64,000 nt of DNA, from NCBI RefSeq assembly GCF_900108515.1, contig NZ_FNWW01000003.1:248001-312000 (forward strand), given 5' to 3'. Numbering within the stretch: position 1 is the stretch's first letter; every line of letters begins with the position of its first letter. The DNA comes from Halobacillus karajensis. Lineage in GTDB: Bacteria > Bacillota > Bacilli > Bacillales > Halobacillaceae. Of this stretch, positions 1-64,000 are shown one piece after another. The notes below the pieces were generated by a model that had not been told where the DNA came from, did not search any database, and saw only the letters and a list, made by a program, of their open reading frames with translations. The position numbers were made by a program, and so were the translations under genes.

Positions 1-117
1 CCTTTTGGGTCCACCTTATGCATCTCAAACAGACTGATTGAAGATACAGGTACTTTTTCATTTGAGTCAGGCATACTCTTAGTAATAAGAAGTACAGACT
101 TGCCTATTAGAGGGTGA
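1..117 (+). CDS. thiN: Thiamine pyrophosphokinase ThiN, C-terminal end (partial, cut by left edge)
   Basis: Frame 1 is open from the first base to a TGA at 115-117 and gives 38 residues. They contain GSTLCISN and GILLVIR, which resemble the C-terminal beta-strand region of thiamine pyrophosphokinase, the cytosolic enzyme that converts thiamine to thiamine diphosphate with ATP. The position fits: in Bacillus thiN lies directly before spoVM, which follows here after 42 bases. Only the tail is present, so no catalytic residue can be checked. The call rests on the short motif match plus synteny. Confidence 0.75.
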   Translation, partial: PFGSTLCISNRLIEDTGTFSFESGILLVIRSTDLPIRG

Positions 118-159
118 AAAAGGGAGTTCGCATTAGTTCATATAGGAGGAGGGGGCTCT

Positions 160-240
160 TTGAAATTTTATACCATCAAACTCCCACGATTTGTTGGGGG
201 TCTCGTGCGCGCAGTCATAAGTACATTTAAAAAAGATTAG
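160..240 (+). CDS. spoVM: Stage V sporulation protein M, SpoVM (26 aa)
   Basis: A TTG-started frame gives a 26-residue peptide beginning MKFYTIKLPRF and ending FKKD. Length and sequence match SpoVM, the small amphipathic alpha-helix that recognises the convex forespore membrane, anchors SpoIVA for coat assembly and inhibits FtsH in the mother cell. Pro9, important for membrane-curvature recognition in B. subtilis, is present. An AGGAGG-type ribosome-binding site lies at 144-149, about 10 bases upstream. In Bacillus the gene is transcribed by sigma-E; I could not find a convincing sigma-E promoter here. The gene marks the organism as a spore former. Confidence 0.95.
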   Translation: MKFYTIKLPRFVGGLVRAVISTFKKD

Positions 241-432
241 GATCAATAGCGGAAGTGGGGCTGGCTTAAGTCGACTTTTTTATCGGTGTCTTGTGTGGAC
301 GGATAGCTTATGAACATCGCTTTAGCTGGCCACTAAAGCTGAAGAGATCGTATGTGAATGCAGGAGTTCCGATGTAACCATGGGCTGAGCCTCGGAACTG
401 TTCGATGATGGCCCGTTTCCCTAATGTACACA
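241..432 (+). other. Structured non-coding stretch between spoVM and rpmB (candidate ncRNA or 3' UTR)
   Basis: No convincing coding frame is seen. Two clean inverted repeats stand out: GCTTTAG 319-325 with CTAAAGC 333-339 (7-base loop), and AGTTCCGA 365-372 with TCGGAACT 392-399. A weaker pairing (TATC/GATA plus GTC/GAC) spans 281-304. The stretch ends in a bidirectional intrinsic terminator. This looks like a folded transcript 3' of spoVM, but I recognise no known RNA family. Confidence 0.4.
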
Positions 433-466
433 CAAAAAAGCACCCGGTCCCGGGTGCTTTTTTTGT
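433..466. terminator. Bidirectional intrinsic terminator between spoVM and rpmB
   Basis: Stem AGCACCCG 439-446 pairs with CGGGTGCT 451-458. It is flanked by an A-run on the left and a T-run on the right, so it can stop transcription from both the spoVM side and the minus-strand rpmB side. Confidence 0.85.
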
Positions 467-494
467 GAGCCGTTTCCGCTAAGCGAAAAGGCGA

Positions 495-683
495 TTATAC
501 GCGTTGTACTTTGCCGGATTTAAGTTCACGTGCGGTAACGTAAACCTTTTGCGGCTTGCCATCCACAAGGATACGAACTTTTTGTACATTTGCTTTGAAT
601 TTACGTTTATTAGCGTTCATCGCGTGTGAACGGTGGTTACCTGAACGTGTACCTTTACCAGATAAAACACTTCTGCGTGCCAT
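495..683 (-). CDS. rpmB: 50S ribosomal protein L28 (62 aa)
   Basis: The product begins [16 protein letters not shown] and ends KSGKVQRV, the classic L28 pattern, with the same 62-residue length as B. subtilis L28. L28 is a late-assembling protein of the large ribosomal subunit. The ATG at 683-681 was chosen because a GGAGGG ribosome-binding site precedes it; the frame runs eight codons further upstream but without a better site. There are no cysteines, so this is the zinc-independent form. The gene sits alone on the minus strand between spoVM and yloU, as in Bacillus. Confidence 0.97.
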
Positions 684-853
684 GAAAATCCCTCCTGTTA
701 CATACATAAATCATCAGATACTTAGTAACTTTATCATATAGAAAAATGCTTTGCAATAATCTAGTAAGAATTATATCAAGAATTTTTTCTTGACAGAACT
801 AATGAATTGTTACAAAGTATAGTAGGGAAATCCACGTCATTTTCTTGCTTTTG

Positions 854-887
854 AACACAAATTCATTAAACAAGTTTGTGTTATAAT
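854..887 (+). promoter_or_regulatory. yloU-yloV promoter with overlapping inverted repeat
   Basis: TATAAT at 882-887 is preceded by TGT, giving an extended -10. No good -35 lies at standard spacing. The inverted repeat AACACAAA 854-861 / TTTGTGTT 875-882 covers the spacer and touches the -10, which could form an operator. The regulator is unknown. Confidence 0.5.
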
Positions 888-924
888 AGGGTAGGAATAA
901 TGAGGATTATAAAGGAGGATCTAT

Positions 925-1287
925 ATGTCCGTTGATTTAAATAACCAATATGGTCATATTACTATTAGCAATGAAGTCATTTCAACGATTGCCGGAGGAG
1001 CGGCTGTAGAATGTTATGGGATTGTCGGGATGGCATCCAAAAATCAGATCCGTGACGGTTTATCTGAAATGCTCCGTAAAGAGAATTTTTCTAAAGGGGT
1101 CGTTGTGAGACAGGATGAAGATCGCCTCCACATAGATATGTACATTATTGTGAGCTATGGAACAAAAATTTCGGAAGTGGCTCATAATGTTCAATCACAA
1201 GTGAAATATACACTAAACAAAACAGTCGGATTGTCCGTAGACTCTGTGAATATCTTTATTCAGGGAGTCCGTGTGACAACTGAATAG
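925..1287 (+). CDS. yloU: Asp23/Gls24 family envelope stress response protein YloU
   Basis: This 120-residue protein matches the Asp23/Gls24 (DUF322) family in length and pattern: the ISNEVISTIAGGAA start, a central YGIVGM and a C-terminal VNIFIQGV. In Gram-positives the family is linked to cell-envelope homeostasis and often sits beside the fatty acid kinase gene, as here (31-base gap to yloV). No signal peptide or membrane segment is visible, so it is probably cytosolic or peripherally associated. The precise biochemical role is unknown. The AAAGGAGGA site before the ATG supports the start. Confidence 0.92.
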   Translation: MSVDLNNQYGHITISNEVISTIAGGAAVECYGIVGMASKNQIRDGLSEMLRKENFSKGVVVRQDEDRLHIDMYIIVSYGTKISEVAHNVQSQVKYTLNKTVGLSVDSVNIFIQGVRVTTE

Positions 1288-1318
1288 ATATCGGTTGTAG
1301 TCAAAGGAGGAAGTAAGT

Positions 1319-2986
1319 GTGACGTTACAAAAGTTAGACGGCAAAACGCTTGCCGAAATGATTTTGCAAGGGGCTCAGCACCTGAAGCAGAACTCTCAAA
1401 TGATTGACGCTTTGAACGTTTTCCCTGTTCCGGATGGTGATACAGGGACGAATATGAATTTGTCCATGACTTCTGGAGCCGAAGAGGTACGCTCGGTTGA
1501 TAAGAATCATGCTGGAACTGTTTCGAAGTCTCTATCTAAAGGTTTATTAATGGGGGCTCGTGGAAATTCAGGTGTGATTCTTTCTCAGATTTTCCGGGGC
1601 TTCTCCAAAGCAGTAGAAGAGAAAGAAGTCCTGACAACCAAGGGTTTCGCAGAAGGCCTTCAAGGTGGTGTGACAACAGCTTATAAGGCTGTGATGAAAC
1701 CCGTAGAAGGAACCATTCTCACTGTAGCCAGAGAAGCTGCTGAAGCTTCCGTTGAAATAGCAGAGAATGAACCTGACTTCCTTCCATTTATGGAAGGTGT
1801 GGTCAAGATCGCCAAAGAATCATTGAAAGGAACGCCTGAACTTCTGCCTGTATTAAAAGAAGTAGGTGTTGTTGATAGTGGTGGACAAGGCCTTGTCACT
1901 ATTTATGAAGGGTTTCTTGCTAATTTAAAAGGAGAAGAGCTTCCTGATTTAGAAGAGACGGTTTCTATGGATGATATGGTTAATGCGGAACACCATAAAC
2001 TTAATCAGGATTTCATGAATACAGAAGACATCGAATTTGGGTACTGTACAGAATTCATGGTCAAATTCGAAGAAGAGAAACTTGCCGAGAATCCGTATGA
2101 TGAAGAAGCCTTCCGTCGTGATTTAAGTCAGATCGGGGATTCTTTACTTGTGGTATCGGATGAAGAGTTGATTAAGGTTCATGTTCATGCTGAGTATCCT
2201 GGTGAGGCAATGACGCTTGGCCAAAAGTATGGCAGTTTGGTCAATATGAAGATTGAGAATATGCGTGAACAGCATACATCCATCGTCAGTGAGAAAAAGA
2301 AAGCCAAGCCTCAATCTCAAAAGAAAGCAGAATACGGAATCGTTACGGTAAGCATGGGAGATGGCATTAAGAAATTGTTTGAAAGTCTTGGGGCCACGGT
2401 TGTCATTCAGGGGGGACAGACAATGAACCCTAGCACCCAGGATTTATCTGAAGCCATTAAAGAAGCTTCCGCGAAGCGCGTGCTCGTTTTGCCGAATAAC
2501 AAAAATATCGTCATGGCTGCGGAACAAGCGGCTGAAATCGCAGATGTAGAAGTTGCGGTTATTCCTTCAAAAACTATTCCTCAAGGGATGAGTGCCATGT
2601 TAGGCTTCAACCCAGAAGCGGATATTGAAACGAATAAACAGGAAATGGGTAGTCTGATGGCTGAAGTAAAGACGGGTCAAATCACCTATGCTGTCAGAGA
2701 TACGCAAATTGATGGATTAAATATTGAAAAAGATCATTTTATGGGAATTGCGGATGGTAAAATTTCTGTAACAGACAAAGATGTCTTGACAACAGCAAAA
2801 ACGTTGTTAGATCAAATGATCGACGAAGATGAGGACGAAATCCTGACTATATTGACAGGTGAAGAGGTTGATGAAAAAGAAGTAGCTGATCTTGAAGCCT
2901 ATATGGAAGAAAACTTTGAGGATGTAGAAGTAGAAATTCATAATGGTGGCCAGCCGATTTATTCCTACATTTTTTCAATTGAATAA
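1319..2986 (+). CDS. fakA: DAK2-domain fatty acid kinase catalytic subunit FakA (YloV)
   Basis: A 555-residue protein that starts with GTG behind AAAGGAGGAAG. The N-terminal DhaL/DAK2 kinase domain (about residues 9-200) carries the metal/ATP motif NVFPVPDGDTGTN with Asp39 and Asp41, and GARGNSG. The remainder is the FakA middle and C-terminal region. FakA, with a DegV-type FakB partner, phosphorylates exogenous fatty acids to acyl-phosphate, which feeds PlsX/PlsY phospholipid synthesis; plsX lies further along in this window. No FakB gene is next to it. It forms a two-gene unit with yloU and ends at a strong terminator. Confidence 0.93.
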   Translation: MTLQKLDGKTLAEMILQGAQHLKQNSQMIDALNVFPVPDGDTGTNMNLSMTSGAEEVRSVDKNHAGTVSKSLSKGLLMGARGNSGVILSQIFRGFSKAVEEKEVLTTKGFAEGLQGGVTTAYKAVMKPVEGTILTVAREAAEASVEIAENEPDFLPFMEGVVKIAKESLKGTPELLPVLKEVGVVDSGGQGLVTIYEGFLANLKGEELPDLEETVSMDDMVNAEHHKLNQDFMNTEDIEFGYCTEFMVKFEEEKLAENPYDEEAFRRDLSQIGDSLLVVSDEELIKVHVHAEYPGEAMTLGQKYGSLVNMKIENMREQHTSIVSEKKKAKPQSQKKAEYGIVTVSMGDGIKKLFESLGATVVIQGGQTMNPSTQDLSEAIKEASAKRVLVLPNNKNIVMAAEQAAEIADVEVAVIPSKTIPQGMSAMLGFNPEADIETNKQEMGSLMAEVKTGQITYAVRDTQIDGLNIEKDHFMGIADGKISVTDKDVLTTAKTLLDQMIDEDEDEILTILTGEEVDEKEVADLEAYMEENFEDVEVEIHNGGQPIYSYIFSIE

Positions 2987-2992
2987 CATGTC

Positions 2993-3023
2993 AAAAAGCG
3001 CAGCTCCATGCTGCGCTTTTTTT
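2993..3023. terminator. Bidirectional terminator between fakA and the TSUP permease gene
   Basis: AAAGCGCAGC 2995-3004 pairs perfectly with GCTGCGCTTT 3010-3019, followed by a T-run; the A-run on the other side serves the convergent minus-strand gene. Confidence 0.88.
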
Positions 3024-3912
3024 ATGCTTGTTTTCGCACAAAGGTTTGTTTGAATTTCAAATGCTTTTTCGTAGAATGCAGAATGACAAGGATGTAGCTG
3101 CTAATGAGGACTGTGTAAACCAAGGCTGTCGTCGTATCTTCTAAATGGAGCGAATGTAAAAGGGTACGTGCATTCGTAAGGATAATAAAGCCACCAGCCA
3201 GCACGCCCAGAATAGTAGAAGGAAGCAGTTTGACAAGCCAGGCAGCGATGGGGGCTGCCACTACACCTCCGATTATGAAGGACCACACTAAAAGCCAGCT
3301 AAGCTGCTCCCATCCTAGGAAAATGAGAAAACCGAGAGTTGCTGAAACCGTTACCAGAAATTCACTAGTATCAACCGTTCCGATTACTTTTCTTGGAGCC
3401 ATCCCCGACCTGGAGAGAAGAACGGGGGTATTCACAGGTCCCCATCCTCCGCCGCCGACACTATCCAAAAAACCTCCGATCATGCCAAGTGGCACTAAGA
3501 AAACTTTTTTTAATTTACGAGTGGGTGTAGTTTTTTTGGTTTGTTGATTCATCATTAAAAAACGTACCAGAATATAGACCCCTAGTCCTAGGAGAAAAAT
3601 AGAGATATAAGGTCGGATGATTTCTCCAGAGATATGACTAAGAAATGCAGCGCCGCAAAAAGCACTTAGGGCTCCTGGCACAGCCAACAAGACGACAAGA
3701 CGCAAATCTACATTTCCAAACCTATAATGAGAATATCCTGAGGCGGCTGTTGTTGCGATTTGTGACATATGAATAGATGCCGATGCAACAGCTGGCGCAA
3801 GACCATAGGCGAGTAGAATAGAGGAAGAGGTCAGACCAAATCCCATTCCGAGAGCTCCGTCCATCATTTGTGTCAAAAAAGCAATCAAAGCGAATGTTAA
3901 TAATTTTTGCAT
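3022..3912 (-). CDS. TSUP family (TauE/SafE) anion permease, probable sulfur-compound transporter
   Basis: A 296-residue integral membrane protein with about eight hydrophobic segments and two internal repeats. Glycine-rich loops after the first and fifth helices (DGALGMGFG near residue 18, GGFLDSVGGGGWG near 146) are the hallmark of the TauE/SafE (DUF81) family, which moves sulfite, sulfonates or other anions. The start follows AAGGAGAGG. The long leader carries a SAM-I riboswitch, so expression should rise when methionine/cysteine supply falls. The operon on the other side lacks the cysP permease found in B. subtilis, so uptake of sulfate or sulfite is a reasonable inference; substrate and direction are not proven. 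Confidence 0.85.
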   Translation of the reverse strand: MQKLLTFALIAFLTQMMDGALGMGFGLTSSSILLAYGLAPAVASASIHMSQIATTAASGYSHYRFGNVDLRLVVLLAVPGALSAFCGAAFLSHISGEIIRPYISIFLLGLGVYILVRFLMMNQQTKKTTPTRKLKKVFLVPLGMIGGFLDSVGGGGWGPVNTPVLLSRSGMAPRKVIGTVDTSEFLVTVSATLGFLIFLGWEQLSWLLVWSFIIGGVVAAPIAAWLVKLLPSTILGVLAGGFIILTNARTLLHSLHLEDTTTALVYTVLISSYILVILHSTKKHLKFKQTFVRKQA

Positions 3913-4050
3913 GGTACCTCTCCTTTTTTTGTAAAAGGCTCTTCAATCCTTGCCTTTAATTAATCATATAGACTTACTTGGTTTTATGTACAAAAATTTT
4001 TTATTCCAAAATAAATACCCCTTCCATAGAGAAGAGGTGTCCACTGTCCT

Positions 4051-4149
4051 CTCCTTATCTTTCAGATTTGCATCTGCTGGATTGAGCACCTTACGGAAGG
4101 TTGCTGCGGGATCATTAGACCAGTTTCTTCCCCCGTCTCTTTATAAGGA
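4051..4149 (-). ncRNA. SAM-I (S-box) riboswitch upstream of the TSUP permease gene
   Basis: Read on the minus strand, the element opens with CCTTAT and AAGAGA, continues with CTGG, GCAGCAACC and GGTGCTCAATCCAGC, and closes with AGATAAGG, which pairs with the opening strand as P1. These are the conserved S-box core blocks in the right order and spacing. A weak AT-rich hairpin followed by a T-run (complement of about 3991-4015) may be the terminator; otherwise control could be translational. Binding of SAM should switch the transporter off. Confidence 0.87.
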
Positions 4150-4167
4150 TGTTTAATTTGTGTGAAG

Positions 4168-4216
4168 AATACTTTCAAAGCTAAAGGAAGCTACCTTATT
4201 TGTCAATACTTTCAAA
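4168..4216. repeat. 12-bp direct repeat AATACTTTCAAA in the divergent control region
   Basis: AATACTTTCAAA occurs exactly at 4168-4179 and 4205-4216. On the minus strand the second copy abuts a TTGACA -35 element (complement of 4201-4206) for the TSUP gene, and the first copy lies in the expected -10/+1 zone. It could bind a regulator of sulfur genes or be chance; I recognise no named box. Confidence 0.45.
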
Positions 4217-4254
4217 TGAAATAAACAGAAAAATTGTAATTTTTCAAAATAGCA

Positions 4255-4283
4255 TTGACATATTCTAAAAAGGAGCATAAGAT
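4255..4283 (+). promoter_or_regulatory. Sigma-A promoter of the cysH operon
   Basis: TTGACA 4255-4260, a 17-base spacer and TAAGAT 4278-4283 lie about 37 bases upstream of the S-box aptamer, which fits a transcript starting just before the riboswitch. Confidence 0.8.
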
Positions 4284-4319
4284 TTTAATCAATACTATTT
4301 TTAAAAAACTTTATACCTT

Positions 4320-4432
4320 TTTCTTATCTAGAGAGGTGGAGGGACTGGCCCTTAGAAACCTCGGCAACGGGTTTGATGAAAACAGATACTGTGCCAATTC
4401 CAGCAAGTGTTGATCACTTGGAAAGATAAGGA
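4320..4432 (+). ncRNA. SAM-I (S-box) riboswitch upstream of cysH
   Basis: P1 is formed by TCTTATCT and AGATAAGG. Between them are the S-box blocks AGAGAGGTGGAGGGACTGG, CTCGGCAACGGG and TGCCAATTCCAGCAAG, followed by the P4 stem CAAGTG/CACTTG. The aptamer is followed by an intrinsic terminator and then by cysH. High SAM should end transcription before the sulfate assimilation genes. Confidence 0.95.
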
Positions 4433-4458
4433 GAATGTTCATTTACTTTAAACAAGTG

Positions 4459-4497
4459 AATGCCTTTCTTCTTATCACAGAAGAGAGGCATTTTTGT
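4459..4497 (+). terminator. S-box expression-platform terminator
   Basis: ATGCCTTTCTTCT (from 4460) pairs with AGAAGAGAGGCAT (to 4491) with one G-U wobble, followed by five T. The 5' side can instead pair with the upstream CATTTACTT region, giving the usual antiterminator alternative. Confidence 0.9.
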
Positions 4498-4514
4498 TTA
4501 GGAAGGAGGAACTT

Positions 4515-5240
4515 ATGGGTCAACAAGCTCCCACTTATGAGCGTTTCACGAAAGATCCATTTGAGGATTTTCAACCGGAAGATGAAACAAAGGGTGCTCA
4601 GGAAGTCATTCAATGGGCCTATGGACAATATGAGGACATCGTCTATGCTTGTAGTTTTGGTGCTGAAGGAATCGTTCTCATTGATCTGATTTCAAAAGCA
4701 GCCCCGGAAGCAAGAGTTGTTTTTCTGGATACAGGTCTACACTTTGAGGAGACCTATCAATTAATTGAAAAAGTGAAACAAAGGTATCCGAAACTACAAA
4801 TCACAATGAAAAAACCACCAATCACTGTGGAAGAGCAGGCAGAGCAGTATGGATCGGCTCTTTGGAAGAGGAACCCAGATCAATGTTGCTATATTCGGAA
4901 GATAAAACCGCTCGAAGAGGTTATTTCTGGATCCACGGCTTGGCTTTCTGGTTTGAGACGAGAGCAATCGCCTAGCCGAAGTAAAACAAATTTTGTTAAT
5001 AAAGATGAAAGGTTTAAGTCCATCAAGGTATGCCCTCTTATTTACTGGACATGGGAAGACGTATGGTCTTATATCCGACTAAATAGCTTGGATTACAATG
5101 AATTGCACGATCAAAATTATCCAAGTGTCGGTTGTATTCCATGTACGGCCCAGGCAGCAGATGGAGACCGATCTGGAAGGTGGAAAGGTTTAAACAAAAC
5201 CGAATGTGGTTTACACACGACAAACACTGCAAGTGAATAA
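4515..5240 (+). CDS. cysH: Assimilatory APS/PAPS reductase (thioredoxin-dependent)
   Basis: A 241-residue protein that reduces adenylyl sulfate or phosphoadenylyl sulfate to sulfite. It has the PP-loop-like ACSFGAEG segment (45-52), LDTGLHF (71-77), the paired cysteines Cys124-Cys125 with Cys207/Cys210 that bind a [4Fe-4S] cluster, and the catalytic C-terminal ECGLH with Cys231. The cluster cysteines mark the APS-type (plant/Bacillus) enzyme. The ATG at 4515 follows AAGGAGG; an upstream TTG in the terminator T-run is not credible. It is first in the sulfate assimilation operon and lies behind the SAM riboswitch. Confidence 0.95.
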
Positions 5241-5259
5241 TGTTAAGGAGGCGTTTGAT

Positions 5260-6408
5260 ATGACTATCATTTCACCACACGGAGGAAAGTTGATTAATAG
5301 ATGGAGCAATGAACAACCAGCAGTTTTACCAGAGGATCAAATTGAACTGGATGCGATGGCCTTGAGCGATATTGGATTAATAGCGAATGGGGCCTACAGT
5401 CCTCTCACAGGTTTTTTAAACAAAGAAGATTATGAGTCAGTGGTTAACGATCTTCGTTTGGCGGATCATACGCCCTGGAGCATTCCGATAACCCTTCCAG
5501 TGCCGGAACAGCAGGCACAAACCCTCGGTGAAGCAGCACAGCTTGTCAAGGATGGGACCGTCTACGGTTTGATTAAAATTACAGAGATTTATAAACCAGA
5601 TAAAGAAAAAGAAGCCGAAAAGGTGTATTTAACAACAGAACGTGCCCATCCAGGGGTCAAGAAATTGTTTGACCGTCCAGATTGGTATGTTGCTGGAGAA
5701 ATTGAAGTTTACCAAAAGCCAGCGTATGAACACGGGAAGCAATTTTATTTAGACCCTGTTGAATCCAGGGAACTCTTTCAAGAGCGTGGATGGAAGAAGG
5801 TTGTGGGCTTTCAGACGAGGAATCCTGTCCATCGCGCTCATGAATACATTCAAAAAGCAGCCCTTGAAACCGTTGACGGTTTATTCTTGAATCCACTCGT
5901 CGGTGAAACTAAAAGTGATGATATCCCAAGCGATGTGAGGATGAAAAGCTACCAAGTTCTTTTAGATCACTATTATCCGAAAGACAGGGTGACACTGGCC
6001 GTTTTCAATGCGGCTATGCGTTATGCAGGTCCGAGGGAAGCGATCTTTCATGCGATCGTAAGAAAGAATTTTGGTTGTTCTCATTTCATCGTTGGGCGTG
6101 ATCATGCCGGTGTAGGAGATTATTATGGAACCTACGATGCCCAAAAAATCTTCAGTCACTATGAAGAAGGGGAACTTGAAATTACCCCTATGTTTTTTGA
6201 ACACAGTTTTTATTGCAAGGCATGTGAAGCGATGGCGTCACACAAAACGTGCCCTCATGATAAGGAACACCACATGATTTTATCGGGTACAAAAGTAAGA
6301 GAGCTGCTCCGAAATGGAGAAAAACCACCAAAAACATTCAGTCGTCCGGAAGTTGTCGAGGTGTTAATTGAAGGTTTGCAAAAAAAACCGGTAGAAGCGA
6401 GGGGATGA
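5260..6408 (+). CDS. sat: Sulfate adenylyltransferase (ATP sulfurylase)
   Basis: A 382-residue homomeric ATP sulfurylase that makes APS and pyrophosphate from sulfate and ATP. The active-site motif [11 protein letters not shown] spans residues 185-195 (the HxxH histidines are His191 and His194) and GRDHAG lies at 279-284. [16 protein letters not shown] segment near the C terminus is typical of bacterial Sat. The start at 5260 follows AAGGAGG; the frame extends upstream into cysH without a ribosome-binding site. It lies 19 bases after cysH and is followed directly by the APS kinase gene, as in Bacillus but without cysP in between. Confidence 0.96.
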
Positions 6409-6412
6409 AGAG

Positions 6413-7009
6413 ATGGCCACCAATATTACCTGGCATGAAGAAGCGGTAAAAACCGAAGATTATCGAAAAATGAATGGACATCATAGTGGGGTGCTGTGGT
6501 TAACAGGACTCTCCGGATCTGGAAAATCAAGCATTGCTAATCTTTTAAATCAACGGTTGCATGAAAAAGGCTTGCAAACATATGTGCTCGATGGCGACAA
6601 TGTCCGCCATGGTCTGAATGCAGACCTTGGCTTTTCTGAAGCGGATAGAGAGGAAAACATTCGTCGTATAGGCGAAACGGCAAAATTATTTGCGAATAGC
6701 GGCACCATTGTGCTTGTCGCATTTATTTCTCCTTATCAGAAGGATCGGGATAAAATAAGAGCTTCCCTTCCAAAAGGAGATTTTATAGAAGTTTATGTGG
6801 ATTGTCCTTTGGAAGAATGTGAAGCACGTGACCCTAAAGGCTTATACCAAAAAGCTCGGAATGGGGAAATTAAAGGGTTTACAGGGATTGATGCACCGTA
6901 TGAGGCTCCAAAGAATCCTGAAATTGTCATAAACTCTGGCGATTTAGAAGTGACAAGTTGTGTCGATCAGTTAGTAAAGCTGTTACAAGATAAAAAATGG
7001 GTGGACTAA
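6413..7009 (+). CDS. cysC: Adenylyl-sulfate kinase
   Basis: This 198-residue APS kinase phosphorylates APS to PAPS. The P-loop GLSGSGKS spans residues 32-39, followed by DGDNVRHGLN and the substrate-loop region LFANSGTIVLVAFISPY, all characteristic of CysC. It begins four bases after sat with a GAGG-type site, consistent with translational coupling. Because the reductase here looks APS-type, CysC may mainly drain APS toward PAPS rather than be needed for reduction; that is inference. Confidence 0.96.
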   Translation: MATNITWHEEAVKTEDYRKMNGHHSGVLWLTGLSGSGKSSIANLLNQRLHEKGLQTYVLDGDNVRHGLNADLGFSEADREENIRRIGETAKLFANSGTIVLVAFISPYQKDRDKIRASLPKGDFIEVYVDCPLEECEARDPKGLYQKARNGEIKGFTGIDAPYEAPKNPEIVINSGDLEVTSCVDQLVKLLQDKKWVD

Positions 7010-7020
7010 AGGAGATATAG

Positions 7021-7800
7021 ATGATGTCAAAAGTTTATATTGTCGGTGCTGGTCCAGGAGATTATGAATTGATTACCATCAAGGGGTTAAAAGCTATCCA
7101 AGAAGCAGACGTCATTTTATATGACCGTTTAATTAATCAGGAACTGCTGGATGAAGCGAAGGAAGGGGCGGAACTTGTGTTCTGTGGGAAGCAACCGAAT
7201 CATCACGCCCTTTCCCAGACGACAATTAATCACTTGCTCTGCAAATATGCCCTGCAAGGTAAAACGGTGACTCGTTTGAAAGGCGGGGATCCCTTTGTAT
7301 TTGGCAGGGGGGGAGAAGAAGCGGAAGAATTGGCTAAACGGAGCATTCCATTCGAAATTGTTCCTGGTGTAACATCAGGAATCGCAGCGCCTGCCTATGC
7401 AGGAATCCCAGTCACTCATAGAGACTATAGCTCCTCTGTTGCTTTCATTTCAGGGGTGAACAAACAGGGGGAGGATGAAGAAGAATATTGGGAGCGTGTG
7501 GTGAAAAGTATGGATACATTGTGTATCTATATGGGAGTGAAGAAGTTACCTGATATTTGTGAACGTCTCGTTAAATATGGACGTTCACAAAAAACTCCAA
7601 TCGCCTTGATCCAATGGGGAACAACGGAACAGCAAAAGACTGTTACCGGTACGATTGAAACGATTATGACAAAGGCAGAATCGATTCAAAACCCGGCCAT
7701 GATTGTTGTGGGAGATGTCGTTCAATTGAGGGATAAGCTGCAGTGGTTTGAATCCTCCATCAGGGAAGAATGTGTCGAAGTAAGATCTGATGTTGGATAG
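7021..7800 (+). CDS. sumT: Uroporphyrinogen-III C-methyltransferase (SUMT)
   Basis: A 259-residue SAM-dependent tetrapyrrole methylase that converts uroporphyrinogen III to precorrin-2, the first step of siroheme synthesis. The N-terminal GAGPGD (9-14) and the SAM loop GGDPFVFGRGG (88-98) are diagnostic, as is VPGVTSG. It is the equivalent of B. subtilis YlnD. The AAAGGAG site precedes two adjacent ATG codons; the first is used here. It sits in the cys operon because sulfite reductase needs siroheme. Confidence 0.94.
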   Translation: MMSKVYIVGAGPGDYELITIKGLKAIQEADVILYDRLINQELLDEAKEGAELVFCGKQPNHHALSQTTINHLLCKYALQGKTVTRLKGGDPFVFGRGGEEAEELAKRSIPFEIVPGVTSGIAAPAYAGIPVTHRDYSSSVAFISGVNKQGEDEEEYWERVVKSMDTLCIYMGVKKLPDICERLVKYGRSQKTPIALIQWGTTEQQKTVTGTIETIMTKAESIQNPAMIVVGDVVQLRDKLQWFESSIREECVEVRSDVG

Positions 7801-7811
7801 GAGGTATCGAG

Positions 7812-8567
7812 ATGGAAGCAGTTTTATATATCAGTCATGGAAGTCGATGGAAGGAGACGGAGAGTGAGGCTGTACAATTCCTTACGAACGTCCAAAAAAA
7901 CGTGTTTATTGAAACGTATGAGATTTGTTTCCTGGAATTAGCTGATCCTGATGTCTTGGAAGGCATTCACAGGCTTGTGCAAAAGGGAGCCACAAAGATT
8001 GTCATCCTTCCTGTTTTACTCTTAAGCGCGGGCCATTACTATCAGGATATTCCTGAGGAGATTCATAAGGCGAAGGAAAAATACCCCCATGTTTCCTTTA
8101 CCTATGGTCAACCGTTGGGAATCCAAGATAGGATCGTTGACGTGTTGGTGGATCGTATTGACGCCATTCCTCAAGAGCTGGATGAGACGGTGAATATCAT
8201 CCTTGTCGGCAGGGGAAGTCGTCACCCGGACACCAAAAAGTCAATTGAGTCGATAGCAGTACTTTTAAAAGAAAAGCTCCATTTTAAAAAAATAGAAACT
8301 TCCTATCTAGCTGCAATATCTCCACGTTTTCAGGATGCTTTGGAGAAATCTATGAAAATAAATGAAAAAACATTGGTCGTTCCCTATTTGCTTTTCACTG
8401 GTGTGCTCTATGAATCGATGAAAACCGTTGTTCAAGAAGCTTGCAGCCAGGGGAATAACGTTTATTTGACCTCTTATTTAAAGGACCATCCGAACATGAT
8501 TCACGCGGTGGCCGATCGGGTGCTGGAAGGTATGAGAAAAGCTTCCTATTTAGAAGGAGTGGATTAG
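7812..8567 (+). CDS. sirB: Sirohydrochlorin ferrochelatase (CbiX/SirB family)
   Basis: A 251-residue class II chelatase that inserts iron into sirohydrochlorin, the last step to siroheme. The N-terminal ISHGSRW with His9 and the LSAGHYYQDI segment with His75 are the metal-binding elements of the CbiX/SirB fold, and a second half-repeat begins near GRGSRHP (about residue 134). It is the homologue of B. subtilis YlnE. It lies 11 bases after sumT with a TAGGAGG site. A cobalt-chelating role is possible in the family, but there are no cobalamin genes nearby. Confidence 0.92.
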   Translation: MEAVLYISHGSRWKETESEAVQFLTNVQKNVFIETYEICFLELADPDVLEGIHRLVQKGATKIVILPVLLLSAGHYYQDIPEEIHKAKEKYPHVSFTYGQPLGIQDRIVDVLVDRIDAIPQELDETVNIILVGRGSRHPDTKKSIESIAVLLKEKLHFKKIETSYLAAISPRFQDALEKSMKINEKTLVVPYLLFTGVLYESMKTVVQEACSQGNNVYLTSYLKDHPNMIHAVADRVLEGMRKASYLEGVD

Positions 8568-8570
8568 GAG

Positions 8571-9194
8571 ATGATCCCTTTTTCTTTTCAACTCGATGAT
8601 AGAAAGGTGGCGATCGTCGGGGGAGGTCGCGTTTCGACCAAAAGGGCAGCAGTTTTACATGAACAAAAAGCAGATATAACGGTGATCAGCCCCACTCTGA
8701 CGAATGAATTAAGACAGATGAAAGAAGAAGGGCACATTTCTTGGGTTCGACGAAAATTTGTTCCAACTGATTTAGACGGTGTATTTCTTCTTGTCATTGC
8801 GACCGATAATCGAAAAGAAAACGATCGGATTACAGCCTGTGCTTCTCATGTGCCGTTGGTGAATAGAGCCGATGGGGGAGAGGGAGGAAATATCCATTTT
8901 CCTGCGCAAGTCTCAAGAGGGAGGCTTTCGATAGCTATCACAACCCACGGTGCGAGTCCAAAGCTTGTTTCACGCTTAAAAAAACAGTTCGAGGAATATT
9001 TTCCTTCTCAGTACGAACAGTATATTGATTTTTTATATGAGTGCAGACAAATAGTCAAGCACACGGATATGAGTAAGGAACGTAAACAGGCTTACTTGGA
9101 AGAAGTGCTCGATCCTTCCTACCAACAACCGGAAAGACAACGTGAAATTATTTGTAAAATACATAAGGAAGGTGGGAGAGTGTGGGAAATTTAA
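8571..9194 (+). CDS. sirC: Precorrin-2 dehydrogenase SirC (YlnF)
   Basis: A 207-residue NAD-dependent enzyme that oxidises precorrin-2 to sirohydrochlorin. The Rossmann-type GGGRVSTKR (17-25) and the later VNRADGGEGGNIHFPA segment are typical of the Met8p N-terminal family. It carries out the middle step between SumT and SirB, so the three adjacent genes cover the whole branch from uroporphyrinogen III to siroheme. The start lies three bases after sirB. The 3' end overlaps the next gene by 13 bases. Confidence 0.93.
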   Translation: MIPFSFQLDDRKVAIVGGGRVSTKRAAVLHEQKADITVISPTLTNELRQMKEEGHISWVRRKFVPTDLDGVFLLVIATDNRKENDRITACASHVPLVNRADGGEGGNIHFPAQVSRGRLSIAITTHGASPKLVSRLKKQFEEYFPSQYEQYIDFLYECRQIVKHTDMSKERKQAYLEEVLDPSYQQPERQREIICKIHKEGGRVWEI

Positions 9195-9991
9195 AAAACA
9201 AACGAATTGGAATTGCAGCAGACCGCAGGGGAGAAGCGATTGCACAACTGATTCGAAATATGGAAGGAAAACCATTTTCCTTTCCGATCCAAGGAAAGCA
9301 AGTATTGAATGAAGATATCTCATTAAGGAATGTGACGCATTATTTAAATGAACCTTTCGATTGGGTGGTTTTGACTACAGGCATAGGCGTGAACACCCTG
9401 GAAAATGCTTGTCTGGACCACGAGATGAGGAATGATTTTATAAAAAAACTAAAGAAGGAGAAACTTGCCGTTCGTGGCTCGAAAACAATGGATTGGTTGA
9501 GGGGCAATCAGCTGAAAGCAGACTTAATGGCCGATGATGGAACAATGGATGACTTGTTGCATCAAATGCCCCCCGCCGAACAACAAGGGGTATCCTGTGT
9601 CTTTATGCAAACCTATAACGAAGATCAGGTACTGCTGAGAGAATTGCTCGAGCGCAAAGGCTATGCTGTTTATATTTCCAATCCATATGCCTTCCATGCT
9701 CCATCACCTGACGTTGTAAAGGGTTTATTCAATGAGGTTGTTTCTTCTCAACTCGATGCAGTCGTGTTCACGAGTAAAACTCAAGTAAGGAATTTGGTGG
9801 ATTCAGGGATCGATAAGGAAAAATTAGCAGAATCCTTTAATCAGGATGTTCTAGCGGTCGCTGTTGGAAAAGTCACCGCTCAGGAGCTGGAAAATATAGG
9901 AGTGCAAAAAGTTCTCCAGCCTGCAAAGTCAAAAATGGGGGCGATGGTTGTAGAACTTGATCGTTACTTTCAGCCCTCTACTCAGTTGTGA
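9182..9991 (+). CDS. HemD-like uroporphyrinogen-III synthase
   Basis: A 269-residue protein with the two-domain layout of uroporphyrinogen-III synthase: an N-terminal part with WVVLTTGIGV, a middle SKTMDWLRGN, and a C-terminal VVFTSKTQVRNLVD and VAVGKVTAQELENIGV. The enzyme cyclises hydroxymethylbilane to uroporphyrinogen III, the precursor used by SumT. It starts with GTG behind AAGGTGGG and overlaps sirC by 13 bases, so it is probably translated by coupling. Bacillus normally keeps hemD in the hem operon; here a copy in the cys operon probably raises siroheme precursor supply. Whether it is the only HemD cannot be seen from this window. Confidence 0.82.
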   Translation: MGNLKNKRIGIAADRRGEAIAQLIRNMEGKPFSFPIQGKQVLNEDISLRNVTHYLNEPFDWVVLTTGIGVNTLENACLDHEMRNDFIKKLKKEKLAVRGSKTMDWLRGNQLKADLMADDGTMDDLLHQMPPAEQQGVSCVFMQTYNEDQVLLRELLERKGYAVYISNPYAFHAPSPDVVKGLFNEVVSSQLDAVVFTSKTQVRNLVDSGIDKEKLAESFNQDVLAVAVGKVTAQELENIGVQKVLQPAKSKMGAMVVELDRYFQPSTQL

Positions 9992-10018
9992 TAAATAAAA
10001 AACATGGAGGTGTTTAGA

Positions 10019-11815
10019 ATGGAATTGCAAGTGATGAACAGTCCTTTTAATCAAGAGCAAACGGAATTATTAAACCAGCTGCTCTTGACCCTGGATGATC
10101 GACAGAAAATTTGGTTAAGTGGTTACTTAGCAGCCGCTCAGGCGCCATCTGTACCTGCAGGTAACTCCGTCCAGACAACGGAGAAATCCACAGCTTCCCG
10201 GCAAGTAACCATATTATATGGGTCACACACGGGTAATTGTCAGGGGTTGGCCGAAGAATTCACCCAACATTTAAAGGATAAAGGGTTTACGGTTAAACTA
10301 TCAGACATGGATGATTACAAAACAAAATCATTGAAAAATGAAGAAGATCTTATCATTTTGACGAGTACGCATGGAGATGGAGATCCACCCGATAATGCCT
10401 TAACTTTTTATGAATTTCTATACAGTAAGCGCGCACCTAAGTTAGACGGAGTTCGTTATTCAGTTCTCGCACTTGGGGATAGTTCTTACGAATTCTTCTG
10501 TCAAACAGGTAAAGAAATAGACGAACGTTTAGCTGAACTTGGAGCTGAGCGCATTCATCCTCGAGTGGACTGTGATTTGGATTTCGAAGAGGATGCCGAA
10601 GCATGGTGGGAGGCTGTGTTCAATCAGCTTGATCAATCTCAAAAAGAATCACCTGCCTTGAGTCAGGTGGCTGCGACTGTTACAGATCAACCGGTTTTTT
10701 CTAAGAAGAATCCTTTTCAAGCCGAAGTTTTAGAAAACATTAATTTAAATGGCCGAGGGTCCAATAAGGAAACCCGTCATATAGAACTCGATCTTGAAGG
10801 CTCAAACTTAAAATTCGAACCCGGAGATAGTTTAGGCGTATTTCCTAAAAATGACGAAGCTCTTGTCGATGCCATTATTGAAGAGATGGGATGGGACCCG
10901 GATTTATCTATTATCGTCAACAAAGATGGAGAAGTCCGTGCATTACGAGAAGCCTTAATCTCTCATTTTGAAATCACCGTTTTGACCAAACCATTATTAG
11001 AGAAGTTTGCTGCTTTTACACAAAACCAAGAATTCCATAACCTTCTCCAATCCAAAGAAAAAGTAAGCAACTATATATATGGGAGAGATTTGCTTGATCT
11101 AATCAGGGATTATGGTCCATGGGAAGCCCGAGCGGAAGACTTGTTGGCGGCCTTGCGAAAAATTCCCGCCCGGCTTTATTCTATTGCCAGCAGTCTGAAA
11201 TCAAACCCTGATGAAGTTCATTTAACGATTGGTACAGTGAGATATGATTCACACGGACGTAAAAGAACAGGCGTCTGTTCAGGACAGTGTGCCGAGCGAA
11301 CAGAAATAGGTGATCAGCTTTCCGTGTTTGTCCAAAAGAATCAGAACTTTAAGCTGCCAGAAGATCCTTCCGTACCGATTATTATGATCGGAGCCGGAAC
11401 AGGTGTCGCTCCTTACCGCTCCTTTCTTGAGGAGAGGGAAGAGACAGAGAGTTCGGGAAAGGCATGGCTTTTCTTCGGTGAACAGCACTTTGTCACAGAT
11501 TTCCTTTACCAAATAGAATGGCAGAGATGGTTGAAGGAAGGTGTACTGACCAAAATGGATGTCGCCTTTTCAAGAGATACCTCAGAAAAAGTTTATGTGC
11601 AGCACCGCCTTCATGAAAATAGCAAAGAGCTTTTTGAATGGATGGAATCAGGGGCGCATGTATATGTTTGCGGGGATGAGCAATATATGGCAAAAGATGT
11701 CCACGAGACACTTGTCTCTATAGTAGAAAAGGAAGGAAATATGTCTCCTGATCAAGCCGAAAGTTATGTGGCGGAATTACGCCAAACAAAACGATATCAA
11801 AGGGATGTATATTGA
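10019..11815 (+). CDS. cysJ: Assimilatory sulfite reductase (NADPH) flavoprotein alpha subunit
   Basis: A 598-residue diflavin reductase that passes electrons from NADPH through FAD and FMN to CysI. Order: an N-terminal extension, a flavodoxin domain starting at ILYGSHTGN (about 65-73) with STHGDGDPPDN, then the FAD domain with RLYSIASS and an NADPH domain with GAGTGVAPYRSF, ending in the conserved YQRDVY tail. Length matches CysJ. The ATG at 10019 has GGAGGTG at a good distance; the ATG 15 bases upstream overlaps that site and is rejected. It lies 27 bases after the hemD-like gene. Confidence 0.96.
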   Translation: MELQVMNSPFNQEQTELLNQLLLTLDDRQKIWLSGYLAAAQAPSVPAGNSVQTTEKSTASRQVTILYGSHTGNCQGLAEEFTQHLKDKGFTVKLSDMDDYKTKSLKNEEDLIILTSTHGDGDPPDNALTFYEFLYSKRAPKLDGVRYSVLALGDSSYEFFCQTGKEIDERLAELGAERIHPRVDCDLDFEEDAEAWWEAVFNQLDQSQKESPALSQVAATVTDQPVFSKKNPFQAEVLENINLNGRGSNKETRHIELDLEGSNLKFEPGDSLGVFPKNDEALVDAIIEEMGWDPDLSIIVNKDGEVRALREALISHFEITVLTKPLLEKFAAFTQNQEFHNLLQSKEKVSNYIYGRDLLDLIRDYGPWEARAEDLLAALRKIPARLYSIASSLKSNPDEVHLTIGTVRYDSHGRKRTGVCSGQCAERTEIGDQLSVFVQKNQNFKLPEDPSVPIIMIGAGTGVAPYRSFLEEREETESSGKAWLFFGEQHFVTDFLYQIEWQRWLKEGVLTKMDVAFSRDTSEKVYVQHRLHENSKELFEWMESGAHVYVCGDEQYMAKDVHETLVSIVEKEGNMSPDQAESYVAELRQTKRYQRDVY

Positions 11816-11833
11816 TCGAAGGAGGGGAAAACG

Positions 11834-13543
11834 ATGAGCAATCCAAAAACATTACGGCCGGAAGGTCCACCGGATGAAATGGAAAGAATTAAGGAAAATA
11901 GTCGCTATTTGAGGGGGACCCTTGTAGAAAGTTTTCAAGACCCTATTAGTGCGAGTATCCCGGAAGAAGATACCAAGCTATTAAAATTCCATGGTAGTTA
12001 TATGCAAGATGATCGAGATTTAAGGACAGAAAGAAAGAAACAAAAGCTCGAAGCTGCCTATCAATTTATGGTCCGCGTTCGTCTCCCAGGAGGGGTTGCT
12101 ACCCCAGAACAGTGGTTGACAATGGATTCGCTTGCTGATGCGTATGGAAACGGTACAATAAAATTGACAACACGGCAGACATTTCAATTACACGGTATTC
12201 TAAAGTGGAATATGAAGAAAAGTATCCAGGCGATGGATGAAGCGTTAATGGATTCCATAGCCGCATGTGGTGATGTGAATCGGAACGTGATGTCCAATGT
12301 CAATCCAGATCAATCCGCTATTCATGCAGAAGTTCATGATTGGGCCAAGAGAGTGAGTGAACACCTCCTCCCGAAAACAAGGGCTTATCATGAAATCTGG
12401 CTGGACGAAGAAAAAATCGTGGATGGGAAAGAAGAGGAGCCGATTTATGGACCTCATTACTTACCACGTAAATTTAAGATCGGCTTGGCTGTTCCACCTT
12501 CCAATGATGTCGATGTTTTCTCTCAGGATCTTGGTTTTATTGCGATTATTAAAGGGGGAGAACTTCTCGGATTTAACGTTTCTATTGGTGGGGGAATGGG
12601 GATGACCCATGGGAACACCAATACGTATCCTCAACTTGGGCGTGTGATTGGCTTTTGTCCGGCCGACCGGATCACTGAAGTAGCGGAAAAGGTGCTGACC
12701 ATTCAACGTGATTATGGCAATAGGTCTGACCGAAAGAATGCCCGATTTAAATATACCGTGGACCGATTAGGTCCTGATTGGATTTTACAAGAATTGAATC
12801 AAAGACTTGGATGGTCATTAGAGGAAGCGGAACCTTTCACTTTTGATCACAACGGTGATCATTATGGCTGGGTCAAAGGTGAAGATGGCGATTGGCATCA
12901 TACCCTTTTCATTCAGAATGGGAGAATTAAAGACAGCGAAGATTATCGTTTGAAAGAAGGGCTTAGAAAAATTGCTGAAATCCACGAAGGAGAATTCAGG
13001 CTGACCCCGAATCAAAATGTCATCATTTCAAAAGTAAGTGAAAAAAATAAAGCGGATGTTGAGGCGATTATTGAAGCGTATGGAATGACTGATGGACGCC
13101 ATAATTCGGCATTAAGAAGAAACTCTATGGCGTGTGTCGCCCTTCCTACATGCGGATTAGCGATGGCTGAATCAGAACGTTATCTTCCTTCATTGATTGA
13201 TAAAATAGAGGAAATCCTTGATGAGACAGGGTTGTCGGAAGAAGAAATTGTTATTCGGATGTCAGGTTGTCCAAACAGCTGCTCAAGACCAGCCCTGGGA
13301 GAAATCGGCTTTATAGGCAAAGCACCCGGCAAATACAACATGTATTTAGGAGCAGGTTTTGCAGGGGACCGATTGAATAAACTCTATCGTGAGAACATAG
13401 GAGAAGAAGAAATCTTGCAGGAATTAAAACCTCTTTTCCTTCATTATGCTAAGGAAAGAGAGACGAAAGAAAAGTTTGGTGATTTTGTGATACGAAAAGG
13501 ATATGTAAAGGCTGTAGAATCTGGAGAGGACTTCCATAGTTGA
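11834..13543 (+). CDS. cysI: Sulfite reductase (NADPH) hemoprotein beta subunit
   Basis: A 569-residue siroheme and [4Fe-4S] enzyme that performs the six-electron reduction of sulfite to sulfide. The cofactor cysteines are visible as Cys434 and Cys440 (ACVALPTC) and Cys479 and Cys483 (SGCPNSC). Two nitrite/sulfite reductase half-domains precede and follow them. The start follows GAAGGAGGGG. As the last gene of the nine-gene operon it completes the path sulfate, APS, sulfite, sulfide, with its siroheme supplied by the genes upstream. No terminator follows at once; the hsp20 leader begins within about 20 bases. Confidence 0.97.
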
Positions 13544-13559
13544 AGTGTCACCAAACTAG

Positions 13560-13604
13560 GCACCGTGCATAAGTTGTAATGGAGACTTTATGCTAAAGAG
13601 GTGC
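13560..13604 (+). promoter_or_regulatory. Candidate RNA thermometer over the hsp20 ribosome-binding site
   Basis: GCACC 13560-13564 can pair with GGTGC 13600-13604, which is part of the AGAGGTG ribosome-binding site of the Hsp20 gene. An inner stem pairs GCATAAGT 13567-13574 with ACTTTATGC 13585-13593 with one bulge. Small heat-shock genes often use such melting stems. This is structure inferred by eye, without an energy calculation. Confidence 0.4.
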
Positions 13605-13611
13605 AATTGGA

Positions 13612-14061
13612 ATGGATGATAAACATAAACATTTACCGGACCTGTTCGATCAACGTTTTAGGGAAATGGTCAAAGCTGTGGATTCTTTTTTTGATGAATC
13701 CATAAAGCAAGTCAACCATTTTTTTCAACAATCCACTATACCAGTGGAAGTATTTGAGTCGGATAAAGAGGTTACGATTGAATCTTATCTTCCAAATGTA
13801 AAGCGGGAGCAGATTCGGATTGACCGCTCGGGTAATCAATTAAGAATTCGTGTGGAAGACCGATATCTGCATGAGGTTAAGGATGACGAAGCCCATTACT
13901 ATAACCGTTCCCACTCAATCAGTCAGAAGGAAAGAGTCCTTACACTTCCTTTTGCTGTTGCAGACACAGCGAGTAGTGCATCGTTAAACGATGATGTTTT
14001 AACCATTGTCTTTCCGAAACGCCAGTCATCTATTGATGTTATTGATGTGGATGATCATTAA
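13612..14061 (+). CDS. Hsp20/alpha-crystallin family small heat shock protein
   Basis: A 149-residue protein with the alpha-crystallin layout. A variable N-terminal helix-rich part (1-45) leads into PVEVFESDKEVTIESYLPNV (about 44-63), followed by beta-strand blocks that include RSHSISQKERVLTLPF and a C-terminal SLNDDVLTIVFPK. Small heat-shock proteins hold unfolding proteins in an ATP-independent way. The ATG lies eight bases after GGTG. It sits behind the cys operon in the same direction, but its own terminator and possible RNA thermometer suggest separate control. I see no CIRCE or CtsR operator upstream. The gene could have been inserted locally. Confidence 0.85.
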   Translation: MDDKHKHLPDLFDQRFREMVKAVDSFFDESIKQVNHFFQQSTIPVEVFESDKEVTIESYLPNVKREQIRIDRSGNQLRIRVEDRYLHEVKDDEAHYYNRSHSISQKERVLTLPFAVADTASSASLNDDVLTIVFPKRQSSIDVIDVDDH

Positions 14062-14070
14062 TAGTCTAGC

Positions 14071-14105
14071 AAAACATCCAGGGTATCCGCTCTGGGTGTT
14101 TTTTG
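14071..14105 (+). terminator. Intrinsic terminator after hsp20
   Basis: AACATCCAG 14073-14081 pairs with CTGGGTGTT 14092-14100, one G-U pair, followed by a T-run. Confidence 0.8.
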
Positions 14106-14291
14106 TCTGTAAAAAGGAGGTTGGCTGGTCGGAAAAGGGCTGTAGACCGATTTTTGTAGTAATGTTCCCGTTTGGTCCTTCTTTTTTACCGTTTTCCTCA
14201 TATATTAGTAAAAGTTATGTGTAATGGGGACGGTCTGGAGAGTGGTGATTCAATCCCAGGGTTTGTACGGGAAATTTCCGGGAGGGGTAAA

Positions 14292-14672
14292 ATGTATGTT
14301 TTATGGGTGCCCTATTATATCCCTGTTGTAAATCCAAGTCAGTACTTACATCCTTATCCGCAGCCGTATAATCGAATATATCCTGAGGTGGATGAGGATC
14401 TGTTTGTTCAATCTGCTTCATCGATGGAACGCTTGATGGATGATGCTCGGAAGGTTGTGGAAAGAATCAGCCATTCCCATGAGTTTGCCAACGAGGTTAT
14501 GGGGGCAGCTCAAGAAGCAGATCAAACGAAAATCGATACTTTAATCCAAAGTACTGGATTAGAGTCCCCTTTTAAAGCAGAGTATAATCCCGATCGTTTA
14601 AGGCTTCAACTCACTTCGTCTTACGAACAGGTGGAGTGTTGTCAATTGGTAGTGGTTTTAAGGTGGAGATAA
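14292..14672 (+). CDS. Small protein resembling the YuzC-type inner spore coat family
   Basis: A 126-residue protein. The N terminus is rich in Tyr and Pro (VPYYIPVVNP, HPYPQPYNR), followed by an alpha-helical core with SSMERLMDDARKVVERISHS, FANEVMGAAQ and LIQSTGL, and it ends in CCQLVVVLRWR. This arrangement resembles small Bacillaceae coat proteins such as YuzC; I am not certain of the subfamily. The ATG at 14292 follows GGGAGGGG. A CATANNNTA element (14199-14207) resembles a sigma-K -10, but no good -35 was seen. Expression in the mother cell during sporulation is inference. Confidence 0.55.
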   Translation: MYVLWVPYYIPVVNPSQYLHPYPQPYNRIYPEVDEDLFVQSASSMERLMDDARKVVERISHSHEFANEVMGAAQEADQTKIDTLIQSTGLESPFKAEYNPDRLRLQLTSSYEQVECCQLVVVLRWR

Positions 14673-14709
14673 AAAAGCCCCGGACGTTTGGATGTCCGGG
14701 GCTTTTTTT
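14671..14709. terminator. Strong bidirectional terminator
   Basis: GCCCCGGAC pairs with GTCCGGGGC (to 14702) with flanking A-run and T-run; it serves the coat-like gene on the plus strand and the convergent permease gene on the minus strand. Confidence 0.9.
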
Positions 14710-14738
14710 AGTGTCGAGCTTTAAGAGGGGCCGTTTAT

Positions 14739-16007
14739 TTAATGGCCAAGCGTACGCATGATAAATTCAATGAGAAAGACCATGGCGATAAGAACGACGG
14801 GCGTCGATAGTTCTCGTTGCTTTCCAATGGCAAACTTTACAATCGGGTAAGCGATAAATCCGAATGCCATTCCATCGGCTATGGAATAAGTGAACGGAAT
14901 CATCACAATAATCAAGAATGCCGGCATTGTTTCAGACAATTGATCCAATGGAATCTCTTTGATATTTTGAACCATCAAGGCACCAACAATAATAAGGATT
15001 GGTGCAATCGCTGTGGAAGGGACCAATGAGATCCAAGGGACAAAAAAGAGGGTACCAAGAAACAAAACAGCCATTGTAAGAGCTGCTTTTCCTGACTTCC
15101 CGCCAGAAGCAATAACGGCTGCACTTTCAGCAGAGGAAACGGTTGGTGATGTGCCAAGGAATCCTGTGGTTAGGGCTGAAAATGCGGAGGCTTGATAGGA
15201 CCGTTTGAATTTACTTTGTTGATCCAGCATATCCAACTGTCCATGAATAAGCCCCATATTCTCGAAAATGAGCACAATGGCAAGTGGGAAAACAGCCATC
15301 CAAAAACCAAATTGGGTCACACTGCTGAAATCTGGTAGGAAAACCCAGGACTGCTCACTTAGAGTCAGAGCATCTCCGCGTTCCCCGAGTACACCTGTGA
15401 AATGAGCTATGATTGTCCCGGCAATCATGGTTATCAGAAAGTTCCCAGGAACATTCTTCGTGAATAGGAAAATTCCAATAAACAATGTCAGGATGCTAGT
15501 GATGACAATGGCTGAAGATGGGTTGCCAAGTGTAATCAATGAGTGCTCGCCTTTGACAACAAGGCCGCCTTTCTCCAATCCGATGAGGGTCAAAAACAAC
15601 CCTAGTCCAACCGTAATCGCGTGCTTTAAGGATGATGGAATTGCATGTTTTAACCAATCTCCTAGTTTCGTGAAAGCAGTGGTTAGAAAAATCAATGACG
15701 CCACAAGTACGACAGCTAATCCTTCCTGAAAGCTCAAACCTGATCCTTCCACGATAGAGTAGGCGAACAATGCATTCACACCCATGCCTGGAATGAGAAC
15801 CATAGGCGCATTTGCGTAAATGGCCATGATCAAACAGCCTAGTGCACTGGCAAGAATGGTAGCGATCATCCCGCTTTCAAGCGGTAGACCGGCACTTTCG
15901 AGAATTTGACTGTTGACCGCAACGATGTAAACCGTCGTGAAATAACCGATCAACCCAGCTAACCCTTCTTTCTTCCAGCTCACTTTTTGATTTTGCTGAT
16001 TGAGCAT
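14739..16007 (-). CDS. NCS2 family purine permease (PbuG/PbuO type)
   Basis: A 422-residue permease with about 12 to 14 hydrophobic segments. It belongs to the AzgA-like branch of nucleobase transporters: FTTVYIVAVNSQILESAG at the N terminus, NAPMVLIPGMGVNALFAY in helix 3, and GTSPTVSSAESAAVIASGGKSG in the substrate region. In B. subtilis PbuG and PbuO import hypoxanthine and guanine. The start is preceded by AGAGGAGA. The leader has no purine-riboswitch core, unlike B. subtilis pbuG, so regulation probably differs. It is flanked by terminators and is a single-gene unit. Confidence 0.88.
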   Translation of the reverse strand: MLNQQNQKVSWKKEGLAGLIGYFTTVYIVAVNSQILESAGLPLESGMIATILASALGCLIMAIYANAPMVLIPGMGVNALFAYSIVEGSGLSFQEGLAVVLVASLIFLTTAFTKLGDWLKHAIPSSLKHAITVGLGLFLTLIGLEKGGLVVKGEHSLITLGNPSSAIVITSILTLFIGIFLFTKNVPGNFLITMIAGTIIAHFTGVLGERGDALTLSEQSWVFLPDFSSVTQFGFWMAVFPLAIVLIFENMGLIHGQLDMLDQQSKFKRSYQASAFSALTTGFLGTSPTVSSAESAAVIASGGKSGKAALTMAVLFLGTLFFVPWISLVPSTAIAPILIIVGALMVQNIKEIPLDQLSETMPAFLIIVMIPFTYSIADGMAFGFIAYPIVKFAIGKQRELSTPVVLIAMVFLIEFIMRTLGH

Positions 16008-16044
16008 TTTAATCTCCTCTATGAAATTTATCCCTCTCCCGCCC

Positions 16045-16059
16045 GGTTACCGAGTAACC
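16045..16059 (-). promoter_or_regulatory. Palindrome in the purine permease leader
   Basis: GGTTAC and GTAACC form a perfect 6-bp palindrome with a 3-base centre, lying just downstream of the minus-strand promoter and 38 bases before the start codon. It could be an operator or a small RNA hairpin. The regulator is unknown. Confidence 0.4.
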
Positions 16060-16070
16060 CACAAACGTTT

Positions 16071-16099
16071 ATTTTACTCTCAAATGAAAAAACTATCAA
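16071..16099 (-). promoter_or_regulatory. Sigma-A promoter of the purine permease gene
   Basis: On the minus strand TTGATA (16099-16094), a 17-base spacer and TAAAAT (16076-16071) give a near-consensus promoter, with the start expected near 16064. Confidence 0.75.
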
Positions 16100-16144
16100 G
16101 TTAATCTAGTAATTTTCCGATAAAATGAAGTGTAGAACAACAGT

Positions 16145-16192
16145 TTGTGTTAAGATAAGATAGGATTATAATAGAATAGAAAGCGTTTTCTT
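16145..16192 (+). promoter_or_regulatory. sdaAB promoter with cre-like CcpA site
   Basis: TATAAT at 16167-16172 has a weak TTGTGT -35 at 16145-16150. Directly downstream, 16176-16192 holds AGAAAGCGTTTTCT, a near-palindrome that matches the catabolite-responsive element consensus at 12 of 14 positions. A CcpA complex there would block the serine dehydratase genes when preferred sugars are present. Confidence 0.6.
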
Positions 16193-16227
16193 TCTTGATA
16201 TATAGATAAAAGGGGAAGGTGATCCTA

Positions 16228-16890
16228 ATGAAATACCGTTCTGTATTCGATATTATTGGTCCTGTCATGATAGGACCATCAAGTTCACATACCGCAGGTG
16301 CGGCCAGGATCGGGCGTGCTGCCCGTCACTTGTTTGGAAGAGAACCGAAATATGCTCATATCCATTTATATGGATCTTTTGCTAAAACTTATAAAGGGCA
16401 TGGAACAGATGTAGCGATTATCGGAGGACTGCTGGACTATGATACTTACGATGAACGCATCAGTCAATCACTCCATACTGCCCGTGAAAATGGAATGAAA
16501 ATACGTTTTCATGAAGAAGATGCCCATTCAGATCACCCCAATACAGCAAGGGTGAAAATTGGAGATGACAATGGGGAACTCGAACTCGTTGGAATATCCA
16601 TTGGGGGAGGAAAAGCAGAAATAACGGAATTGAATGGCTTTGAGCTCAAGCTATCAGGAAGTCATCCAGCCATTCTTCTCATCCACAATGATCGTTATGG
16701 GGCTATCGCCTCTGCGACTGCTATTCTAGCAAAGAATCAAATTAACATTGGGCGTATGGAAGTCTCCAGAAAGGCAGAAGGGGAACAAGCCTTGATGGTC
16801 ATTGAAGTAGATCAGAATATTGATGACGCCATTTTGGGTGAGTTAGAACGTGCAGATCATATTACTCAAGTAGCAAAAATATCAGATTGA
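16228..16890 (+). CDS. sdaAB: L-serine dehydratase, iron-sulfur type, beta subunit
   Basis: A 220-residue subunit of the [4Fe-4S] L-serine ammonia-lyase that makes pyruvate from serine. The diagnostic GPSSSHTAGAARIGRAAR stretch lies near residues 14-31 and a C-terminal ACT-like part carries DRYGAIASATAILA. The ATG at 16228 was chosen: a GTG nine bases upstream lies inside the AAGGTG ribosome-binding site. It is followed by the alpha subunit gene, and the pair is probably glucose-repressed through the cre-like site. Confidence 0.95.
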   Translation: MKYRSVFDIIGPVMIGPSSSHTAGAARIGRAARHLFGREPKYAHIHLYGSFAKTYKGHGTDVAIIGGLLDYDTYDERISQSLHTARENGMKIRFHEEDAHSDHPNTARVKIGDDNGELELVGISIGGGKAEITELNGFELKLSGSHPAILLIHNDRYGAIASATAILAKNQINIGRMEVSRKAEGEQALMVIEVDQNIDDAILGELERADHITQVAKISD

Positions 16891-16916
16891 TTGAATGGGA
16901 AGAAAGGAGAGAGCGC

Positions 16917-17801
16917 ATGTTTCGTAATGTTGCAGAACTCGTAGAATTAGCAGAAAGTGAAAATATACAAATTTCCGAAGTTATGATTCGTCAGGAGATG
17001 GAAGTAAAACAACTGTCGAGAGAACAAGTTTTTTCCCAAATGGAGCGGAACCTCGATGTGATGGAAAAAGCCGTGGAGGACGGATTGAAGGGGGTTAAAT
17101 CCCATAGTGGATTGACCGGAGGAGACGCAGTCCTTATTCAAAATTATATGAAAAACCACACCCCCTTATCTGGACATCTCCTCATGGATGCTGTCAGCAA
17201 AGCTGTGGCTACCAATGAAGTGAATGCAGCGATGGGGACGATTTGTGCCACTCCGACTGCCGGGAGCGCGGGATGTGTACCTGGAACACTTTTTGCGGTA
17301 AAAAACCAATTGAACCCGACCAGGGAGCAAATGGTACGATATCTTTTCACTTCGGGGGCATTTGGTTTTGTCGTCGCTAATAACGCATCCATTTCTGGGG
17401 CAGCTGGCGGCTGTCAGGCTGAAGTAGGTTCGGCAGCAGGGATGGCCGCAGCAGCGATTGTGGAAATGGCTGGGGGCACACCGTCACAATCGGCTGAAGC
17501 TATGGCCATTACACTAAAAAATATGCTCGGGCTTATTTGTGATCCGGTTGCTGGACTTGTCGAAGTACCTTGTGTGAAAAGGAACGCCATGGGGTCATCC
17601 AATGCGGTTGTTGCAGCAGATATGGCTCTTGCAGGAGTGACCAGCCGTATTCCATGTGATGAAGTTATTGATGCCATGTACAAGGTCGGACAACGCATGC
17701 CTTCTGCCTTTAGAGAAACCGCTCAGGGCGGGCTCGCAGCTACCCCGACAGGCCGGGAGCTGGAAGCAAAAGTGTACGGAATTTCGTTAAAGAAAGAGTG
17801 A
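16917..17801 (+). CDS. sdaAA: L-serine dehydratase, iron-sulfur type, alpha subunit
   Basis: A 294-residue catalytic subunit. The cluster-binding cysteines are visible in GTICATPTAGSAGCVPG and in LICDPVAGLVEVPC. The ATG at 16917 follows AAAGGAGAG; an in-frame start 30 bases upstream overlaps the end of the sdaAB stop region without a site. B. subtilis SdaAA is about 300 residues, which agrees. The stop codon overlaps the GTG start of recG by four bases, so recG is translationally coupled. Confidence 0.95.
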   Translation: MFRNVAELVELAESENIQISEVMIRQEMEVKQLSREQVFSQMERNLDVMEKAVEDGLKGVKSHSGLTGGDAVLIQNYMKNHTPLSGHLLMDAVSKAVATNEVNAAMGTICATPTAGSAGCVPGTLFAVKNQLNPTREQMVRYLFTSGAFGFVVANNASISGAAGGCQAEVGSAAGMAAAAIVEMAGGTPSQSAEAMAITLKNMLGLICDPVAGLVEVPCVKRNAMGSSNAVVAADMALAGVTSRIPCDEVIDAMYKVGQRMPSAFRETAQGGLAATPTGRELEAKVYGISLKKE

Positions 17802-19843
17802 ATGACGTGTTACATCGATCGATCAGTGATGTCAAAGGAGTAGGGGAGAAACTCCAATCCCAACTAAATGATCTTGGGCTTTTCACCGTGGAGGATTTGC
17901 TTTTTTATTTTCCACATCGCTATGATTCCTACGAAGTCAAACCGCTTACAGAATTGACACATAATGAAAAAGCTACCATCGAAGGGGAAGTAGCATCAGA
18001 ACCAGTGCTCAGTTTCTATGGGAGGAAAAAATCACGCTTAACGTTTACCTTGCAAGTCGACCATTTTGCTGTAAAAGCTGTGATGTTCAATCGTGCGTTT
18101 GCAAAAAAACAGCTGAATCAAGGGGATACAGTAACGGTTACTGGAAAGTGGGATCAACAACGCCTGCAGATGACAGTCAGCCAGTTTAAAAAAGGGGAGT
18201 CCAAAAGTCAGGAGCCTATCCAGCCTGTCTACACTTTAAAAGAAGGGGTTAACCTTCATACGTTAAGAAAAGTGATCAAAACAGCTCTTGAGGAATTCGG
18301 CGGGGAAGTCCCGGAGATTCTCCCGGAAGACCTTGCCTTAGCCTATAAACTCCCCGGTCGGACGCAAGCCTTACATCAAATGCATTACCCTGAAACGAGG
18401 GTAATGCTTAAGCATGCGAAACGACGGTTCATATATGAAGAGTTTTTGATTTTCCAATTGAAGATGCAATTGTTGAGAAAACACAACCGTGAATCTACAA
18501 AAGGCCATATACAGGAATACAATAATAATGAATTAACTTCCTTCGTCCAGTCTTTACCTTTTGAATTGACATCTGCGCAGAAGCGTTCACTGGCAGAAAT
18601 ACTGAAAGATATGAAGAGCCCGCATCGGATGAATCGTTTGCTGCAAGGAGATGTAGGATCAGGTAAAACCGCAGTGGCTGCTATTGCCCTCTATGCCTCA
18701 ATTACGGCTGGTTATCAAGGAGCGCTGATGGTTCCAACAGAAATTCTTGCCGAACAACATTACCACTCGCTGGCAGAAATGTTTGAAGGACGAGCTAATG
18801 TTGCTTTATTGACTGGTTCCATTAAAGGGAAGCGCCGTCGAGAAATTCTCGAAGCCGTTGAGCAAAAGGAAATCGATATTTTGGTCGGTACACATGCTTT
18901 AATACAAGATGAAGTGGTGTTTCAAAGTCTTGGGTTCGTCATCGTCGATGAACAGCATCGCTTTGGTGTTCAGCAAAGACGTGGACTTAGAGACAAGGGG
19001 CTTTCTCCGGATGTTTTATTTATGACAGCCACACCCATTCCAAGAACACTGGCCATTACAGCTTTCGGGGATATGGATGTAAGTGTCATCGATGAAATGC
19101 CGGCAGGGAGAAAACCTGTCGATACCTATTGGGTCAAAGGAGAAATGACGAACAGGGTTCTTAGTTTTATCCAAAAAGAAATTGATCAAGGACACCAGGC
19201 CTATGTGATCTGTCCACTCATTGAAGAGTCCGATCAATTGGATATTCAAAATGCAATTGAACTCTATAATCAATTGAGCGCAGTATTTGAGCCAAAAGTA
19301 TCCGTCGGGCTCATGCATGGACGACTCCCTAATGAAGAAAAAGAGGAGGTCATGCAGCAGTTTGCCGCCAATGATCTGAATATTCTCGTTTCGACGACCG
19401 TTGTAGAAGTGGGAGTGAATGTTCCCAATGCTACCGTCATGGTTATTTATGACGCGCAAAGATTTGGTCTCTCTCAGTTACACCAGCTCAGGGGCCGTGT
19501 GGGTCGTGGAGCGGATCAAAGCTATTGTATCTTGCTTGGTGACCCACAAGGTGATGTTGGAAAAGAACGGATGAGAATCATGACAGAAACAAATGATGGT
19601 TTTGAACTCTCGGAACAAGACTTGAAGTTGCGTGGCCCAGGAGACTTTTTTGGGAAAAAGCAAAGTGGACTTCCGGATTTTAAAGTAGGAGATATGGTTC
19701 ATGATTATCGTGCTCTTGAAACCGCCAGAAAAGACGCAGCCGAGATGATTATGGAAAATACTCTTGAGGAAGATGAACGATACAAAACGCTTAGAGAATA
19801 CGTATATAGGGATAAACATTTGCTTGGAAATGTGTTGGATTAA
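17798..19843 (+). CDS. recG: ATP-dependent DNA helicase RecG
   Basis: A 681-residue superfamily 2 helicase that remodels stalled replication forks and Holliday junctions. The N-terminal wedge/OB domain includes SDVKGVGEKL. The helicase core has Walker A GDVGSGKT (284-291), the DEQHR box, TATPIPRT and the C-terminal QLHQLRGRVGRG motif. The GTG start overlaps the sdaAA stop (GTGA). It is the usual neighbour of fapR, but here it is separated from it by an intrinsic terminator and a fresh promoter. Confidence 0.97.
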   Translation: MNDVLHRSISDVKGVGEKLQSQLNDLGLFTVEDLLFYFPHRYDSYEVKPLTELTHNEKATIEGEVASEPVLSFYGRKKSRLTFTLQVDHFAVKAVMFNRAFAKKQLNQGDTVTVTGKWDQQRLQMTVSQFKKGESKSQEPIQPVYTLKEGVNLHTLRKVIKTALEEFGGEVPEILPEDLALAYKLPGRTQALHQMHYPETRVMLKHAKRRFIYEEFLIFQLKMQLLRKHNRESTKGHIQEYNNNELTSFVQSLPFELTSAQKRSLAEILKDMKSPHRMNRLLQGDVGSGKTAVAAIALYASITAGYQGALMVPTEILAEQHYHSLAEMFEGRANVALLTGSIKGKRRREILEAVEQKEIDILVGTHALIQDEVVFQSLGFVIVDEQHRFGVQQRRGLRDKGLSPDVLFMTATPIPRTLAITAFGDMDVSVIDEMPAGRKPVDTYWVKGEMTNRVLSFIQKEIDQGHQAYVICPLIEESDQLDIQNAIELYNQLSAVFEPKVSVGLMHGRLPNEEKEEVMQQFAANDLNILVSTTVVEVGVNVPNATVMVIYDAQRFGLSQLHQLRGRVGRGADQSYCILLGDPQGDVGKERMRIMTETNDGFELSEQDLKLRGPGDFFGKKQSGLPDFKVGDMVHDYRALETARKDAAEMIMENTLEEDERYKTLREYVYRDKHLLGNVLD

Positions 19844-19873
19844 GGCTAAAAGCTTATAATAGCGCTGCGTTCA

Positions 19874-19905
19874 CCCGATCATGCGTATAGCCAAGCATGA
19901 TCGGG
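19874..19905 (+). repeat. Perfect 11-bp inverted repeat after recG
   Basis: CCCGATCATGC 19874-19884 and GCATGATCGGG 19895-19905 enclose a 10-base loop. There is no clean T-run after it, so it is a poor terminator on its own; it may stabilise the recG mRNA end or be a protein-binding palindrome. Confidence 0.6.
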
Positions 19906-19959
19906 ATGGTTTGTCATAGAAATATTTGGGTTGGATTTTATATCTCCAAGACCATTACT

Positions 19960-20000
19960 AAGGCAAAGGCCCTCATTATTTGAGGGCCTTTGCCTTTTCC
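19960..20000 (+). terminator. Intrinsic terminator between recG and fapR
   Basis: AGGCAAAGGCCCTCA 19961-19975 pairs perfectly with TGAGGGCCTTTGCCT 19981-19995, followed by TTTT-rich sequence. Confidence 0.88.
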
Positions 20001-20100
20001 TTAAGGGTAATCACTTATTTTTTCGATTATTCTTTGTTGTTATGGGAGTTTCGGTGAATGCTAATGGAGAGGAATGGTGGAAGAGAATTTTAGCTAATCC

Positions 20101-20150
20101 TTGCGTAAATGAATGTGGTATTATATATTACTATTAGTACCTAGTCATAA
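20101..20150 (+). promoter_or_regulatory. fapR promoter and FapR operator
   Basis: TTGCGT 20101-20106, a 17-base spacer and TATATT 20124-20129 form the promoter. Directly downstream, TTAGTACCTAGTCATAA 20134-20150 matches the 17-bp FapR operator pattern (TTAGTACC left half, slightly degenerate right half). This places the fap operon under autoregulation relieved by malonyl-CoA. Confidence 0.82.
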
Positions 20151-20187
20151 AGGCAGCGCTTATGATTAAATGAACGGTGGAATCAGT

Positions 20188-20748
20188 ATGAAAAAGTCTA
20201 AAAAAGTACGTCAAGAGGAACTGAAAACGAAAATAGACCATACCCCCTTCATTACAGACGAAGAACTAGCAAAATCATTCGGGGTCAGCATTCAAACGAT
20301 AAGATTGGACAGAATGGAGCTCGGCATTCCAGAATTACGGGAACGTATTAAGTCCGTAGCCACACAAGAATGGAATGAGACGGTGAAAGCTTTACCTGTA
20401 GAAGAAATCATCGGGGAAGTGGTGGATCTGGAACTTGATGATAGGGCGATTTCCATATTAGATATCCGGCCAGAGCACGTATTCTCAAGGAATCATATAG
20501 CAAGAGGGCATTATTTGTTTGCCCAGGCTAATTCACTAGCTGTGGCTCTTATTAACGATGAGCTTGCTCTTACAGCCCATTCCACCATATCTTTTACTCG
20601 GCCTGTGAAACTTGGAGAACGTGTGGTAGCCAAAGCGATGGTCAGAGGGCAAGACGAAAAAGGCCGTACCCTTGTGAATGTACATAGTTTTGTGGATAAC
20701 GAAGAAGTGTTCGCAGGGACATTTGAAATGTATCGCTCGAATCAATAG
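20188..20748 (+). CDS. fapR: Fatty acid and phospholipid biosynthesis regulator FapR
   Basis: A 186-residue repressor. An N-terminal DeoR-like helix-turn-helix ([22 protein letters not shown], about 21-42) and a C-terminal hotdog domain that binds malonyl-CoA (from about 90, [18 protein letters not shown]) give the known FapR layout. The start at 20188 matches the B. subtilis protein length and N terminus; six extra upstream codons lack a site. It is the first gene of fapR-plsX-fabD-fabG, with a FapR operator in front of it. Confidence 0.96.
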
Positions 20749-20765
20749 AAGGAGATGGATTGAGT

Positions 20766-21770
20766 ATGAAACTAGCCATTGATGCCATGGGCGGTGACAA
20801 CGCTCCTGAAGCGATTGTTAAAGGGGCTGTTCAAGCCGCAGATACCATCGACGGACTGGAAATCACCCTTGTAGGGGATGAGGCAAAAATTAAGCCTTAT
20901 TTGAAAGGGCAGTCGAACGTATCCATTTTACATACAACGGAAGTTATAACAGCAGAAGATGAACCAGTTCGAGCTGTTAGGAGAAAAAAACAGTCTTCCA
21001 TGGTGCTTACAGCCAATGAGGTGAAAGAAGGACGTGCGGATGGCTGTATATCTGCTGGTAATACGGGAGCATTGATGAGCGCGGGATTGTTCGTGGTTGG
21101 ACGGATGAAAGGGGTAGACAGACCTGCACTTAGCCCCACCCTTCCAACATCTGATGGCAAAGGCTTTCTAATGCTGGATGTAGGAGCGAATGTGGATGCT
21201 AAACCAGCACATCTTCTCCAGTATGCAGTAATTGGAAGTATTTATGCTAAAAATGTCCGTCAAATCAAAAATCCACGTATCGGTCTGCTAAACGTTGGTA
21301 CGGAAGACGGCAAAGGAAGCGAACTAACGAAGAAATCCTTTGAAATGATGCAGGAAGCACCCCTTAATTTTGTTGGAAATATAGAAGCTCGTGACTTGCT
21401 TGAAGGTGTGGCAGATGTTGTAGTCACAGATGGATTTACTGGAAACGTAGCTTTAAAAACAATCGAGGGTACTGCAATGACGATGTTTTCTATGATAAAG
21501 CAAACATTCATGAGCAATTTCAAGACGAAAATTGCCGCAGGACTCGCAAAGAATGATCTGCGGAAATTAAAAGATCAATTAGATTACAGTGAGTATGGCG
21601 GGGCCGGGCTATTTGGTCTGTCAGCACCTGTGATTAAAGCACATGGTTCATCGAACGACCGTGCTGTTTTGAATGCCATTCGCCAGGCGTGTCAGATGGT
21701 AGAACTTGATGTAACCAACACAATTAAGAACACTTTAATGGAAATGAATAAAGAGGAGGATGAATCATGA
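20766..21770 (+). CDS. plsX: Phosphate acyltransferase PlsX
   Basis: A 334-residue enzyme that converts acyl-ACP and phosphate to acyl-phosphate, the donor for PlsY in phospholipid synthesis. Family marks are the N-terminal [28 protein letters not shown] and the C-terminal [10 protein letters not shown]. The ATG at 20766 agrees with the family N terminus; a TTG six bases upstream also lies behind the AAGGAG site and cannot be excluded. It overlaps fabD by ATGA. FakA near the left end feeds the same acyl-phosphate pool. Confidence 0.95.
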
Positions 21771-22708
21771 AGCGAATTGCCTGTGTTTTTCCTGGCCAAG
21801 GATCCCAGGAAGTCGGAATGGGGAAAGGGATGTATGAAGCTTACCCTGCTGTGAAACAATTGTTTGATGCTGCGGATGAAACGCTTGGTTATTCATTAAC
21901 AACCCTTATGTTTGAAGGGGCTGCTGAAGAATTGACAAGGACAGAAAATGCCCAGCCAGCTTTACTTCTTAACAGTATGGCTATTCAAGAAGTACTTAAG
22001 GAAGAAGGCGTTGTGCCTGAAATGACAGCCGGTCACAGCTTGGGAGAATATAGTGCTTTAGTGGCTTCTGGTGCTTTAGATCCAATGGAAGCCGTTCAAC
22101 TTGTCCATGTTCGAGGGAAACTCATGGAAGAAGCGTACCCTACAGGAAAAGGAACAATGGCGGCTGTATTAGGGTTAAGTCAAGAAGAGATCGAAGAAGT
22201 GCTTCGTGATTTTGATGGGGATTATGCAGTTGATTTAGCAAACATCAACTGCCCTGGGCAAATTGTAATATCTGGAACAAAGGATGGGGTGGAAAAGGCC
22301 TCTGAGAAATTATCTGAGGCAGGAGCCAAACGGGTGCTTCCTTTGAATGTCAGCGGCCCTTTCCATTCCCGGTTAATGAAACCGGCTAGTGATGACTTTG
22401 CCAACCATTTAGCCGAAACAAAAATTCGTGACGCAGAGATTCCGGTTTACGCAAATGTGACTGCCTCCCCTGTAACAGAAGCAGAAGAAATCGAAAAACT
22501 TTTAGTCGAGCAATTATACTCCCCCGTAAAGTTCCAGCAAATTTTAGAAGCTTTTGTTGACGAAGAGGTGGATGCAATCGTTGAAGTCGGACAAGGGAAA
22601 GTATTAAGCGGGCTTGTCAGGAAAGTGAAACGTAGAATGAAAACTTTCAGTGTACAGGATCCTGAATCACTGCAGGAGTTCATTGAGTGGTATAAGGAGG
22701 AATCTTAA
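21767..22708 (+). CDS. fabD: Malonyl-CoA:ACP transacylase FabD
   Basis: A 313-residue enzyme that moves malonyl from CoA to acyl carrier protein. FPGQGSQ lies near residue 8, and the nucleophile motif GHSLGE at 89-94 carries Ser91. The C-terminal [12 protein letters not shown] is also typical. Start and stop codons overlap both neighbours (ATGA with plsX, one base with fabG), indicating tight coupling in the FapR-controlled operon. Confidence 0.97.
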
Positions 22709-23448
22709 TGTTACAAGACCAAGTGGCTCTCGTAACAGGAGCTTCACGCGGCATTGGTCGCGCGATTGCTCTTGAACTGGCATCCCAGGGAGCGAAAGTA
22801 GCCGTTAATTATGCAGGCAGTGAAGATAAAGCAGAGGCTGTGGTACAAGAAATTAAAGAACGTGGGGGCGTTGGTATCAAAATTCAAGCCAACGTTTCTA
22901 AGGATGCTGATGTAAAAAGGATGGTAAAAAAAGTAGTCGACGAATTTGGTCGCCTAGATATTCTTGTTAATAATGCCGGCATCACTAAAGATAATCTCTT
23001 AATGAGAATGAAAGAAGAGGAGTTCGATGATGTCATAGACACGAACTTAAAAGGTGTCTTCCTTTGTACTAAAGGCGTAACACGACAAATGATGAAGCAG
23101 AAATATGGACGAATCATCAATGTGGCGTCAATCGTTGGGGTTTCTGGAAATCCTGGACAGGCGAACTACGTAGCTGCAAAAGCCGGAGTCATTGGGATGA
23201 CTAAATCGAACGCCAAAGAATTAGCCGCTCGAAATATTCAAGTGAACGCCGTCGCACCCGGGTATATCTCTACAGATATGACAGATTCTCTGACGGATGA
23301 ACAGCGTGAGCAAATGCTCAGTCTAATTCCTTTAAAGCGTCTTGGAGAAGCGGCGGATGTCGCACGCGTTGTGCGTTTTCTTGCTACGGAAGATGCGGCT
23401 TATATGACCGGTCAGACCTTGCATGTCGACGGTGGTATGGTAATGTAA
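22708..23448 (+). CDS. fabG: 3-oxoacyl-[ACP] reductase FabG
   Basis: A 246-residue short-chain dehydrogenase that reduces beta-ketoacyl-ACP with NADPH. The [12 protein letters not shown] cofactor motif starts near residue 10, NNAGIT follows, and the catalytic Ser-Tyr-Lys triad appears as VASIVG and NYVAAKAG. The C terminus [13 protein letters not shown] is typical. It starts on the last base of fabD with an AAGGAGGA site. A small hairpin and a new promoter follow before acpP. Confidence 0.97.
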
Positions 23449-23460
23449 GAAAGGGAATAG

Positions 23461-23518
23461 AAATAGATCTCTATTTTGATGAGAGCTATTGCGCTTTTTA
23501 TAAGGTTTTTACTATAAT
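23461..23518 (+). promoter_or_regulatory. Small hairpin and acpP promoter
   Basis: AAATAGA 23461-23467 / TCTATTT 23470-23476 is a short stem that may attenuate read-through. Then TTGCGC 23489-23494, an 18-base spacer and TATAAT 23513-23518 form a good sigma-A promoter, giving the abundant carrier protein its own transcript. Confidence 0.7.
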
Positions 23519-23541
23519 TACTGAAGGGAGGTGAGGTTCCA

Positions 23542-23775
23542 ATGGCAGAAACATTTGATCGTGTAAAACAAATCATCGTCGATCGTCTAGATGTTGACGA
23601 GTCTAAAGTGACTATGGAAGCTTCCTTCAAAGAAGATCTAGAAGCAGACTCTCTTGATGTAGTAGAGCTTGTAATGGAGCTTGAAGATGAGTTTGATATG
23701 GAAATTTCTGATGAAGAAGCTGAAAAAATCAATACAGTAGGCGACGCTGTGAATTACATAAGCAGCCAGTCGTAA
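23542..23775 (+). CDS. acpP: Acyl carrier protein
   Basis: A 77-residue acidic protein. The phosphopantetheine site EADSLD with Ser37 is present and the length is typical. It carries growing acyl chains as thioesters for fatty acid and phospholipid synthesis. A strong GGGAGGTGAGG ribosome-binding site precedes the ATG. It can be transcribed with fapR-fabG and from its own promoter, and a partial terminator follows before rnc. Confidence 0.98.
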
Positions 23776-23780
23776 ACGAT

Positions 23781-23813
23781 AGGATTGCTGTCCGTAATTA
23801 CGGGCAGCCTTTC
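23781..23813 (+). terminator. Hairpin between acpP and rnc (partial terminator)
   Basis: GCTGTCCGT 23787-23795 pairs with ACGGGCAGC 23800-23808 across an AATT loop. The following T-run is interrupted, so some read-through into rnc is expected. Confidence 0.6.
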
Positions 23814-23855
23814 CTGTATTTTAAAAGAAATTCATAGTAAAGGACAAGGTGATTT

Positions 23856-24548
23856 ATGGATGATTTTTCCAGTTTCCAGAAAAAAATAGATGTTCAGTTT
23901 AATGATATCTCGTTACTGGAACAGGCTTTCACGCATTCATCTTATGTGAATGAGCATCGGAAAACCGATCGAGAAGATAATGAAAGACTCGAGTTTCTAG
24001 GGGATGCTGTCTTAGAACTAGGGGTCTCTCAATATTTATACCGGGAATTTCCGGATATGGCAGAAGGCGAGCTTACAAAGTTCAGGGCCTCGATCGTGTG
24101 TGAAGTCTCATTGGTAGAGTTTGCTAATGAGTTGAATTTCCAAGACCTGATTCTACTCGGTAAAGGAGAAGAGTTAACGGGGGGGCGCAATCGACCAGCT
24201 TTGCTTGCTGATGTTTTTGAAGCGTTCATCGGTGCTCTTTATCTGGACCAGGGTTATGATGCAGTCATACAGTTTCTTAAAACGTATGTGTATCCAAAAG
24301 TGAAAAAAGGTGCTTTTTCTCATGCGATGGATTTCAAAAGTCAACTTCAAGAGTTCATCCAGCGAGATAAGAATAGTAAGATTGAATATGCAATCGTTGA
24401 AGAAAGAGGTCCAGCTCATAGTCGCGAGTTTATTGCTCATGTTCTCATACAGGATGAGATCGGTGGGATTGGCATCGGCCGTACCAAAAAGGAAGCAGAG
24501 CAGAAAGCGGCCCAGCAAGCTTTAGAAAACCAAGGGGCCCATCTCTAA
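23856..24548 (+). CDS. rnc: Ribonuclease III
   Basis: A 230-residue double-strand-specific endonuclease for rRNA processing and mRNA decay. The catalytic signature [13 protein letters not shown] lies near residues 43-55, and a C-terminal double-stranded RNA-binding domain begins about residue 158 ([10 protein letters not shown]) and ends with [15 protein letters not shown]. The start follows CAAGGTG. A strong terminator follows. In B. subtilis smc comes directly next; here a minus-strand gene intervenes. Confidence 0.97.
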
Positions 24549-24587
24549 GAGGAAAGCAATCTTTATACATGAATGCCATCGATAATG

Positions 24588-24620
24588 AAAAGCCCAGAGG
24601 TCCAACTCTGGGCTTTTGCT
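24588..24620 (+). terminator. Intrinsic terminator after rnc
   Basis: AAAAGCCCAGAG 24588-24599 pairs perfectly with CTCTGGGCTTTT 24606-24617, with a T-run inside the 3' arm. Confidence 0.88.
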
Positions 24621-24632
24621 ATGAAAAAACGG

Positions 24633-24676
24633 ATAAAAAACGACCGTTCCCTGCTTTTTTGGAAACGGTCGCTGTT
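24633..24676 (-). terminator. Intrinsic terminator of the minus-strand UPF0435 gene
   Basis: CGACCGTTCC 24641-24650 pairs with GGAAACGGTCG 24661-24671 with one bulge; on the minus strand a T-run follows. Confidence 0.8.
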
Positions 24677-24696
24677 AAGGGAACATATAAAAGCGG

Positions 24697-24918
24697 TTAC
24701 TTTCTATATTGGCCGAGCTCAGTAACGAAAGCCTGTATCTCAGAGACGCTAAGTTGTCCTTTCATTTCAATAATGTCATGGAGTGACTTGATCTCCTCAT
24801 ATTTATTGAGGTCGTAATCTTCCGGGTCCATGAGAGATCGGTTGACTACTTGTAATTTCTCGGCCATGTCGTTAATGATGACCTCTAGGTTCTCTTGTTT
24901 AGGTTCTTGTAAACTCAA
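24697..24918 (-). CDS. UPF0435 (DUF1128) family protein, YfkK-like
   Basis: A 73-residue acidic helical protein. The core (LEVIINDMAEKLQVVN, then YDLNKYEEIKSLHDII, SVSEIQAFVTELG and a terminal RK) matches the UPF0435/DUF1128 family, typified by B. subtilis YfkK, whose function is unknown. The frame opens at a TTG that sits on the AAGGAGGA site, so the next TTG at 24918, eight bases after GGAGG, is taken as the start. It is placed alone, convergent with rnc and divergent from smc, at a point where most relatives have rnc-smc adjacent. Confidence 0.75.
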   Translation of the reverse strand: MSLQEPKQENLEVIINDMAEKLQVVNRSLMDPEDYDLNKYEEIKSLHDIIEMKGQLSVSEIQAFVTELGQYRK

Positions 24919-25100
24919 AAATGAATCCTCCTTCAAAGGCTCTTTTTGTAGGCTATTACATATGATAAAGGACTTTGGCTAATTTTGAAACCCTATGTCG
25001 GAAGAAAAGAGCGCTGACGTTCCTACCGTAGGGCAAGGGTTTATGATAAAATAAACAAGTTGAGTGAATGAAAGATTTGTGAAAAAACAGGAGGATGAAT

Positions 25101-28100
25101 ATGTTCCTCAAACAATTAGATACGATAGGATTTAAATCATTTGCCGAAAGGGTCACTGTTGATTTTGTGTCAGGCGTGACATCTGTAGTGGGACCTAACG
25201 GAAGTGGAAAAAGTAATATAACGGATGCCATCCGCTGGGTATTGGGAGAACAATCAGCACGCTCGCTCCGTGGAAGTAAAATGGAAGATATCATCTTTGC
25301 GGGGAGTGACAGCCGCGCTCCGTTGAATATGGCTGAAGTAATGTTAACCTTAGATAATTCAGATCAGGCACTGCCGCTCGATTATCAGGAAGTCAGTGTG
25401 ACAAGGAGAGTTTACAGGTCTGGGGAAAGTGAATTTTATATTAATAACCAGACATGCCGGCTAAAAGATATCATAGATTTATTTATGGATTCCGGCCTTG
25501 GAAGAGAAGCTTTCTCTATTATAAGTCAAGGAAAAGTTGAGGAGATTCTTAGTTCCAAAGCAGAGGAGCGGCGTTCGATTTTTGAAGAAGCTGCGGGTGT
25601 CCTCAAATACAAACAACGAAAGAAAAAAGCAGAATCCAAGTTATCGGAAACACAGGAAAATCTAAATCGTGTGGAAGATATCCTACATGAAATTGATGGT
25701 CAGCTTGAGCCACTTAAAGAACAAGCGGCTATTGCAAAAGATTACTTAGAGAAAAAAGATGAACTGAAAAATATCGAAATTTCCTTATTAATCACTCAAA
25801 TTGAGCAAGTCCACAGTCAATGGGAAGCCGTTCTCAATGAGCTTGAGCAGGTGAAAACACAGGAAAGGGAAGTGAAAGGGAGAATAGAAAAAGAAGAATC
25901 TTCTTTAGCTGCCCAAAGGAATGACGTCGAAGCTTTGGAAGCATCCTTAGAGGATCTTCAAACAAAATTGCTGGATCTTACGCGCGAACTCGAAAATCTC
26001 GAGGGGAAGAAGCAGCTTATGAAGGAACGTCATAAACATTTTGAAGAAAATAAATCTAAATTAGAAGAAGCCTATGAAGAGCTTTCTGCAAAACTTCTTC
26101 ATTTAAAGACCATTGCAGAAGAAGAAGTCCAAAAATTAGAAGATGCAAAAGAGAAAAAAGAGCAAACGAAACGTGAACTTAACCAAACAAATCAAGCATT
26201 AAAGCAGGATATCCACTTGATGGAAGAAAAAATCGAAGACTTAAAGAGTGAATATATTGAACTTTTAAATGCCCAGGCAGCCAAACGAAATGAGAAACAG
26301 CTTCTTGAAAAACAATTGAATCAATTGCACTATAAAAAAGGCAGTCAAATTGATAAATTCAAGGATTTAAGGGTTGAACGCAGCCAACTAGAAGAAAATT
26401 TGAACAAAGCCTCTCATGAAGCTGAAGAACTTACACTTCAGCGCGAAGAGCTGGAAAAACAGGCCCAAGCATTAAATGATGAATATGAAAAAAACAAGCA
26501 AACGTATCAGGAATGGCAGGAGAAACTTTACAAAGGGTATCAGTATTTAGAAAAGATGCGTTCAAAAAAAGAAATGCTCGAAGAAATGAAAGAAGATTTC
26601 TCTGGTTATTTTCAAGGGGTTCGTGAAGTATTAAAAGCAGCGCAAAAAGGGCAGATTCCCGGGACCCACGGGGCTGTTCTTGAGTTAATTGATATTCCGT
26701 CACATTTACTTACAGCCATTGAAACGGCTCTCGGAGCCCAAGCACAGCATATTTTGGTGGAGGATGAGCGAACAGGGAGGCAAGCGATCCATTGGTTGAA
26801 GAACAATAATAAAGGACGCGCCACATTCTTGCCGCTCACTTCTATACAACCGCGTTTTGTAAATGGAACCTCATCCCTTTCTCAACAAGACGGTTATATT
26901 GGAATCGCAGCTGATTTGATTCATTATGATCAGATCCACTCAAAAGCAATCAAGCATCTGCTTGGCCACATCGTCATAGCGGAGAACTTAGAGTGTGCCA
27001 ATCAGATAGCCCGTGCACTTAACCGCAAATACAGAATAGTGACCCTGGATGGGGATGTCGTTAACCCTGGAGGATCTATGGCTGGGGGGGCGAAAAAACA
27101 ATCCAAGCAATCCTTGTTCACAAGGGAAAAAGAACTGCAGGAATTAAGTGAAAAAATCATGGAATATGATGCGAAAGCATTGGATGTAGAAAGCAAAGTG
27201 AAACAGCTCAAAAACATTTTAGCCGAGCAGGAACAGGAAAGAGAACAGTGGAATGCTAAACTTTCCGAAATGAAAAGAGAAGAATATGAAAAGCAATCCG
27301 ATCGGCGGGAAATGCAAGTGAAACTCGATCATCTGAATGATCAGCTGCATTTATTTGATCAAGATCAAGCCCAGTATGATCAAGATTCTCATCATGCAGA
27401 TAAACAATTAAAAGATCTTGATGATACGTTGGCATCACTGGAAAAGCAGCTTGACTCTGTAAATACTAAAATTGAAGAGCTCACAGTGACGAAAGAGAAA
27501 CAGAAAGAAGACGAAGCCAATTTACAAGAACACAGACAAAAGCTTCAGATCCAACTGGCCGAGCAGGAGTCAGCTGTCCATAATCAAAAGGAAAAAGCGG
27601 ATCGTTATCAGCAGGAAAAAGATCTGATTGAGCAAGAATTGCGCGGGAATCGTGCTTCTTATCAGCAGTTAATGGAAGTAAAAGATTCAAATCAAACCGA
27701 AGCAGATATTCAGGCTCAAATAGAAGCTATAAAGGCGGAAAAGGAAAAAACGTCCTCCTCCATTCAAGTGAAACGAAAGGAACGACAGGAACGAGGTGAA
27801 AAAATTCAGCACGCCGAACAATCGTTAAAAGAATGGAAACGGAGACACCAAAATTATATTCAAGATCAGCAGCAAAAAGAAGTTAAAGCCAATCGTCTGG
27901 ATGTAGAGCTTGAAAACATGCTCCATTACCTGCAGGAAGAGTATGTGATGACTTTTGAGAAAGCTAGAAGAGACTACCCTGATGTGGAAGATATTGAAGA
28001 AGCTTCCACGCAGGTGAAGTTGATCAAGAGATCCATCGAAGAACTTGGTACCGTTAATCTAGGTGCGATTGATGAGTATGACCGTATTAAAGAGCGGTAC

Positions 28101-28661
28101 GAATTCCTGAAGGGGCAACAGGACGACCTTCTTGAAGCAAAACAAACCCTCCACAATGTTATCAATGAGATGGATGGAGAAATGGAACGGAAATTTGAGG
28201 ACACCTTTACGAAGATCCGGGCAGAATTTGGAGAGGTATTCCGTACATTGTTTGGTGGGGGAAAAGCAGACTTGAAATTGACGGATCCTGGAAATATGTT
28301 GGAAACAGGAGTCGATATTGTAGCCCAGCCACCAGGAAAGAAATTGCAAAACATGAGTCTCTTATCTGGGGGAGAACGAGCGTTAACAGCTATCGCGTTG
28401 TTGTTCTCCATCTTACGTGTCCGTCCGGTCCCCTTCTGCGTCTTGGACGAAGTGGAAGCAGCTCTGGACGAAGCGAATGTTGATCGATTTGCTAAGTTCT
28501 TAAAAGAATTCAGTGAGGAGACCCAATTTATCGTGATTACTCATAGGAAAGGGACAATGGAGGAGTCGGATGTTCTTTACGGTGTCACGATGCAAGAGTC
28601 TGGGGTTTCTAAACTCGTTTCCGTACGGCTGGAAGAAACACCGGAATTATTGGAAGCATAG
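25101..28661 (+). CDS. smc: Chromosome segregation protein SMC
   Basis: A 1186-residue condensin ATPase, exactly the B. subtilis length. Walker A GPNGSGKSN is at 31-39. Long coiled coils run from about 165 to 500 and 680 to 1000, flanking a hinge with MAGGAKKQ. The C-terminal ABC signature LSGGE lies at 1088-1092, followed by Walker B VLDEVEAALD. SMC with ScpA and ScpB compacts and aligns the chromosome. The ATG at 25101 has AGGAGGA at good spacing; an ATG six bases earlier overlaps the site. Confidence 0.98.
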   Translation: MFLKQLDTIGFKSFAERVTVDFVSGVTSVVGPNGSGKSNITDAIRWVLGEQSARSLRGSKMEDIIFAGSDSRAPLNMAEVMLTLDNSDQALPLDYQEVSVTRRVYRSGESEFYINNQTCRLKDIIDLFMDSGLGREAFSIISQGKVEEILSSKAEERRSIFEEAAGVLKYKQRKKKAESKLSETQENLNRVEDILHEIDGQLEPLKEQAAIAKDYLEKKDELKNIEISLLITQIEQVHSQWEAVLNELEQVKTQEREVKGRIEKEESSLAAQRNDVEALEASLEDLQTKLLDLTRELENLEGKKQLMKERHKHFEENKSKLEEAYEELSAKLLHLKTIAEEEVQKLEDAKEKKEQTKRELNQTNQALKQDIHLMEEKIEDLKSEYIELLNAQAAKRNEKQLLEKQLNQLHYKKGSQIDKFKDLRVERSQLEENLNKASHEAEELTLQREELEKQAQALNDEYEKNKQTYQEWQEKLYKGYQYLEKMRSKKEMLEEMKEDFSGYFQGVREVLKAAQKGQIPGTHGAVLELIDIPSHLLTAIETALGAQAQHILVEDERTGRQAIHWLKNNNKGRATFLPLTSIQPRFVNGTSSLSQQDGYIGIAADLIHYDQIHSKAIKHLLGHIVIAENLECANQIARALNRKYRIVTLDGDVVNPGGSMAGGAKKQSKQSLFTREKELQELSEKIMEYDAKALDVESKVKQLKNILAEQEQEREQWNAKLSEMKREEYEKQSDRREMQVKLDHLNDQLHLFDQDQAQYDQDSHHADKQLKDLDDTLASLEKQLDSVNTKIEELTVTKEKQKEDEANLQEHRQKLQIQLAEQESAVHNQKEKADRYQQEKDLIEQELRGNRASYQQLMEVKDSNQTEADIQAQIEAIKAEKEKTSSSIQVKRKERQERGEKIQHAEQSLKEWKRRHQNYIQDQQQKEVKANRLDVELENMLHYLQEEYVMTFEKARRDYPDVEDIEEASTQVKLIKRSIEELGTVNLGAIDEYDRIKERYEFLKGQQDDLLEAKQTLHNVINEMDGEMERKFEDTFTKIRAEFGEVFRTLFGGGKADLKLTDPGNMLETGVDIVAQPPGKKLQNMSLLSGGERALTAIALLFSILRVRPVPFCVLDEVEAALDEANVDRFAKFLKEFSEETQFIVITHRKGTMEESDVLYGVTMQESGVSKLVSVRLEETPELLEA

Positions 28662-28674
28662 GAAGGATGAGTTG

Positions 28675-29961
28675 ATGAGCTTTTTTAAGAAACTGAAAGA
28701 GAAGTTTGTGAAAGATCAGGAGTCAGAAGAAGAACAGAAAAACCTGCAATCAGATGTGGAAGCGGGAGAGTCTGCCGATGAGGAAAGGCCTTTGGATGGA
28801 GAAACAGAAGGACCTATAGATGAAATGTCGGGTACTGACCAACCGGGTGCATGGGGAACTGATGAAGTGGCAGAACCGCCAGTAGATGAAGAAAGATCAG
28901 AGGCAGAAAAGGAAATCATTCCTGGGGATGATGAGAGGGAAGAAGAGCAGGAAAATCTAGAAGGTTTGCAAAAAGAACCTGATGAAGAAGAGAAAGTTTC
29001 GATTGCGTCCAAATTCAAAATGGGCCTTGCGAAAACGAGAGATTCTTTTTCCAGTAAAATCAATGATTTGGTTGCCCGGTATCGAACAGTTGACGAGGAC
29101 TTTTTTGAAGAGCTTGAAGAGGTGTTAATTTCTGCAGATGTCGGGGTTACGACAGTGATGGAAATGATTGAAGAGCTCGAGATGGAAGTGAAACGGAGAA
29201 ATGTCCAGGAGCCACAGAAAGTAAAAGAAATTATTTCCGAAAAGCTTGTTGAAATCTACTACGGGGATGATGAGGCAGCTGATATTGAAGGTTTGAATGA
29301 AAACCCGGATGGACTCACGATTTATTTATTCGTGGGGGTAAACGGGGTTGGGAAAACAACCACTATCGGAAAGCTTGCCCATCGCCTGAAGTCAGAAGGG
29401 AAAAATGTGACATTAGCTGCCGGTGATACATTTAGAGCAGGTGCGATTGAGCAGCTGGAAGAGTGGGGCAAACGGGTGGATGTCAATGTAACGAAACATA
29501 ACGAAGGCAGTGACCCTGCAGCTGTAATTTATGACGGCATCCAGTCAGCTAAATCCAAAAACGCAGATGTGCTCATCTGTGATACAGCTGGGCGACTGCA
29601 GAACAAAGTGAATTTAATGAATGAGCTTTCCAAGGTGAAGCGTGTGATTGAGCGCGAGGTCCCTGGTGCTCCACATGAGGTTCTTCTTGTTCTTGACGCA
29701 ACTACCGGCCAAAATGCTATGAGTCAGGCAAAAACGTTTTCCGAGGCAACAGATGTGTCTGGAATCGTGCTCTCCAAACTTGACGGTACAGCTAAAGGCG
29801 GTATCGTCCTGGCCATCCGAAATGAATTGGACATTCCTGTTAAACTTGTAGGACTTGGGGAGAAAGTGACCGATTTGGAAACGTTTGATGCCCACGCCTT
29901 TGTTTACGGCCTGTTTGCAGATATGATAGAGGAATATGAGGATGAAGAAGAAACTTTATAA
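28675..29961 (+). CDS. ftsY: Signal recognition particle receptor FtsY
   Basis: A 428-residue SRP-type GTPase that docks SRP-ribosome complexes at the membrane. The first 125 or so residues form a very acidic A region. The N domain follows, then the G domain with G1 GVNGVGKT (221-228), DTAGRL and SKLDGTAKGG. The ATG at 28675 follows GGAAGGATGA, 13 bases after smc; longer forms would overlap smc. The extended acidic region is longer than in B. subtilis FtsY (329 aa) and fits a halophile. That link is inference. Confidence 0.96.
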   Translation: MSFFKKLKEKFVKDQESEEEQKNLQSDVEAGESADEERPLDGETEGPIDEMSGTDQPGAWGTDEVAEPPVDEERSEAEKEIIPGDDEREEEQENLEGLQKEPDEEEKVSIASKFKMGLAKTRDSFSSKINDLVARYRTVDEDFFEELEEVLISADVGVTTVMEMIEELEMEVKRRNVQEPQKVKEIISEKLVEIYYGDDEAADIEGLNENPDGLTIYLFVGVNGVGKTTTIGKLAHRLKSEGKNVTLAAGDTFRAGAIEQLEEWGKRVDVNVTKHNEGSDPAAVIYDGIQSAKSKNADVLICDTAGRLQNKVNLMNELSKVKRVIEREVPGAPHEVLLVLDATTGQNAMSQAKTFSEATDVSGIVLSKLDGTAKGGIVLAIRNELDIPVKLVGLGEKVTDLETFDAHAFVYGLFADMIEEYEDEEETL

Positions 29962-29964
29962 GCC

Positions 29965-29994
29965 TTGACATGGTGGGACATGTTCCGTTAATAT
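29965..29994 (+). promoter_or_regulatory. Promoter upstream of ylxM-ffh
   Basis: TTGACA 29965-29970 and TAATAT 29989-29994 with an 18-base spacer lie just after ftsY. Confidence 0.6.
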
Positions 29995-30036
29995 TTATGT
30001 GTAAAGGTATTTCACTTAACAAGGAGTGCTTCAAAC

Positions 30037-30366
30037 GTGCTTGAAAAAACAACACGGATCAATTATTTATTCGATTTCTATCAATCGTTGTTGACTCCCA
30101 AGCAGAGAAACTATATGGAGTTGTATTACCTGGAAGATTACTCTCTTGGTGAAATATCAGAAACCTTTGATGTCTCGCGTCAAGCGGTTTACGATAATAT
30201 TCGCCGAACAGAGACGATGCTTGAAGAATATGAAAAAAAGCTTCATTTATATGAGAAGTTCCAAAAACGCCAGCAAGTGATTAAGGAAATGGAAGCTGCT
30301 TATGAAAAAGGGCAGCTTCCTGAGCCTTTTGAAGGCTGGCTCTACGAATTACAAGAATTAGAATAG
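30037..30366 (+). CDS. ylxM: UPF0122 family DNA-binding protein YlxM
   Basis: A 109-residue protein with a sigma-70 region 4-like helix-turn-helix ([34 protein letters not shown] by position about 21-54; key residues SLGEI and VSRQAV). The YlxM/p13 family is encoded next to ffh and has been linked to the signal recognition particle in streptococci. GTG start behind AAGGAG. It overlaps no neighbour; ffh follows after 13 bases. Confidence 0.93.
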
Positions 30367-30379
30367 GAGGGTTTCTTCG

Positions 30380-31720
30380 ATGGCATTTGAAGGTTTATCC
30401 GACCGTTTGCAGGAAACGATCAAGAAAATCAAAGGCAAAGGGAAGGTAACCGAACAAGACGTAAAAGAGATGACCAGGGAGGTTCGTCTCGCCCTCCTCG
30501 AGGCCGATGTTAACTTTAAAGTCGTGAAAGATTTTGTGAAGCGTGTCCGTGAACGGGCCATCGGTCAGGAGGTCATGGAAAGCCTGACTCCAGGACAACA
30601 AGTTATCAAAGTGGTTAAAGAAGAGTTGACCGAATTAATGGGCGGGGATGAAAGTAAAATTGCTGTGGCCAAACGCCCTCCGACCGTCGTCATGATGGTC
30701 GGTCTGCAAGGTGCCGGTAAAACAACGACAACAGGAAAACTGGCAAACCTGCTTCGTAAAAACTATAACCGTAAGCCGTTGCTTGCTGCAGCGGATGTTT
30801 ACCGCCCGGCAGCCATACAACAATTGCAGACCCTCGGGAAACAGCTGGATATGCCCGTCCATGAAGAAGGTACGGAAGAGAATCCAGTGGAAATTGCCAA
30901 AAATGCGGTAGCTAAAGCGAAAGAGGAACATTATGACTATGTTCTAGTCGATACCGCTGGTCGTTTGCACATTGATGGAGATTTGATGGGAGAATTGCAA
31001 GAAATCAAAGAGGCAGTGAATCCTGATGAAATCTTTTTGGTTGTCGATGCAATGACAGGTCAGGATGCTGTAAACGTGGCGGAAAGTTTCGATGAACAAC
31101 TGGATATCTCTGGTGTTCTTTTGACGAAACTGGACGGGGATACACGTGGCGGTGCCGCCTTATCGATCAAAGCCGTTACAGGCAAGCCAATTAAGTTTGC
31201 TGGTATGGGAGAGAAGCTTGACCAGCTTGAAACGTTCCACCCAGAGCGTATGGCTTCGCGGATTCTTGGAATGGGAGACATGCTGACATTAATCGAGAAA
31301 GCTCAAACACAGGTCGATGAAAAACAGGCCAAAGAGCTTGAATCAAAAATGCGTAATGCTTCCTTCACATTCGAGGATTTTCTTGAACAAATGGAGCAAG
31401 TGAAAAACATGGGGCCTCTCGATGAAATCTTAAATATGATTCCAGGTGCGAACAAGATGAAAGGTCTTCAAAACGTATCGTTTGATGACAAACAAATTGT
31501 CCATGTGGAAGCAATCATTCAGTCGATGACTAAGAATGAACGCCAGGACCCGTCTGTCATGAATGCGAGTCGCAAGAAGCGGATCGCAAAAGGCTCAGGT
31601 ACCTCTGTTTCGGAGGTTAACCGATTGTTAAAACAGTTTGAAGAAATGAAGAAAATGATGAAACAAATGAGCAATACGAAAGGGAAAAAAGGCAAAGGAA
31701 TGAAATTTCCGTTTATGTAA
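30380..31720 (+). CDS. ffh: Signal recognition particle protein Ffh
   Basis: A 446-residue SRP54 GTPase that binds signal sequences and 4.5S/scRNA and delivers ribosomes to FtsY. NG domain: G1 GLQGAGKT 108-115, DTAGRLHIDGD, TKLDGDTRGG. The M domain (from about 300) is methionine-rich with repeated MM pairs and ends in KGKKGKGMKFPFM. The start follows TAGGAGG. It lies in an operon with ylxM. Confidence 0.97.
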   Translation: MAFEGLSDRLQETIKKIKGKGKVTEQDVKEMTREVRLALLEADVNFKVVKDFVKRVRERAIGQEVMESLTPGQQVIKVVKEELTELMGGDESKIAVAKRPPTVVMMVGLQGAGKTTTTGKLANLLRKNYNRKPLLAAADVYRPAAIQQLQTLGKQLDMPVHEEGTEENPVEIAKNAVAKAKEEHYDYVLVDTAGRLHIDGDLMGELQEIKEAVNPDEIFLVVDAMTGQDAVNVAESFDEQLDISGVLLTKLDGDTRGGAALSIKAVTGKPIKFAGMGEKLDQLETFHPERMASRILGMGDMLTLIEKAQTQVDEKQAKELESKMRNASFTFEDFLEQMEQVKNMGPLDEILNMIPGANKMKGLQNVSFDDKQIVHVEAIIQSMTKNERQDPSVMNASRKKRIAKGSGTSVSEVNRLLKQFEEMKKMMKQMSNTKGKKGKGMKFPFM

Positions 31721-31731
31721 TGGAAAAATCC

Positions 31732-31760
31732 TTTACACACCCTAGAAGTTCTGCTAAAAT
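31732..31760 (+). promoter_or_regulatory. rpsP promoter
   Basis: TTTACA 31732-31737, a 17-base spacer and TAAAAT 31755-31760, with the ribosome-binding site of rpsP about 30 bases further on. Confidence 0.75.
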
Positions 31761-31804
31761 CTAAATCTGTGTGAAACATTAAAGAAATTTGGAGGTTGTT
31801 AAAA

Positions 31805-32074
31805 ATGGCAGTAAAAATTCGCCTAAAACGTATGGGATCTAAACGTAACCCATTTTATCGTGTAGTAGTTGCTGATTCTCGTTCTCCTCGTGATGGACGT
31901 ATCATCGAGCAAATCGGAACATATAACCCAGTAGCTAACCCTGTAGAGGTTAAGCTTGATGCTGAGAAAGCAATTGACTGGATGTCCAACGGTGCGAAGC
32001 CAAGTGACACTGTTCGTAACCTTTTCTCTAATGAAGGCATCATGAAGCAGTTCCACGAAAAGAAAAACCAATAA
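31805..32074 (+). CDS. rpsP: 30S ribosomal protein S16
   Basis: An 89-residue S16, an early-binding protein of the 30S body. [31 protein letters not shown]-type pattern with conserved GTYNP. The ATG at 31805 has TTGGAGGTTG at good spacing; an upstream TTG is rejected. It leads the rpsP-khpA-ylqD-rimM-trmD cluster. Confidence 0.98.
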
Positions 32075-32096
32075 ATGATAAAGTAGTGGTGATCCC

Positions 32097-32324
32097 ATGA
32101 AAGCCTTAATCGAAACGATCGTCACTCCGCTTGTCGATCACCCTGACAACATTGTGGTGGATGTGAAGGAAGAAAGCCATAAAGTGGTCTATCATCTTTC
32201 CGTCCACCCGGATGATTTCGGGAAAGTGATTGGAAAAAACGGGCGGATAGCGAAAGCGATTCGAACTGTCGTTTATGCGGCAGGCTCAGATTCTGAAAAA
32301 CGAATCTATTTGGATATCATGTAA
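32097..32324 (+). CDS. khpA: KH-domain RNA-binding protein KhpA (YlqC)
   Basis: A 75-residue single-KH protein. The GxxG-type loop appears as VIGKNGRIAKAIRT (about 42-55). KhpA pairs with KhpB (Jag) in Gram-positives and binds many small and ribosomal RNAs, influencing cell size. It sits between rpsP and rimM as in most Bacillota, with a GTGGTGA site before the ATG. A weak terminator follows. Confidence 0.94.
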   Translation: MKALIETIVTPLVDHPDNIVVDVKEESHKVVYHLSVHPDDFGKVIGKNGRIAKAIRTVVYAAGSDSEKRIYLDIM

Positions 32325-32349
32325 AGAACTAATTTTATTGGTGCAGGAA

Positions 32350-32377
32350 GGGAGAAGGGAAACCTTTTCCCTTTTTT
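32350..32377 (+). terminator. Intrinsic terminator between khpA and ylqD
   Basis: AAGGGAAA 32355-32362 pairs with TTTCCCTT 32366-32373, followed by a T-run. Confidence 0.65.
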
Positions 32378-32414
32378 ACTATGTACATGAATGACAAAGA
32401 GAGGCGGACGGAAG

Positions 32415-32801
32415 ATGCAAATCATCAGAACAGTGCCTGTCAAACAAATATTGACAGAGTCGAGTCGTGCGCAAATCAAAGAAAAATTTGACCGAAGATG
32501 TCAACAACTCGATCGGGAATGCAGCCAACTGTCTTTTGAACAAAAGAAACTGGAGCGCAAACCTGGCGTTTCGAAACAAGAAGTGGAACGCCGTTTTTCA
32601 AAAGAAATCAGCCGCCGCAAAGATCAGTTGAGATGGTTGGAATATCAACGCCAACAGTTGGATATCCTTCCTGATGAAAGTGAATTAGAAACAGATGAGG
32701 TTCAGGCGCTGATAGAAGTCGAAGAAGGCGACGACTGGGAGCAAACGATTCAGGATCGTCAAATCGTCGTGAAAGACGGAAAAGTCATACGAGCGAGGTA
32801 A
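32415..32801 (+). CDS. ylqD: YlqD family protein, helical, function unknown
   Basis: A 128-residue, highly charged protein starting MQIIRTVPVKQILTE, the YlqD family N terminus. A long coiled-coil-like helix spans about residues 15-85 and an acidic beta-rich tail follows (VEEGDDWEQ). Function is not known; conservation between khpA and rimM suggests a link to translation or ribosome assembly, which is inference. The ATG at 32415 follows GGACGGAAG; the frame extends eight codons further upstream without a site. Confidence 0.88.
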   Translation: MQIIRTVPVKQILTESSRAQIKEKFDRRCQQLDRECSQLSFEQKKLERKPGVSKQEVERRFSKEISRRKDQLRWLEYQRQQLDILPDESELETDEVQALIEVEEGDDWEQTIQDRQIVVKDGKVIRAR

Positions 32802-32809
32802 TAGGACTT

Positions 32810-33328
32810 ATGGAAAAACAGTTATACAATGTCGGTAAAATTATTAACACACATGGAATCAAGGGAGAAGTGAAAGTTCATCGTGTCACAGATTTTGATG
32901 AACGCTTTGAACCTGGTCAGCTTTTGTATTGGGTAAATGATAAACAGGAAAAACCGAAGCCGCTTGTCATACGCACACACAGGGTGCATAAAGGGTTCGA
33001 TCTTGTGAGTTTTGAAGAACATCCTTCCATTAATGATGTGGAACCTTACAAAAACGGTATGCTTATGGTTTCAGAAGAAGAGCAGGAAGAGCTTGATGAT
33101 CATGAGTTTTATTTCCATGAAATTATTGGATGTAAAGTTTTCCTCGAGTCTGGTGCAGAATTGGGAGAAGTTAAAGAAATTCTTACTCCGGGGGCCAATG
33201 ATGTCTGGGTTGTGAAGCGGAAACAACAGTCTGATGTTCTCCTTCCATATATAGAGCCTGTGGTGAAAGAAGTAGACACAGAGCGAAAAGCAATCATCAT
33301 CGATCCAATAGAGGGGCTGCTAGATTAA
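32810..33328 (+). CDS. rimM: Ribosome maturation factor RimM
   Basis: A 172-residue 16S rRNA processing factor that helps S19 join the 30S head. The N-terminal beta-barrel has [15 protein letters not shown] and the C-terminal PRC-barrel has [11 protein letters not shown] and [13 protein letters not shown]. It overlaps trmD by one base (TAATG), the standard arrangement. Confidence 0.96.
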
Positions 33329-34059
33329 TGCATATCGATATTTTGACACTTTTTCCAGAAATGTTTGATGGCGTTTTACAAAACTCCATTATGAAGCGGG
33401 CTCAGGATCAAAAGGCTTTCTCCTATCAATACATCAATTTCCGTGATTTTACGGAGAACAAACACAACAAGGTCGATGATTATCCATATGGGGGAGGAGC
33501 AGGGCTTGTGCTGTCTCCTCAACCGATTTTCGATAGTATTGAAAAAGTAAAGCAAAAAGCGGAAAAAGCTCCGCGTGTGATATTGCTTTGTCCTCAAGGG
33601 GAACCGTATTCTCAGAAAAAAGCTGAAGAGCTGGCAGAAGAAGATCACCTTGTGTTCATTTGCGGCCATTATGAAGGGTATGATGAACGAATTAGACAGG
33701 AACTTGTAACAGATGAAATTTCAATCGGTGACTATGTATTGACTGGCGGTGAACTCGGGGCCATGGTAGTTATAGATTCTGTGGTGCGATTACTTCCAGG
33801 AGTCCTTGGGAATGAACAGTCGGCTCCGATGGATTCATTTTCAAGCGGATTATTGGAACATCCCCATTACACACGGCCAGCTGATTTCCGAGGTCGTAAA
33901 GTCCCCAATGTCCTTCTATCAGGAAATCATGCTAAAATTGATGAATGGAGACATTATCAGTCACTAAAACGTACGTTTGAACGAAGGCCTGATTTACTTG
34001 AGGAGAGAAAATTGTCCTCCAAGGAAGAGGCATGGGTTCAAGAATGGAAAAATAGCTGA
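33328..34059 (+). CDS. trmD: tRNA (guanine-N1)-methyltransferase TrmD
   Basis: A 243-residue SPOUT methyltransferase that makes m1G37 in tRNA and so prevents +1 frameshifting. The trefoil-knot SAM site shows as [12 protein letters not shown] and [10 protein letters not shown], and [12 protein letters not shown] follows. It is coupled to rimM by a one-base overlap. It is followed by a fresh promoter and the L19 leader. Confidence 0.97.
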
Positions 34060-34065
34060 GAGCTG

Positions 34066-34186
34066 TTGATGTTTGTCTACCAATATGGTATATTAAATCT
34101 TGTGCTTAAACGATCGGTTTAAGTGGAAAACGATGTTCCGCTGCCTCTTAGAAGACATGAGCATTAGTTAAAAAGGAGTGAAAATC
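34066..34186 (+). promoter_or_regulatory. rplS promoter and L19 ribosomal protein leader
   Basis: TTGATG 34066-34071, 17 bases and TATATT 34089-34094 form the promoter. The leader contains CTTGTGCTTAAACG, GTTCCGCTGC and a GAAGACATGAGCATTA segment just before the ribosome-binding site, which resembles the L19 leader element of Bacillota used for autoregulation. The leader call is by motif memory only. Confidence 0.6.
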
Positions 34187-34531
34187 ATGCAACAATTGAT
34201 TCATGACATTACAAAAGAACAGCTTCGTACGGATCACCCAGACTTCCGTCCTGGTGATACTGTAAAAGTACACGTGAAGGTTGTTGAAGGCAGCCGTGAG
34301 CGTATTCAGGTATTCGAAGGTGTTGTCATTAAGCGTCAGAACGGCGGAATCAGCGAAACATTCACTGTACGTAAAATTACTTACGGTGTTGGTGTGGAGC
34401 GTACATTCCCGGTTCATTCCCCACGTATCGCTAAGATTGAGCGTACACGTCGTGGTAAAGTACGTCGTGCGAAACTTTACTACTTGCGTAACCTTCGCGG
34501 TAAAGCTGCACGTATTAAAGAAATTATCTAA
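34187..34531 (+). CDS. rplS: 50S ribosomal protein L19
   Basis: A 114-residue L19, located at the 30S-50S interface. Pattern [25 protein letters not shown] and the C-terminal [20 protein letters not shown] are typical. The ATG at 34187 follows AAAGGAGTG; a GTG nine bases upstream lies in the site itself. It is monocistronic because a strong terminator follows. Confidence 0.98.
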
Positions 34532-34540
34532 TTTCAGTGG

Positions 34541-34571
34541 AAAGGAGCTTGCTAGTCAAGCTCCTTTTTTC
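34541..34571 (+). terminator. Intrinsic terminator after rplS
   Basis: AAAGGAGCTTG 34541-34551 pairs with CAAGCTCCTTT 34557-34567, followed by a T-run. Confidence 0.9.
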
Positions 34572-34631
34572 TACTTAAGCTTTAGGTCAATGAGATGTTA
34601 TGATCTGATAAGAAAAATATTAAAGGATATG

Positions 34632-34903
34632 GCCGTTATCTGGAAGACCCGCTTTCCCCTTGAGTTAAAGCTCTTTAGGGTCTCACCTAAACGGCTCTTT
34701 CTGTAGGAATCTATATGAAACAAAACCTGAGTTTAAGAAGTTTTTTATGATATTATAAGATAATAGCTAATACTTTTAAGACAAAAATAGAAAACAAGTG
34801 AGCCGTTCAGCAGCAGCCCCTGCTATGACTTGTTCTTACAACCTGAGGCAAGTAGAGAGGGATCTGGTTTGCCGCTCAGACTCCTTGAAAGCAAGGGAAG
34901 AGG
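34632..34903 (+). other. Structured untranslated region upstream of lepB
   Basis: A long hairpin pairs GCCGTT 34632-34637 with AACGGC 34690-34695 and AGACCC 34645-34650 with GGGTCT 34678-34683. AACGGCTC 34690-34697 can instead pair with GAGCCGTT 34800-34807. Nearer lepB three further stems are visible: CAAGT/ACTTG enclosing AGCAG/CTGCT (34795-34832), CTGAGGCAA/TTTGCCGCTCAG (34843-34879) and CCTTG/CAAGG (34882-34895) beside the ribosome-binding site. A weak promoter (TTTAAG, 16 bases, TATAAG) lies at 34732-34759. No coding sense is seen and no known riboswitch family is recognised. Confidence 0.45.
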
Positions 34904-34909
34904 ATAAAT

Positions 34910-35458
34910 ATGAAACAGCAATGGTTGGACTGGATTAAGGCATTTCTTATCGCCGGTGTACTCGCGATTGTTGTGCGGGTTTTCTTGTTTGCACCAGTTG
35001 TAGTTGAAGGCCCTTCAATGTTGACTACTTTACATAGTGGTGATCATCTAATTGTCAGCAAACTCAATTATACGCTGGGTTCACCAGAACGTTTCGATAT
35101 TGTCGTATTTCACGCAACAGAACGCAAAGACTATATTAAACGAGTCATCGGTCTGCCCGGAGACTATATTGCTTACAAAGACGACCAGCTTTATGTCAAT
35201 GGGAAAGCTGTTGACGAACCTTTTCTTGAAGAACGAAAACAACAATTAAATGGCAATCGCCCATTAACGGAAGATTTTAAAATGGAGGAATTACCAGGAG
35301 AATATCAGGAAGTTCCTGAAGGGTATTTATTCGTACTGGGAGACAACCGGAACAATTCGACAGACAGCCGGATGCTTGGCATGATCGATCAAGACCAAAT
35401 GGTAGGGGAAGCGGTTATTTCCTACTGGCCGCTAAACCGCATTCAGCTGGTCAATTAG
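34910..35458 (+). CDS. lepB: Type I signal peptidase
   Basis: A 182-residue membrane-anchored serine protease that removes signal peptides outside the membrane. One N-terminal transmembrane helix (about 10-29) precedes box B VVVEGPSM with Ser36. Box D RKDYIKRVIG carries the general base Lys77, and box E GDNRNNSTDSR follows. It is of the SipS/SipT size class. B. subtilis has no signal peptidase gene between rplS and rbgA, but other Bacillaceae do. The GGAAGAGGA site precedes the ATG, and the leader is strongly structured. Confidence 0.95.
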   Translation: MKQQWLDWIKAFLIAGVLAIVVRVFLFAPVVVEGPSMLTTLHSGDHLIVSKLNYTLGSPERFDIVVFHATERKDYIKRVIGLPGDYIAYKDDQLYVNGKAVDEPFLEERKQQLNGNRPLTEDFKMEELPGEYQEVPEGYLFVLGDNRNNSTDSRMLGMIDQDQMVGEAVISYWPLNRIQLVN

Positions 35459-35468
35459 GAGGATGTAA

Positions 35469-36314
35469 ATGACCATTCAATGGTTTCCAGGCCACATGGC
35501 CAAGGCAAAAAGGGAAGTGGCGGAGAAACTGAAGCTCGTTGACTTCGTTATTGAACTTGTGGACGCACGGGCCCCACGCTCTTCACAAAACCCTATGCTT
35601 CAGAGTATTTTACAGGAAAAACCGAAATTAATTGTACTGATGAAAAAAGACTTAGCTGATTCACAGGTTACGAATGAGTGGATTGAACATTTCAAAAACG
35701 AAGGCATACCTGCTGTGGCTATTGAAGCGAATCAGAAACAGGATGTTCAAAAAGTTGTTCAGAAAGCGAAAGAGCTAGGGAAAGAAAAAATAGAAAAACT
35801 CAAAGCTAAAGGAATACGCCCAAGAGCATCTCGAGCCATGATTATAGGAATACCTAATGTAGGGAAGTCCACACTCATTAATCGTCTGGCAAATAAGAAA
35901 ATGGCGAAGACAGGTGATAAACCAGGTGTCACGACAAAACAGCAGTGGATCAAAGTAAAAAAAGAATTTGAGCTACTTGATACACCCGGGATTCTTTGGC
36001 CGAAGTTTGAGGAAGAAGAAGTCGGTTACAGACTGGCTTCCATCGGTACGATAAAAGATCAGATTCTGCCGAAGGAAGATGTGGCTGCCTATGTGTTGGA
36101 TTTTCTCAATCATACTTACCCAGACTTGTTAGAAGAACGGTTTGGACTGCAGAATGTGGATGACATCATGGAGGTCTTTGCATCCATTGGTAAGAAAAGA
36201 GGCTGCCTCGAGAGTGGAGGACAAGTGAACTTTGATAAGGTAGCCGATATTATTTTACAGGATTTACGAACAGGGAAGCTTGGTTCTATCAGTCTTGAAC
36301 GCCCAGATTCGTAA
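35469..36314 (+). CDS. rbgA: Ribosome biogenesis GTPase RbgA (YlqF)
   Basis: A 281-residue circularly permuted GTPase needed for late 50S assembly. Motif order is permuted: G4-like MKKDLAD near residue 60, then G1 GIPNVGKS at 127-134 and G3 DTPG near 175. A C-terminal ANTAR-like domain follows. N-terminal [14 protein letters not shown] is the family signature. It lies 10 bases after lepB with a TAGGAGG site, suggesting one transcript. Confidence 0.97.
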
Positions 36315-36316
36315 CT

Positions 36317-36360
36317 AGAAGCGCAAAGTGGCAGGAGCCTCTTGCGCTTTATTTGTTGTC
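36317..36360 (+). terminator. Intrinsic terminator after rbgA
   Basis: AAGCGCAA 36319-36326 pairs with TTGCGCTT 36342-36349, followed by a T-rich stretch. Confidence 0.7.
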
Positions 36361-36460
36361 TTGAAAGTTAAAAAAATTCTGTGATCAAACATACTATGTT
36401 AAGCGTAATAAGAGACCACTTGGAATTTAGAATATGAAAGAAACGGAGTACTTTGATTTT

Positions 36461-37228
36461 ATGACTCAACTGACCATTACACAAGTGAAAGAAAAACTGA
36501 ACGCTGACGAACCATTATCGCCGCATGAGCTATCCATGTTTAAAGAAGATAAAAGAAAAGGGGTTCAACAGCTCATCCGCCGCTATGAAAAAGAGAAACA
36601 ACTAAAATATGAACGAAAACAACGCTATGAAGAAATGATGAAGTTTGAAAAAGAGTTATATCAGAATGGATTCTCTCCTATCGCAGGGATCGACGAAGCG
36701 GGAAGAGGGCCCATCGCGGGGCCTGTGGTAGCAGGAGCTGTGATCATGCCGCACGAGTATTATTTAGAAGGTTTGAACGACTCCAAAAAATTAACTTTTA
36801 AAAAACGAGAAGAATATTTTGAAAGAATCAAAAGGGATGCTGATTGGGGCGTTGGCATCGTGACAAATGAAGAAATCGATCAAATTAATATTTTTCAAGC
36901 TACAAAGTTGGCGATGAAACGAGCAGTTGAACAGCTTTCCAATCAACCGGAACATCTTTTAATTGATGCTATGGAGCTGGACAATCTATCGTATGCTCAG
37001 ACAAGCCTTGTCAAGGGTGATGAAAGAAGTGTGTCGATCGCTGCTGCGAGTGTTATGGCAAAAGTAACAAGAGATCGCATGATGGCAGAGCTGGCGACTG
37101 AATATCCCATGTATCATTTTCATAACAATCAAGGATATGGAACAAAGGAACACTTAAGTGCTCTGGCAAGATATGGAGCTTCACCTGTCCATAGACGGTC
37201 GTTTGCCCCTGTTAAAGATTTACTATAG
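36461..37228 (+). CDS. rnhB: Ribonuclease HII
   Basis: A 255-residue enzyme that nicks RNA of RNA-DNA hybrids and misincorporated ribonucleotides. The active site DEAGRG starts at Asp78, with NDSKKLT, LIDAM and SIAAASVMAKVTRDR following. The start at 36461 gives the same length as B. subtilis RnhB; an ATG 27 bases upstream is also possible, and neither has a strong ribosome-binding site (GGAG is 12 bases before 36461). It follows rbgA after a terminator. Confidence 0.94.
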   Translation: MTQLTITQVKEKLNADEPLSPHELSMFKEDKRKGVQQLIRRYEKEKQLKYERKQRYEEMMKFEKELYQNGFSPIAGIDEAGRGPIAGPVVAGAVIMPHEYYLEGLNDSKKLTFKKREEYFERIKRDADWGVGIVTNEEIDQINIFQATKLAMKRAVEQLSNQPEHLLIDAMELDNLSYAQTSLVKGDERSVSIAAASVMAKVTRDRMMAELATEYPMYHFHNNQGYGTKEHLSALARYGASPVHRRSFAPVKDLL

Positions 37229-37690
37229 GGGGAATAGAATCATTGATTTGGAACTTGTCTCACGGATTGTGTAGGAGACTTGAACATCATACATCAGGGC
37301 ATCGCCCCGCAAATTTTATCCACAGCTGGGGTCAGCCGCCCCCAGCTCAGAATGTTTTTTATGGTACGGGGGAGCCTTTTTTTAACGGATCATGCTATCA
37401 TAAGGATCCTTACACTCTTTAGGGCAGGTTGCACTCACGATTGGGGAACAGCGGGATTCCCTTGAGAGAAGGACGCTGCACGACCACTTTACTTTTGTAG
37501 GGGCACAACGGTTCCATAAAACATCTGGGAAGGGGCCTTACACGCTTCTGCCAATTAGTTGAATACATAATGGCAACAAGTGTTTAACGAAGAGTCAACC
37601 GTAAATATGGATTATATTATCTTCTACTACTCTAGTTTACATAATAATATACATGTGAATCTATTGAATTTTTCGACAGAAATCTAGCTT
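37229..37690 (+). other. Long intergenic stretch between rnhB and sucC
   Basis: B. subtilis carries ylqG and ylqH here; I find no recognisable trace of either. A hairpin AGCTGGGG 37324-37331 / CCCCAGCT 37340-37347, with T-run at 37355-37360, may terminate rnhB. Two T-runs, a GGGAA/TTCCC stem (about 37443-37460) and short open frames of 50 to 60 codons exist but resemble no family. Decayed sequence is the likeliest reading. Confidence 0.4.
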
Positions 37691-37694
37691 AGTA

Positions 37695-37724
37695 TGGACA
37701 ATTGATAGCGTTTTTTTATACAAT
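37695..37724 (+). promoter_or_regulatory. sucCD promoter with cre-like site in the spacer
   Basis: TGGACA 37695-37700, an 18-base spacer and TACAAT 37719-37724. The spacer holds TGATAGCGTTTTTT 37703-37716, which fits 12 of 14 positions of the catabolite-responsive element, though its right half is poor. Confidence 0.5.
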
Positions 37725-37758
37725 GAACATGCAGTGAAAATTGATGGGAGGATGAAAC

Positions 37759-38919
37759 ATGAACATTCACGAGTATCAAGGAAAAGAAATCATGCGTGAT
37801 TTTGGCGTATCTGTGCCAAACGGACACGTGGCATATACCGTAGATGAAGCTGTCGAAGCAGCCAAGAAATTAGGTAGTGATGTTACGGTTGTCAAAGCGC
37901 AGATCCATGCAGGCGGCCGTGGGAAAGCCGGTGGAGTCAAGATCGCTAAAAATCTTGATGAGGTGCGTACATACGCTGACGAAATACTAGGAAAAACACT
38001 TGTAACCCATCAGACTGGGCCAGAAGGCAAGGAAGTAAAGCGCTTACTTATTGAAGAAGGCTGCGATATTAAGAGTGAATACTATGTTGGTCTTGTTCTC
38101 GATCGCGCAACAAGCCGTGTGACGATGATGGCATCTGAAGAAGGTGGAACAGAAATAGAGGAAGTCGCTGAAAAGACTCCCGAAAAAATCTTCAAAGAAG
38201 TCATTGATCCTGTAACAGGTCTCACACCGTTCCAGGCTCGTCGACTTGCTTTTAACATCAATATCCCGAAAGAATCCCTAGGAAAAGCAGTTAAATTTAT
38301 GCTTGGGTTATATGAAGTTTTTGTACAGAAGGATTGCTCAGTAGCAGAAATTAATCCATTGGTGACAACTGGAGATGGAGGCGTGCTTGCACTTGATTCG
38401 AAGTTAAACTTCGATGATAACGCATTGTTCCGTCAGAAGGATATTGCTGAGCTTCGTGATCTTGAAGAAGAAGATCCGAAAGAAGTGGAAGCTTCTAAGT
38501 ATGACCTTAGTTATATCGCTCTTGATGGAAATATCGGTTGTATGGTTAATGGAGCAGGCTTAGCCATGGCTACGATGGATACAATTAAACATTATAATGG
38601 AGATCCTGCCAACTTCCTTGATGTCGGCGGTGGTGCGACAACGGAAAAAGTTACCGAAGCTTTCAAAATTATTCTATCCGATGACAATGTTAAAGGAATT
38701 TTCGTTAACATTTTCGGTGGAATTATGAAATGTGATGTTATTGCTGAAGGTGTTGTGGAAGCAACAAAACAAATCGGGCTGACATTGCCACTTGTCGTTC
38801 GTCTTGAAGGCACGAATGTAGACGATGGGAAGAAAATTCTTGATGACTCGGGCTTAAATATTACGTCTGCAGATTCAATGGCAGAAGGCGCACAAAAAAT
38901 CGTTGAACTAGTCAAGTAA
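37759..38919 (+). CDS. sucC: Succinyl-CoA synthetase beta subunit (ADP-forming)
   Basis: A 386-residue ATP-grasp subunit that, with SucD, interconverts succinyl-CoA and succinate with substrate-level phosphorylation in the TCA cycle. [23 protein letters not shown] and [16 protein letters not shown] are family marks. The start follows GGGAGGATG. It lies 17 bases before sucD. Confidence 0.97.
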
Positions 38920-38936
38920 GAAAGGCGGGGAATCAG

Positions 38937-39839
38937 ATGAGTGTATATATTGATAAGAATACAAAAGTCATTGTACAGGGAATTACAGGATCTACAGCAT
39001 TGTTCCATACTAAACAAATGATTGAATACGGTACACAAATCGTTGGTGGTGTAACACCAGGTAAAGGCGGTACGGAAGTAGAAGGGATCCCAGTTTTCAA
39101 TACAGTGTCAGAAGCTGTCGAGAAAACAGGAGCCAATGCTTCAGTCATTTATGTGCCTGCACCATTCGCTGCAGATGCCATTTTGGAAGCGACGGATGCA
39201 GAACTTGACCTAGCCATCTGTATCACTGAGCATATTCCTGTACTCGATATGGTAAAAGTAAAACGTTACATGGAAGGCAAGAAAACTCGTCTTGTCGGAC
39301 CTAACTGTCCTGGAGTTATTACTCCGGACGAATGTAAAATCGGGATTATGCCTGGTTACATCCATAAAAAAGGCCATGTAGGCGTTGTATCCCGTTCTGG
39401 AACCTTGACATATGAAGCCGTTCACCAGCTTTCCGAAGCAGGTATCGGTCAGTCAACAGCTGTAGGTATTGGGGGAGACCCTGTGAATGGGACCGATTTC
39501 ATTGATGTTCTGAAAGCGTTCAATGAAGACCCGGATACAGAAGCTGTTATTATGATTGGTGAAATTGGTGGAACGGCAGAAGAGGAAGCCGCGGAATGGG
39601 TGAAAGCGAACATGAGTAAACCTGTGGTTGGTTTCATTGGGGGACGCACAGCCCCTCCTGGAAAGCGAATGGGCCATGCCGGTGCCATTATTTCCGGAGG
39701 GAAAGGGACCGCTGATGAAAAAATCCGCGTGATGAATGAATGTGGTATTCAGGTAGCTGAAACCCCATCTGTAATGGGGGAAACACTCATTCAAGTCCTG
39801 AAAGATCAGGACCTCCTTGATAAATGCAAAACACATTAA
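38937..39839 (+). CDS. sucD: Succinyl-CoA synthetase alpha subunit
   Basis: A 300-residue subunit with an N-terminal CoA-binding Rossmann domain ([13 protein letters not shown]) and the phosphohistidine loop [17 protein letters not shown] near residues 244-260. GPNCPGVI and SRSGTLTYE are conserved. The AAAGGCGGGG site precedes the ATG. A perfect 13-bp hairpin without T-run follows the stop. Confidence 0.97.
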
Positions 39840-39851
39840 ATGAGATGATAA

Positions 39852-39883
39852 CAGAGGCCGTATCGATAGTGATACGGCCTCTG
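39852..39883 (+). repeat. Perfect 13-bp hairpin between sucD and dprA, no T-run
   Basis: CAGAGGCCGTATC 39852-39864 pairs with GATACGGCCTCTG 39871-39883. AATTATGG follows, so it is not a standard intrinsic terminator; mRNA stabilisation of sucCD or inefficient termination are possible. Confidence 0.7.
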
Positions 39884-39905
39884 AATTATGGAATTGAGGT
39901 GCCTA

Positions 39906-40778
39906 ATGGAAAACCGCAGAAGACGTTTAATTCTCCTTCATTTATGTCCTCAAGTCACAAGACCCCTGCTTAAAAAGTTAATGAAAATGGACCCTTCCTT
40001 GCTTTATCCCTTTTCCTGTACTCCATTGGATTTTTCCACGCAATTATCGATTCCCTTTTCTAGAGCTCAAGCGGTTATTAAACATGTAAATAATCATAAT
40101 ATAATGAAGAAACTCGACATTTACGAGCAATATTTTACGATTCTCACGTGTTTTGATAACCAATATCCCCCGCAACTGCGGTTAATCCCGGATCCTCCTT
40201 ATGTCCTGTACGTTCAAGGGGACCCTACCCTATTCACTTCTCCTCTATCTATCAGTGTGATCGGAACCCGTAACCCTTCCTCTTATGCTCTTCCCACGAT
40301 GAAGAAAGTTCTTCTTCCACTGATTCACTCAGGTTTCACTATTGTTAGTGGGATGGCGCTAGGAATAGACCAATTTGCACATAGTCTTGCTCTAGAGAAT
40401 CAAGGAAAAACAATAGCGGTTCTTGGTTCAGGATTTCAGCATATTTATCCTAAAAACAACCTTTATCTTTATAAGAAGATGGTTGAAAACCATACTGTTA
40501 TCAGTGAATACCCTCCGGATGTTCCGGCTAGAAGATATCAATTCCCAGAACGGAATCGTCTGATTTCAGGTTTGACGCCTTCTACGTTCGTAATTGAGGC
40601 GCGTTTGAAAAGCGGTACGCTCATTACTGTTGACCAAGCACTGGAGCAGGGGAAGGATGTCTATGCTCTACCTGGGCCTGCAGGGAGTGCTACGAGCGAA
40701 GGGTGTCATAAAATGATTAATGATGGAGCTAAATTAGTACACACGTACCAGGATATTTTAGAGGATTGGTTAGAATAA
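39906..40778 (+). CDS. dprA: DNA-processing protein DprA (Smf)
   Basis: A 290-residue Rossmann-fold protein that loads RecA on incoming single-stranded DNA during transformation. The core includes VIGTRNPSSYA, GMALGIDQFAH, GSGFQHIYPKNN and the PERNRLISGL motif. The ATG at 39906 follows TTGAGGTG; another ATG 18 bases upstream lacks a site. It stands between sucCD and topA as in Bacillus. Confidence 0.95.
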   Translation: MENRRRRLILLHLCPQVTRPLLKKLMKMDPSLLYPFSCTPLDFSTQLSIPFSRAQAVIKHVNNHNIMKKLDIYEQYFTILTCFDNQYPPQLRLIPDPPYVLYVQGDPTLFTSPLSISVIGTRNPSSYALPTMKKVLLPLIHSGFTIVSGMALGIDQFAHSLALENQGKTIAVLGSGFQHIYPKNNLYLYKKMVENHTVISEYPPDVPARRYQFPERNRLISGLTPSTFVIEARLKSGTLITVDQALEQGKDVYALPGPAGSATSEGCHKMINDGAKLVHTYQDILEDWLE

Positions 40779-40856
40779 TTTGAAAAATTTGTTACAAAGG
40801 TGGTACAGTCAAGGGGAGAATAAGACCAATTTAAAACTTTTTTGAAAAATATATGT

Positions 40857-40885
40857 TTGACAAACGGTTTCATTGTATTTAATAA
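40857..40885 (+). promoter_or_regulatory. topA promoter
   Basis: TTGACA 40857-40862, a 17-base spacer and TAATAA 40880-40885 form a strong sigma-A promoter about 200 bases upstream of topA. Confidence 0.75.
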
Positions 40886-41089
40886 TAGGGAAGATTTATT
40901 TTATGAAAAAGATCAACTTGCCAATCATAACAGAAAGATGAGGGAGTCGGGACAATCGGGATCTATATGGACATTGCCCGCAGGAAGAACCCCTTTATGC
41001 TTTTTCTACTAAAGTTAATAAATGAATAATAAAATGAATCAATGTGTATAAACAACTAAAGAGAAAACACCTCTATGGGAGGAACCTAT
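40886..41089 (+). other. Long leader of topA with one stem-loop
   Basis: The roughly 195-base leader is non-coding. CGGGACAAT pairs with ATTGCCCG, one bulge (within about 40947-40982). The later part is A-rich. I recognise no known element. Confidence 0.4.
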
Positions 41090-43165
41090 ATGGCAGATTA
41101 TCTAGTAATTGTAGAATCACCTGCGAAAGCGAAAACAATTGAGCGTTATCTTGGAAAAAAATACAAAGTAAAAGCATCCCTTGGACATGTCCGGGACTTA
41201 CCAAAAAGTCAAATGGGAGTGGATGTTGAAAATAAATTCTCTCTAAAATATATTACAATCCGTGGTAAAGGACCGGTTTTAAAAGAATTGAAGGCGGCAG
41301 CAAAAAAGGCGAAAAAAGTCTATCTTGCTGCCGACCCCGACCGTGAAGGGGAAGCGATCGCTTGGCATCTGGCTCACAGTCTGGATATTGATGAGCAGTC
41401 AGAATGCAGAGTTGTTTTCAACGAGATCACGAAAGAAGCGATTAAAGATTCTTTTAAACACCCACGCTCCATAGATTCTGATTTGGTCGATGCTCAACAG
41501 GCACGAAGGGTATTAGACCGTCTTGTGGGTTACAATATAAGCCCGATCCTTTGGAAAAAAGTTAAGAAAGGGTTGAGCGCAGGCCGAGTTCAATCGGTGG
41601 CTGTCAAAATTATCATCGATCGCGAAAACGAAATTAAAAACTTTCAGCCTGAAGAATATTGGACGATTGAAGCTGATTTCTTAAAAGATAAAGAGGCGTT
41701 TGAAGGATCCTTTTATGGGATGGATGGAAAGAAGCTGGATTTAAAGACACAACAAGATGTGGAGAAAATTGAACAACGAATGAAAGGGAAAGACTTTTCC
41801 GTTGACAAAGTAAATAAACGGGAGAGAAAAAGGAACCCGTCTTTACCGTTTACGACCTCTTCCCTTCAACAGGAAGCTGCTCGTAAACTGAATTTTAGAG
41901 CGAAGAAGACTATGATGATCGCTCAACAGCTTTATGAAGGAATCGATTTGGGCGGAAAGCAAGGAACAACAGGTTTGATTACGTATATGCGTACAGACTC
42001 TACTCGCTTGTCCAATTCAGCAAAAGAGGATGCTAAACAATACGTAGAAAAAAACTTCGGAAAAGAGTATTTAGGTCATAACAAAGGTTCTAAAAAGCAG
42101 GAAGGCGCTCAGGATGCTCACGAAGCGATCCGTCCTACAGGGGCTGACAGGGATCCGAAAGCGGTGAAGAGCATTTTATCACGGGATCAGTATCGACTTT
42201 ATAAATTGATCTGGGACCGGTTTATTGCCAGCCAGATGGCACCTGCCGTTCTTGATACGATGACTGTCCACCTTTATAATGAAGGGGTGGAGTTCAGAGC
42301 GACAGGATCGAAAGTTAAATTCAAAGGGTTTATGAAGGTTTACATTGAAGGACGGGACGATAATAAGAAAGAAAAAGACAAGCTTCTTCCTCATTTGGAA
42401 GAAGGGATGACGGTGAAAGCTGAAGAAATCAAACCGAATCAGCATTTTACTCAGCCGCCGCCCCGTTATACGGAAGCACGTCTTGTGAGAACCCTCGAGG
42501 AATTAGGAATAGGACGACCGTCCACGTACGCTCCAACACTTGATACGATTCAACGCCGCGGCTACGTAGCACTTGATAATAAGCGTTTTGTACCGACAGA
42601 ACTTGGTGAAATCGTCTTAGAGCAGCTGAGGGAGTATTTCCCGGAGATTATCGATGTCGATTTTACAAAAGGGATGGAGGATGACCTGGACGCTATAGAA
42701 GAGGGGAAAGAAGACTGGGTCAGCATCATTGAGGAATTTTATGAAGGCTTCCACCCTCGTTTGGAAAAAGCCGAAAAAGAAATGGAAGAAGTGGAAATTA
42801 AAGACGAACCCGCAGGAATTGATTGTGAGAAATGCGGCCATGAAATGGTTTATAAAATGGGGCGCTATGGTAAATTCCTTGCATGTTCCAATTTTCCAGA
42901 CTGTCGCAACACGAAACCCATCCTTAAGAAAGTCGGCGTCACATGTCCGAAGTGTAAAGATGGAGAAGTCGTCGAGCGGAAAAGTAAAAAGAATCGGAAA
43001 TTCTTTGGATGTGAAAACTATCCGGAATGTGATTTCATTTCCTGGGATAAGCCGATCAGCCGTCCATGTCCCAAGTGTGAGTCCTTACTTGTCGAGAAGA
43101 AATCGAAAAAAGGTACACAAATCCAATGTACGGATTGTGATTATAAAGAAGAGCCACAATCATAA
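41090..43165 (+). CDS. topA: DNA topoisomerase I
   Basis: A 691-residue type IA topoisomerase that relaxes negative supercoils; the length equals that of B. subtilis TopA. An N-terminal Toprim domain has [11 protein letters not shown] and [13 protein letters not shown], and the active Tyr299 lies in [11 protein letters not shown]. Three C-terminal zinc-ribbon repeats begin with CEKCG, CPKCKDG and CPKCES. The ATG at 41090 follows GGGAGGAA; an ATG 15 bases upstream overlaps this site. Confidence 0.97.
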
Positions 43166-43180
43166 AGCAGTTATAATTTA

Positions 43181-43227
43181 AAGAGTCTATGACTATCCTT
43201 ATAGTTATAGACTCTCTTTCTTTTTTG
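43181..43227 (+). terminator. Intrinsic terminator after topA
   Basis: AGAGTCTATGACTAT 43182-43196 pairs with ATAGTTATAGACTCT 43201-43215, one G-U pair, followed by T-rich sequence. Confidence 0.85.
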
Positions 43228-43459
43228 ATTGACAGTCGTCTTCAGGGACGCTATAATTACGCTTTGGTAAGTCTACATACTTGACAGGCTTTCATAACGG
43301 AACCTCTACCTGAAATCCGGCTAAAGTAGGAATTCTCAAAAGCTTGATTCTTTAGAGTTGGAAACAATTCAGAATTTTGTTACATTTTTATTAAATCCAT
43401 TGTGGTTCAATTCGATATTGTGATAAAATTTAGACGCCTTTGGAGAGGTGGAAGGAATC
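43228..43459 (+). promoter_or_regulatory. Intergenic region and xerC promoter
   Basis: No gene seen. TTGTGG 43400-43405 and TAAAAT 43424-43429, 18-base spacer, make a plausible promoter for xerC-hslVU-codY. Confidence 0.45.
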
Positions 43460-44359
43460 ATGCAATCATATAAAGACCAATTTATGGAGTACCTTCAAAT
43501 TGAAAAAAACGCTTCCCCTTTGACTTTAAAGCATTATGGAAGGGATTTAGACGAATTTCATGCATTCCTTAAATCTGAGGGAGTGACACTCCATGAATGT
43601 GAATACTCGGTCATTCGTGTTTATCTATCACGACAACATGAAGCGAATTATTCGAGGAGGACGATTTCACGAAAAATATCCAGCTTAAGGAGTTTTTTTC
43701 GTTTTCTTGAGCGGGAAGAAATCATCCAGCAAAATCCTTTTTTAAATGTGACGTTACCAAAGCGGGACAATCCAATTCCCAATTTTTTTTATGAAGAAGA
43801 GTTAGAGAAGCTTTTCACTGTGAGTGATTTGAGTACACCTTTGGGGCAGAGAAACCAGGCTCTTATCGAACTCCTTTATGGAACAGGGATCCGTGTGAGT
43901 GAGTGCACGAAAATAGAAGTCAGTGATCTTGATTTTTCCTTGAATACGGTCCTCGTTCACGGCAAAGGGAGCAAAGATCGGTACGTTCCATATGGCCAAT
44001 TCGCTGCAAAGGCGCTTCAAGCCTATATAGAAGATGGAAGAAGAGAGTTAGCTTCTAAGAGAAGCGATGAATCGAAAAATATTTTTCTGAACGCCAAAGG
44101 TGGTCCCTTAACTGCAGATGGCATCAGGCTCATCTTGAAGAAAATGGTGGAAAAAGCTTCGTTAACTGTAGATATCCATCCTCATAAATTAAGGCATTCG
44201 TTTGCTACCCATCTTCTTAATGAAGGTGCAGATTTACGTTCAGTCCAGGAATTATTAGGTCATGAAAGACTTTCTTCCACTCAAATCTATACGCATGTGT
44301 CTAAAGATCGACTGAAAAATGTTTACATGAACAGCCATCCGAGAGCAAATAAGAGGTGA
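43460..44359 (+). CDS. xerC: Tyrosine recombinase XerC (CodV)
   Basis: A 299-residue recombinase that, with XerD (RipX), resolves chromosome dimers at dif. The catalytic set is complete: Arg145, Lys172, His242, Arg245, His268 and nucleophile Tyr277. The N-terminal SAM-like core-binding domain spans about 1-90. The ATG at 43460 follows GGTGGAAGG; the frame starts four codons earlier. It overlaps the ribosome-binding region of hslV, as in the B. subtilis codV-clpQ-clpY-codY operon. Confidence 0.96.
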
Positions 44360-44364
44360 ATATG

Positions 44365-44910
44365 ATGGATCAACAATTTCACGCCACAACAATCTTCGCT
44401 GTCCAGCATAATGGAGAGTGTGCGATGAGCGGAGATGGACAAGTGACACTGGGGAATCAGGTAGTCATGAAACACAAAGCGAGAAAAGTTCGCAGATTAT
44501 TCAACGATCAGGTGCTCGCAGGTTTCGCTGGTTCTGTCGCAGATGCTTTTACACTCTTTGAAAAGTTTGAAGGGAAACTGGAAAGCTATGATGGAAACCT
44601 TGCCCGTGCATCTGTGGAGTTAGCGAAAGAATGGCGCAGTGACCGTGTTTTAAGAAAACTAGAAGCCATGTTGATTGTGATGGATAAAGAAAACATGTTT
44701 CTTGTTTCCGGTACAGGGGAAGTAATAGAACCGGATGACGGTATTCTTGCAATCGGTTCAGGAGGAAATTTTGCTCTTAGTGCTGGAAGAGCATTGAAAA
44801 GATACTCTCCGGAGCAGTCCGCTTCTCAAATTGCAAAAGCTGCGCTGGAAATTGCGGGAGAAATCTGTGTGTTTACAAATGACCAAATCATATTGGAAGT
44901 TCTCGATTAA
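44365..44910 (+). CDS. hslV: ATP-dependent protease proteolytic subunit HslV (ClpQ)
   Basis: A 181-residue proteasome-like peptidase. The core [26 protein letters not shown] and the later [16 protein letters not shown] and [19 protein letters not shown] match ClpQ closely. Two adjacent ATG codons follow AAGAGGTG; the second (44365) has the better spacing, giving the N terminus [10 protein letters not shown]. subtilis ClpQ begins MSS and was reported to use an N-terminal Ser nucleophile; no Ser is present here, so processing to the conserved Thr-Thr pair would be needed. HslU is next, completing the two-component protease. Confidence 0.95.
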
Positions 44911-44922
44911 GGGGGGGCATTC

Positions 44923-46320
44923 ATGTCTTTAAATTTGACGCCAAGAGAAATCGTTGAAAAACTTGATCAATATATTATTGGCCAAAACAGTGCAAAGCGT
45001 TCAGTGGCTATAGCTCTGCGAAATCGATACCGCCGCATGCAGCTGACAGATGAGCTGAAAGATGAAATCGTACCAAAAAATATTTTAATGATGGGTCCAA
45101 CAGGTGTTGGTAAGACAGAAATTGCTAGAAGACTGGCGAAACTGGTAGGGGCCCCCTTTGCTAAGGTAGAGGCTACTAAGTTTACCGAAGTTGGTTATGT
45201 TGGTCGTGATGTGGAATCCATGGTGAGGGATCTTGTAGAGATGGCCGTTCGTATGGTGAGGGAAGAGAAGATGGAGGCTGTCCAAGATAAGGCTGAAGAA
45301 CAAGCCAACAAACGTCTTGTAAAACTTTTGGTTCCTTCTAAGAAAAAACAGGCGAACAACTTTAAAAACCCTTTCGAAATGATTTTCAATCAAGGAAATC
45401 AACAGGAAACGGATACAGATGAAAAGAAGGAAGAAGCAGAAATCGAAACAAAACGAAGTCGTATCCGGCATCAGCTGGATCTAGGGGAATTAGAAGACCG
45501 GATGGTCACTATTGAAGTAGAGGAATCCCAGTCTTCCATGTTTGATATGCTTCAGGGCTCTGGTATGGAACAGATGGGCATGAATATGCAGGATGCCTTC
45601 AGTCAGTTTATGCCGAAAAAGAAAAAGAAACGGAAACTCCCTGTGTCTGAAGCACGGAAAGTATTAACACAAGAAGAAGCAGGGAAACTTGTCGATATGG
45701 ATGAAGTTGGTCAGGAAGCGGTTGTAAAGGTTGAGCAGGCCGGAATGATCTTTATCGATGAAATCGATAAAGTAGCCGCAAAAGGTGATAATCAGGCAAA
45801 TGTATCTCGTGAGGGTGTTCAAAGAGATATCCTGCCTATCGTTGAAGGATCTACGGTGGTCACTAAATATGGTCCTGTGAATACCAACCACATTCTTTTT
45901 ATTGCTGCAGGAGCTTTTCATATGGCGAAGCCATCTGACTTGATACCTGAACTACAAGGCAGATTCCCGATACGTGTGGAATTGAATAAGCTTAGTGTAG
46001 ATGACTTCAAGAGTATTCTTACTGAGCCTTCTAATGCTCTTTTGAAACAATATAAGGCATTACTTGAAATTGAAGGTATAAAGGTTGAATTTTCTGACGA
46101 TGCTATTACTAGACTCGCAGAAATCGCTCATGAAGTGAATCAGGAAACAGACAATATCGGAGCGCGGAGGCTACACACCATTTTGGAGAAACTGCTTGAA
46201 GATCTATCCTTTGAAGCACCAGATGTAACTATGGAAAAAATTGAGATTACTCCGCAGTATGTAGACAGCAAACTATCATCTATTGTAAAAAACAAAGATT
46301 TGAGCCGATTTATTTTATAG
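44923..46320 (+). CDS. hslU: ATP-dependent protease ATPase subunit HslU (ClpY)
   Basis: A 465-residue AAA+ unfoldase. Walker A GPTGVGKT 58-65, an inserted I domain rich in charged and Met/Gln residues (about 110-245), Walker [10 protein letters not shown], and a C-terminal domain ending in LSRFIL, the tail that inserts into Hsl[19 protein letters not shown] is a conserved HslU segment. It starts 12 bases after hslV behind an AAGGGGG site. Confidence 0.97.
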
Positions 46321-46345
46321 GGTAAATAACAAGGAGGAAATGAAC

Positions 46346-47125
46346 ATGAAACTATTAGACCGTGCTCGCAAAATTAATGCGATGCTGCAAAAAACAACTG
46401 GAAAATCTGTGGACTTCAACGATATGTCTGCAACCTTACGAGATGTTATTGAGGCGAATACATTTGTATTGAGCCGACGTGGAAAGCTTCTTGGTTTTTC
46501 CATTAATCAGGAAATTGAAAACGAGCGTATGAAAGCCATGCTTTCTGAACGTCAATTCCCACAAGAATACACACAAAACCTATTCAATATTGAAGAAACG
46601 ACCCCGGATATCGATATCGACAGTGAATACACCGCTTTCCCTGTAGAAAATCGTGAACTATTTGAGAGTGGTTTGACGACGATTGTACCGATCATCGGCG
46701 GCGGTCAGCGTTTAGGTACTTTGATTCTGAGCCGTCTTAATAGTAATTTTAATGAAGATGATCTTCTATTGGCTGAATACGGTGCAACGGTTGTAGGAAT
46801 GGAGATTCTTCATGAAAAAACAGAAGAAATCGAGCAGGAAGCGAGAAGCAAAGCTGTTGTTCAAATGGCCATTAGTTCCCTTTCCTATAGCGAACTAGAA
46901 GCTATTGAACACATTTTTGAAGAACTTGAAGGAAATGAAGGCTTACTGGTAGCAAGTAAAATTGCTGACCGGGTAGGTATTACAAGATCAGTGATTGTCA
47001 ACGCTCTTAGAAAGCTGGAAAGTGCTGGAGTAATTGAATCCAGATCTCTTGGGATGAAAGGCACATACATTAAAGTTTTAAATAACAATTTCCTACTAGA
47101 ATTGCAAAAGCTTCGTACAAACTAA
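46346..47125 (+). CDS. codY: GTP-sensing global repressor CodY
   Basis: A 259-residue regulator, the same length as B. subtilis CodY. An N-terminal GAF domain (to about 155) binds branched-chain amino acids and GTP. The C-terminal winged helix contains [26 protein letters not shown] by position about 203-228. It represses many starvation genes, including motility genes in Bacillus, and the fla/che operon follows here. The ATG at 46346 follows AAGGAGGAA. Confidence 0.97.
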
Positions 47126-47137
47126 TCAAAAAGTAAT

Positions 47138-47173
47138 AAAAACGCCACTTTAAAAAAAGTGGCGTTTTTATTT
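47138..47173 (+). terminator. Intrinsic terminator after codY
   Basis: AAACGCCACTTT 47140-47151 pairs with AAAGTGGCGTTT 47156-47167, followed by T-run. Confidence 0.9.
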
Positions 47174-47493
47174 TGGTCCATTTTGATTAGAAAAGGTTCA
47201 AAGGCACAAAAAAATGAAGATATACCCCCTATTTTCCCTATATATTAGGCATTATTTTGAATGATCAGCCATTGTTTTGCCTGTTCGAAGTAAAGCTATT
47301 GAATCGTATTCTTTTTGGGGGAGCTCCGGTAAATGGAATATTAATACATTTTATAGGTAAAATGGATCTAGTTCTTTAGGAGTGTTTGCGAGACTCCCAT
47401 AAAAAACTGCATTTATGTATAGACATTAGTACGTGAATTTTTTTACAATTGTGGCTGTGAGTAAATGAGAAATGTCGAATAGAGGTGAATTTT
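47174..47493 (+). promoter_or_regulatory. fla/che operon control region
   Basis: No gene seen in this 320-base stretch. TAGACA 47420-47425 and TACAAT 47444-47449 with 18-base spacing are each 5 of 6 to consensus and make a likely sigma-A promoter. A short GGAGT/ACTCC stem (47379-47397) and a GGAGCTCC palindrome (47319-47326) lie upstream. No clear CodY box or sigma-D promoter was found by eye. Confidence 0.55.
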
Positions 47494-47886
47494 ATGACTC
47501 TTTTCAGTAGTACTTTTACGAGCTTAGAAAATGCTCTGGATTATTCTACGGCAAAAAACAAAGCCATTTCTAATAATATTGCTAATGTAGATACCCCTGG
47601 GTATAAGGCTAAAGATGTAGTTTTTAAGGACGTATTGCATCAAGAACGTTCCTTGCTTAAGGCGAGAAGGACTAATGAAAGACATTTGTCTTTTTCGAGT
47701 GATGTTACAAAACCTTATCGGTCCTTTACAAGAACTTCTACTACATATAATCATAATGGTAATAATGTAGACATCGATAAAGAGATGAACCATCTGGCCC
47801 AAAACCAAATTCAATACCAAGCCCTCATTAATCGGATGAGTGGAAAGTTCAGAAGCTTGGAATCCGTCATAAATGGAGGGAATTAA
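47494..47886 (+). CDS. flgB: Flagellar basal-body rod protein FlgB
   Basis: A 130-residue proximal rod protein. The N-terminal rod/hook signature (SNNIANVDTPGYKAKDV, about residues 29-45) is present; the C-terminal part carries NNVDIDKEMNHLAQNQIQYQ. The ATG at 47494 follows AGAGGTG. First gene of the flagellar operon; the ribosome-binding site of flgC lies inside its 3' end. Confidence 0.96.
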   Translation: MTLFSSTFTSLENALDYSTAKNKAISNNIANVDTPGYKAKDVVFKDVLHQERSLLKARRTNERHLSFSSDVTKPYRSFTRTSTTYNHNGNNVDIDKEMNHLAQNQIQYQALINRMSGKFRSLESVINGGN

Positions 47887-47890
47887 ACAA

Positions 47891-48343
47891 ATGAGTATTT
47901 TTCATGCCATGAATAATAGTGCAAGTGCATTGACGGCTCAACGTCTGCGTATGGATGTTGCATCTTCTAATATGGCGAATGCTAATACAACAAGAGCCAC
48001 GTTAAATGAAAATGGAGAATGGGAACCTTACCGTCGTAAAATGGTTGTTTTTCAGCCTTCTGAAAATAAATTCAGTCACTTCCTACATAAAGCTGCTCAT
48101 CACCCATCTCAAGGGAGCGGAGTTAAAGCGACAGATATTAAAGAAGATAAGGAACCCTTTAAACTTGTCTATAATCCCAATCATCCCGATTCCAATCCAA
48201 ACGGCTATGTAAAGTTACCGAATGTTGACCCACTTAAAGAAATGGTCGATATGATGAGTGCTACACGTAGCTATGAAGCTAATGTTACTTCTGTGAACGC
48301 GTCTAAAAGTATGTTAACAAAAGCGTTAGAAATCGGTAGATAA
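47891..48343 (+). CDS. flgC: Flagellar basal-body rod protein FlgC
   Basis: A 150-residue rod protein with N-terminal SIFHAMNNSASALTAQRLRMD and SSNMANANTTR, and C-terminal MVDMMSATRSYEANV. The ATG at 47891 lies four bases after the flgB stop with GGAGGG upstream. Length and order (flgB-flgC-fliE) are standard. Confidence 0.97.
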   Translation: MSIFHAMNNSASALTAQRLRMDVASSNMANANTTRATLNENGEWEPYRRKMVVFQPSENKFSHFLHKAAHHPSQGSGVKATDIKEDKEPFKLVYNPNHPDSNPNGYVKLPNVDPLKEMVDMMSATRSYEANVTSVNASKSMLTKALEIGR

Positions 48344-48360
48344 GGGAAGGAGAATTTGTC

Positions 48361-48666
48361 ATGCCAAATTTCATAACAAACCCCATGCCCGTATCCCAGG
48401 TTCTTCATTCCCAGTCGAAGCAAAACGTAGCACCAGGAGAAGCTCAAGTTAGTTTTGCTAAGCAACTGAAGAGTGCTGTGGAAAGGGTGAACGAGGCACA
48501 AGTTTTATCGGATCAAAAAACAAAAGCCCTTGCCCATGGAAAAATAGATGACCTGCATGATGTCATGATCACTTCACAGAAAGCAAGTATCACGTTGAAA
48601 ACGGCTATAGAAATGCAAAGTAAAGTGATTGATGCCTATAAAGAAGTCATGCGTATGCAAATTTGA
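48361..48666 (+). CDS. fliE: Flagellar hook-basal body complex protein FliE
   Basis: A 101-residue protein linking the MS ring to the rod. The C-terminal helical part (MITSQKASITLKTAIEMQSKVIDAYKEVMRMQI by position 69-101) is typical. The GGGAAGGAG site precedes the ATG. It is intact although its partner FliF is internally deleted. Confidence 0.96.
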   Translation: MPNFITNPMPVSQVLHSQSKQNVAPGEAQVSFAKQLKSAVERVNEAQVLSDQKTKALAHGKIDDLHDVMITSQKASITLKTAIEMQSKVIDAYKEVMRMQI

Positions 48667-48728
48667 ATCTACTATATTTAATTCGCACTAAACTATTCGC
48701 TTAGGTCGTGCTTTTTTTGGGGGCAATT

Positions 48729-49895
48729 ATGAAAGAAAATATAAAAATTTATAAAGAAAGTCTCGCAACCTTTTGGAAAGAGCGTAAGAAATCTCAGAAA
48801 GGAACGATTATAGGTGTTGGGTCTGTATTCTTATTCATCATCATTTTAGTGGCCATTTTTGCTTCCCATACAAAAATGGTTCCTCTTTACAGAGATCTGA
48901 CCTTACAGGAGGTCGGTCAAATTAAGATGGATCAAAATTTCAATTACTTTGACAGAAATGATTCGAAGGTCGCTGAGTCTGAAAATGCTTATACATATCA
49001 ACAAAATGTGAAGAAAGATATTGAAAGAGATATTAAGCAGAGAGTGCAACGAATGCTTGGGATGATGATCGGCCGACATAAAGTGATTGCCACTGTCACC
49101 GCAGACATTGACTTCACCAAAGAAAATCGTGTGGAGGAACTTGTCGAACCGGTCGACCCCGATACAATGGAAGGCTTGCCAGTAAGTGTAGAAAAAATTG
49201 AAGAAGCTTATGAAGGCGGCGTGCCTGAGGGTGGAGTTCCTGGGGTAGGAGACGAAGATACGATTGGGTATCCAGCAGACGACGACAGTTCTAACGGTGA
49301 CTATGAAATGAGTCGAGAAACGATCAACAATGAATTTAATCGTATTAAGAAAAATATTGAAGAAAGTCCTTATAAGGTACGGGATATAGGGATCCAAGTT
49401 GCTATTGATAATACAAAAGGAACGACACCAGAGGGAGAGGTGGAGTACTTAACAGCGTCGGAACAACAAACGGTTGAGGAAAGTGTACAATCTATCGTTG
49501 ATTCTATGATTACGACTTCGATCGATGGTGAGTATGGTCAGGTGGATACAGAAGAAAAAACTTCAATTGTCTTCCAGGAATTCGGCGGTGATCCGGAATA
49601 TCCGGATAACAATCAGGTAATCCCTTCGTGGGTTTACATCCTTGGTGGGATACTTGTGTTCATTATAATCGTTCTTCTCTTTATGTTAAGTCGTAGAAAG
49701 AAGACCACGGAAGAAGAAGAGGATCAGATGTTTGAGAAAGAGGAAGAGGCTCAGAAACCTAAACCTCAGGAAGTTCCAGGAATGGATGAAAAAGAAGATG
49801 AGGCAACACATAAACGAAAACAGTTAGAAAAAATGGCAAGAGATAAACCAGAAGATTTTGCGAAATTATTGCGATCATGGATTGCAGAAGATTAA
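48729..49895 (+). CDS. fliF: Flagellar MS-ring protein FliF with large in-frame internal deletion
   Basis: A 388-residue FliF, against roughly 530 in Bacillus. The N terminus is normal: a transmembrane helix (about 25-46), then KMVPLYRDLTLQEVGQIK. At residue 66-67 the sequence jumps to MDQNFNYFDRNDS, which in relatives lies about 140 residues further on. RBM1 and RBM2 are therefore missing. RBM3 with its beta-collar (about 90-250), the second transmembrane helix (about 301-322) and the FliG-binding tail ending LLRSWIAED are intact. The reading frame is kept. The ATG is preceded only by GGGGG. Real deletion or local assembly collapse cannot be told apart here. Confidence 0.9.
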   Translation: MKENIKIYKESLATFWKERKKSQKGTIIGVGSVFLFIIILVAIFASHTKMVPLYRDLTLQEVGQIKMDQNFNYFDRNDSKVAESENAYTYQQNVKKDIERDIKQRVQRMLGMMIGRHKVIATVTADIDFTKENRVEELVEPVDPDTMEGLPVSVEKIEEAYEGGVPEGGVPGVGDEDTIGYPADDDSSNGDYEMSRETINNEFNRIKKNIEESPYKVRDIGIQVAIDNTKGTTPEGEVEYLTASEQQTVEESVQSIVDSMITTSIDGEYGQVDTEEKTSIVFQEFGGDPEYPDNNQVIPSWVYILGGILVFIIIVLLFMLSRRKKTTEEEEDQMFEKEEEAQKPKPQEVPGMDEKEDEATHKRKQLEKMARDKPEDFAKLLRSWIAED

Positions 49896-49907
49896 GGAGG
49901 TTGTTGT

Positions 49908-50921
49908 ATGGCCTTAAGGAAATCAAAGTTGACAGGCAAACAAAAAGCAGCCGTCTTATTAATCTCCCTCGGGCCTGATGTAGCTGCTCAAGTATATAGG
50001 CATTTAGATGAGGAAGAAATTGAACAATTGACATTGGAAATATCATCGGTCCAAAAAGTCGATAGTCAAGAAAGGGACGACATTTTGAACCAATTTCACC
50101 AAATTGCCCTGGCTCAAGATTATATTTCGCAGGGCGGGATTGGGTATGCAAAAACCATACTGGAAAAAGCGCTAGGCTCTGATGAAGCAGCTACTATTAT
50201 TGGACGGTTGACTTCTTCGCTGCAGGTTAAACCGTTTGATTTTGCTAAGAAAGCAGATGCTCATCAAATTCTTAATTTTATTCAGAATGAACATCCACAA
50301 ACCATTGCTCTGGTATTGTCCTATCTGGATCCAGAGCAATCTGGCCAGATCCTCTCTGAGCTTCCTCAAGAGTTACAGGCTGATGTAGCGCGCAGAATTG
50401 CAACGATGGAATCCACTTCACCTGAAGTGATTAACCAAGTTGAACAAATCCTTGAAAGGAAGTTATCTGCGACGGTAACCCATGATTACACAGAAACCGG
50501 CGGTATACAATCTGTGGTAGAAGTTTTGAATGGAGTGGATCGGAGTACAGAAAGAACCATCTTGGATTCGCTTGAAATCCAAGATCCTGAACTCGCTGAG
50601 GAAATTAAGAAGCGGATGTTCGTGTTTGAAGATATTGTTACCTTGGATAACCGTGCCATTCAAAGAATCATTCGTGATGTAGATAATGACGATCTTCGCT
50701 TGTCGCTTAAGGTATCTAGTGAAGAAGTCAAAGATATTGTCTTCGGTAATATGTCAGATCGTATGGCCACTACGTTCAAAGAAGAGATGGAGTTCATGGG
50801 ACCCGTCAGACTTCGTGATGTGGAAGAAGCTCAAACACGGGTTGTGTCAACCATCCGTAGGTTGGAGGATGTAGGTGAAATTGTGATAGCAAGAGGTGGG
50901 GGAGATGACATCATTGTTTAA
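49908..50921 (+). CDS. fliG: Flagellar motor switch protein FliG
   Basis: A 337-residue rotor protein that binds FliF, FliM and the stator. N-terminal domain with KQKAAVLLISLGPDVAAQVYRHL, middle domain with the EHPQT motif (about residues 125-129), and the C-terminal charged torque helix KRMFVFEDIVTLDNRAIQRIIRD by position. The start follows AAGGAGG. It overlaps fliH by 17 bases. Full length and apparently functional. Confidence 0.97.
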   Translation: MALRKSKLTGKQKAAVLLISLGPDVAAQVYRHLDEEEIEQLTLEISSVQKVDSQERDDILNQFHQIALAQDYISQGGIGYAKTILEKALGSDEAATIIGRLTSSLQVKPFDFAKKADAHQILNFIQNEHPQTIALVLSYLDPEQSGQILSELPQELQADVARRIATMESTSPEVINQVEQILERKLSATVTHDYTETGGIQSVVEVLNGVDRSTERTILDSLEIQDPELAEEIKKRMFVFEDIVTLDNRAIQRIIRDVDNDDLRLSLKVSSEEVKDIVFGNMSDRMATTFKEEMEFMGPVRLRDVEEAQTRVVSTIRRLEDVGEIVIARGGGDDIIV

Positions 50922-51666
50922 TCATTCTCCCCAGTCTCGTGGTCGAGTCATCCAGATTAAACCTGTCGATGTAAAGGTAAGTCCAAGAGAGGAACAAAAC
51001 AAGGAGAAAGAGCTGGCTGACCTTAAAGAACAAATTGAAAAAGCTTACCAGGATTTAGATGACGTCAAGGAAGAAAAAGCCCAGATGATGTTCACAGTTG
51101 AAAAAGAAATCGAAGAAATGAAAGCGGCCTGGATGGAAGAAAAGAAAGTCATGGAGAACGATGCGTACCAGAAAGGAATGGATCAGGGTTTTCAGCAAGG
51201 CTATAAGGAGGGGCATGCCTCGTTAGAAAATAGGTGGAGGGAGGCCAATGATATAGTTCAGAAGGCTAAAAGTGTCCATGATCGGATTGTAATTAAACAT
51301 GAAGAAACAATGGTGGAAGTAGCGATGAAAGCTGCTGAAAAAATCCTTAACACGAAGCTGAAAGAGGATTCCGATTTGTTTTTACCGGTTGTACAAAGAG
51401 TGATTGAAGAAGTGAAACGACAGCCGGAAATCTCTCTCTATGTACACCCCGCCTACTATGGTCTTGTGCACTCCCAGATAGAAGAACTGGAACGGCTGAT
51501 TGCCCCATCCACTCACTTGACTATCTATGCGAAGGGTGACTTGGATCCTTTTAGCTGTGTGGTTGAATCTCCATTCGGAAAACTCGACGGTAGTATTGAC
51601 ACACAACTGAACGAATTAAGGCAACAACTTCTTTCCATTGCTCATGAGGAGATGGGAAATGGATAA
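50905..51666 (+). CDS. fliH: Flagellar assembly protein FliH
   Basis: A 253-residue regulator of the export ATPase FliI. A long charged coiled coil spans about 30-110 (KELADLKEQIEKAYQDLDDV), and the C-terminal part is V-type ATPase subunit E-like (MKAAEKILNTKLKEDSDL). The ATG at 50905 follows AGAGGTGGGGG inside the end of fliG. It overlaps fliI by eight bases. Confidence 0.93.
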   Translation: MTSLFNHSPQSRGRVIQIKPVDVKVSPREEQNKEKELADLKEQIEKAYQDLDDVKEEKAQMMFTVEKEIEEMKAAWMEEKKVMENDAYQKGMDQGFQQGYKEGHASLENRWREANDIVQKAKSVHDRIVIKHEETMVEVAMKAAEKILNTKLKEDSDLFLPVVQRVIEEVKRQPEISLYVHPAYYGLVHSQIEELERLIAPSTHLTIYAKGDLDPFSCVVESPFGKLDGSIDTQLNELRQQLLSIAHEEMGNG

Positions 51667-52963
51667 TATCCGTTATTTAGAGACTATAACAAAGGCTGAC
51701 ACTATGAAAAGATATGGAAAAATTCATAGAGTTGTTGGTCTGATCATTGAATCGAAGGGTCCTGAGGCCGCAGTTGGAGATTTGTGTTATATCCATACTT
51801 CTGAATATAAAGAAAAAATTGCTGCCGAAGTAGTAGGGTTTCATAGTGAAAACGTACTTTTAATGCCTTTTCGAGAAGTGAAAAAGGTCAGTCCGGGGAG
51901 CGTTGTTGAAGCCACAGGAGAACCCTTGAAAATCAAAGTAGGTATGGGGTTGATCGGAAAGGTCATCGATGCAACGGGGCATCCTTTGGATGGGGGGGCT
52001 TTTCCTAAGGGCTTAAAAGGATATCCTACAGATCAAGAACCCCCGAACCCATTATCGAGACCCCCCATCCATGAACCCATTCAAGTAGGAGTTCGTGCGG
52101 TCGATACGCTATTAACGGTTGGAAAAGGCCAAAGGATCGGTATTTTTGCTGGGAGTGGTGTGGGTAAAAGTACATTGATGGGCATGATCGCCCGTAACAG
52201 TTCCGCAGACCTTAATGTCATCGCATTAATTGGTGAAAGAGGGAGAGAAGTTAGAGAGTTCATCGAGAATGACCTTGGAAAAGAAGGTTTGAAAAATTCA
52301 ATTCTCATTGTAGCCACTTCCGATCAGCCTGCTTTAATGAGAGTGAAAGGAGCTTATACAGCGACTGCTGTCAGTGAATACTTTCGCGATAGGGGGTATA
52401 ACGTGAACTTAATGATGGATTCTGTTACGCGTTTTGCTATGGCCCAGCGTGAAATAGGTTTGGCCACTGGTGAGCCTCCGACCACGAAAGGATATACACC
52501 GTCCGTATTTGCCTTATTACCAAAACTGTTGGAAAGAACCGGTTCTAGCATGAGCGGCACGATTACAGCTTTTTACACGGTGCTTGTCGATGGGGATGAT
52601 TTGAATGAACCGATTTCCGACACAGTAAGGGGGATCATCGACGGCCACTTTGTATTAGACCGGAAGTTGGCAGAGCAAGGACATTTTCCCGCTATTAATA
52701 TTTTGAGGTCCATCAGCAGGGTCATGAAACAAATAGTGTCTGAGGAGCATAAAGCGTCGGCCGAAAAGATAAGATCCCTTTTAGCTACTTATGAAGAAAA
52801 CAGGGAGTTGATCCAAATAGGGGCGTATAAAAAAGGTTCAAATAGGAAAATTGATCAGGCGATCGACCACCATTCTTCTATTACCCAATTCTTAAAGCAA
52901 GGGGTTTATGAACCGGCCAGTTTTGAAAAAACGGTCGAAGACTTAAAAAATCTGTTCGAATAG
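51659..52963 (+). CDS. fliI: Flagellum-specific export ATPase FliI
   Basis: A 434-residue ATPase related to the F1 beta subunit. Walker A GSGVGKST 165-172, GERGREVREFIE and a DSVTRFAMAQREI block are conserved. It supplies energy and unfolding for export with FliH and FliJ. The ATG at 51659 follows GAGGAGATGG; longer starts lie deeper in fliH. Confidence 0.97.
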   Translation: MDNIRYLETITKADTMKRYGKIHRVVGLIIESKGPEAAVGDLCYIHTSEYKEKIAAEVVGFHSENVLLMPFREVKKVSPGSVVEATGEPLKIKVGMGLIGKVIDATGHPLDGGAFPKGLKGYPTDQEPPNPLSRPPIHEPIQVGVRAVDTLLTVGKGQRIGIFAGSGVGKSTLMGMIARNSSADLNVIALIGERGREVREFIENDLGKEGLKNSILIVATSDQPALMRVKGAYTATAVSEYFRDRGYNVNLMMDSVTRFAMAQREIGLATGEPPTTKGYTPSVFALLPKLLERTGSSMSGTITAFYTVLVDGDDLNEPISDTVRGIIDGHFVLDRKLAEQGHFPAINILRSISRVMKQIVSEEHKASAEKIRSLLATYEENRELIQIGAYKKGSNRKIDQAIDHHSSITQFLKQGVYEPASFEKTVEDLKNLFE

Positions 52964-52976
52964 GAGGCCTTCGATT

Positions 52977-53426
52977 ATGGCTGACATTCAAACGTTTCAA
53001 AGAATAAGAGACTTACGTGATCGAGAAAAACAAAAAAAACAAAAAGTTTATCAAGAGGCTGTGACCGCTTTTGAAAACCAGGCCGAACAATTATATGAAA
53101 GGCTTAAGAAAAAGGAAGAAGCTGTAGCAAGCTTTGAAAAAGAGATGGCACAGAAAACGGTGAAGGCCGCAGCCATTGTACAGCATCAACAATACATCCA
53201 ACGTCTGGATGAGAGGATTGAAAGCCTTCAACCTTCCGTCCAACAAGCGAGGCAGAATATGCTGCAGAAACAATTAAAATTATCGGCTGCTCATATGGAA
53301 GTGAAGAAATTCGATAAACTAGTGGAGCTCAGACAAGGCGAGCAAACCATTTTAACAAAAAGTGAAGAAAACAAAGATATGGATGAGCTTTCCATGCAAC
53401 AATACTTATACTTTCAGAATAGGTGA
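52977..53426 (+). CDS. fliJ: Flagellar export protein FliJ
   Basis: A 149-residue, almost entirely alpha-helical coiled-coil protein (FQRIRDLRDREKQKKQ at the start), matching FliJ in size and place after fliI. FliJ is the stalk of the FliH-FliI-FliJ complex and escorts substrates to FlhA. The start follows TAGGAGG. Confidence 0.92.
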   Translation: MADIQTFQRIRDLRDREKQKKQKVYQEAVTAFENQAEQLYERLKKKEEAVASFEKEMAQKTVKAAAIVQHQQYIQRLDERIESLQPSVQQARQNMLQKQLKLSAAHMEVKKFDKLVELRQGEQTILTKSEENKDMDELSMQQYLYFQNR

Positions 53427-53430
53427 TTGA

Positions 53431-54012
53431 ATGGCGAAAAGTGGATATGCGAAGCAGAACAAAATGAAAACATTTCCTAAGGTTATTTTTGCCATTTTTA
53501 TTCCTTTTATTTTTCTTATCACTTTTACCATGATTGTCCTGACGCTCCTAGGATTCAACGTTTTTGAAGAGGCAGAGAAGTATGCGGGACACATCCCCGG
53601 AGTGTCGCAAATAGTTTCACTAAACCAAGAAGGAGCATCGAGTAAAGAGGAAGAACACTATCAGGAAATGTTGGCCAACAAAGAGACTGAGATTGAAAAT
53701 CTACAAAGGGAAGCGGATAGCAAACAAGACCAAATCACTGCATTAGAACAGCAGATTCTTCAACTGGAAGCTGACTTGGAAGAAGCAAGATCTGAGGAAG
53801 AGACAGGTGCGGAAAATAGCAAGGTAGAAGAAATGGCCCAATCCTTCCAGAAAATGGACGCAGATGAGGCAGCCCCTATTATTGAGAATATGGATGAAGA
53901 TTTAGCTGTTCAGGTATTAAATCTTGTTTCAAGTGAGGAAAAGGGAGAGATCCTTGGACAGATGAAAACAGAAACGGCTGCAAGTGTAGCGAGCCGGTTA
54001 ATCGAAGAGTAA
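53431..54012 (+). CDS. ylxF: MotE-like flagellar protein YlxF (MgtE N-terminal domain)
   Basis: A 193-residue protein with one N-terminal transmembrane segment (about 18-42), an extracytoplasmic coiled coil (about 70-130) and a C-terminal MgtE_N-like region (MAQSFQKMDADEAAPIIENMDEDLAVQVL by position about 132-160). This is the MotE/YlxF layout; MotE is a chaperone for MotC in alphaproteobacteria, but the Bacillus role is unsettled. It starts four bases after fliJ. Confidence 0.88.
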   Translation: MAKSGYAKQNKMKTFPKVIFAIFIPFIFLITFTMIVLTLLGFNVFEEAEKYAGHIPGVSQIVSLNQEGASSKEEEHYQEMLANKETEIENLQREADSKQDQITALEQQILQLEADLEEARSEEETGAENSKVEEMAQSFQKMDADEAAPIIENMDEDLAVQVLNLVSSEEKGEILGQMKTETAASVASRLIEE

Positions 54013-54039
54013 TGGCTTTTATTGAAAGGGGGTGTATAA

Positions 54040-55482
54040 ATGAATATGGCGTTAAAGCCCCTTTTAGGGCATATACAGAAGCTTGCAGTGAATCGGAATG
54101 GGAATGCGAAAGAGCAGGAATCTTGGAGCGGGACTGGTTTTCAATCCTTTTTGACTAAATCCCAGCTGACAAGGGAGCCTCATTTTTCAAAGAAGAATGC
54201 TTCTGAGGATTCAGGTGAAAATTTGCGCCAGCTTCTTAAGGATATCGAATCTTTTATATCAACAATGAGGTTGGAGGGTGAAATATCGGAAAAGGAAGCG
54301 GGGGATTGGGCTCATCTTTTAAGCCCTAGTAAGGAAGCTTTACATGAGGAAGATCTATCAAAATTGATTCAATCCTTAGAGATTCTCCACCAAAAAATGA
54401 TGAAAGACAATGAACAATCTATGAAGCTGTTCCCATTCACTTTTAATCCCGAATCGTTGCAACGTGATCTATCCTTTTTTCGACAAGAACTGAGGAGTAG
54501 CCAGGAATCGGGTTTGTCCGGGGATGAGCTAAAGATAGGCTCTCCACAAACTCAAGAAAAACACTATGGATTTTCCACTCCTTCTTCTGTCCGAAGAGAA
54601 AGCGAATTACATAAGATATGGCAAGAATTCAAGAGTATAGTCCAATCTATTTCAAAAAGTAATCAACTAGAGGAGTTGAATCTCAAAGCTGGTAAAGAAC
54701 TGAAGCAAACGATGGAAAAGCTGATGCAGCTTATAGATTCATTGCCAAAGACAGAAAAAAATAATTGGCAAACAATCATGGGAAAAGGGGGGAAAGAGGG
54801 GGCACCACAGGAAAAACAACTCTTCAATAAACTCATAACAGTGTTTCAAAATCGCGTTGACGTTCCAAAAGCTTATCATCAACAAACTCCGATAACCGGA
54901 AGAGATATAGCGAAATTAGTTAAACAATCGATTGGGGAAGGTGTTCAGCAAGAACAAAAACATCAAAGTCTTCTACACTCTCCGTTTTCACCATCCACGC
55001 CGATGACTAAAGTAGAGCAGTATGTCATCCAATTGAACCAAAATCAACATTCATCATCCTCACAGGTATTGTTGGTTCAGGAAATGAAACGGATGATTCA
55101 ATCAAGTCGGATGTTTTCAAATGCGAGAGGAACTACGGAATTACTCCTTAAATTAAGGCCTGGAAACTTCGGAGATTTGACGGTACGATTCTCCCAAATG
55201 AATGGTGAAATGGCGGTGAAGATTCTAGTAACCAGCCAGGCTGTTAAGGAAATGCTTGATGGCAATATGGGTCAATTAAGGCATATGTTCTCCCCCCAGC
55301 AGGTAGTCGTCGAAAAAGTAGATGCTTCAATGTTACAGCAGCAAACGCAGGAGCAGTTGGAAAGTGGTGATCAAGAGGAAGAACAAGGACAGCGTAATCA
55401 ACCATATGAACATGAAAGTATAGAAGAGAATGAGGAAGAGGAACTGTCGTTTCATGACATATTATTGAATGAGAAAGCCTAG
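54040..55482 (+). CDS. fliK: Flagellar hook-length control protein FliK
   Basis: A 480-residue ruler protein. A long, low-complexity helical N-terminal part rich in Gln, Ser and Lys is followed by the Flg_hook domain (about 355-440) with LLLKLRPGNFGDLTVRF and LRHMFSPQQVVVEKVD. It sets hook length and switches export specificity through FlhB. The start follows GGGGGTG; a second ATG two codons on is possible. Confidence 0.93.
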   Translation: MNMALKPLLGHIQKLAVNRNGNAKEQESWSGTGFQSFLTKSQLTREPHFSKKNASEDSGENLRQLLKDIESFISTMRLEGEISEKEAGDWAHLLSPSKEALHEEDLSKLIQSLEILHQKMMKDNEQSMKLFPFTFNPESLQRDLSFFRQELRSSQESGLSGDELKIGSPQTQEKHYGFSTPSSVRRESELHKIWQEFKSIVQSISKSNQLEELNLKAGKELKQTMEKLMQLIDSLPKTEKNNWQTIMGKGGKEGAPQEKQLFNKLITVFQNRVDVPKAYHQQTPITGRDIAKLVKQSIGEGVQQEQKHQSLLHSPFSPSTPMTKVEQYVIQLNQNQHSSSSQVLLVQEMKRMIQSSRMFSNARGTTELLLKLRPGNFGDLTVRFSQMNGEMAVKILVTSQAVKEMLDGNMGQLRHMFSPQQVVVEKVDASMLQQQTQEQLESGDQEEEQGQRNQPYEHESIEENEEEELSFHDILLNEKA

Positions 55483-55490
55483 GTGATCGT

Positions 55491-55943
55491 ATGACAAGCA
55501 TTGACCCTTCACTCTATCTAAAAAGTCAGCAGAAACAGGGAGCAGGAACCAGCCCATTAGGAAAAGATGACTTCTTGAAAATTTTGATGGCTCAAATACA
55601 AAACCAAAATCCGTTGAATCCCATGGAGGATAAGGAATTTATTTCCCAGATGACAGAATTCTCTAGCTTAGAGCAAATGACAAATATGTCCCAGTCTTTT
55701 CAAAGATTCATGGACACCCAAAGTCTGCCACCGCTCATCCAGTATAGTGGATTGATCGGAAAAGAAGTATCTTATCCTGTGTCCGATCAAGAGACGGGGT
55801 TTTTAGATCATATGGAAAAAGACATCGTCCAATCTGTCAGCCGGAAAGATAGAGAGACTTATTTAGAATTGAAATCTGGACAGAAAGTATCCGTGAGGGA
55901 AATCACTCAAGTAAGTGACAGAAGTGACTCCCCGGACTTTTAA
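55491..55943 (+). CDS. flgD: Flagellar hook assembly scaffold FlgD
   Basis: A 150-residue hook cap. The conserved N-terminal region has LGKDDFLKILMAQIQNQNPLNPMEDKEFISQM by position about 24-55 and FSSLEQM; the C-terminal part is short, as in B. subtilis. It begins eight bases after fliK with a weak TAGGTGATC site. A non-coding, possibly decayed, stretch follows before flgE. Confidence 0.95.
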   Translation: MTSIDPSLYLKSQQKQGAGTSPLGKDDFLKILMAQIQNQNPLNPMEDKEFISQMTEFSSLEQMTNMSQSFQRFMDTQSLPPLIQYSGLIGKEVSYPVSDQETGFLDHMEKDIVQSVSRKDRETYLELKSGQKVSVREITQVSDRSDSPDF

Positions 55944-55945
55944 CC

Positions 55946-56122
55946 ATTCCGGATCAGAAAAGTTCAAGTAAGGATGCAAAGGAACGTATAACCGTGGAGA
56001 GGGCAGAAGTAGGAGAGTATGATCGAATGTTTAGCTCTATAGATAGAAGCGCAAAAAATGGCGAGGGTGTGGATCACAATCGCAGAATTTTCAGGAAAAT
56101 AGATGGAACGATTTTTAACTGA
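55946..56122 (+). pseudogene. Possible remnant of a small flagellar operon gene (flgD-adjacent, TIGR02530-like)
   Basis: An open frame without a good start encodes about 58 residues. It includes SSKDAKERITVERAEVGE and ends in IFRKIDGTIFN. Many Bacillota carry a roughly 110 to 130 residue flagellar operon protein between flgD and flgE, with a SKHAxxR core and a C terminus like IFTNIDGTI. The match at both ends, the lack of the middle and the absence of a ribosome-binding site suggest a shrunken remnant. This is by eye and could be chance. Confidence 0.35.
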
Positions 56123-56216
56123 TAAATAGGCGGGACCTTTACTTTAGGGAGGTCTTTGGTGATCTGCAGATCGATTCATGTAGGTGAGAGGATTCGAAGG
56201 AAAGGAATGGTTTAAC

Positions 56217-57110
56217 ATGCTTCGTTCAATGTACTCAGGAATTTCTGGAATGAAAGGATTTCAGACAAAGTTAGACACTATCGGCAATAACATTGCTAAC
56301 GTAAACACGTATGGATACAAAAAGGGGAGGGTGACTTTCCAGGACATGATGAGTCAGACAATATCCAATGCCCAGGGCCCGATTGCTGGTGAAAATGGGA
56401 ATGTAAGAGGGGGATTAAACCCGTCCCAAGTTGGTTTGGGCTCCCAGGTGGGCTCGATTGATACGATTCATACTCAGGGAAACCGACAGACTACAAACCG
56501 GCCGCTGGATCTTTCACTTGAAGGCGATGGAATGTTCGTTTTAGCTGAAGCGGGAGAATCGGGGATTGATACAGATGATCGAGAGATCGAGTTAGGCAAT
56601 GTGAATACGAGCTTCACTCGTGCAGGAAATTTCTATCTTGATTCAGAAGGTGCCATTGTAAACAATGAAGGGAAATATTTAGTAGGACAACTCGTAAATG
56701 AAAATGGGGAGGAGGTTTCAGGTATCCTTACCATACCAGACAGCGCCCAAAGTTTCAGTATTCAAACGGATGGAACAGTTAACTATGTCGATGAGAATGG
56801 GGATCCGCAAGTAGCCGGGCAAGTGAGACTAGCGAACTTTTCAAACCCGAGCGGCCTTGAAAAACTTGGGGGGAACACATTCCAATATACTGAAAATGCC
56901 GGGGAAGCTATCGATGGTCTTGATGATCTATTAGTTGCCGGCCAAGATGGTACGGGACAAATGGTTGCAGGAGCCTTGGAAATGTCCAACGTAGATCTTG
57001 CTGAATCGTTTACTGAAATGATTACCTCCCAGCGTGGGTTCCAGGCCAACACAAGAATCATCACAACCTCTGATGAAATTCTTCAAGAGCTTGTTAATTT
57101 GAAACGATAG
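56217..57110 (+). CDS. flgE: Flagellar hook protein FlgE
   Basis: A 297-residue hook subunit. The N-terminal MLRSMYSGISGMKGFQTKL and GNNIANVNTYGYKKGRVTF and the C-terminal EMSNVDLAESFTEMITSQRGFQ and DEILQELVNLKR are characteristic. It is somewhat longer than B. subtilis FlgE (264), through extra acidic residues in the middle domain. The ATG at 56217 lies after AAAGGA at slightly long spacing; an upstream GTG is not supported. A FlgG-like designation is possible, but place and C terminus favour FlgE. Confidence 0.93.
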   Translation: MLRSMYSGISGMKGFQTKLDTIGNNIANVNTYGYKKGRVTFQDMMSQTISNAQGPIAGENGNVRGGLNPSQVGLGSQVGSIDTIHTQGNRQTTNRPLDLSLEGDGMFVLAEAGESGIDTDDREIELGNVNTSFTRAGNFYLDSEGAIVNNEGKYLVGQLVNENGEEVSGILTIPDSAQSFSIQTDGTVNYVDENGDPQVAGQVRLANFSNPSGLEKLGGNTFQYTENAGEAIDGLDDLLVAGQDGTGQMVAGALEMSNVDLAESFTEMITSQRGFQANTRIITTSDEILQELVNLKR

Positions 57111-57152
57111 AAAGAGTTGAGGGGTTAAATAGGCCCCTTCTCTAGTCAAGCT

Positions 57153-57350
57153 ATGATTATTTTAAACCATTAAACGGTCAATCCTTTATACATTTAATGG
57201 TTTTATACATAGAAAACCAACCCCTGATACGACGATCATTACTCCTGCAGGCCGGTGATTTATTGGGAAAGAAAGGAAGAAGGATGAAGTAAATGAAGCG
57301 GTTGGCTTCTATAAAAAAATAGGGAGGATCAGCGGGTCAGAAGGCAGGTG
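57153..57350 (+). pseudogene. swrD: swrD (ylzI, FlbD family) remnant with frameshifts and a stop
   Basis: Relatives carry a roughly 70-residue SwrD gene exactly here, between flgE and fliL. Family blocks are still readable but in different frames. MIILN starts at 57153; LNGQSF lies at 57170-57187 and LYIE follows (57203-57214); PTPDTTIIT (57218-57244) is in another frame. That frame runs into TGA at 57256-57258, then continues as FIGKERKKDEVNEAVGFYKKIG to a TGA at 57349-57351. SwrD raises flagellar torque for swarming in B. subtilis. Several lesions make a functional product impossible. Confidence 0.75.
57164..57203 (+). repeat. Perfect 11-bp inverted repeat inside the swrD remnant
   Basis: AAACCATTAAA 57164-57174 and TTTAATGGTTT 57193-57203 with an 18-base loop, followed by TATA. 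It may act as a weak terminator/attenuator between flgE and fliL, or be the scar of the mutation that broke swrD. Confidence 0.7.
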
Positions 57351-57360
57351 AAGATAATCT

Positions 57361-57777
57361 ATGAATTTATTTAAAGTGATGGCCATGACTCTCAGTACAT
57401 TGACAATTCTCGGGATGGTCGCCTTGGTTCTCGTTTTTCAATTGGATGGGAAGAGTGAAGCAGATAGTGAAAGGACTATAGATGAGATTCGAGAGGCGTC
57501 CTTTCTGACAGAGGAAATCACTACAGATTTGCAAAATGGGGATTATGTCCGAATCAGTTTTCGGATCGTCACAGATAGCAAAGCTTCCATGGAAGAATTG
57601 AAGAAGAGAGATTTTCAGGTGCAGAACGTGCTTTTAAAGGAATTAGCGCCTATGGATACGGAAACTTTTCAGTCTGGACTTGGTGATCTTGAAGAAAAAG
57701 TAAAATTAAAATTGAATGAATTCATGTCTGAAGGCAAAGTAACCGAGGTCTACACCGTAAACAAAGTCCTTCAATAA
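57361..57777 (+). CDS. fliL: Flagellar basal body-associated protein FliL
   Basis: A 138-residue single-pass membrane protein (helix about 7-29) with a periplasmic-side stomatin-like domain (FRIVTDSKASMEEL, LGDLEEKVKLKLNEFMS). FliL stabilises stators and supports torque. The GCAGGTGAAG site precedes the ATG and lies in the last codons of the swrD remnant. Full length. Confidence 0.93.
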   Translation: MNLFKVMAMTLSTLTILGMVALVLVFQLDGKSEADSERTIDEIREASFLTEEITTDLQNGDYVRISFRIVTDSKASMEELKKRDFQVQNVLLKELAPMDTETFQSGLGDLEEKVKLKLNEFMSEGKVTEVYTVNKVLQ

Positions 57778-57804
57778 TAAAGAGGAAGAAAGGGGGGTGA
57801 GGGT

Positions 57805-58809
57805 TTGGCAGAAGAGGTTCTCTCACAGAATGAGATCGATTCATTATTGTCTGCATTATCTACTGGAGAAATGAATGCAGAAGAATTGAAGAATGAAGAC
57901 AAAGAAAAAAAGGTGAGAGTGTATGACTTTAAGCGAGCACTCCGTTTTTCCAAAGACCAGATTCGCAGCTTAACCAGAATCCACGAAAATTTTTCGAGAT
58001 TACTGACCACCTATTTTTCAGCCCAGCTGAGGACCTATGTGAACATAGAAGTCGCCTCTGTTGATCAGCTACCTTATGAAGAATTTATCCGATCGATACC
58101 GACGATGACGATTCTGAATATTTTTAGCGTTCCTCCCCTTGAAGGACGTATTTTGTTGGAAGCTAACCCTAATGTCTCTTATGCGATGATGGACCGTGTG
58201 CTGGGAGGGAGAGGGAGCAGCGTAAACAAAGTGGATAATTTAACAGAGATTGAAACAACCATTATGTCCCATCTCTTCGAAAGATCTCTTGAAAATTACC
58301 AGGAGGCCTGGGGGTCGATTGTGGATATGGATCCATTCTTAGAAGAATTTGAAGTCAATCCTCAATTTTTGCAGATGGTTTCGCCTAATGAAACCGTTGT
58401 CGTGGTCTCTTTAAACACTACGATCGGGGAAACAAGTGGGATGATCAATATTTGTATTCCTCATGTTGTCTTGGAACCCATTATTCCCAAACTTTCTGTT
58501 CATTATTGGATGCAGAAAGAACAGCCGAAAGAGCGGGACCCGGAAGAATTCCAGGCCATCACTCATACAATCAAGGATACTGAATTGGATGTGCGGGCCA
58601 TTTTGGGTGAAGCGGAGATGAGCATACAACAATTTTTAGGGTTGAAAAATGATGATGTAATTCGCTTGGAACAACCCATTGACCAACCGATACGAATGAA
58701 AGTGGATGAGGAAGATAAATTTTACATACAACCAGGCAAATCGAAAAACAAGTTGGCTGTACAAATATTAGAGGAGTACCAGGGGGGTGCCGGAAAAGTT
58801 GAGGGATGA
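57805..58809 (+). CDS. fliM: Flagellar motor switch protein FliM
   Basis: A 334-residue C-ring protein. The CheY-P-binding N-terminal peptide LSQNEIDSLLS is present, then the CheC-like middle domain with GGRGSSVNKVDNLTEIE and a C-terminal SpoA/FliN-like domain. TTG start behind a very strong AAAGGGGGGTGAGG site. It is followed directly by fliY. Confidence 0.96.
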   Translation: MAEEVLSQNEIDSLLSALSTGEMNAEELKNEDKEKKVRVYDFKRALRFSKDQIRSLTRIHENFSRLLTTYFSAQLRTYVNIEVASVDQLPYEEFIRSIPTMTILNIFSVPPLEGRILLEANPNVSYAMMDRVLGGRGSSVNKVDNLTEIETTIMSHLFERSLENYQEAWGSIVDMDPFLEEFEVNPQFLQMVSPNETVVVVSLNTTIGETSGMINICIPHVVLEPIIPKLSVHYWMQKEQPKERDPEEFQAITHTIKDTELDVRAILGEAEMSIQQFLGLKNDDVIRLEQPIDQPIRMKVDEEDKFYIQPGKSKNKLAVQILEEYQGGAGKVEG

Positions 58810-58810
58810 T

Positions 58811-59989
58811 ATGTTATCGCAGGACGAAATTGATGCGTTATTGAACGGCGGGGAGGACATCAGTGAAGAGGCTTTAAACGGAGCAGATATGGAAGACCAC
58901 TTATCTTCCGTGGAAGAAGATGCTTTAGGAGAAATCGGAAATATCTCATTCGGGAGTTCTGCTACGGCTCTCTCTTCCCTTTTGAATCAGAAAGTCCAAA
59001 TTACAACTCCACAAATTTGTGTTGTTTCAAGAGCTGATCTACCAAGAGAATTTCCTAAGCCGCACGTAGCTATTGGAGTCACCTATACCGATGGTTTTTC
59101 TGGTGAAAATGTACTTGTGATCGGGACGAAAGAGGCAGCTATTATTGCTGATTTAATGCTTGGTGGTGACGGGATGGTGCCTGAAGACCATCTGAACGAG
59201 ATTGCATTAAGTGCCGTTCAGGAAGCTATGAATCAAATGATGGGATCTGCGGCTACAAGTATGTCCACCATTTTCAATAAAAAAGTGGATATCTCACCAC
59301 CTGCTATTGATGTGCTGGACTTGGAGGAAGAAGAAGATCAGAACAAAATCCCTGACGAAGAAGTGCTTGTAAAAGTGTCTTTCCAACTACAGGTAGGAAC
59401 ATTGATTGATTCGAATATTATGCAGCTGATCCCCATCAGCTTCGCAAAAGAGCTCGTAGAGGAATTGATCACCCCTGAACGGGAGGAAGTGGAAGCCCTC
59501 TCCTGGCCTTATGAAAAAGAGACAAAGAAAGATACGGCAAAGCAGTTGGATGGAAGGCCAGCTGAGAAATCAACTTCTGAACTGGAATCCCCCAAGCCGC
59601 CTAATCCTACAAAAGTGTCCTCATCACCGCAGTATGTAGGTGGCCCTGCTGGTCAAACGGTAGAAGATGCGAATGTTCAAGCTGCTGAGTTCCAAAGTTT
59701 CAATCCCGTTCAACTCAGTGGAACAGAGCAAAAGAATTTAGATATGTTAATGGATATCCCTTTGAAGGTAACTGTGGAACTTGGGCGTACGAAACGAACG
59801 GTAAGAGAGATTCTAGAATTAACTTCAGGATCTGTATTGGAACTTGATAAATTAGCTGGTGAACCGGTAGATATTCATGTCAATGAAAAATTGATGGCAA
59901 AGGGAGAAGTTGTCGTCATTGATGAAAACTTTGGCGTACGGGTGACAGATATTGTGAGCCCAAAGGAACGTCTGACCAAATTACGATAA
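58811..59989 (+). CDS. fliY: Flagellar motor switch phosphatase FliY
   Basis: A 392-residue protein combining a FliM-like N-terminal peptide (MLSQDEIDALLNG), a CheC-type domain with two phosphatase centres (DALGEIGN near residue 37 and SAVQEAMN near 133, both fitting D/S-x3-E-x2-N), a Pro/Ser linker and a C-terminal FliN domain (VTVELGRTKRTVREIL). It dephosphorylates CheY-P at the switch. The ATG at 58811 follows GAGGGATGAT, one base after the fliM stop. Confidence 0.95.
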   Translation: MLSQDEIDALLNGGEDISEEALNGADMEDHLSSVEEDALGEIGNISFGSSATALSSLLNQKVQITTPQICVVSRADLPREFPKPHVAIGVTYTDGFSGENVLVIGTKEAAIIADLMLGGDGMVPEDHLNEIALSAVQEAMNQMMGSAATSMSTIFNKKVDISPPAIDVLDLEEEEDQNKIPDEEVLVKVSFQLQVGTLIDSNIMQLIPISFAKELVEELITPEREEVEALSWPYEKETKKDTAKQLDGRPAEKSTSELESPKPPNPTKVSSSPQYVGGPAGQTVEDANVQAAEFQSFNPVQLSGTEQKNLDMLMDIPLKVTVELGRTKRTVREILELTSGSVLELDKLAGEPVDIHVNEKLMAKGEVVVIDENFGVRVTDIVSPKERLTKLR

Positions 59990-60021
59990 TTAATCAAAAA
60001 AGAAATTCAGGAGGAATAAGC

Positions 60022-60384
60022 ATGGCAGAAAGAATTTTAATTGTTGATGATGCCGCATTCATGAGAATGATGGTGAAGGATATTTTAACGAAGAATGGCT
60101 ATGAAATTGCTGGAGAAGCGGAAGATGGAAAGAAAGCGATAGAGCTTTATAAAGAAGAGCGGCCCGACTTGGTAACGATGGATATTACGATGCCTGAAAT
60201 GGACGGCATTACGGCACTTAAAGAAATTAAAAGCCAATACCCCGATGCCAAAATCATCATGTGTTCAGCTATGGGACAGCAAGCCATGGTCGTCGATGCC
60301 ATTCAAGCAGGAGCAAAAGACTTTATCGTGAAACCTTTTCAGGCTGACAGGGTCCTTGAGGCTATTCAAAAAGCATTGAGTTAA
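60022..60384 (+). CDS. cheY: Chemotaxis response regulator CheY
   Basis: A 120-residue single receiver domain. Acid pocket Asp9 and Asp10, phosphoacceptor Asp54 in VTMDITMPEMDG, Lys104 in IVKPF. In Bacillus CheY-P binds FliM to promote counterclockwise rotation. The CAGGAGGAA site precedes the ATG; a 32-base gap separates it from fliY. Confidence 0.97.
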   Translation: MAERILIVDDAAFMRMMVKDILTKNGYEIAGEAEDGKKAIELYKEERPDLVTMDITMPEMDGITALKEIKSQYPDAKIIMCSAMGQQAMVVDAIQAGAKDFIVKPFQADRVLEAIQKALS

Positions 60385-60397
60385 AGAAGGAATGGAC

Positions 60398-61057
60398 ATG
60401 ATTTCAACAACGAGAATGACAGCCGCTGTTTTTTTATTCCTACTGTTGATAAGCCTATCCTCGCTTACTGTTATGGCGGAGCCAAGCGCCTTTGAATGTT
60501 TGGACAATCCTCAATTAGAGGGTTGCCCTTCATCGGAAGGTGGAGAAGATGTGGAAAAGCAAACAACGGAAAAAGCTGTTGAGGTGGGTACAGGCAGCAG
60601 TCTGATTTGGAATATAGTGAAGTTAATCTTTGCCTTAATTTTTGTGGTGGTTCTGATTTACGGACTCCTTAAATTTTTTAATCAAAAAAACAAAGTCTTC
60701 AATCAGAATCGTACAATGGAGAATCTGGGTGGAATGAATCTCGCTCCGAATCGATCCATCCAAGCTGTTCGGATAGGAGAGCAAATTCTTATCCTTGGGG
60801 TTGGTGAATCCGTACAGATGATTACGGAAATCTCCGATGAAGAAACGAGAAATGCATTGTTGAGACGAGAGAATAACGGAGGACCACAGCCACGGTTAGA
60901 TGTTAAGAAATGGATGGATAAATGGAATGAAGATCAACGGAAGGAGGATCCATCCTCTACACAATTTCAACATTTATTTGAAAAACAGCTGAATGATATG
61001 AAAGGTAAGAGGAGACAGGCGATGGATCAGAAGAGGAGGGGGGCGGATTATGAATGA
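60398..61057 (+). CDS. fliO: Flagellar biosynthesis protein FliO (FliZ)
   Basis: A 219-residue membrane protein: an N-terminal signal-like segment (about 8-26), a short external Cys-containing part, a second helix (about 70-92, LIWNIVKLIFALIFVVVLIYG by position), and a basic cytosolic tail. Size equals B. subtilis FliZ. FliO assists assembly of FliP in the export gate. The ATG at 60398 has AGAAGGA at better spacing than the ATG six bases earlier. It overlaps fliP by eight bases. Confidence 0.9.
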   Translation: MISTTRMTAAVFLFLLLISLSSLTVMAEPSAFECLDNPQLEGCPSSEGGEDVEKQTTEKAVEVGTGSSLIWNIVKLIFALIFVVVLIYGLLKFFNQKNKVFNQNRTMENLGGMNLAPNRSIQAVRIGEQILILGVGESVQMITEISDEETRNALLRRENNGGPQPRLDVKKWMDKWNEDQRKEDPSSTQFQHLFEKQLNDMKGKRRQAMDQKRRGADYE

Positions 61058-61715
61058 ATTCGTAGACCTCTTCTCCAGTTCAGATCCGGAAAGTGTAGCC
61101 ACTTCAGTCAAGTTCCTATTATTATTGACCATTCTTTCACTAGCTCCTGGGATATTAATATTAATGACGAGTTTCACTAGGATATTGATTGTTTTGTCTT
61201 TTGTAAGAACTTCTCTGGCTACTCAGCAAATGCCTCCGAACCAAATCCTCATCGGTATTGCCCTATTCCTCACTTTTTTTATTATGGCTCCGACGTTTGA
61301 AGAAGTAAATGAACAGGCGTTGACACCGCTGTTTAATGAGGAAATAACCTTGGACGAAGCCTATGAAGAAGCAAGTATACCAATGAAGGAATTTATGGGG
61401 AAACATACGAGACAGAAAGATTTGGCTTTATTTATGAATTATGCTGATTTGGAAGCTCCTGAGACCATACAGGATGTCCCTATAACCACTCTGGTTCCGG
61501 CCTTTGCGATCAGTGAATTGAAAACGGCTTTTCAAATGGGATTTATGATTTTTGTACCGTTCTTAGTTATAGATATGGCCGTTGCGAGTGTTCTTATGTC
61601 GATGGGGATGATGATGCTTCCGCCCGTTATGATTTCGTTACCGTTTAAGATTCTATTGTTTGTTTTAGTTGATGGTTGGTTTTTAATTACTAAATCATTA
61701 TTGGAAGGTTTTTAG
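61050..61715 (+). CDS. fliP: Flagellar export gate protein FliP
   Basis: A 221-residue polytopic core subunit of the FliPQR gate. LTILSLAPGILILMTSFTRI, RTSLATQQMPPNQ and the C-terminal MMMLPPVMISLPFKILLFVLVDGW regions are family signatures. It starts inside fliO. In assembled basal bodies the FliPQR gate sits within the FliF RBM2 ring, which is missing in this window's FliF. Confidence 0.97.
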   Translation: MNEFVDLFSSSDPESVATSVKFLLLLTILSLAPGILILMTSFTRILIVLSFVRTSLATQQMPPNQILIGIALFLTFFIMAPTFEEVNEQALTPLFNEEITLDEAYEEASIPMKEFMGKHTRQKDLALFMNYADLEAPETIQDVPITTLVPAFAISELKTAFQMGFMIFVPFLVIDMAVASVLMSMGMMMLPPVMISLPFKILLFVLVDGWFLITKSLLEGF

Positions 61716-61730
61716 ACAGGAGGTCTGCAC

Positions 61731-62000
61731 ATGAACAGCCAGATGGTTATATCGTTTGCTAAAGAAGGAATTTATACGGTCCTCCTTATATCTGGTCCCC
61801 TGCTTATTTTAGCACTTGCGATCGGTCTGCTTGTTAGTATCTTTCAAGCTACGACACAAATACAAGAACAAACTCTTGCTTTTATCCCGAAGATCGTAGC
61901 TGTAATGATAGGATTAATCGTCTTTGGCCCATGGATGCTCACCAATATGGTTGAGTTTACGGCTAATATTTTTAATAACCTGAACATCCTGGTGGGATAG
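61731..62000 (+). CDS. fliQ: Flagellar export gate protein FliQ
   Basis: An 89-residue protein with two transmembrane helices and the conserved LVSIFQATTQIQEQTLAFIPK loop. The CAGGAGGT site precedes the ATG. It is followed after four bases by fliR. Confidence 0.97.
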   Translation: MNSQMVISFAKEGIYTVLLISGPLLILALAIGLLVSIFQATTQIQEQTLAFIPKIVAVMIGLIVFGPWMLTNMVEFTANIFNNLNILVG

Positions 62001-62004
62001 CTTA

Positions 62005-62781
62005 GTGCTGGATGCTATTTATTTAACGAACATACCAGCATTTTTGCTCATCTTGGTAAGGGTGACTTCCTTTTTTGTTACGTTGCCTTTGTTTTCATAT
62101 CGGACGGTCCCCACTCGACATAAAATAGCCTTCAGTTTTTTCTTGGCTGTGATGATGTACTTTACGGTCCCCACTCCGTCTCTACCGATAGACAGCGAGT
62201 ACTTTCTGTTACTGCTTAAAGAAATGGGGGTCGGCATTGCGGTTGGGTTGTTAGCTTATATTATTTTGGCAGCCATACAAATCGCAGGTGGATTTATAGA
62301 TTTTCAGATGGGGTTTGCCATTGCGAATGTGATTGATCCACAAACTGGAGCCCAAAGTCCTTTAATTGGACAGTATTTATATATGATGACTCTATTATTT
62401 ATATTAGCTGTCGATGGCCATCACCTCATGATTGACGGGGTTTTTTACAGTTATGAATGGATCGCGGTGGATCAGTTTTTACCTTTGAGAGATGAGAGAT
62501 GGATAGTGTTTGTCATACAGTCATTTAATCAGATGTTCGTGATTGCTTTCTTAATGGCTGTTCCGATCGTGGGGTGCTTGTTTCTAGTAGATATTGCCCT
62601 GGGGATTATTGCAAGAACAGTCCCTCAATTAAATGTCTTTGTCGTTGGTTTACCCTTGAAAATTTTTGTCGCCCTTTCTGTACTGGTGATTGCTATGACC
62701 TTTTACGTCATGTTAATAAGAAATTTATTTGAGACTATGCTGATGACAATGCGTGAGCTTATGCAATTATTCGGAGGTTGA
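62005..62781 (+). CDS. fliR: Flagellar export gate protein FliR
   Basis: A 258-residue integral membrane protein with about six helices; LLILVRVTSFFVTLPLFS and QMGFAIANVIDPQTGAQSPL by position are typical, as is the PQLNVFVVGLPLKI block. GTG start with GGTGGG in the end of fliQ. Its 3' end contains the GGAGG site of flhB. Confidence 0.96.
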   Translation: MLDAIYLTNIPAFLLILVRVTSFFVTLPLFSYRTVPTRHKIAFSFFLAVMMYFTVPTPSLPIDSEYFLLLLKEMGVGIAVGLLAYIILAAIQIAGGFIDFQMGFAIANVIDPQTGAQSPLIGQYLYMMTLLFILAVDGHHLMIDGVFYSYEWIAVDQFLPLRDERWIVFVIQSFNQMFVIAFLMAVPIVGCLFLVDIALGIIARTVPQLNVFVVGLPLKIFVALSVLVIAMTFYVMLIRNLFETMLMTMRELMQLFGG

Positions 62782-62786
62782 AGATA

Positions 62787-63872
62787 ATGGTGTGGTTAAA
62801 ACTTGATCTCCAGTATTTTGCTGCAGATGAGAAGACAGAAAAAGCAACACCTAAAAAGCGGCAGGATACAAGAAAAAAAGGGCAAGTCCCAAAAAGTCAA
62901 GATGTTAATACAGGCTTCCTATTGCTACTAGTGTTTGGAGCGCTGTTCATACTGGGTCCTTATATGGAAGGTACACTGACGGGGATGTATAAGGTGGCTT
63001 TCAATGAGTATATACATCGAGAATTAACAGAGGAACAAACCCACTCCATGTTTGTGGAAATGACTATGGAAATTTCCAAAATTATGGCTCCGATCATGGG
63101 TGTGGCCATTGTAGCGGGAATAGCATCGAATCTTTTGCAAGTTGGGATCATGTTTACAGGAGAACCGCTGAAATTGGACCTGAAGAAGCTGGATCCTATC
63201 AAAGGAGCGAAGCGGATATTTTCGGCAAGAGCTCTGGTGGAATTAATGAAATCTTTACTGAAAATCAGTTTAGTTGGGGTCATCACATTTTCTATTATTT
63301 GGATCAATAAAGACCAGATGATGATGATGTCTCAGAAATCCGTTGAAGGAGCGCTCGCTTTCTTTGGGACGATTACCATTTTAATGGGAGTGGCTTCCGC
63401 GCTTGCTTTATTGCTTTTATCCGTTCTTGATTATACCTATCAAAAGTACGACCATGAGAAAAACATTCGAATGTCAAAAAAAGACATCAAAGATGAACAT
63501 AAAAATATCGAAGGGGACCCCCAAATTAAAGCAAAGATTAAAGAGAAGCAGCGCCAGATGTCTGCTTCAAGAATGATGAGTGAAGTTCCCGAGGCGGATG
63601 TTGTCATCACGAACCCGACACACTATGCCATTGCGATTAAATATGAGGAAACGAAATCGGACGCGCCTTTTGTTGTTGCGATGGGAGTGGATTTTTTGGC
63701 ATTAAAAATTAAAGAAGTCGCCCAATCACACCATGTGATTATAGTGGAAAACCGCTCTCTAGCAAGAGCCCTTTATCAGCATTCTGAAGTTGATCAGCCC
63801 ATCGATGAACAATTTTATAAGGCTGTTGCAGAGGTATTGGCTTATGTCTATCAATTAGAAAAGAAGATCTAA
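62787..63872 (+). CDS. flhB: Flagellar export switch protein FlhB
   Basis: A 361-residue protein with four transmembrane helices and a cytoplasmic domain. The autocleavage motif NPTH lies at Asn276-His279. N-terminal DEKTEKATPKKRQDTRKKGQVPKSQDV is typical. It recruits export substrates and switches specificity with FliK. The ATG at 62787 follows GGAGG; a TTG nine bases upstream overlaps that site. Confidence 0.96.
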   Translation: MVWLKLDLQYFAADEKTEKATPKKRQDTRKKGQVPKSQDVNTGFLLLLVFGALFILGPYMEGTLTGMYKVAFNEYIHRELTEEQTHSMFVEMTMEISKIMAPIMGVAIVAGIASNLLQVGIMFTGEPLKLDLKKLDPIKGAKRIFSARALVELMKSLLKISLVGVITFSIIWINKDQMMMMSQKSVEGALAFFGTITILMGVASALALLLLSVLDYTYQKYDHEKNIRMSKKDIKDEHKNIEGDPQIKAKIKEKQRQMSASRMMSEVPEADVVITNPTHYAIAIKYEETKSDAPFVVAMGVDFLALKIKEVAQSHHVIIVENRSLARALYQHSEVDQPIDEQFYKAVAEVLAYVYQLEKKI

Positions 63873-63890
63873 AGAAAGGAGTACTCCCAC

Positions 63891-64000
63891 ATGTCAGCGA
63901 GAGATTTATCAGTACTTATCGGCGTGATCCTGATCATTGTCATGCTTGTGATCCCATTGCCGGGGTGGCTCCTTAGTTTTTTTATTCTTGTAAATATAAC
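63891..64000 (+). CDS. flhA: Flagellar biosynthesis protein FlhA, N-terminal start (partial, cut by right edge)
   Basis: Thirty-six codons are present, starting MSARDLSVLIGVILIIVMLV and followed by IPLPGWLLSF. This is the first transmembrane helix region of FlhA, the export-gate protein that receives chaperone-substrate complexes. AAAGGAG precedes the ATG. It lies 18 bases after flhB, as in Bacillus. Confidence 0.93.
   Translation, partial: MSARDLSVLIGVILIIVMLVIPLPGWLLSFFILVNI

Follow-up and report, generated by a model that had tools for sequence, protein, structure and literature searches.

The MS ring of Salmonella is reported to contain 23 RBM2 subunits that form an inner ring, the hole of which takes the export gate (PMC8270960). 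A Salmonella FliF lacking residues 161-170, the i-loop of RBM2, is described as giving no motility, no flagella and no FlhA foci, with FliF-GFP foci persisting (PMC8092281); the RBM1-2 module swapped in a Salmonella FliF chimera in the same paper comprised residues 58-214. The organism in which this requirement for RBM2 is demonstrated is Salmonella and not a relative of Bacillus. Isolated RBM3 is reported to oligomerise into rings (PMC8786727). Hook completion in B. subtilis is described as needing FliF, and a hook-completion defect as blocking FlgM export and lowering sigma-D expression (PMC6613710); in experimentally evolved B. subtilis, motility genes including fliF were reported to be hit often (PMC10438812). 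Apart from Chlamydia FliF (PMC4768692), no natural FliF lacking RBM1-2 was found in the literature by title or start of the abstract, which is a weak absence.

The window analysed is a stretch of 64,000 nucleotides from the genome of Halobacillus karajensis (labelled G000; other G numbers denote comparison genomes), and all of its features given below lie on the + strand. The fliF gene (48729..49895) is placed between fliE and fliG and is an open frame of 388 aa, and the closest named matches of its product are from Halobacillus species. The genus sample used for comparison overlaps with these matches, L002 of G012 and L031 of Halobacillus faecis looking alike in the alignment blocks shown. 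At the junction (48926..48927) the protein reads ...EVGQIK|MDQNFNYF..., with the cut between 48926 and 48927; aligned with relatives, the gene is 441 bp (147 codons) short at the point where codon 66 (K66) meets codon 67 (M67), a loss of about a quarter of the coding sequence. The 441-bp span is present in 15 of the 15 distinct relative fliF sequences compared across the junction, these being the sequences with both boundary motifs; the fliF ORF finder required the motif PEDFA and 55 of 90 loci were retained. The missing part corresponds to approximately residues 68-212 of Salmonella FliF (by alignment, with residues counted by hand), and the remnants of RBM1-2 are about 10 residues of the front of RBM1 and the end of the last strand of RBM2. 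As judged from these alignments, the deletion begins slightly inside RBM1 and stops in the last strand of RBM2, so that the domain borders are not exactly matched.

The original prediction had stated that RBM1 and RBM2 were lost in frame and that residues 47-66 join directly to MDQNFNYF at residue 67. The loss is borne out by the absence of PF01514 and the retention of PF08345, the direct joining by the open frame and by the alignment of relatives; the predicted size (about 140 codons or 420 bases) was slightly low, the deletion itself being confirmed. A misread start or a frameshift was ruled out, the frame being open and alignable on both sides of the junction. Likewise, a split FliF with the segment moved elsewhere was ruled out: the first 215 residues of FliF from a relative, searched against the assembly with a limit of E 10, matched the retained stub alone. 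No second fliF copy was found in the genome.

The first transmembrane helix (residues 25-46, 48801..48866) is a hydrophobic stretch, with a helix at residues 21-47 in the structure model, and is followed by the post-helix segment with the residual start of RBM1 (residues 47-66, ...LYRDLTLQEVGQIK; 48867..48926), which was assigned by alignment to relatives and to Salmonella FliF. RBM3 and the collar (residues 87-285, 48987..49583) are retained, with PF08345 (RBM3) matching residues 111-255 at 68.4 bits (cut-off 23.8) and with Foldseek matches to RBM3/S-ring chains of FliF. The second transmembrane helix (residues 299-322, 49623..49694) is again a hydrophobic stretch, with a helix at residues 300-337 in the model, and the C-terminal tail (residues 357-388, 49797..49892) is conserved in a 32-row alignment and ends in LLRSWIAED. 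In known FliF proteins this tail is the FliG-binding part. The retention of RBM3, the second helix and the tail had also been predicted, and Pfam, the alignments and the model agree with it.

PF01514 (RBM1-2) had no match in the protein or in the whole genome (E up to 0.001); the full-length FliF of a relative carries both PF01514 and PF08345. The FliF equivalog TIGR00206 matched at 172.5 bits (cut-off 129.75; best stretch residues 67-388), compared with 378.4 bits for the full-length relative. In an AlphaFold model built from the 32-row alignment, which is a rough guide only (mean pLDDT 65.7, pTM 0.35), residues 48-84 had a pLDDT below 50 and most of RBM3 was of moderate confidence. All 18 Foldseek matches of this model with E up to 0.001 were FliF/MS-ring entries. 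An integrative FliF-YlxF model (9a67) ranked first and ring chains from Salmonella and Vibrio came next, with TM-scores by query length of just 0.22-0.35 for the matches. A promoter/terminator scan around fliF yielded 10 and 3 sites, where 9.0 and 2.6 were expected.

Three explanations had been offered with the original prediction, namely an assembly collapse near 48920-48935, a naturally minimised MS ring and a loss-of-motility allele. According to the first, the strain carries a full-length fliF from which about 441 bp were dropped during contig building or consensus calling; the assembly is a draft (4.07 Mb in 24 contigs), the genes neighbouring fliF are intact, and the interrupted fliF frames in the assemblies of G015, G061, G063, G075 and G171 may be errors, which would fit such an artefact. 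However, a collapse is disfavoured because the two breakpoints in the fliF of relatives have 0-1 bp in common and lack a long repeat: the longest exact word within 150 bp either side of the breakpoints was 8-9 bp in seven relatives, and no repeat was found at the junction in the H. karajensis gene. The usual word length of assemblers is far above 9 bp, and from the sequence an assembler would have had no evident reason to join the two breakpoints. The site is inside a 388,192-bp contig of an assembly with a completeness of 100 and a contamination of 0.37, the missing segment was not found on another contig, and a comparison of the lengths of 20 other operon proteins showed no loss near 441 bp. 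Altogether an artefact is considered unlikely. A deletion or collapse mediated by repeats was rejected on the same 0-1 bp at the breakpoints, the 8-9 bp nearby and the repeat-free junction.

Downstream of fliF, fliG (49908..50921) is an intact, separate ORF with its own domains, and fliP, fliQ and fliR (61050..62781), encoding the export gate normally housed by RBM2, are intact as well (operon comparison and Pfam in both cases). In length and identity, the 20 other operon proteins compared resemble their counterparts in relatives, and flhA, flhF, flhG, che genes and sigD are open frames downstream in the operon (operon gene names without a Pfam test were assigned from sequence and order). Another cluster comprises flgM, flgN, flgK, flgL, a yviE-like gene, fliW, csrA, hag, fliD, fliS and fliT, named from sequence and order except for hag, which was identified by its flagellin match; motA/motB are intact. 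Of the flagellar genes examined, which comprise the fla/che operon, the hag cluster and motAB but not, for example, flhO, flhP, cheV or the receptors, all except fliF are intact. A kept frame and intact neighbours would also be expected of a working FliF. Away from the intact hag locus, contig C11 carries a broken second flagellin-like gene (L118 5610-6628) with at least one stop between open pieces.

The comparison of fliF length in close relatives, proposed with the original prediction, showed an uninterrupted full-length gene of 536-559 codons in 19 of the 21 other genomes of the genus and two genes broken in other ways, the fliF of G015 being frameshifted and G017 retaining the first part only. 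Within the family, PF01514 was matched in 43 of 44 genomes, with G000 the sole genome without a match, partial matches in G017 and G024 and a match split in two pieces in G063. In a sample of the order, 289 of 299 genomes matched a full-length FliF query, five of them in two pieces (G000, G075, G156, G171 and G237). When these were rechecked, fliF of G075 and G171 was found to be split with RBM1-2 not lost, and that of G156 and G237 to be full length with a weak second match, leaving G000 as the only partial FliF among the matches listed; unlisted genomes were judged only by how many matches each had and by its best E-value, and eight genomes of the sample were re-examined. In a sample of the phylum, TIGR00206 was matched in 168 of 199 genomes, G000 included; the match spans TIGR00206 from position 50 or lower to 326 or higher, i.e. 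through RBM1-2, in 150 of the 150 genomes listed. A recheck of 17 more genomes gave 12 spanning RBM1-2, two with a frameshift (G495, G449) and three with fliF at a contig edge (G460, G482, G403). Thus no other intact FliF without RBM1-2 was present among the 162 assessable of the 167 other genomes in the phylum sample.

Several fliF genes split by a change of frame were seen in the course of these comparisons (G061, L119; G171, L120; G063, L122; G075, L123), those of G061 and G171, which belong to different families, both near residue 310. In G015 (same genus; L107) fliF and fliM are both interrupted, and these may be sequencing errors rather than biology.

Evolutionary rates were determined for G000 and 16 relatives (17 taxa), with the omission of G015 and G017 (broken fliF) and of G012, G019 and G021 (operon not included). 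The protein branch leading to G000 is approximately 0.19 substitutions per site. FliF and its partners show no decay; for FliF this follows from a branch at 1.39 times the expected value, which places G000 third of 17, and from changes at only 3 of the 155 sites that are invariant in the other taxa. The FliPQR set was at 1.16 times expectation (sixth of 17); adding FlhB and FliE to the set gave 1.21 (fourth of 17). Singled out after the first rate results were seen, FliP was at 2.13 (third of 17), FliG at 1.73 (second of 17) and FliE at 1.58 (fourth of 17), and other taxa reach similar rates for these three proteins. The FliP excess corresponds to about 13 changes versus 6, with four changes at otherwise invariant sites, all of them conservative. 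No convincing signal of compensatory evolution was seen in the partners of FliF, although these are on the fast side; the somewhat fast FliP, FliG and FliE could be used by a compensation reading.

These rates bear on the possibility of a naturally minimised, working MS ring, in which an S-ring of RBM3 and the C-ring would suffice and the gate would be held by contacts with FliE, FlgB and FlhA/FlhB. The retained frame and membrane helices, the intact flagellar genes examined, the ring formation reported for RBM3 alone (PMC8786727) and the FliP branch at 2.13 times expectation are in its favour. They are opposed by the abolition of Salmonella flagellation reported for a loss of 10 residues of RBM2 (PMC8092281), by the make-up of the FliP excess (about 13 changes versus 6, third rank, conservative changes at otherwise invariant sites), by the values for FliPQR with and without FlhB and FliE, by the stub of low pLDDT that the cut leaves in the model, and by the lack of a second example among the matches listed in the order sample or in the phylum sample. 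With FliPQR at 1.16 and no second instance, this option found no positive support and is judged highly improbable. An old loss of motility in which the flagellar genes were retained for another purpose has a similarly slight probability: most of the fla operon has been lost in some genomes of the family, but over the roughly 0.19 substitutions per site of the G000 protein branch fliF is the only flagellar gene broken among those examined. For the same reason either the deletion is young or the flagellar system is still in use, and a deletion that is recent relative to that branch is the most economical explanation.

The probable reading is that 441 bp were genuinely deleted in frame, and at an evolutionarily young date, from the only fliF found in the genome, which most likely makes the strain non-flagellated. 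Among the three options of the original prediction, the loss-of-motility allele is best supported because RBM2 is essential in Salmonella, no other intact FliF lacking RBM2 was sampled, and G017 and G024 of the same family keep only the start of fliF with most of the operon gone. What is left of fliF is approximately the first 111 codons in G017 (same genus; L121 2712-4108) and the first 95 in G024 (same family; L124 2936-3660). A short way downstream of these remnants lies sigD, intact in G017 and partial in G024, and in both the operon between the fliF remnant and sigD is gone at that place. Flagellar gene losses with their left end in fliF thus recur, and together with the frequent hits on fliF and other motility genes in the B. 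subtilis experiment they make a loss-of-function reading an ordinary one; the allele may be of natural origin or a product of culture. The deletions in G000, G017 and G024 all have their left end in or near the part of fliF that codes for RBM1.

Given a young loss-of-flagellation allele, the 388-aa FliF would still insert in the membrane and may form an S-ring of RBM3 that recruits FliG and the C-ring. Without the inner ring of RBM2 there would be no housing for FliPQR and FlhA and hence no export gate, export of the rod, hook and filament would fail, and FlgM would be retained inside the cell, with the sigma-D genes (hag, motAB, fliD) staying low. This expectation of an S-ring with FliG recruitment but no export combines the results on Salmonella FliF, isolated RBM3 and B. 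subtilis, by analogy with which the strain should be without hooks and filaments and have its sigma-D genes down. If real and null, the deletion is an ordinary loss-of-flagellation mutation, of use mainly as a natural allele in which the S-ring half of FliF is parted from the M-ring half while the flagellar gene set otherwise looks complete; it also cautions against taking a strain to be motile because its annotated operon is complete. If the strain is motile, the view that the inner ring of RBM2 must house the export gate would be overturned, and if a rotor base of an S-ring only works, RBM1-RBM2 would be dispensable outside Salmonella.

Compared with known systems, the protein is like the FliF of Bacillaceae (TIGR00206) in its position between fliE and fliG, in both membrane helices, in RBM3 and in the C-terminal tail, and unlike it in the absence of PF01514. 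SpoIIIAG shares with it an RBM3-like ring domain without RBM1-2, as seen in a weak fold match (5wc3, E 0.018). SpoIIIAG is a sporulation protein and is not known to have a C-terminal FliG-binding tail. The Salmonella i-loop deletion (PMC8092281) is similar in that part of RBM2 is gone from a FliF that is complete elsewhere, but was engineered and covers 10 residues, whereas the deletion in H. karajensis is natural and removes nearly the whole of RBM1-2. Chlamydia FliF is described as a natural FliF in which some of the SctJ homology region (RBM1-2) is missing; the SpoIIIAG-like (RBM3) domain is absent from it too, and it is fused to FliG (PMC4768692). Unlike the Chlamydia type, FliF of H. karajensis contains PF08345, and its fliG is a separate ORF at 49908-50921.
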